Below are positions 1-33,563 of a stretch of 33,563 nucleotides of DNA, one piece after another (position 1 is the first letter of the stretch; each line of letters starts with the position of its first letter). The stretch is taken from positions 1-33,563 of IMG/VR virus record IMGVR_UViG_3300027779_000091; one strand, written 5' to 3'. This stretch comes from a virus. Position numbers and translations under genes: made by a program. Below the pieces are notes generated by a model. That model was not told the origin of the DNA and made no database searches. It saw nothing but the letters and a program-made list of their open reading frames with translations.

Positions 1-723
1 CCGGCAGATTGTCACTACTCCAACTACATTGTCTACAACGGAGAATTCCATCCGATAGAGTGGGATAAATTCGTTCTTTGGTCAGAAAAGGGTGGTTTAG
101 AGTCTAAACCCGGACACTATTATGACTATTCGGGTCGCCCCAAACGAAAGATTCGTTATTTTGTAAACCACTGGGATGTTTGTTTAAGCTCTACGTCTTG
201 TCAAAACGTATTAGACAAGCGGGGTATATCGGTACACTTCCTCATTGATAATGATGGAACAATATATCAGACACTGGATATGCAACATGCCGCATGGCAT
301 GCCGGCTCGGCTAGAACCAATAGACCATCTGTGGGCGTTGAAATATCAAATGCATATTACCCGAAATATCAAGATCGATATGTTAAATCCGGATTTGATC
401 CACGCCCTATAATAGAAGATGCATGGGTACACGGATCAAAGTTAGATCCATTCTTAGGGTTTTATCCAGCCCAGATCGAAGCAGTAAAGGCACTGTGGAA
501 GGCAATAAACACAGCCACCGGAATACCTTACGAAGCTCCGGTTAATCAATTTGGAAAAACATCCACTAAGTACGAACAGGACGTGGCCTATGGAAGCTAC
601 ACCGGATTTGTTAGTCACTATCATATAAGTAAAGCAAAAATAGATTGTGCTGGCTTAGACCTCAAGCTTCTCTTGGACGAGGTTAAGTATGATATTGACA
701 TACTGGATAAGATAAAGGGTTGA
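1..723 (+). CDS. N-acetylmuramoyl-L-alanine amidase (lysin), 5'-partial
   Basis: The frame is open from the first base, so the N-terminus lies outside the window; 240 residues are visible. It matches zinc amidases of the Amidase_2/PGRP fold (T7-lysozyme-like), which cut the bond between muramic acid and L-Ala in peptidoglycan. Seen: an NHWD block with a candidate zinc His (visible residue 57), the core strand HFLIDNDGTIYQ, then HAAWHAG, PSVGVEISN, and a C-terminal SHYHISKAKIDCAG block whose His and Cys fall where T7 lysozyme has its other zinc ligands. A role as endolysin or virion-associated lysin is inferred. Its TGA stop (721-723) lies inside the -35 box of the next promoter. Confidence 0.85.
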   Translation, partial: PADCHYSNYIVYNGEFHPIEWDKFVLWSEKGGLESKPGHYYDYSGRPKRKIRYFVNHWDVCLSSTSCQNVLDKRGISVHFLIDNDGTIYQTLDMQHAAWHAGSARTNRPSVGVEISNAYYPKYQDRYVKSGFDPRPIIEDAWVHGSKLDPFLGFYPAQIEAVKALWKAINTATGIPYEAPVNQFGKTSTKYEQDVAYGSYTGFVSHYHISKAKIDCAGLDLKLLLDEVKYDIDILDKIKG

Positions 724-748
724 CACCTTAACTCAACTAAGTTATAAT
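720..748 (+). promoter_or_regulatory. Consensus sigma-70 promoter upstream of the polymerase operon
   Basis: TTGACA at 720-725, a 17-nt spacer, and TATAAT at 743-748: a perfect consensus. The expected start of transcription is near 755. It probably drives the overlapping genes from 799 through the ClpP-like gene ending at 6601. The -35 contains the TGA stop of the amidase gene. Confidence 0.8.
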
Positions 749-798
749 ACTTGAAACACAAACGCAGCACTGGTAGCAGGCTTTAGACGAAAAGAAGA

Positions 799-1686
799 TT
801 GATATTTCAATATGAAAATGTGGTGGTAGGCAGTTGTTTGAATGCTGTTCTTTTCGCATTCAGCAATTGCTACCCTATTTTTTTTACAAAAGCCAGGCGC
901 CCTTTTAGGTTTGACTATCTCAAGCCGGGCCAAGACTTGGACTTTCTTAAAGTATTTTCCCGGCCACCAAAAAGTTTAACGACGTTTGGTGATCAAAAGA
1001 TCATTGGAGAGCCAAAGGAAATTCTTTGGGAAAGACTGCTGTTTTTACTTTCACTTAGTGGCAATCTTCCGCTCTCCAGCTTGTGCCATCGCATGCGATA
1101 TGATGGGAATACTGTGGTGTGTTCAAATGAATACTCTAAGGTTTTTGAATTTAAATTTGAAAGTTGCTTTTATTTTGGAGACGCCGGTGCCATTGGCTTT
1201 GCTAACCAAAAAGAACTTGACGAAGACATATATACATGTTATGATTATATAGCATTCAATAGTGGAGGCAAACATGAAATCGACTATGTTAACACAGACG
1301 ATGATTTTGTGCGCGAGATATGGTTTTATAGTTCCGACCGTATTGATGGAAATACTCCTGTTAGAGATGCTTGTGCGGTATCAAAATTAACAGGTGAACA
1401 ATTATTAAACTTTGACTACTCCGAAACAATGGCGAGATTTAAAGCCGTACATGATATGGAGCAACGAGGAATGAAAGGACAATTTGCAGGTGGATACACA
1501 ACAGCGGGAAACCCAAAACATTACAAATTTAGAACAACTAGCATCCGACGCGAAACACGCAGCGACACAAGTAAACCCTCGGTACCGAGCGAGAATATTA
1601 AAATTGGGACGCCTGACGAACAGAGTTTGCTCAAAAATTTACAGTCAGCTAGCTTGGCCTACCATAGATTTTTAAAAAACCCATGA
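799..1686 (+). CDS. Conserved phage-type protein with Rossmann-like N-terminus, function unknown
   Basis: 295 residues from a TTG start. No ATG is available in frame; GTG at 820 and 823 are alternatives, and none has a good ribosome site. The N-terminus (ENVVVGSCLNAVLFAF) looks like the first beta-alpha unit of a Rossmann-type nucleotide-binding domain, although the glycine pattern is not a classic GxGxxG. The C-terminal third carries a conserved-looking block, DDFVREIWFYSSDRIDGN, and a basic, Ser/Thr-rich tail. I do not recognise the family with certainty; a flavin- or nucleotide-binding protein is possible. It follows a strong promoter and overlaps the next gene by ATGA, so the two are probably translationally coupled. 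Confidence 0.65.
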   Translation: MIFQYENVVVGSCLNAVLFAFSNCYPIFFTKARRPFRFDYLKPGQDLDFLKVFSRPPKSLTTFGDQKIIGEPKEILWERLLFLLSLSGNLPLSSLCHRMRYDGNTVVCSNEYSKVFEFKFESCFYFGDAGAIGFANQKELDEDIYTCYDYIAFNSGGKHEIDYVNTDDDFVREIWFYSSDRIDGNTPVRDACAVSKLTGEQLLNFDYSETMARFKAVHDMEQRGMKGQFAGGYTTAGNPKHYKFRTTSIRRETRSDTSKPSVPSENIKIGTPDEQSLLKNLQSASLAYHRFLKNP

Positions 1687-2564
1687 GTCGTATACACTTA
1701 GCCGGCATTATCCCGGTCGCTAATATAAAGTCAGACTTTAATTTAATGACCCCGGAAGTCTTACTTCCCATAAACGCAGGACTGACGGCGATTCAGAAAT
1801 CAGTCTTTGAATGCGCCATGGCAGGTTGCAACACTATTTGGATTGTTGCTAACGATGATTTAGCGCCCATAATCCGCAAAATAGTAGGCGAATGGGTATA
1901 TGATCCAGTTTATTATTCAAAAATGATTGGCTTTAGTTCGGAACAACGCAAAGAAGTACCTATTTATTATGTACCGGTCCACCCAAAAGACCGCGATCGC
2001 CGCGATTCCTATGGGTGGTCAGTATTATATGGAGCATATTCCGCGTGGAAAGTAGCATACAAAATATCACAATGGGTAACACCCGATAAATATTATGTAT
2101 CCTTTCCTTTGGCAGTCTATGACATATATAGTATTCGTGATTATAGGAAACTAATCAATCACAAGGAAAACAACTTTCTTTTAAGCTATGACGGCGAAAC
2201 TGTCAAAAACAACAAACCAATAGCATTCACATTCACAGGAGAAGATTTTAAGAAATGCCGACAACACATAAACAAAATAACCACAAGGGAATATTTACCC
2301 CCTTTACCAGACCAGCAATACCCCACCAAGAAACGACCTCTATCCGAGAGATGGAGCGCTCGTCAATTCGAATTCCAGCAGATATTCGCGAAAGTGAACG
2401 AGTCGACCGCACACATACATCCTCTTGAGTGGTATTACGATATCTCTACCTGGGAGGGGTATCGCAACTTTCATGCGTCAGATTTTTTTATAGAAACACC
2501 GCCAGAACACTTGACAAAGCCTCGCAAACACGTTAAAATACCATATGATTCGGAGGGATTATGA
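1683..2564 (+). CDS. Putative nucleotidyltransferase-like protein (NTP_transferase fold)
   Basis: 293 residues. The N-terminal part reads like a sugar-nucleotidyltransferase fold: an initial strand AGIIPVA, then LLPINAGLTAIQKSVFECA, then AGCNTIWIVANDD, the order seen in GlmU/RmlA-type enzymes (strand, P-x-n-G-pliq-sie, aG-n-I-i-v). The signature G-x-G-T-R-x-x-P-x-x-K is not present in canonical form, so activity is uncertain. The middle and C-terminal parts (aromatic-rich, HIHPLEWYYDIS) are not recognised. Start ATG overlaps the previous stop as ATGA. The gene ends in the ATGA start of dnaE, whose ribosome site CGGAGGG lies in its last codons. Confidence 0.5.
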   Translation: MSRIHLAGIIPVANIKSDFNLMTPEVLLPINAGLTAIQKSVFECAMAGCNTIWIVANDDLAPIIRKIVGEWVYDPVYYSKMIGFSSEQRKEVPIYYVPVHPKDRDRRDSYGWSVLYGAYSAWKVAYKISQWVTPDKYYVSFPLAVYDIYSIRDYRKLINHKENNFLLSYDGETVKNNKPIAFTFTGEDFKKCRQHINKITTREYLPPLPDQQYPTKKRPLSERWSARQFEFQQIFAKVNESTAHIHPLEWYYDISTWEGYRNFHASDFFIETPPEHLTKPRKHVKIPYDSEGL

Positions 2565-5500
2565 ATCGTATAAATTCAAAAATTAAGTTCGTTGGGCTTC
2601 ATGCACATTCTGTTGCAGGCTCTATCTTTGATGCCATCGGGTATCCGCAAGCACATATGGATTTTGCATATGACAACGGGTGCGAAGCACTGGCACTAAC
2701 CGACCACGGGAACATGAATGGCTTAGCCTATCAGGTATTGCACGCGAAGAAGATGCAAGAAGCGGGTAAGGAATTCAAGCCAATCTTTGGCTGTGAAGCA
2801 TATTTCACCCCTTCTATTGCCGAATGGCATGATGCTTATAATCAAGCGATGGAAGACAAAAAGAAAGCCCGCTCCATTAAGAAGGATGAGCAGTCAGGCG
2901 CAACCGTCGAAGACGAAGGCGATAGCAAGAAGATTCAAGGAATCCTCAAGCGGCGCCGCCACCTTGTCCTGTTGGCTCAAAACCAGACAGGACTAAACAA
3001 TTTGTTCAAGCTTGTCTCGGAGTCCTACAAGGCGGAAAACTTCTATCGGTACCCGCGTATTGATTACGCGCTACTGAAGAAGTACAACGAAGGTATTATA
3101 GCGTCCTCAGCATGCCTAGGCGGCGTTTACGCTGGTAACTACTGGGAACACCGAGAGGAAGGCGCCGAAGCCGTCCTAGAAGCAATGAGAGAGTCTACGA
3201 GGCAAATGGTTGATATCTTCGGAGATCGCTGGTACGCCGAGATTCAATGGAACAACATTAAAGAGCAGCATGAACTAAACCAATACGTTATTCAGGTTGC
3301 CGAAGAGTTTGGCGTCGAACTGGTGACGACCGCCGATAGCCACTATCCCAACCCTGATGCCTGGAAGGACAGAGAGCTTTACAAGCGCCTTGGTTGGCTT
3401 GGTAAGGGCCGCCCATCCTGGGCAGAAGACGAGTCTCAACTACCTGAAGGCGTTGAAGAAATTGGATACGAGCTGTATCCGAAGAACGGCGATCAGATGT
3501 GGGAGAGCTATAAGCAATACTCCGATGAGCAGGGCTTTGAGTACGACGATGACTTGGTTATGCAGAGCATTGAAGAGTCACACCGGATTGCGTTCGATCG
3601 AATCGAGTCCTTTTTGCCAGACAACACAGTGCGCTTACCAGAGTTTGTGGTCCCCGCGGGCTTCACCGCAACGCAGGCACTTGTTAATTTTGCTTTGGAA
3701 GGGCTGAAGGGGCGCGGATTTCATACGAACAAGGAATACACAGACCGCCTGCGCCGAGAGTTGGGAGTGATTGATGAGCGAGGGTTCTCAAAGTATTTCC
3801 TGACGATGAAGTCGATTGTTGATGTGGCCACAGATATGATGTTAGCCGGCCCCGGTCGTGGTTCCGCCGCTGGTTCTCTAGTGGCATACGCCCTGGGGAT
3901 CACACAAGTAGATCCGATCAAGCATAGGCTCCTGTTCTCTCGCTTCCTGCGCTCCGATGCCTCGGACTATCCTGATATTGATTACGACGTATCAGATAGT
4001 ATGGCTTTGAAAGAGAAGCTGGTTGATATGTGGGGCGCCGACTGTGTTGCTCCAATCTCCAACTGGAATACACTGCAGCTGAAAAGCTTAATCAAGGACA
4101 TCTCTAAGCTTTATAATATTCCCTTCACTGAAGTCAACACAGTTACTTCTATCATGATGAGAGAGGCACTGCCAGAAGCCAAGAGGAAGCACGGTATCAA
4201 GTCTGGTATCTACGCCCCCACCTGGGAAGAAGTCATGGAGTTCTCACCTTCGCTTCGTAAGTATCTGGCTATGCATCCAGCAGTTAAGACACACGTTGAG
4301 GGTTTAGTTGGACAAGTTCGCTCTTGTTCTCGACACGCCGGCGGCGTTGTTATCGCTGAGAATCTTGATCAGAATATGCCGCTGATCAATTCAGGTGGTG
4401 TGCGACAAGCCCCATGGGCTGAAGGACAGAACGTCCGACACCTTGAGCCGATGGGCTTTATTAAATTCGATTTACTTGGGCTCTCCACCCTCAAAATGAT
4501 GGAGGGGTGCATCGAGCATATCCTGCGCCGCCATCATGGCGTCGAGAACCCAACGTTTGCAGAGGTGTTAAACTATTATAATGAGAAATTACACCCAGAT
4601 GTGATTGATATGGACAATCAAGAGGTATATGAGAATATCTTCCACGCCGGCAAGTGGGCTGGGATTTTTCAGTTCACAGAGCAGGGCGCCCAAAAGTTCT
4701 GTGTTCGGGCAAAGCCGAGGAACATCATTGATGTGTCAGCTATCACCTCTATCTATCGACCGGGACCCTTGGCTGCGAACGTTCACGATGAATATGTGGA
4801 AGCCAAAGAGAGCCCCCACTATATCAAATATTTGAATGATGACGCACATGATATCACACAGGAAACATTCGGTTTCTTGATCTTTCAAGAGCAGATTGCA
4901 CTACTGGCACACAAGCTCGGCGGTCTAACCCTGGATGAAGGCAACATGCTTCGCAAGGTGCTGACTAAGAAGGGGACAGGCAAGGGATCCGTGAAGGGTA
5001 AGTTGCACGATAAGTTTATCTCCGGCTGTCTTAAGAATAAGATTGCGAGAGACGAGGCGCAAGCCTTGTGGGACAAGTTTGAGTACTTCTCGGGATATGG
5101 ATTCAATAAGTCTCACGCAGTATCGTACAGCATCATCTCATTCCAGTGCGCTTGGCTGTGGAACTACTACCCGGCTGAGTGGATGGCAGCATTCTTAGAC
5201 AAGGAACCAGAGAGCAGGAAAGAGAAGGCAATTAATATCGCCAAGCAGTACGGCTTTGACATCGCACCGTTGGATGTAAACAAATCCGGAACCGTGTGGG
5301 AGATTAGCTCCGACGGGAAGACTCTTATCCAGCCGTTAACCTCTATTAAGGGTCTTGGCATGGCAGCAATCAATCAACTGCTGGATAATCGACCGTTCAT
5401 GAACGCGGAAGACTTATTATTTCGAGAGGGGGTCTCCTACAGTAAGCTTAACAAGAAAGCACTGGACGCTCTATGCCGCGGCGGAGCCTTAGATAATATC

Positions 5501-5992
5501 GTTGATGATCGGTTCAGCGGACGCAAACACTTCTGGTCTGCTTGTGTCGTTGAGCGCCCAAAGAGCCTCAAGAAGTTTGCAGAAAATCTTGAACTCTACA
5601 GCCCAGAGGGAGACTTTACCGAGGAAGAGATCATTCAATTCAAGACAGAACTTACAGGAATATTCCCAATGAACTTAGTCATTACTCCGGAAACAATACA
5701 GAAACTTCAGGATAAGTTTGTCCCTCCCATCTCAGAATACGATTCTTCGCTGCAGCTGTGCTGGTTTATTCCTAGGAAGATCGTGCCCAAGAAGACAAAG
5801 AATGGGAAGGACTACTGGATCGTTGAAGTGATTGATTCCAACAACGAACTGACACGAATTCGATGTTGGGGTGTCAAGCCCTCGCGAGACCGAATACACC
5901 TTAACCGACCGTATATGGCAAACCTCAAGTACGATCCTAACTGGGGATTCAGCACCTATGCTATCGGTAAAACATTTCGGCAACTAGGATAA
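2561..5992 (+). CDS. dnaE: DNA polymerase III alpha subunit (DnaE-type replicative polymerase)
   Basis: 1143 residues, close to the 1160 of E. coli DnaE. Domain order: PHP domain (about 8-300), palm/thumb with GRGSAAGSLVAYALG, the catalytic PDIDYD block (Asp472, Asp474), FDLLGL (Asp637 as third catalytic Asp), fingers with GYGFNKSHAVSYS, then a C-terminal OB-like segment (KNGKDYWIVEV). All nine usual PHP metal ligands seem present (His14, His16, Asp24, His49, Glu79, His134, Cys185, Asp259, His261), unlike E. coli, so built-in 3'-5' proofreading is plausible. It probably replicates the phage genome. ATG 2561 has a GGAGG site and overlaps the previous stop. Its codons are more GC-rich than those of the flanking genes. 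Confidence 0.97.
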   Translation: MNRINSKIKFVGLHAHSVAGSIFDAIGYPQAHMDFAYDNGCEALALTDHGNMNGLAYQVLHAKKMQEAGKEFKPIFGCEAYFTPSIAEWHDAYNQAMEDKKKARSIKKDEQSGATVEDEGDSKKIQGILKRRRHLVLLAQNQTGLNNLFKLVSESYKAENFYRYPRIDYALLKKYNEGIIASSACLGGVYAGNYWEHREEGAEAVLEAMRESTRQMVDIFGDRWYAEIQWNNIKEQHELNQYVIQVAEEFGVELVTTADSHYPNPDAWKDRELYKRLGWLGKGRPSWAEDESQLPEGVEEIGYELYPKNGDQMWESYKQYSDEQGFEYDDDLVMQSIEESHRIAFDRIESFLPDNTVRLPEFVVPAGFTATQALVNFALEGLKGRGFHTNKEYTDRLRRELGVIDERGFSKYFLTMKSIVDVATDMMLAGPGRGSAAGSLVAYALGITQVDPIKHRLLFSRFLRSDASDYPDIDYDVSDSMALKEKLVDMWGADCVAPISNWNTLQLKSLIKDISKLYNIPFTEVNTVTSIMMREALPEAKRKHGIKSGIYAPTWEEVMEFSPSLRKYLAMHPAVKTHVEGLVGQVRSCSRHAGGVVIAENLDQNMPLINSGGVRQAPWAEGQNVRHLEPMGFIKFDLLGLSTLKMMEGCIEHILRRHHGVENPTFAEVLNYYNEKLHPDVIDMDNQEVYENIFHAGKWAGIFQFTEQGAQKFCVRAKPRNIIDVSAITSIYRPGPLAANVHDEYVEAKESPHYIKYLNDDAHDITQETFGFLIFQEQIALLAHKLGGLTLDEGNMLRKVLTKKGTGKGSVKGKLHDKFISGCLKNKIARDEAQALWDKFEYFSGYGFNKSHAVSYSIISFQCAWLWNYYPAEWMAAFLDKEPESRKEKAINIAKQYGFDIAPLDVNKSGTVWEISSDGKTLIQPLTSIKGLGMAAINQLLDNRPFMNAEDLLFREGVSYSKLNKKALDALCRGGALDNIVDDRFSGRKHFWSACVVERPKSLKKFAENLELYSPEGDFTEEEIIQFKTELTGIFPMNLVITPETIQKLQDKFVPPISEYDSSLQLCWFIPRKIVPKKTKNGKDYWIVEVIDSNNELTRIRCWGVKPSRDRIHLNRPYMANLKYDPNWGFSTYAIGKTFRQLG

Positions 5993-5995
5993 AAC

Positions 5996-6601
5996 ATGAA
6001 CGTTATAAAATATTTTAGTCCTCTGATAAAAGAGGCAAAATTAATAGATGATCTACCAACCATCGTTAGGGTGACTAAATTTGATGAGACGTCGGCGAAA
6101 GCGTTTTCAACAGCGGTTATGAAGGCGCAGAATACGGGACAACCCGTCCTTCCCATTATTATCGATAGTTATGGCGGACAGGTATACAGCCTGATGTCTA
6201 TGATATCAGATATCAAACACAGCCGCATTCCCATCGCAACAATTGTCCAAGGCAAGGCGATGTCCTGTGGTGCCATTCTTTTTAGCTTTGGAGCCGAGGG
6301 GATGAGATACATGGATCCTGACGCGACAGTTATGATTCATGACGTTAGCTCGATGGAACACGGGAAGGTGGAAGAATTAAAGGCGTCCGCGGATGAAAGT
6401 GAGCGCCTTAACCAAAAAATCTACTCTATGATGGCAGAGAATTGTGGCCACCACAGAGATTATTTTTTAGATATCGTGCACGAAAAGGGTCATGCCGACT
6501 GGTTTCTTGAGGGAGACGCCTGTAAAAAACACAACCTTGCTAACCACCTACGTATCCCAGAGTTAAAGATTAGAGCCACTATCGATTTTGAATTTAAGTA
6601 A
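5996..6601 (+). CDS. ClpP-like serine protease, complete triad (copy 1)
   Basis: 201 residues, starting 3 nt after dnaE. Family signs: IDSYGGQVYS (oxyanion-loop strand), GKAMSCGAILFS with candidate nucleophile Ser90, MIHDVSS with His115, and ADWFLEGDACKKHNLAN with Asp168 where ClpP has RDxFLS. ClpP is the proteolytic barrel of the Clp machines; phage relatives may instead mature heads or process phage proteins, and no Clp ATPase gene is visible here. Next to the polymerase, a role in replication-protein turnover is equally possible. Not SppA-like in length. Confidence 0.85.
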   Translation: MNVIKYFSPLIKEAKLIDDLPTIVRVTKFDETSAKAFSTAVMKAQNTGQPVLPIIIDSYGGQVYSLMSMISDIKHSRIPIATIVQGKAMSCGAILFSFGAEGMRYMDPDATVMIHDVSSMEHGKVEELKASADESERLNQKIYSMMAENCGHHRDYFLDIVHEKGHADWFLEGDACKKHNLANHLRIPELKIRATIDFEFK

Positions 6602-6636
6602 GATTCCGAGCTACTTAGGGAGCGGGGTATGATACT

Positions 6637-7335
6637 GTGGCAACGTCTGATAAAATTAGATGGAAGAGAATGGTAAACGAAATCAGGTTTTTACACAATG
6701 AAAAGGACTTGATTCGACAAATCAATTCTGAATCTGCTGCAGGGTTTCAAGAGCACTACCTTAAAATAGCAGCAGAGAATGGGCTCGATATACAAGCTTT
6801 AAATAAAGAAAATGAAGAAAAGATTAAAGAGGCGTACGGATTAGGTGAGCCAAAAATTTCTTCTGAAAAGTTTCCAGATATAGAGGATCCTGCCCTCGGC
6901 GCTCTCATGGTGTGCCCGCAGCCACTAAAAGAAAAGAACGAACCCAGTGAGACTCAAGATGATATCGAAATTCACGATTCGTTTAATAAACTATTTCGGA
7001 GACTGGCAATGAAGCTTCACCCAGACAAGGTAGGGAATCAAGTGACGATAGAGCAGGGTATTGAAAATCTATCTCTTTTTAAAGATGCCAAGGACGCACT
7101 CGACGAGAGAAAATATTTTATTCTTTTAGATTTGGCTGAGCGCTTTGGCATAACCCAATCACGAAACTATAAACAACAAATAAGATGGATGAAGAAAGAG
7201 TCGGGTCACATTTCCGATGTCATCGCGCACGAGAAAGATACATATAATTATCTGTTTGCGGATTGTGAAACCGAAGAGCAGAAAGACACTATAGTAAAAA
7301 GATTTTTGTTCCAACTTTTTGGAATTCACCTATAA
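6637..7335 (+). CDS. J-domain (DnaJ-like) co-chaperone
   Basis: 232 residues from GTG; ATG 6670 is an alternative start. The HPDK tetrapeptide (His128-Lys131) follows a basic helix (FNKLFRRLAMKL) and precedes an acidic helix containing LSLFKDAKDALDERKY, the helix II - HPD - helix III layout of J domains. No Gly/Phe region, zinc finger or substrate-binding domain is present, so this is a class III J protein with the J domain in the middle. J proteins stimulate the ATPase of host DnaK. In a phage it may redirect host Hsp70 to replication or assembly, as cellular J proteins do for lambda. It lies 35 nt after the ClpP-like gene with a weak GGAG-like site. Confidence 0.75.
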   Translation: MATSDKIRWKRMVNEIRFLHNEKDLIRQINSESAAGFQEHYLKIAAENGLDIQALNKENEEKIKEAYGLGEPKISSEKFPDIEDPALGALMVCPQPLKEKNEPSETQDDIEIHDSFNKLFRRLAMKLHPDKVGNQVTIEQGIENLSLFKDAKDALDERKYFILLDLAERFGITQSRNYKQQIRWMKKESGHISDVIAHEKDTYNYLFADCETEEQKDTIVKRFLFQLFGIHL

Positions 7336-7342
7336 TAAGTGC

Positions 7343-7371
7343 TTGACAAGCGAATGTCATAGTGCTATATT
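7343..7371 (+). promoter_or_regulatory. Sigma-70 promoter with extended -10
   Basis: TTGACA 7343-7348, 17-nt spacer, TATATT 7366-7371 preceded by TGC (extended -10). The sequence just after the -10 (ATTAGAGTAAC) is shared with the promoters at 27023, 27538 and, in part, 31688. Drives the genes from 7396. Confidence 0.75.
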
Positions 7372-7395
7372 ATTAGAGTAACAAAGGAGAGCCTA

Positions 7396-7650
7396 ATGGC
7401 CAATACACACGATGAGAAGAAGCAATATGTCAAGGAGTATATCCGCTCACTGGCAGCAATTGAAGAATGCATAGAACCCTATCAGGAACAAAAGCGCGAA
7501 CTGCGCACTGAGTTCCGAGAGAATGGATGGCTTGATACCGACGAGATCCGCTCAGCGGTAAAAGCGTATCGACTCTTCAAAGGTAAGTTTGATATTGATG
7601 AAGTTGTAGATAACTTTAATGCTATCTCAGGAGGCTCCTCAAATGAATAA
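7396..7650 (+). CDS. Small helical protein, possibly GapR/DUF2312-like
   Basis: 84 residues. Ribosome site AAAGGAG ends 6 nt before ATG 7396, and a dedicated promoter lies just upstream. The protein is predicted helical and charged: a long helix with EECIEPYQEQKRELRTEF followed by a turn NGWLDTDEIRSAVKAYRL. This layout (helix with E/K repeats, N-G, short helix with A-[IV]-[RK]) resembles GapR/DUF2312 DNA-associated proteins found in alphaproteobacteria and phages, but the match is by eye only. It overlaps the Dam gene by 8 nt and contains that gene's ribosome site. Confidence 0.6.
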   Translation: MANTHDEKKQYVKEYIRSLAAIEECIEPYQEQKRELRTEFRENGWLDTDEIRSAVKAYRLFKGKFDIDEVVDNFNAISGGSSNE

Positions 7651-8116
7651 GACTACTCAATTAACAATGTTCTCTTCCAAAACAGGAGAGTGGTCTACGC
7701 CTCAAGAATTCTTTAACAAGCTAGATTGGAGGTTTGGTCCGTTTGATCTGGATCCGTGCGCGGATCCGACCAACGCCAAGTGTGCAAACTTTTTTACAGA
7801 GCCGGAGGACGGTCTATCCAAAGATTGGGAGGGGTTCACGAGTTTTATTAATCCCCCCTATGGCCGCGGTATTGAAAGCTGGATTGAGAAGGCTTATAAT
7901 GAATCTCGCAAGGAAGAAACCAAGGTAGTCATGCTTATCCCATCAAGGACGGATACAAAGTATTGGCACCAGTTTGTCATGAGAGCCGATGAGGTCTATT
8001 TCGTAAAGGGACGTCTTAAGTTTGGAGACTGCACTAACAGTGCACCATTTCCATCAGCTATCGTGGTATTTGACGGCACTAACAGGCAACAAATTTTTGG
8101 AACAATAAATCGATAA
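7643..8116 (+). CDS. Phage N6-adenine DNA methyltransferase (Dam, PF05869 type)
   Basis: 157 residues from ATG 7643, chosen because a perfect AGGAGG (7629-7634) lies 8 nt upstream; a longer frame from 7619 would start before it. The enzyme transfers a methyl group from S-adenosylmethionine to adenine N6. Seen: EWSTPQEFFNKLD at the start, FDLDPCADPTNAKC (SAM-binding side, residues 34-47), the catalytic NPPYGRG (70-76), and a closing segment SAPFPSAIVVFDG. These elements and the length fit the phage Dam family, often thought to protect phage DNA from host restriction. The target site cannot be read from sequence. Confidence 0.9.
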   Translation: MNKTTQLTMFSSKTGEWSTPQEFFNKLDWRFGPFDLDPCADPTNAKCANFFTEPEDGLSKDWEGFTSFINPPYGRGIESWIEKAYNESRKEETKVVMLIPSRTDTKYWHQFVMRADEVYFVKGRLKFGDCTNSAPFPSAIVVFDGTNRQQIFGTINR

Positions 8117-8131
8117 AAGGAGAATAATTTT

Positions 8132-8479
8132 ATGTCTAAGCAAGATCTGGTGAGTGCAGCGATGTTGCAACTCCGCGCTAAAATACACGAGTCATACGCT
8201 ATGTTGGAGGCGGCAGTAGATGCTGCCCCCACCGAATCGAGCGCCGAGACGATTGCAACAGCGGCTGTGCGCTTAAGTCAGTGGGAGCATGCAGCAGCAT
8301 CGCTGCAGCGCCAAGTCGAAAATTTGGTAACCGTAGAGGAACCAACGACAGTAGAAGTAGAAGAGTTCGAAGATGAAGAATTGGCAGAGCCAATGGTGAT
8401 AAATGAAGAAAACTCTCCTACGTTCAAGCGTTCTCAAAAATATCGCAACATTTCCACAAAAGAAAGCGATGAATCGTAA
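8132..8479 (+). CDS. Small acidic hypothetical protein
   Basis: 115 residues, ATG 8132 with AAAGGAG upstream. The N-terminal half is alanine-rich and likely helical (two amphipathic helices around residues 4-70). The middle is strongly acidic (VEVEEFEDEELAEP) and the tail is basic and Ser/Lys-rich. I do not recognise the family. It sits between the Dam gene and a zinc-ribbon gene and overlaps the latter by 11 nt. Confidence 0.65.
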   Translation: MSKQDLVSAAMLQLRAKIHESYAMLEAAVDAAPTESSAETIATAAVRLSQWEHAAASLQRQVENLVTVEEPTTVEVEEFEDEELAEPMVINEENSPTFKRSQKYRNISTKESDES

Positions 8480-8747
8480 GCAGCGTCGTACACTAGAGAA
8501 GGAGACTTCTTCGGAAGCGTCAGACCGGGTTGCCGATAAAGTTGCCCAGTTTAATAAGATGCCGGCTCAGTGCAGCGCCTGCAACGAACCTTTCGATAAG
8601 AAAGATCGAGATATGGTTAGTGAATGGAGCGTTGTGGTTCGCCAAGAAGTAGTGCGCCTATTTTGTCCGACATGTATTAAGAAAACTCAGGAGGTATTAA
8701 ATGAGAATAAATCGCTTATCGACGCATGCTCTTCAGAATCTGATTAA
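8469..8747 (+). CDS. Small zinc-ribbon protein
   Basis: 92 residues from ATG 8469, giving an MNRKQRR start typical of short phage proteins; a longer frame from 8403 lies wholly in the previous gene and is less likely. The core has two CxxC knuckles, QCSACNEPF and FCPTCIKK, separated by about 30 residues, as in a zinc ribbon. A role in nucleic-acid or protein binding is a guess. The last 47 nt overlap the thioredoxin-like gene and include its ribosome site. Confidence 0.65.
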   Translation: MNRKQRRTLEKETSSEASDRVADKVAQFNKMPAQCSACNEPFDKKDRDMVSEWSVVVRQEVVRLFCPTCIKKTQEVLNENKSLIDACSSESD

Positions 8748-9075
8748 TGGAAAAGTAAAAGAAAATCAAACTTGTGTGTTAAAGTTTTATTCTAATGGGT
8801 GTCACATGTGTCACGCTCTGAGCCCTTATTTTAAAGATATAGCTGAAAGCGAAGAGCACAATGATCTACACTTTTTTGCGTTTAATGTCGATGACTACCC
8901 AGAAATAGAAAAGATGCTCAAATTTAAGGGGGTACCAACTATATTTATAATTCATACGCACGTAGATAACAGGTTGCCCACCATGAGAATGATGCCAGAT
9001 CCCAATGACCCTAGTGAGAAAACATGGTACAAGACCAGAGAGATTAGATCATTTATAAAGAAGGAGGCACTATGA
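8701..9075 (+). CDS. Thioredoxin-like protein
   Basis: 124 residues. AGGAGG lies 5-6 nt before ATG 8701. Thioredoxin fold: strand CVLKFYSNGC, redox motif Cys34-His-Met-Cys37, and the cis-proline block KGVPTIFI. Thioredoxins reduce protein disulfides and serve ribonucleotide reductase; T7 also recruits one as polymerase processivity factor. The insertion after the cis-proline (DNRLPTMRMMPDPNDPS) is unusual. Partners are not shown by the window, but the adjacent nucleotide-metabolism gene (9072) suggests support of dNTP supply. Confidence 0.75.
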   Translation: MRINRLSTHALQNLINGKVKENQTCVLKFYSNGCHMCHALSPYFKDIAESEEHNDLHFFAFNVDDYPEIEKMLKFKGVPTIFIIHTHVDNRLPTMRMMPDPNDPSEKTWYKTREIRSFIKKEAL

Positions 9076-10103
9076 GAACGACACTGTCCTATGATGATGT
9101 ATTATTATGTCCTCAGTATTCTGATATCAAAACAAGAACAGAGATTGATATCTCCGTCGACTTAGAGCGAGGATTATCCTTAGAGGTACCGATCCTCGCC
9201 TCGCCCATGGACACCATCTCTGAATTTGAGATGGCAAGCTCCCTATCCACAGCCGGTGGCGCCGCAGTAATTCATCGATACAATACAATTGCAGATCAAG
9301 CCCGTATAGTAATGGCAGCAAAGGAACTACAGCCTCAAGGATTGACAGTGGGTGCTGCCGTTGGGGTCTCCGGAGACTATTTGAATAGGGCTGCTGTACT
9401 CAGTGCTCTCGACGTAGACTTTATTTGCGTTGACGTCGCCCATGGTCACCACATTTCAATGAAAGAGGCACTAGCAGCACTCAGGTCTTTGCTGGGGGAT
9501 GAGGTACACTTGATGGCAGGTAATGTAGCTACGCTGGATGGTGTAAACGATTTGGCTGACTGGGGAGCAGACTCTGTTCGGTGTAACATTGGAGGTGGTT
9601 CAATCTGCTCAACCCGGATACAGACCGGTCACGGCATGCCTGGTTTGCAAACAATTATAGATTGCGCACAAACAGATCGCGATGTGAAGATCATCGCCGA
9701 CGGCGGAATAAGAAACTCCGGAGACATGGTAAAAGCATTTGCTGCCGGCGCCGACGTGGTAATGTGCGGCTCTCTTTTTGCCGGTACCGCTGAAACTCCG
9801 GGCGAGATAATGGAAGATCAAGCCGGTCACCGGTGGAAGATATACAGAGGAATGGCTAGCAAGGAAGCTCAAATTGACTGGAGGGGCAAATACTCGTCAT
9901 TTGAAGGAGTGTCGTCTAGGGTGCCATATCGAGGTAAGATTGTCGATATTGTAGAAGATTTATGCCGCGGCATCAAGTCAGGCTTTTCATACTCCGGCGC
10001 CCGCAACCTCGCGGAATTTCAAGCTAAGTCAAAATTCATAATGCAAACGGCCGCTGGGCAATCAGAAAGCTCAGCCCACATCCTGTCGAGAGAGTGGAAA
10101 TGA
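9072..10103 (+). CDS. IMP dehydrogenase / GMP reductase family enzyme lacking CBS domains
   Basis: 343 residues; ATGA overlap with the previous gene, ribosome site AAGGAGG. These enzymes share a (beta/alpha)8 barrel and a catalytic Cys: IMPDH makes XMP from IMP, GMP reductase makes IMP from GMP. Seen: [42 protein letters not shown] with Cys179, [26 protein letters not shown]. There are no CBS domains, so it has GMP reductase length. DVAHGH and the RI after Cys-x-T look IMPDH-like, while the short flap between GMAS and FEGV looks GMP reductase-like. The product cannot be decided. It would alter the guanine nucleotide pool during infection. Confidence 0.85.
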
Positions 10104-10420
10104 CCGGCTCATACGGGATAAACAGCAAAAAGATAGTTTTTACAGATACAGATCATAGACACGCCCAGTTTCTTATTCGCCTCAATCACGATGGACTTAA
10201 ACAGTCTCAATTTTTCCGAGCGATAATAACGGGATATATAAACTCTGATCCCCGTGTTCAAGATTATGTTGACGAGGTGAGCACTCATTCGCAAAAGAAA
10301 AAACAGAAATCCAAAAAACTGCGAACTAAGGGTCGCACAAACTCTGAAGATCTTGGGTTGCAAGATTCCGAGATAGATAATATTTTTGACTTAATTGAAG
10401 AGGAGCACCCCGAATTATGA
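10100..10420 (+). CDS. Putative ribbon-helix-helix-like small protein
   Basis: 106 residues from ATG 10100, which overlaps the previous stop as ATGA; GTG 10094 would add two residues. The start has a strand-like KKIVFTDTD and then HAQFLIRLNHDGLKQSQFFRAIITGYI, which reads like the strand and two helices of an Arc/MetJ-type DNA-binding dimer. A very basic Lys/Gln stretch (SQKKKQKSKKLR) and an acidic tail follow. Regulatory function is inferred. It is the first of a pair of likely regulators with the sigma-4-like gene that follows. Confidence 0.6.
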   Translation: MTGSYGINSKKIVFTDTDHRHAQFLIRLNHDGLKQSQFFRAIITGYINSDPRVQDYVDEVSTHSQKKKQKSKKLRTKGRTNSEDLGLQDSEIDNIFDLIEEEHPEL

Positions 10421-10668
10421 GAAGTTTCGACGGCTTGAAACCATGCAGCAGAGAGTGCATGTCAAAAAAAAAGAACTGTGATCAAAAAGAATGTCGAATG
10501 TTTATTGACTTCGAAGAAGAATATAACTGTACTCTCATTGCTATCTATGAAAACGGACCGATGACGTTGCGCCAGATCGGAGACAGATTGGGGATATCTT
10601 TTGCGAGAGTAAAGCAGATTGAGACGATAGCACTCGGCAAAATGAAAGGCAACTCTTTAATTTCTTAA
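10417..10668 (+). CDS. Sigma-70 region 4-like HTH protein with N-terminal Cys cluster
   Basis: 83 residues, ATGA overlap with the previous gene. Residues 49-77 (MTLRQIGDRLGISFARVKQIE then ALGKMK) closely follow sigma-70 region 4.2, the helix-turn-helix that reads the -35 box (compare T-L-E-E-I-G...R-I-R-Q-I-E...AL-x-K-L). Regions 2 and 3 are absent, so it cannot be a full sigma factor. Cys10, Cys14, Cys21 and Cys26 form a likely metal site before it. It could bind -35 elements or core polymerase flap and act as a phage transcription switch. The next gene starts after a 73-nt gap. Confidence 0.7.
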   Translation: MRSFDGLKPCSRECMSKKKNCDQKECRMFIDFEEEYNCTLIAIYENGPMTLRQIGDRLGISFARVKQIETIALGKMKGNSLIS

Positions 10669-10697
10669 TGAATTTCAGACTATTGTAAATTTAACTA

Positions 10698-10705
10698 CTA
10701 TTTAT
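10698..10705 (+). promoter_or_regulatory. CTATTTAT motif, possible late-promoter element
   Basis: CTATTTAT in the 73-nt gap before the acidic gene at 10742; no good TTGACA lies upstream. The same octamer occurs in other gaps at 11389, 18468 and 28532. A promoter role is a guess. Confidence 0.25.
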
Positions 10706-10741
10706 TGTTAAGATTCACATTTTTTCAAGGAGAGAAAACCC

Positions 10742-11329
10742 ATGTCCCGCAAAACACTTTTAACTGAAACCCAGGTTCGCCAATTTATGAAGTTGGCAAA
10801 TTTATCACACGTAAGCGATAACCGCCTATCGGAGATGGGGTACGGAGCGCTTCCTGGTGCTCGCGATGAAGACGAAGAGCTTGAAGCTGAACTTGGCAGT
10901 ACCGAGGACGAGTTGGGCGCCGAAGATGCGCTAGCTGATGAAGAGGGCGGAGAGCTTGATGATCTTGAAGGTGACATGGGAGCCGAAGCCGGCGCCGGAG
11001 AAATGGTGTCGGTAGATGATTTTATGAGCGCTCTTGAGAATGCGCTTGAAGATGTGATGGGTGAGCCGACCAGCGTGGATATGGACACCGGTGAGGACGA
11101 GATCGAGGTAGACGCGGAACTTCCCGGCGGACCCGAGCTTGAACTTGATGCGGAAGAGGAAATGGAAGAGCCCATGATGGAAGATGGCAAAAAGGCTTAT
11201 AAAAACGAAGACGAGGTTGTCGCTGAGGTTTCCCGCAGGGTTGCCGCTCGCCTCTCCAAGAAGTCAACCAGAGGCACTATTACCGACCAGTTAGCCGAGC
11301 GAATTTTTAATCGCATTACGGCAAAATAG
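10742..11329 (+). CDS. Highly acidic protein, possible scaffold or virion component
   Basis: 195 residues; AAGGAGA site before ATG 10742. The N-terminus (LLTETQVRQFMKLANL, then SDNRLSEMGYG) has a form I associate with virion-region proteins of marine T4-like phages. Residues about 40-150 are extremely rich in Glu, Asp, Gly, Ala and Met with low complexity. The C-terminal 45 residues are basic and helical (EVVAEVSRRVAARLSKK). An acidic body with a basic capsid-binding-like end is typical of scaffolding proteins, and a ClpP-like gene lies downstream, but this role is inferred. Confidence 0.7.
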   Translation: MSRKTLLTETQVRQFMKLANLSHVSDNRLSEMGYGALPGARDEDEELEAELGSTEDELGAEDALADEEGGELDDLEGDMGAEAGAGEMVSVDDFMSALENALEDVMGEPTSVDMDTGEDEIEVDAELPGGPELELDAEEEMEEPMMEDGKKAYKNEDEVVAEVSRRVAARLSKKSTRGTITDQLAERIFNRITAK

Positions 11330-11330
11330 C

Positions 11331-11359
11331 TTGACATTAAATAGTTAACATATTATAGT
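11331..11359 (+). promoter_or_regulatory. Sigma-70 promoter before membrane protein / second ClpP-like gene
   Basis: TTGACA 11331-11336, 17-nt spacer, TATAGT 11354-11359. It starts one base after the TAG stop of the acidic gene. Expected transcription start is near 11366, inside the hairpin at 11359-11391. Confidence 0.65.
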
Positions 11360-11391
11360 AGCCACTGGGATATAAAAATCTCATGTGGCTA
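11359..11391 (+). other. Hairpin overlapping promoter -10 and initial transcribed region
   Basis: TAGCCAC (11359-11365) pairs with GTGGCTA (11385-11391). After one bulged T, TGGGAT (11366-11371) pairs with ATCTCA (11378-11383, one G-U pair) around an ATAAAA loop. ATTTATTT follows. It can form only in RNA reading through from upstream, so it may be a weak terminator, a processing site or an operator. Confidence 0.5.
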
Positions 11392-11810
11392 TTTATTTAG
11401 AGAGGTGTATCCTGCAAGCGCTACTATATTTTTTGATATTCATATTTGGATATATAACGTGTAAGACGTTTTATTTTATGAGAAGCACGAACCTCAGCCT
11501 CCGCACTATTAGAATTTCTCATTTAATATATCTATCGGCAATGATCAAGTCCATAGAAAACTTAGCAACCTCACGCGAATTGATGTTGGAGTACTTGTTA
11601 AAGACTGAAAAGTCTTCTAATACTATCACATCATTTACTATGGCATTCGATAAAAATGTCGAACACATAAAGGAAAATTCCATAAAAGTACTCGTTGGGA
11701 CCCACCCAAGATTCTTTAAGGGATATGTAGATTTTAACGACTGGGAGTCATCAATGGTATACCTAACTAAGCATCAGAAAACAGCACTTGAGTTTTGGAG
11801 AACACAATGA
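11385..11810 (+). CDS. Small membrane-anchored hypothetical protein
   Basis: Up to 141 residues. The start is uncertain: GTG 11385 is the longest form but lies in the hairpin with no ribosome site; AGAGAGG (11399-11405) points to CTG 11412, and TTG 11433 is also possible. All forms keep or begin inside one hydrophobic helix (ALLYFLIFIFGYITC), a probable membrane anchor. The rest is a soluble, mostly helical region with KSIENLATSRELMLEYLLK. Family not recognised. ATGA overlap with the ClpP-like gene that follows suggests coupled translation and perhaps a membrane link for that protease. Confidence 0.55.
   Translation: MAIYLERCILQALLYFLIFIFGYITCKTFYFMRSTNLSLRTIRISHLIYLSAMIKSIENLATSRELMLEYLLKTEKSSNTITSFTMAFDKNVEHIKENSIKVLVGTHPRFFKGYVDFNDWESSMVYLTKHQKTALEFWRTQ
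11389..11396 (+). promoter_or_regulatory. CTATTTAT motif
   Basis: Second intergenic copy of the octamer, directly after the hairpin stem and before the AGAGAGG ribosome site. If it is a late-promoter element, it would give a second start for this operon. Guess only. Confidence 0.2.
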
Positions 11811-12466
11811 TAAAAAAGATAAAAGATATAATTGAGTCAGCAATAAAAGAAGAGGGACCTCCACCATCTAAAAAGATGGTGGTGCTGGATCCCGCAGAGG
11901 CGGCAGAGCTGCTAGCCGCCATTCCGCCTGAGCCGGATATGAGAATAATAGGACTTTTCACGGAAGTCTCTGAAGAAAAGAATGCGGAATTAATTCACGC
12001 CCTACTGTATCTTAACGAGCTTAATAAGCTAGCGCCGGAAGAATCAAAAAAACGCCCCATTGATTTTTATATTTCTACATATGGCGGTTCTGCAGACGAC
12101 ATGTTCGGAATGTATGATATGATGCGACAGATCAGAGAAGAGACCGAGATTCATACTATTGGTCTAGGCAAGGTGATGTCTGCCGGCGTGCTCATTTTAG
12201 CTTCCGGTACGAAGGGCAAGCGCAAGATTGGAAAGTATTGCCGAGTCATGATTCACTCAGTCATCGCAGGCAACCACGGAAGCTTATCTAACCTCGTAAA
12301 TGAGATGGAAGCTATTCAGAGAATACAAGAAGATTATATTGAAGCCTTGGTGGCCGAGACCAACATGACGAAAAAGGATATTAAAAATATGTTAGAACGA
12401 AAAGTTAATGTCTATTTATCTGCAGAAGAAGCTGTAGAATTAGGTATAGCTGACATAATTATTTGA
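11807..12466 (+). CDS. ClpP-like protein with Asp-to-Asn change in the triad (copy 2)
   Basis: 219 residues from ATG 11807 (ATGA overlap); in-frame upstream codons lie in the previous gene. Family signs: IDFYISTYGGSADD, GKVMSAGVLILASG with Ser125, CRVMIHSVIAG with His150, and KVNVYLSAEEAVELGIADII. In ClpP the last block reads R-D-x-F-L-S-A, so the catalytic Asp is Asn201 here. The protein may be weakly active or a structural or assembly partner. It differs strongly from copy 1 (5996), with a 40-residue acidic/proline-rich N-terminal addition. Its place after an acidic scaffold-like gene makes head maturation a candidate role. Confidence 0.85.
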   Translation: MIKKIKDIIESAIKEEGPPPSKKMVVLDPAEAAELLAAIPPEPDMRIIGLFTEVSEEKNAELIHALLYLNELNKLAPEESKKRPIDFYISTYGGSADDMFGMYDMMRQIREETEIHTIGLGKVMSAGVLILASGTKGKRKIGKYCRVMIHSVIAGNHGSLSNLVNEMEAIQRIQEDYIEALVAETNMTKKDIKNMLERKVNVYLSAEEAVELGIADIII

Positions 12467-12475
12467 GGTTTTCGA

Positions 12476-14065
12476 GTGTCTGAACTAAAAAACATATTAA
12501 GAGAAGAATATACGAAGATGGCGAACACCATCACGCCGGATAGCTTGATGAGCATGGTTGAAGAGATCATGAGTATCTCACTTAACCCTCTCACAGAAGA
12601 GAAGGGGTATGAAAGCTTCAGCGTCCATCTCTCGCTCCCCAGACTAACACCAAACGAATCGTGGGGCAAGCCAGGTAGCCAATCAAGGGAAGACATAGAT
12701 AGAATTTTTGCCTCCATCACGAGAAAACCTAGCATCCAGGCTCGAATCGATCATGTCAACAGCTTTGCTGACCCTGCCCGGGCAAAAAGAAAGGGAACCG
12801 GAGATAGATTCAACACAATATTGAACATGATGATGATCTTGGAGGCACTGCAAGCCTGTCTCAACGATTATAGTGAATCATCTTCGGGGTTTGTATTTGA
12901 GGGATTCATGGCGGCGATTACTGGCGGCAAGCAGATCTCTGGTCGCGTCGGAGGCACCTTACCAATTGAAGATTTTGTTAGCGGAGATGATGAGGCTGTC
13001 AGTCTCAAATTATTAAGTCCCAAAACACCCATTCACGGAAGCTTTACTAACCTTATTGATTACTTGTTTATCCGCGGCGGATCTGGAGTAGATAAGATCA
13101 AATATTTAATTGGTCGAAAAAATTCTGACGGTGGCGGCGATAATGTTACTCAGCTGATGCTGCTTGATTTTATTATCAACCGCCGGAACTTTGTAAAGAT
13201 TATGGAGGAGTCCGGCAATCAACATCTTTTTGGCGATCAGGCGCGAGAAATCGAGCGACTGGCTCAATCCTGGCAAGGCGCCCCAGATCAAATAATCGAT
13301 ATGCGCCGGGCTCTTCTTGAGACGCCGGGCTATAACGAAACCTTGGGGATGTTTAAGAAGAATGTCGATGATGAGGGCACCTTCAACTCTGATGCTAGCG
13401 CACCCAAAGATCCTGCTGTAAAGCAGGGACAATACACGGCAGAAAAGGCAAGAGCAGATAGAATTTCAGCGCGCAAGCAAGGCTTTGCTACAGCCATCGC
13501 AGGCAAAGAGCCTGATTTTGAAAGCTGGCTCGCAGCACACCCCCAACTGAAAGAACCTGAACAGAAGAGAGCCCTTAGCGCCGCACAGAAGACATACAAC
13601 GCTGGTTATGCTGAGGCTACACCCAAGACGCCAGAAGAACCACAACAATTTTCCGAATCTTACTTTGGAGAGTTCCACGAAAGAGAGAAGCTTATGATAG
13701 AACAAGAGCGCCAAATCATGGAAGCTAAAGGCGCATCCGGCGGTACGCAGTGGTCGATCAGCGCAGCCGCAACTGAAAAGTTAGCCAATATTGCTGAGGT
13801 TGAGTATTATGGCGAGATTAATCTGTCTGATAAGAATATAAAGGAATGCGCTGACATCTATATCGAGAAGATGGGAGAAACCCTGGTGACTTTGCTGAAG
13901 ACGACGGAAGAGTTCACTAAAAATATTGGTAAATACTTCAGCGCCGACCGCCGTTCCACTGCGATGAATGCAAACAAGCAAGCCCAAACGGATGGTCAAG
14001 AAGTAGTAAACTTGCTGGAGAAAGACCAGAAAGATGCCGCCACAAACACAAGCGACGATCTTTAA
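12476..14065 (+). CDS. 529-residue phage protein, possible nuclease-like core
   Basis: GTG start at 12476 with TTGAGG about 7 nt upstream. The N-terminus (LKNILREEYTKM) is a short amphipathic helix. The core (residues about 100-250) contains GFVFEGFMAAITGG, TLPIEDFV and AVSLKLLSPKTPIHGSF. The Asp-then-S-L-K spacing recalls the PD-(D/E)xK nuclease fold, but this is by eye. A low-complexity, lysine/alanine-rich middle (about 290-400) leads to a helical C-terminal domain (about 420-520). It lies between the ClpP-like gene and groEL. I cannot name the function; a virion or DNA-handling protein is likely. Confidence 0.7.
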   Translation: MSELKNILREEYTKMANTITPDSLMSMVEEIMSISLNPLTEEKGYESFSVHLSLPRLTPNESWGKPGSQSREDIDRIFASITRKPSIQARIDHVNSFADPARAKRKGTGDRFNTILNMMMILEALQACLNDYSESSSGFVFEGFMAAITGGKQISGRVGGTLPIEDFVSGDDEAVSLKLLSPKTPIHGSFTNLIDYLFIRGGSGVDKIKYLIGRKNSDGGGDNVTQLMLLDFIINRRNFVKIMEESGNQHLFGDQAREIERLAQSWQGAPDQIIDMRRALLETPGYNETLGMFKKNVDDEGTFNSDASAPKDPAVKQGQYTAEKARADRISARKQGFATAIAGKEPDFESWLAAHPQLKEPEQKRALSAAQKTYNAGYAEATPKTPEEPQQFSESYFGEFHEREKLMIEQERQIMEAKGASGGTQWSISAAATEKLANIAEVEYYGEINLSDKNIKECADIYIEKMGETLVTLLKTTEEFTKNIGKYFSADRRSTAMNANKQAQTDGQEVVNLLEKDQKDAATNTSDDL

Positions 14066-14076
14066 ACGAATAACAT

Positions 14077-14105
14077 TTGACATTCTCTCAATAACAGATT
14101 ATAAT
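14077..14105 (+). promoter_or_regulatory. Perfect sigma-70 promoter of groEL
   Basis: TTGACA 14077-14082, 17-nt spacer, TATAAT 14100-14105. The expected start is near 14112, giving a leader of about 15 nt that contains the GAGG ribosome site (14118-14121). No CIRCE-like inverted repeat or heat-shock sigma-32 pattern is seen, so expression is probably strong and unregulated by stress. Confidence 0.85.
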
Positions 14106-14127
14106 ATAGTATAACTCTGAGGTATTA

Positions 14128-15711
14128 ATGAGTCGAGCATACGACGACAATCAAACACTGCAACAAAAGATATTAAACGGGGTCAACAAGCTAGCTGATA
14201 ATGTAGCCTCTACGCTTGGACCACGTGGTAGAAATGTCTTACTTAAAGAAAAGGGTGCCACTCCCTTCATCACAAAGGACGGAGTAACAGTTGCTCACTT
14301 TGTCGCCTTAGATGACCCATTCGAAAATGCGGCAGCTGAAATTATTAAGCAAGCCGCGGTCGAGACCAATGCCACAGCCGGCGATGGCACCACCACAGCG
14401 ACTGTTTTGGCTCGAGCCATACTTCAGGAGTCGCAAAAGTATGTGGCTTCTGGAGTTTCGCCCATTGAATTGCAGCGCGGAATCAACCTGGCATGCAAGG
14501 AAGTGTTAGTCAATTTGTCCAACCTATCGCTGCCGGTTACAAGTATTGAGGATATAAAACATATTGCAACTATCTCAGCAAACAATGATAAAACAATTGG
14601 AAATTTAATTGCCATGGCAATCGACCGGGTAGGACAAGATGGCTCGATTACCATTGAAGAGTCAAGGTCTGTTGAGACATCAGTGGATATAGAAGAAGGC
14701 TTCAAGATCCGTGCTGGCTATTGCGCCGGCGCATTTATCACCGACGAGAGAAGATCGATGATGATACACGAAGAGCCTCTGATCCTGGTGACGGACTATA
14801 AGATAGATTCTATTGATAGTATCTTGGCTACTTTAGAAATGGTGGCGAGAGAATCTCGACCTCTGATAGTTATCGCTGAAGATATAGAAGGGCAAGCGCT
14901 TGCTGCATTGATAATGAACGCACTACGTGGAACACTGAAAGTTGCCGCAATCAAAGCCCCGGACTACGGAGAGAAGAGAAGGAGTATACTAGAAGATATT
15001 GCTGTTTCGGTGGGCGCCACCTTTATCTCTCGGGCATCCGGCATCAAGCTAAAGGATACTCAGTTAAAAGATTTAGGTACGGCCAAGTTTATCGAAAGCA
15101 ATAAATATGCCACAACGATTGTAGGCGGCGCCGCAGACCACGACGAGGTGGAACGTCGAATAGAAGCTCTGAAGATGGACATTCAAAATACCGACAAACT
15201 AGATGAAGCTGCCGCCATGCAAGATCGCATAACGAGATTGGTCTCCGGCGTGGCAGTCATCCGAGTCGGCGGAGCCACCGAAGTAGAGATGACCGAGAGA
15301 AAACACCGAATCGAAGACGCGCTAGAGGCAGTGAGGTCCGCACAAGAAGAGGGCATAGTCCCGGGCGGGGGTACATCTCTTCTAAGGGCTGCAGAAACAA
15401 TTGTAATAAGGTCCGAGGGATCTTCATCAGATATAGGCATAGGCGCTGTTGTAATAAGACAAGCCTGTCGTGAGCCCATTCGACAAATGGCGCTAAACGC
15501 TGGAGAATCCTTTGATCTAATTATTGATAAAATATTAGCAAGTGACGAGAATGTGGGTTGGGACTTTCGAAACGGCGAGCTTGTTAACTTAATTGAAAAG
15601 GGAATTATTGACCCGGTCAAAGTCACGAAGACAGCATTACAGAATGCCGCCTCGGCGGCAGGCACACTAATGACAACAAATTTTGGCATCATCCAGACGG
15701 AGGATAAGTAA
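14128..15711 (+). CDS. groEL: GroEL-type chaperonin (Hsp60)
   Basis: 527 residues, full length except for the Gly/Met tail. ATP-site blocks: STLGPRGRNVLL, KDGVTVA, GDGTTTATVLA (Asp86, equal to E. coli Asp87), GGATEVEMTERKHRIEDALEA (Asp397, equal to the hydrolytic Asp398), and PGGGTSLLRA. The apical domain keeps IAEDIEGQALA and VAAIKAPDYG, but the substrate-side segment GYLSPYF of E. coli is GYCAGAF, so substrate choice may differ. GroEL folds proteins in a ring closed by a GroES-type lid; no groES is seen here, so host GroES or a distant phage lid is needed. It probably folds capsid or tail proteins. Confidence 0.98.
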   Translation: MSRAYDDNQTLQQKILNGVNKLADNVASTLGPRGRNVLLKEKGATPFITKDGVTVAHFVALDDPFENAAAEIIKQAAVETNATAGDGTTTATVLARAILQESQKYVASGVSPIELQRGINLACKEVLVNLSNLSLPVTSIEDIKHIATISANNDKTIGNLIAMAIDRVGQDGSITIEESRSVETSVDIEEGFKIRAGYCAGAFITDERRSMMIHEEPLILVTDYKIDSIDSILATLEMVARESRPLIVIAEDIEGQALAALIMNALRGTLKVAAIKAPDYGEKRRSILEDIAVSVGATFISRASGIKLKDTQLKDLGTAKFIESNKYATTIVGGAADHDEVERRIEALKMDIQNTDKLDEAAAMQDRITRLVSGVAVIRVGGATEVEMTERKHRIEDALEAVRSAQEEGIVPGGGTSLLRAAETIVIRSEGSSSDIGIGAVVIRQACREPIRQMALNAGESFDLIIDKILASDENVGWDFRNGELVNLIEKGIIDPVKVTKTALQNAASAAGTLMTTNFGIIQTEDK

Positions 15712-15923
15712 TGCAAGAAGGAGATCTGGTACACATCCCACAGGGAGTGGAGTTGTGGTGTGATAACGATAAGGGTATGAGGATGCGCATTTCTGAAAAG
15801 CCAATCGCCGGCGTTTATTTGAGCACGAGAAGTCAGTACATTTATCGTGTGTATGCTGACGGTAATTGGAATGTCAAGAAAAGCGATGTATACCCGATGG
15901 GAGAAAATGATGGGATTAGTTAA
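15711..15923 (+). CDS. Small SH3-like (GDLV family) protein after groEL
   Basis: 70 residues; ATG shares one base with the groEL stop (TAATG) and has GGAGG upstream. It starts M-Q-E-G-D-L-V and has a strand YIYRVYADGNWNVKKSDV near the end, so it is a divergent member of the GDLV family that fills 28312-33563. It occupies the place where a GroES gene might be expected, but it is shorter than GroES and shows no GroES mobile-loop signature. Function unknown. Confidence 0.65.
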   Translation: MQEGDLVHIPQGVELWCDNDKGMRMRISEKPIAGVYLSTRSQYIYRVYADGNWNVKKSDVYPMGENDGIS

Positions 15924-16206
15924 ACTTACAGAAGTATGCCACAATAGCACACTAACGACACAGCAGGATTATACATTACAAGAGGTGTTTGTGAACCCTG
16001 AACATGTAGTACTGATCAGAGAAGAAGGGAGAATTCAAAAGCTCAATGAGCAGGGAATTCTCCATAAGGATCTTAACCTAAACCACAGGTTTACCAAGCT
16101 TACAATTAATCGCGGACACACTGGTACGGAAATCGTAGTGGTGGGCGCACCGGATGTCATAGAGGACACCCTAAATAAAAAAACAAAAGAACTGTTAAGA
16201 GGATAA
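15907..16206 (+). CDS. Hypothetical protein, beta-rich
   Basis: About 99 residues from ATG 15907 (or ATG 15910); GGGAG (15899-15903) supports this start over a longer frame inside the previous gene. The reading LVKLTEV...EVFVNPEHVVLIRE...FTKLTINRG...EIVVVGAPDVIEDTL suggests short strands ending in a helix, an order loosely like the small FlbD/YlzI-type proteins. Not a confident match. It overlaps the SH3-like gene by 17 nt. Confidence 0.6.
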   Translation: MMGLVKLTEVCHNSTLTTQQDYTLQEVFVNPEHVVLIREEGRIQKLNEQGILHKDLNLNHRFTKLTINRGHTGTEIVVVGAPDVIEDTLNKKTKELLRG

Positions 16207-16207
16207 T

Positions 16208-16594
16208 ATGCCAAGAATAAATTTACAATATTCCATTGAGTTGGAGGAACTTGCACCAGAAGTAGGAAGACTATATAAGAAAGCTAACGAGCTTATTGGT
16301 CAGATTTCATTAATTCAGTTCGCCGAGTCTCAGGTTCTCTCGTCCTCCACTGTTAATCATATTCACGAAACCCGCGTGAAGTTAGCTAAAGCGGATGTCA
16401 TGCTGAGAGATATTCAGTCGGTTGTTAGCTCATATGTAGAGTATGAGCTTTCCCAAAATAAAGACGAAGACGCCCAAACAGCGCCGGAGTTACAGCAGTC
16501 CGACACGCTTAACGACCTACAAAATAGCATAGAAGCGCTCTCTCAGCAGATCGATGGGAGCACCGGCGATGAGAACCCCACTCAAAGAGCCTAA
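16208..16594 (+). CDS. Hypothetical helical protein
   Basis: 128 residues, starting 1 nt after the previous stop, with an AGAGGATA site. The N-terminal 90 residues read as two or three long amphipathic helices (ELEELAPEVGRLYKKANELI, then RVKLAKADVMLRDIQSVV). The C-terminus is polar and Gln/Asp-rich. Coiled-coil assembly is likely; the family is not recognised. It overlaps the next gene by 26 nt. Confidence 0.6.
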   Translation: MPRINLQYSIELEELAPEVGRLYKKANELIGQISLIQFAESQVLSSSTVNHIHETRVKLAKADVMLRDIQSVVSSYVEYELSQNKDEDAQTAPELQQSDTLNDLQNSIEALSQQIDGSTGDENPTQRA

Positions 16595-17333
16595 TAACTT
16601 TGTTAGCTCGCACGTGCTAAAAAAAATTATCCCGCTTGATGTTCCGATCAAGAGCTATGCTTTTTTTTCGGGTCAGATGGAATTCCCGCTCTTGAAAAAA
16701 AGAGAGAAGATGACTTTCTTAACTAACAAGATAGCTATTTATGATTTTTGGAAGCACCTGTTGGAGAAACCAGAAGTGGTAGCTATGCATGCGGAGGCAA
16801 TGCATGAACAGACAACTCACGGCACTATAGAAACTTATCAGCGTGAGCTGTTAACATATCGTGAGCCGTATATGCGCGCCGCAATCTTTTATTTGCTGAA
16901 TGCCTATTCTGACAATGGCACTGTTTCTTTTGGGACTTATGATATAAATAATTACAATTCGCTCTTCTTACGTCGTTTGCGAGAGTTAATCAAGAACCCC
17001 TACGAGATAGAATTGAAATATTACCCAGCGACATATGTGGAGGAAGGACTGCAGTATGTCGAACCAGAAGATCTAATATTTATTCCTGTTGGCGCTTACC
17101 ACCCCCCTCTTCTTATTAGCGGACTTTCGGAAGGCTTCGACACGTACGCCTTTAATCATCAACAGTTACACAATACTTTATCAGAGATGGAGAACAAATT
17201 TGTATTATGTTACAAATATAGCCCTCGGCTACGAGATCTCTATGTCGACTTCAGCTTGACATATGTTAGTAAATATGGCACCCCCACTCGCCACAAACAC
17301 CTCGCAGAAGATGTAATCATAACCAACTTTTAG
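16569..17333 (+). CDS. Degenerate D12-class (Dam-like) methyltransferase relative
   Basis: 254 residues from ATG 16569, supported by GGGAG 8 nt upstream (ATG 16554 is in frame but has no site). The layout follows D12 adenine methyltransferases: an opening RTPLKEPNNFV in the place of the P-L-K/R-Y-x-G-G-K block, KMTFLTNKIAIYDFWKHLLE (the N-D-x-N...W segment), YMRAAIFYLLNAYS, PEDLIFIPVGAYHPP where D-P-P-Y should be, and a final AEDVIITNF like E-V-L-I-x-N-Y. The catalytic D-P-P-Y is replaced and the SAM glycine motif is missing, so methylation is unlikely. It could bind DNA or SAM, or be an inactive virion or anti-restriction protein. Confidence 0.65.
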   Translation: MRTPLKEPNNFVSSHVLKKIIPLDVPIKSYAFFSGQMEFPLLKKREKMTFLTNKIAIYDFWKHLLEKPEVVAMHAEAMHEQTTHGTIETYQRELLTYREPYMRAAIFYLLNAYSDNGTVSFGTYDINNYNSLFLRRLRELIKNPYEIELKYYPATYVEEGLQYVEPEDLIFIPVGAYHPPLLISGLSEGFDTYAFNHQQLHNTLSEMENKFVLCYKYSPRLRDLYVDFSLTYVSKYGTPTRHKHLAEDVIITNF

Positions 17334-17341
17334 GAATATAA

Positions 17342-17689
17342 GTGACTCACAAACTTTTTTTAGCATGCTTGCTCTTCGCCGCGGGTCAGACAATGGGCTG
17401 GTTCAATCTTAACTCTCAATTTGTGTGGGAGTGGTGGAAAGACAAGCCTCTCGCCGCAGTATTTTTATATTCGGTCCCTGCTGGCATTTGTTTCTGGTAT
17501 GGCATTCGATTAGCCTATGAAGACATGGGAGAGGTATGGGGCCCTAGATTTTTAATATTTAGTATGTCCTACTTGACGTTCCCCATTTTAACTTGGTATT
17601 TTTTAAATGAGAGCATGTTTACTCTCAAAACCATGGTATGTATTCTACTTTCCTTTGCCATCGTCGCTGTTCAGCTTTTTTGGAAATAG
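17342..17689 (+). CDS. Four-helix membrane protein, DMT/SMR-like
   Basis: 115 residues from GTG 17342 with AGGAATATAA upstream. Four hydrophobic stretches at about 5-20, 38-56, 70-88 and 93-114 make a compact inner-membrane protein. The pattern (W-rich start, AGICFWYGIRLAYED, SYLTFPILTWYFLNES, CILLSFAIVAVQLF) resembles small drug/metabolite transporters of the SMR/EamA type, including a conserved-looking Glu at the end of helix 3. Substrate unknown. It stands 8 nt after the methyltransferase relative and 3 nt before the phosphomannomutase gene. Confidence 0.65.
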   Translation: MTHKLFLACLLFAAGQTMGWFNLNSQFVWEWWKDKPLAAVFLYSVPAGICFWYGIRLAYEDMGEVWGPRFLIFSMSYLTFPILTWYFLNESMFTLKTMVCILLSFAIVAVQLFWK

Positions 17690-17692
17690 GCT

Positions 17693-18451
17693 ATGAGTAG
17701 TATTTTTTTATTTGACGTCGATGGCACAGTTACCCCTCCCAAACAAAAGATAGATTCAAATTTTAAAATTGAATTTTTAAGATGGATGAAGGATAGAGAG
17801 GTATACATTGTCTCTGGGGGATCTTTCCCGCGAATAATAGACCAATTGGGTACTGATATTGTTGATGGCTGCGCCGGCGTATTCGCATGCATGGGGAACA
17901 TATTTTATGAGCAGTTGGATCAGATAAATCCATCTGGATTTGACGAGTGGCAAATAATATATGAGAATAAGTTCCGCAGCCCGCGCGGCTTAAAAGAGAA
18001 ACTAAAGAAGGTGGTTGAAGAGTCGGCTTACCACACAAAAACAGGCAAACATTCTCAACACCGCGAGGGGATGATAAACTTTTCCATCGTAGGATCTAAC
18101 GCAACAACAGAGCAAAGAAGAGAATACGCAGAGTATGATCTGCAGAACAAAGAGAGGGAAGCCATCGTGGGCGCCCTCAAAAAGCAATACGCTTCTCTGG
18201 ATTTTGCCATTGGGGGCGCCGTTAGCATTGATATCTTCAAAATGGGAGCCGATAAATCTCAAATTATTGACCGCCATTTTGATGAGGTGTTAGAAGGAAA
18301 TAGGATATTGTTCGTAGGGGATAGGATCCCATTTCCAGGCAACGATTGCTCGCTGGCAGTAACCCTGCGGCAACACCCAAATGGATCTGCTTACGAGGTG
18401 GAAAGCTGGCGTGACACAGCAGAACTATTAAAGACCGAGCCTTTTGCGTAG
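17693..18451 (+). CDS. HAD-family phosphomannomutase (eukaryotic PMM type)
   Basis: 252 residues, full family length. HAD motif I FLFDVDGTVT (nucleophile Asp8, acid/base Asp10), motif II-like VSGGS, the PMM cap segment HREGMINFSIVGSNATTEQRREYAEYD in two blocks, GGAVSIDIFKMGADKSQ and motif IV VGDRIPFPGNDC. These are the signatures of PMM enzymes that turn mannose-6-phosphate into mannose-1-phosphate for GDP-mannose. Such a phage enzyme could feed surface-sugar or virion-glycan synthesis; the nucleotidyltransferase-like gene at 1683 might act on a related substrate, but the two are far apart. The start ATG lies 3 nt after the previous stop. Confidence 0.88.
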   Translation: MSSIFLFDVDGTVTPPKQKIDSNFKIEFLRWMKDREVYIVSGGSFPRIIDQLGTDIVDGCAGVFACMGNIFYEQLDQINPSGFDEWQIIYENKFRSPRGLKEKLKKVVEESAYHTKTGKHSQHREGMINFSIVGSNATTEQRREYAEYDLQNKEREAIVGALKKQYASLDFAIGGAVSIDIFKMGADKSQIIDRHFDEVLEGNRILFVGDRIPFPGNDCSLAVTLRQHPNGSAYEVESWRDTAELLKTEPFA

Positions 18452-18467
18452 ATACTGATAAAAACAA

Positions 18468-18475
18468 CTATTTAT
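18468..18475 (+). promoter_or_regulatory. CTATTTAT motif before the giant gene
   Basis: CTATTTATAAT, 18 nt before ATG 18494, in a 42-nt gap. The overlapping TATAAT (18473-18478) has no -35 at the right distance. A late-type promoter with only a -10 element is possible. Confidence 0.3.
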
Positions 18476-18493
18476 AATGACGGAGTTTAATTA

Positions 18494-21400
18494 ATGGACA
18501 TTTCTACAGGCAATTGGTTTAGGTATTTACAGGAAGAAGTTTTAACAGAGGGGCTGCGAGACATCGGGTTGCCCGAGGTCATCGTTGATTTTATCGAGGA
18601 AGGCATGCCAAATGCTCCCGAGAAGTCAAAGATGTACGCCGGCAATAACTGGAAAGAACACAAGCTGGGCAACCCCGGCTACATTGAGAGCACTCAAGAT
18701 AATTGGCTGAGCTTCATGGAGCGCAACTTTCGCAATCAGCTTCAAGTTACTCCCCTTGAGCCCCAGCATAGGGAATCACATTTCGTAGCGCGAATCGCTG
18801 CCGTATACGATGAGAACGGAATGGAAGGCGGACCACCCGAGAAGCGCGTAAGGTATGACGTCAAAACCGTTGAGCAAAACAAGAAGATCGCATTCGTCGC
18901 AGAAAATATAAAGCAAGCGTGGGCAAAGCCTGCCGGCACTTGGCGCAAGACATTTATGAAAGCAACGAAGGCACTGAGCAAAGCAGGTGTGCCTTCCGAG
19001 AAGGTTGAGGTGGTCAAAGATGAGTTGCAGCGTAACATGCTGGCTCAGTGGAAAACATACTGGGGCAGATGGAACGAGTTGTTCTCTTGGCTCAACGACG
19101 AACCAACGAACTACGAAATGATCAAGGGCGAAGAAATTAGTATCGCCTACGACACAGCGATGGAAGACCTAAACAACAAAGAAGATCCAGACGAGATCAT
19201 CCACACATTTGAGGACGGCTCGTACTGGTATAACTTACAGGTATCTAACTGCCCCGTAGAAGGCGAGCGAATGGGACACTGTGGCTCTGACACTCGCGGC
19301 ACCCTTGTGTCACTACGCAAGCGCCAGAGCAAGCGCAAAGCATCCTCTTCCTATATCACAATGACTTGGGATGGTGAGACACTTTACCAGATCAAGGGGC
19401 GCAACAACGACGCACCTCCACACGAAATGTGGGATCACATCGAGTGGTTCATCAGAAATATGGATATCAGCAGCGTCGAGGAAACAGGTGAACACTCTAA
19501 CGATCACGAAGGCTTCCAAGAGATGAATGAATATCTCCAAGGCCGCAACCAAAGCGTTAGATTCAACGGCGCCATCGATATAGACGCAATCCAAGAGGCG
19601 ATAGACGAGGTTGTCAACGACTACGACGGCGAGAACTCATCGATCTATGGAGAAGTCACTGGACCAGAGGATCACGGTGGTGACTACACCGCTATGAACA
19701 TGAGCGCCGAATGCAGCATTCAGATTAACTTGGGCTGGAAGGGTTTTAAAGAAGGTGACGGGGACTTCATCCCGACATTTAGTATGGACGACACGACAGA
19801 GACAGATTATGAGCGTATCCCCCAGAACACTTGGGGAACCTCAGCAAGAGACTTTAACAGCGAACTAGATCTAGACGAGATTGGCTATCCATTGCCCGGA
19901 GAAACCGAGGTTGAATGGTCCGTTGAAATGCTCACAGGCGCCCAGCCAGAGGGTGAAGACATAGACCCAAACTATCCAGCAACCGCACACCTTATAGTTT
20001 CGATCCGCAATTCCGAATATGAAGCTGTTGACGACGAAGACGATGCTCGACGCAATATGGAAAACCTTGCTTCGGAGGTTCAATCAGAGTTTGAAGACAA
20101 GTACGACGAGATCAAAGAAGAATTAAGAGCCAAACTTGCGAAAGAAGGCTATTCCGTCAAGACAGCATATGATCGTGATCGATCAGAGATGAGCGGATAT
20201 GAGTTAGAACACTGGAACATCTACACCGACAAGGCAGGGCTAGAGTTCTGGTTCAGACCAGCAACAGGCGAAAACCCTTCCGACACTCTCGTCGAATACG
20301 GTGAGATGCCGATGGTAATGAAGATGTGGGGGCAACGCCAAGGAGCCGGACACATAGATCACCTATACACCCGCGCCTTTGGAGCGCCCACCGGCACTAC
20401 TCGGGCAGCGGCGCGCTACGGAAACCCCGACCTAGACCGCAATATGGCGAGAACACTGGAGAGATTGTATAAGAAAAACTCTACCACAGCCACAGCAGGA
20501 CAAGAGCAGCTGCCCTTTGGTGATGATTACGCTGCCAAGCACGTGCCAATTGTTTTAGCGAAAGACTCGCGCTTTGTTATCCAAGGCGCCGCCGCATTCC
20601 ACGGACAGAATGGTGCCTATCCTTTGATGCCCATTGGCTGGCGTTATACCATCGGTGTAGACAGCAGCGCATCACCAGAAGAGATAGAGACAGTCAAAGA
20701 CATCGTACGATACTTTAATAAGAACCCTCAGATGGTTATGGATGCCGCCAAAGAGACTATTGATATAGCACTTGAAGGCTCGGTAGCGCTGTCAGAGGCA
20801 ACGAAAGAGAGCGTGCTAACAGGAAAAATAGTGTACGCAACCATCAAGCACATTGATTCGATGCTCGCCGCACAAGTGGCTTCGGGTTCTGACGAATGGG
20901 CAGAGCGCAAGGTAATGATAGCTAGATGGATCAATCAAAACTTTGAGCAGATGGAAGAAGTGGAGAAGCACGTAGCTTGGTATGATTACCTCTCACCGAT
21001 AAGAAACCAGACATTTAATATGGCTCGCGAAGGCGATATCGAACCCGAAGGCGATGATGCCGGCAGACCAATTCGTTGGAACGAGAAAGTGCAGGATCAG
21101 ATGAAGCGAATGAAAGCATTTGGAGGCACTGTACGAAACTATAGCGGCGTTCAACGCGGAGAGCCACAGGCAGGCACGATGGGGGCGCCGCGCGCAGTAG
21201 GAGAGAGCGTAGAGCAGCAGATTGACAGGATCGATAGATTATTACAAGAAAAAGACACGTCCTATGACCTCCGATTATACAGCATCAAAGCCGATATATC
21301 AATTCAAAAAGAGCTTGGCGGCGAAGTTCAAGAAACTCAGACTGAGATTCGTGGTATCGAGGGTGTTACGACTGTGCGCACGGTGGGGGATACAACCGAC

Positions 21401-22015
21401 ATTGGCACATCACAAGTTGCAACGTATGAAATTAAATTTGAACTTCTAGGAAGTTTAGGTCGTGTTAAATATAGGGACCAAACTCTCATTCCCGGCATGA
21501 TGAAAATTAAGGGATTGAGAATCCTAAGACTCAGCCCTATTCACAGGACGAACGCCCAGGGAACGATTAGAACAGTTAGAGAGGGCTTGTTAAAAGAAGA
21601 TGGCGGCATTTCCAACTTTGGAGGTATGGCCGGCAATCTTGGCGCCTTGCGGAAATCTTATTTCAAGAATAATGTTACCCCTCGTGAAACCATAGATTCT
21701 GTGCTAGCCGATTGGGTAGAAGGAGGTGTTCAGGTTTATGATTCCCCGACAGATACAACTAACATGAGATACCATGTAATGATGCCCGTCGAGGAATTGA
21801 TGCCTTTCATCTCAAGAGAATTTAGAGCGCCAATGGACGCATTTGATGGATTATATCAAAATTTTATTGCCAATGGTGCAGATGCACCTGTCTTTATAGC
21901 CCTGGGAAAGAATGGCAGAGCCAAAGTCACAGGAAACGAAGACCTAATATGGTTTGCAAAGAAGTCGGGCCTTGAAGAATTGCCTGTCTTCTTCAGTTAT
22001 CAAAGGCAGGTTTGA
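18494..22015 (+). CDS. 1173-residue multidomain protein (PcfJ-like and ParB-like parts), possible injected head protein
   Basis: GGAG (18482-18485) precedes ATG 18494. The N-terminus NWFRYLQEEVLTEG resembles a T4 capsid-targeting peptide with an L-x-E/G cleavage site. Around residues 250-320, NCPVEGERMGHCGS, RGTLVSLRKRQ, YITMTWDGETLYQIKGRNN follow the H-C...G-x-x-x-S-L-R...Q-x-K-G-x-N order of PcfJ-like proteins. The middle is acidic and tyrosine-rich. Residues about 905-1010 (KADISIQKELGG, TEIRGIEGVTTVRTVGD, YEIKFELLG) look ferredoxin-like. The end (APVFIALGKNGRAKVTGNED, then LPVFFSYQRQV) follows the ParB/sulfiredoxin order with N-E-D for N-H-R. All domain calls are by eye. The last 800 nt are more AT-rich than the rest. 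Confidence 0.75.
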   Translation: MDISTGNWFRYLQEEVLTEGLRDIGLPEVIVDFIEEGMPNAPEKSKMYAGNNWKEHKLGNPGYIESTQDNWLSFMERNFRNQLQVTPLEPQHRESHFVARIAAVYDENGMEGGPPEKRVRYDVKTVEQNKKIAFVAENIKQAWAKPAGTWRKTFMKATKALSKAGVPSEKVEVVKDELQRNMLAQWKTYWGRWNELFSWLNDEPTNYEMIKGEEISIAYDTAMEDLNNKEDPDEIIHTFEDGSYWYNLQVSNCPVEGERMGHCGSDTRGTLVSLRKRQSKRKASSSYITMTWDGETLYQIKGRNNDAPPHEMWDHIEWFIRNMDISSVEETGEHSNDHEGFQEMNEYLQGRNQSVRFNGAIDIDAIQEAIDEVVNDYDGENSSIYGEVTGPEDHGGDYTAMNMSAECSIQINLGWKGFKEGDGDFIPTFSMDDTTETDYERIPQNTWGTSARDFNSELDLDEIGYPLPGETEVEWSVEMLTGAQPEGEDIDPNYPATAHLIVSIRNSEYEAVDDEDDARRNMENLASEVQSEFEDKYDEIKEELRAKLAKEGYSVKTAYDRDRSEMSGYELEHWNIYTDKAGLEFWFRPATGENPSDTLVEYGEMPMVMKMWGQRQGAGHIDHLYTRAFGAPTGTTRAAARYGNPDLDRNMARTLERLYKKNSTTATAGQEQLPFGDDYAAKHVPIVLAKDSRFVIQGAAAFHGQNGAYPLMPIGWRYTIGVDSSASPEEIETVKDIVRYFNKNPQMVMDAAKETIDIALEGSVALSEATKESVLTGKIVYATIKHIDSMLAAQVASGSDEWAERKVMIARWINQNFEQMEEVEKHVAWYDYLSPIRNQTFNMAREGDIEPEGDDAGRPIRWNEKVQDQMKRMKAFGGTVRNYSGVQRGEPQAGTMGAPRAVGESVEQQIDRIDRLLQEKDTSYDLRLYSIKADISIQKELGGEVQETQTEIRGIEGVTTVRTVGDTTDIGTSQVATYEIKFELLGSLGRVKYRDQTLIPGMMKIKGLRILRLSPIHRTNAQGTIRTVREGLLKEDGGISNFGGMAGNLGALRKSYFKNNVTPRETIDSVLADWVEGGVQVYDSPTDTTNMRYHVMMPVEELMPFISREFRAPMDAFDGLYQNFIANGADAPVFIALGKNGRAKVTGNEDLIWFAKKSGLEELPVFFSYQRQV

Positions 22016-22791
22016 TGCTCGCTTTTTTAAAGAAGCACGCGCGTATTGTAATGAGGGTTGCAGCCTCAACACTGTTCTTCCTTTTTGTGTTTTATAGTGT
22101 TTATAGTCAGTATTCGATACCAAGCAAAAAAGAGATACAAAATAACAAAAACGTCTCCTCATTCTATAATACATCATACCGAAGTACAATTAAAAAGTCA
22201 AGGCTGAGTACGGTGCAGATAATTTCTATGGTACCAGAGGAGGGTTTAATATCCGCTTTTACGGGAACCTATTTTGAAGCCTACGGGGATTTTTTCGTTG
22301 TATCTGTTGCTCACGGTATCCATGGACCTTGTGAATACACAAAAATAGTCTTTGACGACAAATTGTATAGCTGTAAAAAATATATATATGTTGATACCCA
22401 CGTAGATTATTCAATAATACAAATCGATGAGATCCTGGAGCGGAAGCCGATTAAAATACCCCGAGACTTACCTAAAAATAAGCAGTGGATAAAATCGTAT
22501 TCAATTCTCAACAAAGTCGTTTATACGGGCTATCCAAATACCTTGGGTCCCCTTACGATTAGCGGCGAAATAGCCGGCTTTTCGCCATCGCAACATGCCT
22601 ACATGATTTCATATGCATGGCAAGGTTCTTCGGGTTCCGGAGTTTTTGACCATTCAGGCAAATATATAGGTTATGTGGTAGCAATTGATGTTGGCCAAAC
22701 GGAGTTAGGCTTGCAAATCCTACAAGATGTTGTTTTAATTGTGCCGGCATTTAATATTGACTGGACCAAAGTTATAACTGAAGCCGAATAA
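22015..22791 (+). CDS. Membrane-anchored trypsin-like serine protease
   Basis: 258 residues from ATG 22015 (TGATG overlap with the previous stop; AGG site). One N-terminal hydrophobic helix (about 14-30, AASTLFFLFVFYSVYS) after a basic start predicts a periplasm-facing anchor. The body has a chymotrypsin-type triad: SVAHG (His100), HVDYSII (Asp131) and WQGSSGSGVFD (Ser208), with GYPNTLGP between. Length and order match trypsin-like peptidases of the HtrA catalytic part, without PDZ. A secreted or envelope protease in a phage is unusual; it may act on envelope or superinfecting phage proteins. Confidence 0.85.
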   Translation: MLAFLKKHARIVMRVAASTLFFLFVFYSVYSQYSIPSKKEIQNNKNVSSFYNTSYRSTIKKSRLSTVQIISMVPEEGLISAFTGTYFEAYGDFFVVSVAHGIHGPCEYTKIVFDDKLYSCKKYIYVDTHVDYSIIQIDEILERKPIKIPRDLPKNKQWIKSYSILNKVVYTGYPNTLGPLTISGEIAGFSPSQHAYMISYAWQGSSGSGVFDHSGKYIGYVVAIDVGQTELGLQILQDVVLIVPAFNIDWTKVITEAE

Positions 22792-22801
22792 GGAGATAGA
22801 A

Positions 22802-22975
22802 GTGAAAAAAGAAAATTGTAAATTAGACGAGCTATTGTATAAGATAAACACCTTAGAAAATTCGTTAAAAGTTCTAAAAAAACAACTGAACCAGGTGTAT
22901 ACTATATGTGATACTTATTTTTCCGATGATGGAATAGGGTCAGAAAAGGAAAAAGATGATGAACAACGAAATTGA
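22802..22975 (+). CDS. 57-residue coiled-coil-like protein
   Basis: GTG 22802 follows AGGAG (22791-22795) with a 6-nt spacer that also overlaps the protease stop. The frame runs 57 codons to TGA 22973-22975. The protein begins KKENCKLDELLYKINTLENS and continues with a heptad-like Leu/Ile pattern (LKVLKKQLNQVY), ending in an acidic tail. This is a good short gene between well-supported neighbours. Function unknown. Confidence 0.6.
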   Translation: MKKENCKLDELLYKINTLENSLKVLKKQLNQVYTICDTYFSDDGIGSEKEKDDEQRN

Positions 22976-23309
22976 AAAAATTGAGGAGATGGTCGACCCC
23001 GTGTCAACACAGCCGGAAGACCTGAAACCCAAGCGCCCATCGAACCGCGCACCGGAAGGCATCAGAACCTTCACAGTGTGCCGGCAAAGCGATGAAAGTG
23101 GTGTGTCAGGAGAGGGAGTGGTGATAGAAGGTGCCACTTTTGCTACCGGACACACAGTCATCCACTGGTTGACTCCAGCACCACGCGGCTCCATTGCGTT
23201 TTTTGATGCATTTGATGATTTTTTGAAAATACACATCAAACCTCACCCGACAAATCGTACAATTATTACGTTTGAAGATGGCGAGCAAACTATGTATGAT
23301 GGGGGCTAG
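22956..23309 (+). CDS. Conserved phage hypothetical protein (SGVSG...G-TVIHWL type)
   Basis: 117 residues; AAAAGGA lies 6-10 nt before ATG 22956, inside the previous gene (20-nt overlap). After a charged N-terminus the core reads DESGVSGEGVVIEGATFATG, HTVIHWLT, SIAFFDAFDDFLKIHI, TIITFEDGE: alternating strands with one helix. I have the impression this small alpha/beta domain is widespread in phages and actinobacteria with no known function. Single-domain here. Confidence 0.7.
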   Translation: MMNNEIEKIEEMVDPVSTQPEDLKPKRPSNRAPEGIRTFTVCRQSDESGVSGEGVVIEGATFATGHTVIHWLTPAPRGSIAFFDAFDDFLKIHIKPHPTNRTIITFEDGEQTMYDGG

Positions 23310-23317
23310 TTAATAAC

Positions 23318-24211
23318 ATGAAGGTATGGAAGGGTTATATTAAGGCAATCACAGAGCTTGATGGTTATAAAAACAGAATTAAGGATTACGTACCAGATCG
23401 CAATGAATTGCTTGGCCAGGGTGGTCAAGATAACTCGCCACCTTTTACGAAAAAGATGGGTACCCATGTTACCTTTGACAGACAACTAGAAGAAGAAGTC
23501 GAGCCTGAATCTTTCGAAACTCGCGACGACCTTGAATCACGAATTTGGAAAGATAAAAAACTAAGGCACCGAGTAAGAAAACATCTAATGAAAATATCAA
23601 AAGATTTTATTAGTGGATTGCCCGTTCCTGTTAAAATCAAGGATGTAACACTAACCGGCTCGCTTGCAAACTACAATTGGTCAAACTTTTCGGATGTTGA
23701 TTTGCATATTGTGGTAGACTTTCTGGAGATTGATGAGAATTTAGTTTTAGTTAAATCTTTTTTTGATAACGCGCGAATGCGCTGGAACAACACACACAAT
23801 ATTAAAATCCGTGGCTACGATGTAGAGATTTATGTTGAAGATTCCCGAGAAGATCACAAGTCTTCAGGTGTTTATTCAATCTTAAATGATGAGTGGATCA
23901 AAGAGCCGAAGAAGTATAACTCATCGATCGACTTTACGGGTGCCAGAAGAAAGGCTGATGATATAGAATTCCAAGTTAATATAACCGATAACATGATAAT
24001 TGCTGGGAAATATCGCTCTGCTATTAAAAATGTGGACCGCCTTAAAAGAAAAATCAAGAACATGCGCCGCGCAGGACTTGAAAGTCCTAAACAAGAGTTC
24101 TCAATTGAAAATATAGCATTTAAGATTCTTAGAAGAAATGGTATACTGGATCTATTGCAGCAACTAAAAACGCAAGCATATGATAACATGTTAAATATCA
24201 AAGAGGAATGA
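23318..24211 (+). CDS. Nucleotidyltransferase-fold protein with capsid-targeting-like N-terminus
   Basis: 297 residues. The minimal nucleotidyltransferase signature is complete: TLTGSLANYNWSNFSDVDLHIVVD with Gly114-Ser115 and Asp126/Asp128, and third acid at YDVEIYVED (Asp168 or Glu170). Such folds transfer NMP to RNA, proteins or antibiotics (CCA-adding, MNT, kanamycin types). The target is unknown. The start MKVWKGYIKAITEL matches the pattern of the T4 capsid-targeting peptide MKTYQEFIAE, followed by an I-T-E cleavage-like site, so this enzyme may be packed in the head and injected. The C-terminal 100 residues are basic helices. Confidence 0.78.
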   Translation: MKVWKGYIKAITELDGYKNRIKDYVPDRNELLGQGGQDNSPPFTKKMGTHVTFDRQLEEEVEPESFETRDDLESRIWKDKKLRHRVRKHLMKISKDFISGLPVPVKIKDVTLTGSLANYNWSNFSDVDLHIVVDFLEIDENLVLVKSFFDNARMRWNNTHNIKIRGYDVEIYVEDSREDHKSSGVYSILNDEWIKEPKKYNSSIDFTGARRKADDIEFQVNITDNMIIAGKYRSAIKNVDRLKRKIKNMRRAGLESPKQEFSIENIAFKILRRNGILDLLQQLKTQAYDNMLNIKEE

Positions 24212-24451
24212 ATGGAATTTACAGAAATTATTGACGGGATGGATGTGTTCCCCGGGGAATATGTTTACCACGAACCATCGAAAGCAATCGTGATGGTCGG
24301 TGCATTTAACAAAGACGAAAATTTTATCAGAGCATTGAAGCAGGGCCGTCTTATGGAAGATAAAATTGCACACTTTAAGAAAATCAATCTAACCCGCAAG
24401 GAACGTAAGCGTTCCCAAATTGGCTGTGGTGGCTGTAAGGGAGGAAAATGA
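24212..24451 (+). CDS. Small protein with C-terminal CGGCKGGK motif
   Basis: 79 residues, start ATG directly after the previous stop, with AGAGGA as ribosome site. The first half (MDVFPGEYVYHEPSKAIVMVGAFN) is strand-rich, the second half basic and helical, and the last nine residues are GCGGCKGGK, a CxxC that could bind metal or react. Family not recognised beyond this. Confidence 0.6.
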   Translation: MEFTEIIDGMDVFPGEYVYHEPSKAIVMVGAFNKDENFIRALKQGRLMEDKIAHFKKINLTRKERKRSQIGCGGCKGGK

Positions 24452-24612
24452 TTGATGTTGAAAAAAGAGTCTTTGATTTTTGTAAGATACAAATACAGAT
24501 TCTGACAGAGCGTGAAAAAACGATCAGAAAGGAGCTTATGGACTGCAAAATTCAACAAGAGTTTATGATGTCATTGATTGGTGATCTTTCCTCGGAGAAA
24601 AAAAGTGAATGA
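24448..24612 (+). CDS. 54-residue helical protein
   Basis: ATG 24448 overlaps the previous stop as ATGA and follows GGGAGG. The 54 codons (starting MIDVEKRVFDFCKIQIQ) predict one long charged helix with Leu/Ile/Phe spacing, so a coiled coil is likely. The last codons hold GGAG, the ribosome site of the next gene, with an 8-nt overlap. Small, but the spacing on both sides supports it. Confidence 0.6.
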   Translation: MIDVEKRVFDFCKIQIQILTEREKTIRKELMDCKIQQEFMMSLIGDLSSEKKSE

Positions 24613-24868
24613 CCACTTAGTAAGGATCCCGGGACCATTTTTATCGGCCAGCATAAGCACAGAGAGGTTTGTTACCGGAATATATCAGTCTTACTTGTTA
24701 TCCCAATCTCTTGAGGCTTGTTTAGAATTTGATAGAAAAATCCAAGAAGCCATTGACAACGAATCAGATGCAGAATATATTGAAGACTTAATGAAGGAAT
24801 CGGATTATTACAATAGTATTCTGAGTATTGCACTGGCATCTGCGGGCCATGATGAAAGCCTACAATGA
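24605..24868 (+). CDS. Small hypothetical protein
   Basis: 87 residues from GTG 24605, chosen because GGAG (24594-24597) lies 7 nt upstream; a longer TTG frame from 24578 lies inside the previous gene. Contains VRIPGPFLSASISTERFVTG and then helices rich in Glu, Asp and Tyr. It ends with an ATGA overlap into the next gene. Not recognised. Confidence 0.6.
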   Translation: MNDHLVRIPGPFLSASISTERFVTGIYQSYLLSQSLEACLEFDRKIQEAIDNESDAEYIEDLMKESDYYNSILSIALASAGHDESLQ

Positions 24869-25128
24869 CAAAGATATATATATACTGCGTTTTTGAGCAA
24901 AATGAAAATCTTTATGGAGTTTACTCTTCTATTAAATCGGCACACAAGGACGCTATGAAAATTTGCAACAAAGACGGTAAAGGTGTCTATGTAATTTACG
25001 ACGAAAAGAGTATGCAACCTAACCTGACCTTTGTGAGAAATATCTTCAAAGGTGAAATTGATCTAAAAGTAAACTATTACTCAAACAAATCAATGGTCAC
25101 CATTCTAAAAACCAAGCTGAGAGACTAA
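24865..25128 (+). CDS. Small hypothetical protein, possible relative of the 30241/30564 pair
   Basis: 87 residues, ATGA start. The opening KIYIYCVFEQNENLYGVYSS followed by a helix IKSAHKDAMKI has the same order (strand, tyrosine/asparagine turn, strand, helix) as the starts of the products at 30241 and 30564, so a shared fold is possible. The rest is strand-rich. Function unknown. Confidence 0.55.
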   Translation: MTKIYIYCVFEQNENLYGVYSSIKSAHKDAMKICNKDGKGVYVIYDEKSMQPNLTFVRNIFKGEIDLKVNYYSNKSMVTILKTKLRD

Positions 25129-25467
25129 GTGGAAAAAGTATATTTGATTTATGGAGTCACAGACTGCCCTTCTTGTCTGCTTGCTCAGGCAACCCTAATG
25201 GATTTAGGAGAAGAATATGTTTTTATACAAACAGATTTTTCCAAATCATACATGAAAGCTATCAAGGAAGATTATAGGTGGACCACCTTCCCCATCATAG
25301 TAAGTGTGTCTGATGAAGAAGAAGCCCTAATAGGTGGTTTTGATGAGCTACTACTAACACTGAAGCAAGAAGCCACAGTATGCAACTGTATTAAGTGTAC
25401 GTCTGCACGTAACAAAGCCTTTGAGGACGCTAAAGAATTTACCGCGCCAGACAAGCCCGGAGAATGA
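25129..25467 (+). CDS. Glutaredoxin-like protein with extra C-terminal cysteines
   Basis: 112 residues from GTG 25129, immediately after the previous stop. Glutaredoxin order: VYLIYGVTDCPSCLLAQ with redox Cys13-Pro-Ser-Cys16, TTFPIIVSV with cis-Pro55, and IGGFDELL as the glutathione-side GG-x-D. A tail CNCIKC (residues about 94-99) adds three cysteines not usual in glutaredoxins. It would reduce disulfides or ribonucleotide reductase with glutathione or thioredoxin reductase. With the thioredoxin-like protein at 8701, the window codes for two redox proteins. Confidence 0.8.
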   Translation: MEKVYLIYGVTDCPSCLLAQATLMDLGEEYVFIQTDFSKSYMKAIKEDYRWTTFPIIVSVSDEEEALIGGFDELLLTLKQEATVCNCIKCTSARNKAFEDAKEFTAPDKPGE

Positions 25468-25491
25468 AGAATAAAACTTTATAAGTAATAC

Positions 25492-25749
25492 TTGATTGGG
25501 TATCATACTTACTTTGTGGAAGTTACACGTGGATCTTTAGTAAAGTGGGTTACATCTCACGAATCTTATCAGTCAAATGGTGACATTTTAGTCGGGCTGG
25601 ACCCTATATATAAATACGGTGTTGTTATGAAGATTTCCAATAAAGATCCAGATTACTTGGCGGTTGTTTGCTGCGATGACGGCAGATGGCATATTGTTAA
25701 TGTTCACCATGATGATATTCAAATAATAAGCGAGGCAAAAAATGACTAA
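25492..25749 (+). CDS. SH3-like (GDLV family) protein
   Basis: Up to 85 residues. TTG 25492 is the longest start; GTG 25516 gives V-E-V-T-R-G-S-L-V-K-W, which lines up with M-K-V-G-D-L-V-R-W of the family and may be the true start; neither has a strong ribosome site. The family strands YGVVMKIS, VVCCDDGRWHIV and the end IQIISEA are clear. The last codons carry GAGG, the ribosome site of the next gene. Confidence 0.6.
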   Translation: MIGYHTYFVEVTRGSLVKWVTSHESYQSNGDILVGLDPIYKYGVVMKISNKDPDYLAVVCCDDGRWHIVNVHHDDIQIISEAKND

Positions 25750-26044
25750 AATCCTTTCCCCCGGCGAAAAACTGCCAAAACAAATTGCGTTAAACTCTTT
25801 AGCTCTAAAGGTAGAGGAATACTTTGGTGGGCGCTTTGAGGCGCGCGCAGTTTCTGACGACGGCGGTGCTGTCATAGAAATTCAAGTAGAAGTACCGGTA
25901 CCTTCTTTGGGATTAGTTGAGCAGGTTCCCGATTTTCCTCTTGATGATGTGGTTCCGGTATGGGCTGGCTGGCGTGTGGTGGTACTAAAGGTTCCCCCCT
26001 CCTACATCGACACTGTAACCAACGCCGCCGAGTATGAAGATTAA
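25742..26044 (+). CDS. Small hypothetical protein
   Basis: 100 residues, ATG 25742 with GAGG 6-10 nt upstream and 8-nt overlap. Strand-rich sequence: EYFGGRFEARAVSDDGGAVIEIQVEVPVP, later VPVWAGWRVVVLKVP. The centre is rich in Val and Pro and suggests a beta sandwich or ferredoxin-like unit. Not recognised. It ends 10 nt before the next promoter. Confidence 0.6.
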   Translation: MTKILSPGEKLPKQIALNSLALKVEEYFGGRFEARAVSDDGGAVIEIQVEVPVPSLGLVEQVPDFPLDDVVPVWAGWRVVVLKVPPSYIDTVTNAAEYED

Positions 26045-26054
26045 TAACACTTGC

Positions 26055-26097
26055 TTGACAAATAATCCTTGCTTTATCCTCCGCGATGGTATATATT
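26055..26097 (+). promoter_or_regulatory. Promoter with doubled -35-like box
   Basis: TTGACA 26055-26060 and TTGCTT 26069-26074 lie 14 bp apart. TGG followed by TATATATT (26090-26097) gives the -10; TATATT at 26092 is 17 nt after TTGCTT. The leader leads to TGAGGT and ATG 26116. Confidence 0.55.
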
Positions 26098-26115
26098 ATT
26101 AAGGTGAGGTAAGAT

Positions 26116-26763
26116 ATGCAGGCATTTGAAATTGAAATGATTAAAGAATCTTTGTCGCTGCCTGTGTGCGGTGGTTGGGATCGCGGATTCCTTGAGTCAA
26201 TTCTTGAGCAAATTGAGAGAAACAGAAATTTGTCTTCTAAGCAATTGAATTTGCTCGCCCAGGTTTTAGAGCGCAATTCGCCATTTGCACAGAAAGAGCA
26301 TGAGGCATGGGAGCAAGTGTACGAAGACGCGCACAGTGAAGAAGCAAACCTGCTTGCAAACTACTATCAAACAACGGGATACTTTTCAAGCCTTACCCGA
26401 GACATTTTGTCAGGCAAGGCCCCGGAGCGCGCAGCGTATTTGAAAATGAGAGACAATAAGTATGCCAAAAAAGTTATTAGCGTTAGCAAGGCACCCGCTA
26501 AATACAGCAGTGGTGATTATATCCTGCCTCGCAAATCCTTTACACAATCAAAAGCCATCTTCGATTCAAAGACAAAGCATGATATTCCATGGCCCAAATC
26601 TAACGAGACTATAAATAAATTTGTGGCCCGTGGTGCTTTCATCATCGAATCTACCGACTTGATCGTGTCCGCAGCCGTAGGAGCAAAAACGTATAAGATT
26701 CTACCCATCGGCGCAACTATGCCGTTTATTGTTGAGGAACGATATATTAAAATAAAAAGGTAA
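26116..26763 (+). CDS. 215-residue hypothetical phage protein
   Basis: ATG 26116 with TGAGGT 6 nt upstream and its own promoter. N-terminal part: GFLESILEQIERN, LSSKQLNLLAQVLERN, a helical unit with an L-S-x-K-Q turn that I have the impression recurs in phage proteins. The C-terminal part (residues about 125-215: KYSSGDYILPRKSF, GAFIIESTDLIVSAA, YKILPIGATMPFIVEE) is strand-rich and includes a G-D-Y-I turn similar to the GDLV start, so it may hold an SH3-like unit fused to a helical domain. Function unknown. Confidence 0.65.
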   Translation: MQAFEIEMIKESLSLPVCGGWDRGFLESILEQIERNRNLSSKQLNLLAQVLERNSPFAQKEHEAWEQVYEDAHSEEANLLANYYQTTGYFSSLTRDILSGKAPERAAYLKMRDNKYAKKVISVSKAPAKYSSGDYILPRKSFTQSKAIFDSKTKHDIPWPKSNETINKFVARGAFIIESTDLIVSAAVGAKTYKILPIGATMPFIVEERYIKIKR

Positions 26764-26785
26764 CACGCTCGCTGCTAATTAAATA

Positions 26786-27019
26786 GTGGAAGGTTTACAG
26801 CCATTATTTAATATCGGTGACTTTGTTGCGTGTGATTACGAGAACGTAATGTTGTTCAGTTATAACTATGAAGAAGAGCTGGAAGACATTTATTATTATG
26901 GGATTGTTGTTTATGTTGATAAGGGATACTTTGAATACATGGAAGAATATGTCTACGAAATCTTGTGTTTGGATGGGGTCAAAAGATATTTCATGGAGTC
27001 AGAATTAAAACGAATGTAG
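26786..27019 (+). CDS. SH3-like (GDLV family) protein, tyrosine-rich
   Basis: 77 residues from GTG 26786; no good ribosome site is visible. Family layout: FNIGDFVACDYENV, YYYGIVVYVDKG, YEILCLDGVKRYFMESELKR. It is unusually rich in Tyr and Glu (about a quarter of residues in the middle). It has no overlapping downstream gene and correspondingly lacks the EVISES tail. It ends 3 nt before the tRNA promoter. Confidence 0.6.
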   Translation: MEGLQPLFNIGDFVACDYENVMLFSYNYEEELEDIYYYGIVVYVDKGYFEYMEEYVYEILCLDGVKRYFMESELKRM

Positions 27020-27022
27020 CAC

Positions 27023-27051
27023 TTGACAGTCATGATTACGGGTGTTATACT
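27023..27051 (+). promoter_or_regulatory. Promoter of tRNA cluster 1
   Basis: TTGACA 27023-27028, 17-nt spacer ending TGT (extended -10), TATACT 27046-27051, followed by ATTAGAGTAAG. The first tRNA starts 14 nt after the -10. Confidence 0.8.
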
Positions 27052-27065
27052 ATTAGAGTAAGAGA

Positions 27066-27152
27066 GGCTGATTGGTGGAATTGGTATACACACGAGACTT
27101 AAAATCTCGCGCCCATTTGGGCTTGCGGGTTCGAGTCCCGCATCAGCTACCA
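27066..27152 (+). tRNA. tRNA-Leu (UAA)
   Basis: Class II tRNA of 87 nt. Acceptor GGCTGAT pairs with ATCAGCT (G1-U72 wobble), anticodon stem CGAGA/TCTCG encloses CTTAAAA with anticodon TAA, the long variable arm is GCCCATTTGGGC, and the T arm is GCGGG-TTCGAGT-CCCGC. CCA is encoded. Reads UUA and UUG, useful for an AT-rich phage. Confidence 0.95.
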
Positions 27153-27159
27153 TTTATAA

Positions 27160-27235
27160 GGGTGATTAGCTCAGTTGGTAGAGCATCGGACTTTTAATCC
27201 GCAGGTCGTGGGATCGTACCCCACATCACCCACCA
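27160..27235 (+). tRNA. tRNA-Lys (UUU) with swapped T-loop pair
   Basis: 76 nt, acceptor GGGTGAT/ATCACCC, D arm GCTCAGTTGGTAGAGC, anticodon loop CTTTTAA (TTT), encoded CCA. The T arm is GTGGG-ATCGTAC-CCCAC: position 54 is A and 58 is T, the reverse of the universal T54-A58. Otherwise a normal cloverleaf. Confidence 0.92.
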
Positions 27236-27241
27236 TTTTAC

Positions 27242-27318
27242 AGGCTCTTAGCTCAGTTGGTCAGAGCGTCCCGCTCATAACGGGGTGGTCCTCGGTTCAA
27301 GCCCGAGAGAGCCTACCA
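27242..27318 (+). tRNA. tRNA with CAU anticodon (Met or Ile2)
   Basis: 77 nt, acceptor AGGCTCT/AGAGCCT, anticodon loop CTCATAA, T arm CTCGG-TTCAAGC-CCGAG, encoded CCA. A CAU anticodon can be elongator Met or, with lysidine at C34, Ile for AUA. A1-U72 and the ends resemble bacterial tRNA-Ile (as in E. coli tRNA-Ile-GAU), which favours Ile2, but this is not decisive. It does not look like an initiator. Confidence 0.9.
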
Positions 27319-27337
27319 AACAAACAGGAAAAAGAAA

Positions 27338-27541
27338 ATGACATACACAGTTATTTATGAAGAAAAAGCCACCGGAAACATGGGGTCGCTTACATTTATA
27401 TCGACTCGGCATGATAAAAACTATGCATGGGTTGAGTTTAAGGAAACATATGCGACCGAGGGGCAAGTGCCGCTCATGATCATGCCGGGAAATCATATTG
27501 TATATTTTGCATCTGACATTTCTTTTACAAATGTCGCTTGA
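27338..27541 (+). CDS. Small hypothetical protein between tRNA clusters
   Basis: 67 residues; CAGGAAAAAG precedes ATG 27338, 20 nt after the tRNA. Strand-rich (YTVIYEEKATGNMGSLTFIS, WVEFKETY, VPLMIMPGNHIVYFASD). Not recognised. Its TGA stop (27539-27541) forms the centre of the -35 of the next promoter. Confidence 0.55.
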   Translation: MTYTVIYEEKATGNMGSLTFISTRHDKNYAWVEFKETYATEGQVPLMIMPGNHIVYFASDISFTNVA

Positions 27542-27566
27542 CTTTGGGTAGGATGAGTGTTATATT
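27538..27566 (+). promoter_or_regulatory. Promoter of tRNA cluster 2
   Basis: TTGACT 27538-27543, 17-nt spacer ending TGT (extended -10), TATATT 27561-27566, then ATTAGAGTAAC. The previous gene's stop lies within the -35. The tRNA starts 14 nt after the -10, as in cluster 1. Confidence 0.8.
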
Positions 27567-27579
27567 ATTAGAGTAACAT

Positions 27580-27656
27580 GCACCCTTAGCTCAGTTGGAT
27601 AGAGCATCGGCCTTCTAAGCCGAGGGCCGTTGGTTCAAGTCCAACAGGGTGTACCA
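27580..27656 (+). tRNA. tRNA-Arg (UCU)
   Basis: 77 nt, acceptor GCACCCT/AGGGTGT (G1-U72), anticodon stem CGGC/GCCG with loop CTTCTAA (TCT), T arm GTTGG-TTCAAGT-CCAAC, encoded CCA. Reads AGA and AGG, which are common in these phage genes. Confidence 0.95.
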
Positions 27657-27661
27657 CCTTT

Positions 27662-27737
27662 GCGGGTGTAGCTCAGTGGTAAGAGCAGTCGCCTTATATG
27701 CGATTGGTCGCAGGTTCAAATCCTGCCTCCCGTACCA
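27662..27737 (+). tRNA. tRNA-Ile (UAU)
   Basis: 76 nt, acceptor GCGGGTG against CTCCCGT (G1-U72 wobble and a T6-T67 mismatch), D arm GCTCAGTGGTAAGAGC, anticodon stem GTCGC/GCGAT with loop CTTATAT and anticodon TAT, T arm GCAGG-TTCAAAT-CCTGC, encoded CCA. TAT would read AUA directly, an unusual choice in bacteria. Confidence 0.88.
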
Positions 27738-27763
27738 AACATTAACAACAACCAAAGGAAAAA

Positions 27764-27943
27764 ATGTCATACCATGGCCGGCCCCCCGACTACATGAAAA
27801 CTGGAATAGGAGTAGTCAACCCTCTGATTAGGATAGAGGGCAAGTTAAAGAGAGTACAAGAAGTCTTGGACAACATTAGCGATTCATCTATTCTTACAGC
27901 AAACGATTTAAAAACCAAGATTGAAAAGGTATTAAAGGAGTAA
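27764..27943 (+). CDS. 59-residue hypothetical protein
   Basis: ATG 27764 has AAAGGAA upstream, 27 nt after the tRNA. The frame (starting MSYHGRPPDYMKTGIGVVNP) ends at TAA 27941-27943. The second half is a charged amphipathic helix (LIRIEGKLKRVQEVLDNI) and its last codons contain AAAGGAG for the next gene. Probably real by spacing; function unknown. Confidence 0.6.
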   Translation: MSYHGRPPDYMKTGIGVVNPLIRIEGKLKRVQEVLDNISDSSILTANDLKTKIEKVLKE

Positions 27944-27944
27944 C

Positions 27945-28079
27945 ATGATTGATCTTATAAAATATAGTCTCATTATTTTTGGGCTTTGGTCCGGCTTTAA
28001 CTGGATGGCAGATAATCCACGCAAAGTCAAGAAGACTAGAAACCGGATTCACAAGTCCGTCAAACAAGCGGTGAAGTAG
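27945..28079 (+). CDS. 44-residue single-pass membrane protein
   Basis: ATG 27945 lies 4 nt after AAAGGAG. One hydrophobic helix (IKYSLIIFGLWSGFNWMA) is followed by a very basic tail (RKVKKTRNRIHKSVKQAVK), so the tail should face the cytoplasm. Its TAG shares one base with the next GTG start. Tiny cationic membrane peptides in phages can affect the host membrane or superinfection, but no function is shown. Confidence 0.6.
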   Translation: MIDLIKYSLIIFGLWSGFNWMADNPRKVKKTRNRIHKSVKQAVK

Positions 28080-28315
28080 TGAACGCCTTAAAAGTATTCA
28101 TACTGATTGGTACCATTGACTCGCATGACGGGCAGTTTGCAACAGTAGAGTTGAACTTAAATCCAGCCACGAATGGCGGCGCCGCTTCGGCTGTTATGCC
28201 AGTGTCAGCGTTTCCGTGTGAGATTGAAGAAGGTTCGCGATTCTTTGTCGTGAAGCTGACCGAAGAACAGGAAGCAATAATAATCTGCGCAGCAAAAGTT
28301 AAAGCCCAACAATGA
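28079..28315 (+). CDS. Small hypothetical protein
   Basis: 78 residues from GTG 28079 (TAGTG overlap). Strand-rich start ALKVFILIGTIDSHDGQFATVE, an Ala/Gly-rich turn, PCEIEEGSRFFVVKLTEEQ, and a helix at the end. It overlaps the first gene of the GDLV array by ATGA. Not recognised. Confidence 0.6.
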   Translation: MNALKVFILIGTIDSHDGQFATVELNLNPATNGGAASAVMPVSAFPCEIEEGSRFFVVKLTEEQEAIIICAAKVKAQQ

Positions 28316-28530
28316 AGGTGGGTGATCTAGTTGCATATGTGGATTCTGATGAGAGGACCGGCATCATACTTGAGCTAAAAGAGCTACCAACCTGGATGAA
28401 GAAACTAAGTGATCACAACCAAAGTATTCCACGCCTATATCGCGGCGCCAAAATAATGTGGTCTGATGGAACTCTAACTGAAATAACTCACGAAAAAAAC
28501 ATTCGGGTTATTAGCAAACGAGAAGCCTGA
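28312..28530 (+). CDS. GDLV-array protein 1 (SH3-like)
   Basis: 72 residues, ATGA start. MKVGDLVAYVDSDERTGIIL is followed by a long loop (28 residues) and KIMWSDGTLTEI. The end is IRVISKREA, not EVISES, and the next gene does not overlap. It opens the array that continues to the window end. Confidence 0.7.
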   Translation: MKVGDLVAYVDSDERTGIILELKELPTWMKKLSDHNQSIPRLYRGAKIMWSDGTLTEITHEKNIRVISKREA

Positions 28531-28531
28531 A

Positions 28532-28539
28532 CTATTTAT
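28532..28539 (+). promoter_or_regulatory. CTATTTAT motif
   Basis: Fourth intergenic copy, 17 nt before ATG 28557 and just after the previous stop, in a gap of only 26 nt. Same position relative to a start as at 18468. Guess only. Confidence 0.25.
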
Positions 28540-28556
28540 GTCACAAGGATATAAAA

Positions 28557-28739
28557 ATGAACCCCGATGAAGAAAAGTTGATTGACAGGTGCATCGAATC
28601 GTATCATAATATGATTAAACACCACCGCCGTCAGATTATTGAGCTTTCACGGCGAAAGATAAAAGACGAACGGTGCATGGAATGTTTTGATTTTGAGGTT
28701 ATAAATGAAAGTGGGCGATCTAGTAAGAGTGAGGAATGA
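28557..28739 (+). CDS. 60-residue helical protein reading into the next gene
   Basis: ATG 28557 with CAAGGAT upstream. Residues 1-40 are a charged helical hairpin (EEKLIDRCIESYHNMIKHHR, then RQIIELSRRKI) with an ERCMECFD turn. It is not a GDLV protein, yet it ends FEVINESGRSSKSEE because the next gene's ribosome site and start are embedded in it. The family junction GGTGA is GGCGA here, so the stop is lost and translation runs 7 codons further, a 35-nt overlap. Confidence 0.6.
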   Translation: MNPDEEKLIDRCIESYHNMIKHHRRQIIELSRRKIKDERCMECFDFEVINESGRSSKSEE

Positions 28740-28887
28740 TCCTGATACATGGCTGGGCCATGGCGTTGTTTTAGCCATGGCAAAGGATGAAAAGAGAGCG
28801 CATGTCCGATGGTTTGATGAGTGGATAGAACAACCGATTGACTGGAATACAACGTGGACACTGGAGGTTATAAGTGAAAGTAGGTGA
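28705..28887 (+). CDS. GDLV-array protein 2
   Basis: 60 residues, ATG start within the previous gene, GAGGT 5 nt upstream. MKVGDLVRVRNDP, GHGVVLAMAKDE, HVRWFDEWIEQP, then WTLEVISESR. Short loops make this close to the family minimum. Fourteen-nt overlap with the next copy. Confidence 0.75.
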   Translation: MKVGDLVRVRNDPDTWLGHGVVLAMAKDEKRAHVRWFDEWIEQPIDWNTTWTLEVISESR

Positions 28888-29068
28888 TTTAATATCGTTT
28901 AAGCCAATAGGCTTTGGTGACGATGACTGGTCGAACCCTGGGATCGTACTCCGAGAATGGGAACATCTTGATAAAAACAAGCAGCCTATATGGATTGTGT
29001 GGTGCGACGGGTATGAAGTTACTATGGACTTTATAAACTATGATGTCACACACTTGACAAGCTCTTGA
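28874..29068 (+). CDS. GDLV-array protein 3
   Basis: 64 residues, GTG start, GGAGGT upstream. MKVGDLISFKPIGFGDDDWS, PGIVLREWEH, WIVWCDGYEVTMDF. It is last in its group and ends THLTSS without the EVISES tail; its TGA (29066-29068) lies in the -35 region of the next promoter. Confidence 0.72.
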   Translation: MKVGDLISFKPIGFGDDDWSNPGIVLREWEHLDKNKQPIWIVWCDGYEVTMDFINYDVTHLTSS

Positions 29069-29097
29069 CTTGACATAGAGAGGGGGTGTGTTATATT
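29054..29097 (+). promoter_or_regulatory. Promoter with three TTGAC boxes, predicted leaderless start
   Basis: TTGACA 29054-29059, TTGACT 29065-29070, TTGACA 29070-29075, then 16 nt ending TGT, and TATATT 29092-29097. The ATG at 29104 is exactly 7 nt after the -10, the usual place of the first transcribed base. Confidence 0.75.
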
Positions 29098-29103
29098 ATA
29101 TGT

Positions 29104-29289
29104 ATGAAGATTGGTGATTTGATAAAACACAAGTATGGCTCTGATGCCGGGACAGGTATAGTCACACAGATTAGCCGGAACGGACCACCGGGCTTCCCGG
29201 TGTATGTGACCGCTATGTGGAGTGGCGATTGGCTCAATGGACGAAGCATAGAACAACAGTATTTGGAGGTGATCAGTGAAAGTGGGTGA
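29104..29289 (+). CDS. GDLV-array protein 4, probably leaderless
   Basis: 61 residues from ATG 29104; a longer frame from 29086 would start inside the promoter. MKIGDLIKHKYGSDAGTGIV, a Pro/Gly-rich turn, VYVTAMWSGDWL, then YLEVISESG. No ribosome site can exist between promoter and start. Overlaps the next copy by 14 nt. Confidence 0.75.
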   Translation: MKIGDLIKHKYGSDAGTGIVTQISRNGPPGFPVYVTAMWSGDWLNGRSIEQQYLEVISESG

Positions 29290-29473
29290 TTTGGTAAGAT
29301 GGGAAAATGTTATATATGACAGTATGGATCATCACCGAGAAGAACACGGGATTGTAGTGCAAATGTCTCGCACGGGACACGACACGGAATCAGCGCAGGT
29401 ATTATTTAATGATGGTGAGACTTGGTGGCTTGATTCTGAGAAGTTGGTGGTGGTAAGTGAAGCCGGGAGATAA
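29276..29473 (+). CDS. GDLV-array protein 5
   Basis: 65 residues, GTG start with TTGGAGGT 5 nt upstream. MKVGDLVRWENVIYDS, HGIVVQMSRTG, QVLFNDGETWWLDSEKL, then VVVSEAGR. The junction has diverged (AGTGAAGCC), moving the stop 3 nt downstream for a 17-nt overlap. Confidence 0.75.
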   Translation: MKVGDLVRWENVIYDSMDHHREEHGIVVQMSRTGHDTESAQVLFNDGETWWLDSEKLVVVSEAGR

Positions 29474-29636
29474 AGTTTCAATGCAGAATATGTGGAAGTA
29501 TGTGCATGCGGTTGGCGAGATCGAAAAGATAACCGCAGATGGATACGTAGTTGTCAAGTGGGGGGGTATTCCTGGTCACTGGCATTACACCGAAGAACAA
29601 TCAAAAAGATTGGAGATTATAAATGAAGATAGGTGA
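29457..29636 (+). CDS. GDLV-array protein 6
   Basis: 59 residues, GTG 29457. MKPGDKVSMQNMWKYVHAVG is a divergent start (P-G-D-K-V), followed by EIEKITADGYVVVKWGG, WHYTEEQSKR, and EIINEDR. The ribosome site is weak (no clear GAGG). Fills what would otherwise look like a gap between two array genes; stop TGA 29634-29636 overlaps the next ATG by 14 nt. Confidence 0.65.
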   Translation: MKPGDKVSMQNMWKYVHAVGEIEKITADGYVVVKWGGIPGHWHYTEEQSKRLEIINEDR

Positions 29637-29847
29637 CTTAGTTAAACTTTCGGCAGCTCACGGACCTTGCGACCGCGTTGGACTTATTGTTGAACTTATT
29701 GAAAAGAAGTGCTGGCGCACAGATGTTTTTGGAAGCAAGATAGATTGGAACGAGATCGATCCTGAACCGCATGCGGTTGTACTGATTAACGGCAAACATT
29801 CGGTTACACTTCCTGTCATAGATTTGCAGTCTATTGATGAAAAATAG
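29623..29847 (+). CDS. GDLV-array protein 7
   Basis: 74 residues, ATG with TTGGAGAT upstream. MKIGDLVKLSAAHGPCDRVG, LIVELIEKKCW, an acidic loop, PHAVVLINGKHSVTLPVI, end LQSIDEK. The end differs from EVISES because the next start is placed differently (11-nt overlap). Confidence 0.7.
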   Translation: MKIGDLVKLSAAHGPCDRVGLIVELIEKKCWRTDVFGSKIDWNEIDPEPHAVVLINGKHSVTLPVIDLQSIDEK

Positions 29848-30025
29848 TGATGACCCCGGCATCGGCGATCTTGTTGTTGCGTTCTACGATGAGGAACGCG
29901 ACATTTCTTGCGTTGGGTTGGTGACTGAGACTAAAGGAATCGAATGCAAGGTTCAGTGGTCATCAGAGAACAATCCGGTGGGGTGGTGGCAATACTCAAA
30001 GCTAAAAGTTGTCAGCACAGCTTGA
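29837..30025 (+). CDS. GDLV-array protein 8
   Basis: 62 residues from ATG 29837 (TTG 29834 adds one). The family start is displaced by nine residues: MKNSDDPGIGDLVVAFYDEE, then CVGLVTETKGIECKVQWSS, WWQYSKLKVVSTA. Last of its group; its TGA (30023-30025) forms the centre of a TTGACA. Confidence 0.7.
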   Translation: MKNSDDPGIGDLVVAFYDEERDISCVGLVTETKGIECKVQWSSENNPVGWWQYSKLKVVSTA

Positions 30026-30075
30026 CACCCTCTTGACAAGATTCCCCTTGCAATCACCACCACTCATGTTATAAT
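30022..30075 (+). promoter_or_regulatory. Promoter with three -35-like boxes
   Basis: TTGACA 30022-30027, TTGACA 30033-30038 and TTGCAA 30048-30053 (steps of 11 and 15 bp), then 16 nt ending TGT, and TATAAT 30070-30075. A leader with AAAGGAG follows to ATG 30098. TATAATATAGGTATAG matches the leaderless class except that the ATG is ATA. Confidence 0.75.
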
Positions 30076-30097
30076 ATAGGTATAGAAAGGAGAGAAA

Positions 30098-30244
30098 ATG
30101 ATTGAAGTTGGATCGTTAGTTAAGACATGGGATGAGCGCCTTTGGCTGGTTTTGGATATGATTGCCGACAGCGTGTTGGTTGTTAATCAGCAGACAAACT
30201 ATAAGTTGTGGGGTGAGAAGTCTGCGTTTGAGGTGGTAGCATGA
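30098..30244 (+). CDS. 48-residue GDLV-family protein
   Basis: AAAGGAGAG lies 5-9 nt before ATG 30098. MIEVGSLVKTWDERLWLVLD, then VLVVNQQTNYKLW, end FEVVA. It is the smallest family member, with two loops almost absent. TGA overlaps the next ATG as ATGA. A good promoter, ribosome site and spacing support it despite its size. Confidence 0.65.
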   Translation: MIEVGSLVKTWDERLWLVLDMIADSVLVVNQQTNYKLWGEKSAFEVVA

Positions 30245-30567
30245 GAGTTTGGGTTATGCAAGGAAGTTACGAAGGCGAGATGTTTAGCTCCGTCCACTTC
30301 ACACAGAAAGGTTGTGCGCTGGCATGCATCTCTGATATAATAGAGTTTCATGGTATCGACGATGACGAAACTGCGATGCAAGTTGTAGAGAACTCTTATG
30401 AAGATGCTACAAATCCCATACCTATTGAATGGGACCAAGAGAAGCTGAAAGAAATGACGAGTAAACAACTTTGGAAGATTTTTAGTGATTGGTGCGAAAT
30501 CAGTTGGGATCGAATGAGTGATCGTAACTATAACTTGGATTCTCACCAAATGGAGATTCAAGCATGA
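30241..30567 (+). CDS. Tandem paralogue A (W-V-M-Q-G-S-Y type)
   Basis: 108 residues, ATGA start. RVWVMQGSYEGEMFSSVHFT, then QKGCALACISDIIEFHGIDD, and a helical end with KLKEMTSKQLWKIFSDWCEI. The start and the W-rich helix match the next gene product, so the two arose by duplication. Charge is strongly negative. Family unknown; not a GDLV protein. Confidence 0.65.
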   Translation: MRVWVMQGSYEGEMFSSVHFTQKGCALACISDIIEFHGIDDDETAMQVVENSYEDATNPIPIEWDQEKLKEMTSKQLWKIFSDWCEISWDRMSDRNYNLDSHQMEIQA

Positions 30568-30866
30568 ACATTTGGGTAGTACGAAACACTTGTCTGTATA
30601 GCAACGAAACATATTTGTCAACGCACATAACCGAGAAGGGTGCATTAGTCGCGGCTATTAAAGTAGTGCGAGGGGATCTGGTGGATGGCTTCGATGAGGA
30701 CGAACTTGAAGATATGCGCCCTGGCATGCCTCGCGATCCCGAGGAAGATTTGATACAGTACAGTAGTGAGCAGCTTCGTGACATTGTCCAAGATTGGTGG
30801 GAGTATGGCCATGAGATGAATGAACACGGACAATATGAGATACACCAAACGCAGGTGACAGGATGA
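30564..30866 (+). CDS. Tandem paralogue B
   Basis: 100 residues, ATGA start. NIWVVRNTCLYSNETYLSTH, then ITEKGALVAAIKVVRGDLVD, an acidic middle, and YSSEQLRDIVQDWWEYGHEM. Aligned with paralogue A at I/V-W-V, Y-x-x-E, S-x-H-x-T-x-K-G, S-x-x-L-x-x-I-x-x-D-W. It overlaps the following GDLV gene by ATGA, so these acidic proteins sit within the array. Confidence 0.65.
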   Translation: MNIWVVRNTCLYSNETYLSTHITEKGALVAAIKVVRGDLVDGFDEDELEDMRPGMPRDPEEDLIQYSSEQLRDIVQDWWEYGHEMNEHGQYEIHQTQVTG

Positions 30867-31045
30867 GAGTGGGTAGTTTAGTTAAAAGAAGGGATGATCA
30901 TATACATCACGGGATTGTTATGGAGATTGGACCGCCAGCAACAGCGACTGATCACGGAAAAACTGTGGTTAAGATTCAATGGAACGATGGAGATTTGACA
31001 TGCGAGTTTATAAAACTATTAGAGGTGATCAGTGAAAGTCGGTGA
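30863..31045 (+). CDS. GDLV-array protein 9
   Basis: 60 residues, ATGA start. MRVGSLVKRRDDHIHHGIVM, VVKIQWNDGDLTCEFIKL, then EVISESR. G-S replaces G-D as in the 48-residue member. His-rich first loop. Fourteen-nt overlap with the next copy. Confidence 0.75.
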   Translation: MRVGSLVKRRDDHIHHGIVMEIGPPATATDHGKTVVKIQWNDGDLTCEFIKLLEVISESR

Positions 31046-31325
31046 TTTGGTTACGTTGTCAACGTATGCATTATGTTCTGAGCCGATGTTCAGGTGGAAA
31101 GATAAGATTTGGAGACACAAAAAGCCTCTTGTGGGCTTGGTTGTGAAGATTGAAGATAATCCCAATATCAGATCGTGGACATCCAAGAATGAAAGTACAT
31201 ACTATTATATCAACTGGATGCAGAAAGACGGACCAGCTAGTCGATGGAACCAAACAACCTTCGGCCGTGCCATCGGACAGTTGCAGGGATATTTTTTGCG
31301 TAAAGATTTGAAGTTTGTGAAGTGA
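31032..31325 (+). CDS. GDLV-array protein 10, long form
   Basis: 97 residues, GTG with AGAGGT upstream. MKVGDLVTLSTYALCSEPMF, a basic insertion (RWKDKIWRHKKP), LVGLVVKIEDN, YYYINWMQKDGP, and a C-terminal extension. Without an overlapping next start it ends LRKDLKFVK, again lacking EVISES. Confidence 0.72.
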   Translation: MKVGDLVTLSTYALCSEPMFRWKDKIWRHKKPLVGLVVKIEDNPNIRSWTSKNESTYYYINWMQKDGPASRWNQTTFGRAIGQLQGYFLRKDLKFVK

Positions 31326-31342
31326 AGAATAAGGAGACAGAA

Positions 31343-31687
31343 ATGCAAGTGAATGAGTTTTTTAATACAGCCGGAACAAACAGAAACCGACAGGTTGTGT
31401 GTGCAGATGGATTCAAGATGAGTGTGCAAGCGCACGATGGAGCGTATTGTTCACCTCGGATGAATGGCGCAGACAGATACGAAGAAGTTGAGGTGGGTTT
31501 TCCAAGTGAGAGAGAGGAGCTGATTATGCAGTACGCAGAGGAACCCGACGTTCCGACTCAAACGGTTTACGGGTATGTGCCTGTCCAGGTGGTGACGAAC
31601 GTGTTAGCAAAGCATGGCGGCATTGTTGACGGGGAGATCCCCAAGGGTGTCGCGCCCATCCCAGCAAACTTTATGGTTGACACTTAG
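31343..31687 (+). CDS. Hypothetical protein
   Basis: 114 residues from ATG 31343, chosen for AAGGAGA (31330-31336); a GTG 31322 frame would precede this site. Contains MQVNEFFNTAGTNRNRQVVC, FKMSVQAHDGAYCSPR, YEEVEVGFPSE and VYGYVPVQVVTNVLAKHGG. I have the impression that related proteins, with surface-like opening N-x-F and P-R segments, are found in other phages, without a known function. TAG is followed directly by the next TTGACA. Confidence 0.65.
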   Translation: MQVNEFFNTAGTNRNRQVVCADGFKMSVQAHDGAYCSPRMNGADRYEEVEVGFPSEREELIMQYAEEPDVPTQTVYGYVPVQVVTNVLAKHGGIVDGEIPKGVAPIPANFMVDT

Positions 31688-31730
31688 TTGACAAGAAATG
31701 GCTTGCACTAACAGCCATGCCGGTTATATT
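31688..31730 (+). promoter_or_regulatory. Promoter with doubled -35-like box
   Basis: TTGACA 31688-31693, TTGCAC 31703-31708 (15 bp apart), 16 nt, TATATT 31725-31730, then ATAAGAGTAAGG. The GGAG ribosome site belongs to the gene at 31754. Confidence 0.7.
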
Positions 31731-31753
31731 ATAAGAGTAAGGAGAGAATACAT

Positions 31754-32149
31754 ATGGGTTATCGTTCAGAAGTTATTTTAGCAGTCGGTCCAGAGGTTAT
31801 GCCTCAGTTTATGGTGACAATGGCAAAGTCACCAGAAGCACGTACAATGTGCTGGGCAGACCACGATGAAATGGTCAAGGACTACTGCGACATTGAAGGC
31901 GCGTTTCTGTTCCGATGGGAGGGTATCAAGTGGTATGAATCTTACGAGGGAGTATCAGCCATTCAAGATTTCATCCAGTGGTGTGATGAAGAAACCATCC
32001 CCACGGGAAAAAAGAAGGAAAATGGCGACGATGAAGTTCAAGATGCATCCGAGTTTTACCGCTTCGTTCGCATCGGAGAGGAAATGGACGACAACGAGGC
32101 TCAAGGGTGGGGATTTGACATCCACATCGAGCGTAGCGCAACGTATTAG
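31754..32149 (+). CDS. Phage protein of the MGYRSEV type
   Basis: 131 residues; AAGGAGAG site before ATG 31754. MGYRSEVILAVGPEVMPQFM, FLFRWEGIKWYESYEGVSAI, EFYRFVRIGEEMDDNE, WGFDIHIERS. This start and the order strand, helix, W-strand, helix, strand match a small family seen in many phages of different hosts; function unknown. Monocistronic between two promoters. Confidence 0.75.
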   Translation: MGYRSEVILAVGPEVMPQFMVTMAKSPEARTMCWADHDEMVKDYCDIEGAFLFRWEGIKWYESYEGVSAIQDFIQWCDEETIPTGKKKENGDDEVQDASEFYRFVRIGEEMDDNEAQGWGFDIHIERSATY

Positions 32150-32202
32150 TACCAGCCCGATTCGCGATTTTTTCTTCGCCAAAATTTTCCTTTTACAAAC
32201 GC

Positions 32203-32246
32203 CTGACAAGCGCAACATTGACAATACCCCCGCACTCCGTTATAAT
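32203..32246 (+). promoter_or_regulatory. Promoter with doubled -35 and predicted leaderless start
   Basis: CTGACA 32203-32208 and TTGACA 32218-32223 (15 bp apart), 17 nt, TATAAT 32241-32246. ATG 32253 lies exactly 7 nt after the -10. The -35/-10 pair is a perfect consensus. Confidence 0.8.
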
Positions 32247-32252
32247 ATAAGT

Positions 32253-32531
32253 ATGAAAATGACAATCGTTATAGACTCCGAGGACAGAGAAGGCATCGAC
32301 GCCGCACTAAAGATTGCGCGTTTGATGCATGAGAAGTATGTGAGTAGCGGCGTGGGACGAAAGGAAGCGTTCGGCAAGATTGAGTTTATCAAGATGCTCC
32401 GCAAGTTTGCGAAAGAATCCATTGAACACCTTGATGATCCCGACTCCGATCAGGTGAAAGATATTGGCGACATGGGCAACCTTCGCAACGCAAAGCGATT
32501 CGCTGACCGCATCTTTAGAGGTGAGCGATGA
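32253..32531 (+). CDS. Small helical hypothetical protein, probably leaderless
   Basis: 92 residues from ATG 32253; the open frame extends upstream but through the promoter. KMTIVIDSEDREGIDAALKI, ARLMHEKYVSSG, GKIEFIKMLRKFAKESIEHL, then NLRNAKRFADRIF. One strand followed by three helices. ATG 32259 is an alternative start, which would leave a 6-nt leader. Family not known to me. ATGA overlap with the next gene. Confidence 0.68.
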   Translation: MKMTIVIDSEDREGIDAALKIARLMHEKYVSSGVGRKEAFGKIEFIKMLRKFAKESIEHLDDPDSDQVKDIGDMGNLRNAKRFADRIFRGER

Positions 32532-32722
32532 GGCGCATTAAAAAAGGCGATCTGGTGAGGATGCACACGCATGACACGGGACTCGTCGGCATTGTAGTGG
32601 ACATGCATCCACACGCAAATCATCCGAGGGATTGTCAAGTGGGTATAAAATGGTTCAAAGGCTCAGGCAAAGTAGACTGGGAACCCGAATCATGGTTGGA
32701 GGTTGTCAGTGAAAGTAGGTGA
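32528..32722 (+). CDS. GDLV-array protein 11
   Basis: 64 residues, ATGA start. MRRIKKGDLVRMHTHDTGLV, GIVVDMHPHANHP, VGIKWFKGSGKVDW, then WLEVVSESR. His-rich first half. Fourteen-nt overlap with the next copy. Confidence 0.75.
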   Translation: MRRIKKGDLVRMHTHDTGLVGIVVDMHPHANHPRDCQVGIKWFKGSGKVDWEPESWLEVVSESR

Positions 32723-32909
32723 TATGATAAAGCTGCCCGAAGGGTGTCGCAAGCACTGGGAACTGCCAACAGGCACGGCCCTCTTGATTGCAAAGTTGCC
32801 GAGAAACGACAGGCTGGAATACGACTGGAAGGTTCTCGTTGATGGCAAACTCATCGAGCTTGGCCGGCAAATCGAAAATGATCCAGAGGTGCTCAGTGAA
32901 AGTAAGTGA
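32709..32909 (+). CDS. GDLV-array protein 12
   Basis: 66 residues from GTG 32709, with TTGGAGGT upstream; TTG 32703 would add two residues. MKVGDMIKLPEGCRKHWELP, TALLIAKLPRN, WKVLVDGKLIELG, then EVLSESK. It has no GIV block; TALLIAKL takes its place. Confidence 0.72.
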   Translation: MKVGDMIKLPEGCRKHWELPTGTALLIAKLPRNDRLEYDWKVLVDGKLIELGRQIENDPEVLSESK

Positions 32910-33054
32910 TCTGGTTAGGTGCAAGTTCACGGGCAAGATCAGTATTGTGGTGTGGTGTTATAATGAACACGGCACACATTTCAAGGTTGCCGGTGAATCC
33001 CCTAACCAAGTTTTTAACTCATCTTCTTGGGAGTTGTTGAATGAAAGTGGGTGA
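32896..33054 (+). CDS. GDLV-array protein 13, short form
   Basis: 52 residues from GTG 32896, with AGAGGT upstream; a longer open frame from 32788 overlaps the previous gene and is not supported. MKVSDLVRCKFTGKISIVVW, THFKVAGESPNQVF, then ELLNESG. S-D instead of G-D. Overlap of 14 nt on both sides. Confidence 0.7.
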   Translation: MKVSDLVRCKFTGKISIVVWCYNEHGTHFKVAGESPNQVFNSSSWELLNESG

Positions 33055-33253
33055 GTTATATACATTGAGCAAACGATGCACCCACAATACATTCAAAGAC
33101 TGGAAGGGCAAACCTGCGTTATACTTGGGTGAAAGCATCATTAGGCGAGATGACGGACTTACCATCATCAATCACGCATTTCTTCTCGGAGGTGAACGAA
33201 GAATAACCGATCCATCATTCTTGAAATCGTTGGAACTCATGACATCTTCTTGA
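33041..33253 (+). CDS. GDLV-array protein 14
   Basis: 70 residues, ATG 33041. MKVGELYTLSKRCTHNTFKD, PALYLGESIIRRDDG, LTIINHAFLLGGERR, end LELMTSS. G-E replaces G-D. It is the last of its group; its TGA (33251-33253) lies in the next TTGACA. Confidence 0.68.
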   Translation: MKVGELYTLSKRCTHNTFKDWKGKPALYLGESIIRRDDGLTIINHAFLLGGERRITDPSFLKSLELMTSS

Positions 33254-33293
33254 CACGAAAAAACTGGCGCTAACCGCTTCGCGGTGTTATGTT
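33250..33293 (+). promoter_or_regulatory. Promoter with palindrome in the spacer
   Basis: TTGACA 33250-33255, a weak box TGGCGC 33265-33270 (15 bp on), then 17 nt ending TGT, and TATGTT 33288-33293. The spacer holds ACCGC-TTC-GCGGT (33273-33285). ATG 33300 is 7 nt after the -10. Confidence 0.6.
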
Positions 33294-33299
33294 ATAGGT

Positions 33300-33491
33300 A
33301 TGAAAAGAAGATATATGGAAGTAGGCGATCTGGTAAAGATAAAATATGATGGCGTTGTGGCTCTCATCACAGAGATTGAGTCTATTCAAAGCGCATCAAC
33401 CTCGGAGGGTCCGACCCGTTGGTATAGTTTGCTTGACCAACCCGCATCATTCAGGGCGAGTCAGATAGAGGTGATCAATGAAAGTCGGTGA
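33300..33491 (+). CDS. GDLV-array protein 15
   Basis: 63 residues from ATG 33300 (leaderless position) as MKRRYMEVGDLVKI, or 58 from ATG 33315, which has AGAAG upstream and gives the family-length start M-E-V-G-D-L-V. Then GVVALITEIESI, RWYSLLDQPASF, EVINESR. Fourteen-nt overlap with the next copy. Confidence 0.7.
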   Translation: MKRRYMEVGDLVKIKYDGVVALITEIESIQSASTSEGPTRWYSLLDQPASFRASQIEVINESR

Positions 33492-33563
33492 TCTGGTAAA
33501 GTACAAAGGTGTCCTCGGCATTGTTACTGCGCCTTGCATAAAGCGATGGGCTGATCCTGCTGA
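33478..33563 (+). CDS. GDLV-array protein 16, 3'-partial
   Basis: ATG 33478 with AGAGGT upstream; 28 full codons are visible before the window ends. MKVGDLVKYKGVLGIVTAPC has the G-D-L-V and G-I-V blocks with almost no loop between them. The array continues past the window. Confidence 0.7.
   Translation, partial: MKVGDLVKYKGVLGIVTAPCIKRWADPA

Follow-up and report, generated by a model that had tools for sequence, protein, structure and literature searches.

Candidate T4-type capsid-targeting leaders on a nucleotidyltransferase and a giant protein of an uncultured marine phage

A giant protein and a nucleotidyltransferase (NTase) of an uncultured marine phage are in our judgement likely to be head-packaged cargo which carries a T4-type leader, is processed by an S77 protease and is probably injected. 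The window, i.e., the whole stretch of DNA that was analyzed, is a fragment of this phage, a 33.6-kb IMG/VR virus record (33,563 nt). T4-like capsid targeting with processing at (I/L)xE sites is well supported by comparative evidence together with one published proteome, and injection into the host is plausible; for this phage itself we infer packaging, cleavage, injection, and substrate. The features of the window are as follows, with a slash marking the predicted cut here and below.

18494..22015, + strand: giant protein gene (ORF call), 1173 aa, predicted head-packaged cargo, no recognised domain
18494..18535, + strand: giant, capsid-targeting-like leader MDISTGNWFRYLQE with a predicted cut after E14, register as in MKLLLENWRKYLNE leaders
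18536..18550, + strand: second possible site of the giant, EVLTE/G (LTE, residues 17-19), with L17, T18, E19, and G20 invariant in eight relatives
23318..24211, + strand: NTase gene, 297 aa, phrog_36119, predicted head-packaged cargo
23318..23356, + strand: NTase, capsid-targeting-like leader MKVWKGYIKAITE with a predicted cut after E13; four close relatives all share W4 and E13
23357..23509, + strand: linker between leader and core of the NTase, in part of low confidence, which contains another possible site, LEE, at residues 57-59 (23486-23494)
23510..24208, + strand: NTase core, with GS (114-115), D126, D128, and E170 invariant in 16 sequences

In the translations of the window ORFs the NTase starts with MKVWKGYIKAITELDGYKNRI and the giant with MDISTGNWFRYLQEEVLTEGLRDIGLPEVIVDFIEE. 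Relatives of both proteins begin at the same place, which supports both start codons. The preliminary description had quoted the N-terminus of the NTase correctly; its quotation for the giant is also sound, with the exact start corrected to MDISTGNWFRYLQEEVLTEG and NWFRYL running from residue 7. The I/L-T-E site which it had pointed out in both proteins is indeed present, as ITE-13 in the NTase (residues 11-13) and as LTE-19 in the giant (residues 17-19), where LQE (residues 12-14) is a further candidate. Cleavage would thus read MKVWKGYIKAITE/L for the NTase and MDISTGNWFRYLQE/EVLTE/G for the giant.

The T4 internal proteins IPII and IPIII start with the capsid-targeting sequence (CTS) MKTYQEFIAE/A and IPI starts with MKTFKEFTSTTTPVSTITE, as read from the T4 record. 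Mutagenesis has assigned targeting mainly to residues 4 and 7 and processing to residues 8 and 10, and gp21 cleaves T4 substrates after L/I-x-E (reviewed in PMC9026906). The rule we applied was an aromatic residue, two residues, an aromatic residue, and I/L, followed by an (I/L)xE site. Both window proteins have near the N-terminus an aromatic pair three residues apart followed by a hydrophobic residue (W8/Y11/L12 in the giant, W4/Y7/I8 in the NTase) and an (L/I)xE within about 20 residues (LQE-14 and LTE-19 in the giant, ITE-13 in the NTase), and one leader type is found on unrelated proteins, as the 66 cargo clusters and the leader swapping of the NTase described below illustrate. In the NTase W4, Y7, and I8 occupy the exact T4 positions and ITE ends at residue 13, three residues later than the site of IPII and IPIII; the site of IPI also lies further down. 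The giant has the T4 spacing offset by four (W8, Y11, L12, E14). What these leaders have in common with the CTS of IPI, IPII, and IPIII is the N-terminal position, a length of 10-19 residues, the aromatic-x-x-aromatic-hydrophobic face, the (L/I)xE site, and unrelated cargoes, to which the relatives of this phage add an S77 protease in a T4-type head. They differ in that the main marine class, MKLLxENWRxYLxE, has the W first and four extra residues in front, in that the marine cargoes are far more numerous and varied and include enzymes, and in that several leader genes often stand in tandem. The leader represents a variant of the T4 CTS that is in wide use. We found no earlier description of such a leader in the literature searched, subscription papers and preprints lying outside the search; for cyanophages only a T4 review came up.

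The giant gave no significant match in profile searches against Pfam, PHROG, and PDB, no known polyvalent domain was detected in it, and its AF2 model (pLDDT 40) was of no use. A PcfJ-like impression (MGHCG...SLR) received no support from PF14284. Relatives of the giant were found in IMG/VR only, that is, none was detected outside these phages. The N-terminus is kept in 12 of 12 relative loci, W8, Y11, L12, and E14 of the leader are invariant in eight relatives, and the first 60 residues are the most conserved block of the protein, with 93% identity versus 64% for the rest. Directly after the giant gene lies a gene (22012-22791) for a trypsin-like protein that has a hydrophobic stretch at its N-terminus; it stands beside the giant gene also in the related genomes G001 and G003.

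The NTase matches the profile of phrog_36119 with an E value of 1.2e-42 and scores 18 bits against Pfam NTP_transf_2, under the cut-off of 21. The GS...DxD active site and a further acidic residue are present, and since G114, S115, D126, D128, and E170 are invariant in 16 sequences the NTase looks active. A fold search returned antibiotic NTases, CD-NTases, and MNT antitoxins, all weak and with poor global superposition. In the AF2 model the leader helix spans residues 2-31, pLDDT is below 50 at residues 26-62, and the core follows; a second LxE (L57-E58-E59), which is invariant in four relatives, lies in the low-confidence stretch.

The four closest homologues of the NTase keep W4 and E13 while the residues between them vary, position 11 being I, V, or L. 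At least 526 homologues were found by the scan, and 72 non-redundant N-termini among the matches listed were compared. Their leaders differ, examples being WRDFVDSIQE/L, WQDFLTE/S, MKLIMENWREYLDE/K, which is of the MKLLxENWR type, and MKRQLQTFKEFIEE/A, which is close to T4; many homologues have no leader. Leaders that are swapped or absent on the same NTase core mark the tag as modular. The resemblance of the NTase to the T4 peptide might be due to chance, the N-terminal helix having another role, and the shifted register of the site as well as the homologues without it would fit this reading. We consider it improbable, however, because 25 of the 72 homologues compared among the matches listed fit the T4-derived CTS pattern while shuffles gave 0.5 on average and 3 at most, and because some NTase cores carry the MKLLxENWR-type or the almost T4-like leader. 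A linker like GPQ..GGAPF....SKSAPP follows the leader in two of the NTases, and a similar post-leader linker is present in an unrelated protein of the related genome G004 (3226-5160) which has a HELVHH (zinc-protease-like) motif.

Leaders of this kind are not confined to the giant and the NTases. G001 (194 kb) has nine such starts, for example MKLLLENWRQYLNE/S, MKLLIENWRRYLSE/E, and MSEMKVIIERWDRYINE/D. We scanned IMG/VR for the codons of MKLLxENWR, so that only residues 1-9 were selected, and obtained at least 120 stretches; among the matches listed there were 98 unique complete leader ORFs, falling into 66 clusters unrelated by BLASTP. In this listed set residue 11 is Y, F, or H in 95 of 98, residue 12 is L, I, V, or M in 92 of 98, and residue 14 is E in 80 of 98; E is at position 15 in 11 of the 18 others, and nine of these 11 have L two residues earlier (YLLTE, YMLKE, FILTE). 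Again among the matches listed, leader conservation ceases after the E of this unselected (L/I)xE. A protease that reads L/I at P3 and E at P1 would account for an (L/I)xE end that is kept across insertions, which would not be expected of a fixed helix. The cargoes match GNAT acetyltransferase, zeta toxin, NUDIX, RNase T, protein kinase, polynucleotide kinase, and HAD phosphatase, to which a nuclease and unknown proteins are added among the matches listed. The pattern is nearly absent from cellular genomes, with 24 matches across 84,980 bacterial and archaeal genomes, one of them a clear N-terminal leader and most of the rest within long ORFs. A tblastn search of annotated phages with a synthetic leader gave nothing meaningful. 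Since leaders of this type are common to dozens of unrelated enzymes in related marine phages, they probably label proteins for packing along with the DNA and for delivery into the host.

Alternatively, the shared start could be a DNA cassette, either a recombination target or a translation-initiation element, whose peptide has no targeting role. The third positions of leader codons 3-8 are indeed biased, and those of codons 4-7 are unusually uniform (e.g., GAA at E6 in 64 of 66). From this codon bias the leaders seem to spread partly as DNA cassettes, by descent or recombination, the residue pattern being what is kept. On the other hand, the DNA upstream of the leader starts shows no conservation beyond a weak Shine-Dalgarno signal, the codons of L12 vary widely, the NTase leaders vary in sequence with the residue pattern retained, synonymous changes usually equal or outnumber replacement changes in the leader of the giant, and the (L/I)xE end survives insertions. 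A start without targeting role is in view of these observations hardly probable, and we retain the reading of the leader as a peptide tag.

Further evidence comes from the position of the motif within proteins. The proteomes of seven related genomes were scanned for W..[YFHW][LIVM].{0,1}.E, the first 41 residues being taken as N-terminal. The motif is N-terminal in 48 of 61 cases, although this zone makes up 14.6% of the positions (binomial P 6e-29), in a set in which G013, G014, G016, and G017 are biased towards the leader as they had been reached via its pattern. Of the remaining 13 cases 11 are inside proteins and 2 near C-termini, and the reversed motif occurs in the same genomes 0 times N-terminally and 14 times elsewhere. 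G001, G004, and G005, which had been reached via the giant or the NTase and not via the leader pattern, give on their own 16 N-terminal versus 6 internal cases with about one expected, one of the 16 being the orthologue of the giant itself. Among all window ORFs convincing N-terminal matches are present only in the giant and the NTase; a third match at 25492 looks spurious. Other proteins with the leader, for which a search of the genome had been proposed, are thus found in the related genomes and not in the window.

A second N-terminal class, MKITKxxLKQIIKEE with a related-looking DLRxILKEEY, is N-terminal in 17 and internal in 2 cases in ten genomes. It occurs at 12476-14065 in the window, at 110, 478, 4102, 192183, and 192947 in G001, at 71214 and 125621 in G004, and at 71018 and 81435 in G005, and it may be another head-targeting leader, one without aromatic residues. 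The window also encodes an acidic protein (10742-11329) with the start KTLLTExxxRxFMKLA, which has an LTE site at its very beginning; this start recurs in nine of ten other genomes or records checked, the exceptions being G004 and some fragments.

Experimental data come from the T4-like cyanophages S-CREM2 and S-CRM01, of which S-CREM2 is cultured and distantly related to this phage. Table 3 of the proteome of purified S-CREM2 virions reports ORF156 (126012-126725) with six peptides as a hypothetical protein (PMC10665884); it is a homologue of the window NTase, without a clear CTS. T4-type leaders are found on other S-CREM2 virion proteins, namely SAM hydrolase (MKDFDSFLEE/F), kinase (VKRFDAFLTE/E), cytidylyltransferase (MKNFSSFLTE/A), and a Cas9-like protein (FASFMAE/A). 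Every one of the four S-CREM2 ORFs with the exact aromatic T4 spacing, counted from the start codon, is listed among the virion proteins (P=0.0036), as are five of six ORFs when L is allowed at position 4 (P=0.0041). The authors regard co-purification as possible, and the text of their paper makes no mention of a targeting sequence or propeptides (PMC10665884). In S-CRM01 the kinase, which is cited in that paper as detected in virions (PMC10665884), starts with MISFDQFLSE and the cytidylyltransferase with MKLFNQFFKE. The leaders of both cyanophages differ from the marine class in having the form F-x-x-F-L-x-E. Genes for kinase, small protein, Cas9-like protein, and cytidylyltransferase, all CTS-bearing, form clusters in S-CRM01 and S-CREM2, in S-CRM01 beside the NTase; going by this arrangement the clusters are likely to be a co-delivered set.

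Peptidase_S77 (PF03420, the gp21 family) is encoded in G001, G004, and G005. Among contigs of at least 150 kb it was present in all seven with a leader and in all four additional ones with an NTase; with G001 and G004 this amounts to 13 of 13 related contigs of that size, the count covering relatives of this phage. The 33.6-kb window holds no head genes and no S77 gene, and the S77 protease of this phage is therefore deduced from the relatives. G001, G003, G004, and G005 encode a gp23-type capsid protein. In the head operons of G001, G005, and G016 the S77 gene is flanked on either side by genes with a leader. Common to the five capsid proteins read is LLRE or LLKE at residues about 58-65, the expected place of the propeptide end. 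The capsid propeptides (G001, G003, G004, G005, G013) contain LL.KWEKTGLLEG, which was aligned by eye with T4 gp23 (ELLNKWKPLLEG) and resembles the leader LLENWRKYLNE, and the leader may mimic the capsid propeptide in scaffold binding. On reading, the window further appears to encode a bacterial-type DNA polymerase III alpha subunit (2561-5992) and a GroEL-like chaperonin (14128-15711); the relatives have a T4-type head.

The leader could also direct proteins to the tail, baseplate, membrane, or host polymerase, or be a degradation tag, since the MKLLxENWR class itself is known from its sequences. The matching T4 head-targeting spacing, the (L/I)xE ends, the leader genes adjoining S77 in head operons, and the CTS-bearing enzymes detected in S-CREM2 virions argue against this, and we regard it as quite unlikely. 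It is extremely unlikely that the leaders are cut by the ClpP-like proteins of the window (5996-6601 and 11795-12466), as the preliminary description had suggested, for although both have a CLP_protease match and a weaker one to ClpP-type phage head maturation proteases, it is S77 that stands in the T4-type head operon of the relatives, the conserved counterparts in G001 (125904 and 131904) lie some 50 kb from S77, and with S77 in all related contigs of at least 150 kb they are not needed as cutting enzyme. Of the earlier idea of head packaging, targeting with (I/L)xE processing is well supported by the N-terminal motif, the unrelated cargoes, the S77-flanking genes, and the S-CREM2 virions, and ClpP is dropped from it.

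We therefore propose head packaging by a T4-type leader as follows. In the giant and the NTase a stretch of 13-14 residues at the very N-terminus would serve as leader, whose aromatic/aromatic/hydrophobic face would bind the scaffold core during prohead assembly, so that the protein becomes enclosed in the head. The S77 (gp21-type) prohead protease would then cut after the E of (I/L)xE, in the NTase after ITE-13 and possibly also LEE-59, in the giant after LQE-14 and/or LTE-19. The freed proteins would remain in the head with the DNA and probably be delivered at infection, and the NTase, once delivered, would attach a nucleotide to a target in the host. Leaders of this kind would be plug-in tags on many unrelated delivered enzymes of related marine phages.

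Known systems resemble this scheme in part. T4 Alt is likewise an enzyme in the head whose short propeptide is removed by gp21 (PMC9026906); it is packaged and injected, but as an ADP-ribosyltransferase it belongs to another enzyme class, and its propeptide has 7 residues. Phage polyvalent proteins (PMC5512222) are likewise large or enzymatic and predicted to be packaged and delivered with the DNA, but they are defined by domain fusions and not by a shared cleavable leader. The ejection proteins of the giant phages phiKZ and SPN3US (PMC5694885) are also inner-head proteins with N-termini cut after E, but their propeptides are mostly long and their motifs different (SxE or AxE).

More generally, we lean towards the view that in marine T4-type phages the leader code, aromatic-x-x-aromatic-hydrophobic with an (L/I)xE end, is a plug-in export tag for delivered effectors. 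The whole delivered effector set would then be readable from the genome sequence alone and, if this holds, would consist of tandem cassettes of NTases, kinases, acetyltransferases, zeta-toxin-like and NUDIX enzymes, nucleases, and giants of unknown function. The leader would also explain in a simple way why kinases, SAM hydrolases, and cytidylyltransferases recur in cyanophage virion proteomes. The proteins delivered with the DNA are known for very few uncultured phages; with a leader recognizable in the sequence, hundreds of 'hypothetical proteins' would become testable candidates for proteins that are packaged in the head and act early, in host takeover or counter-defence.
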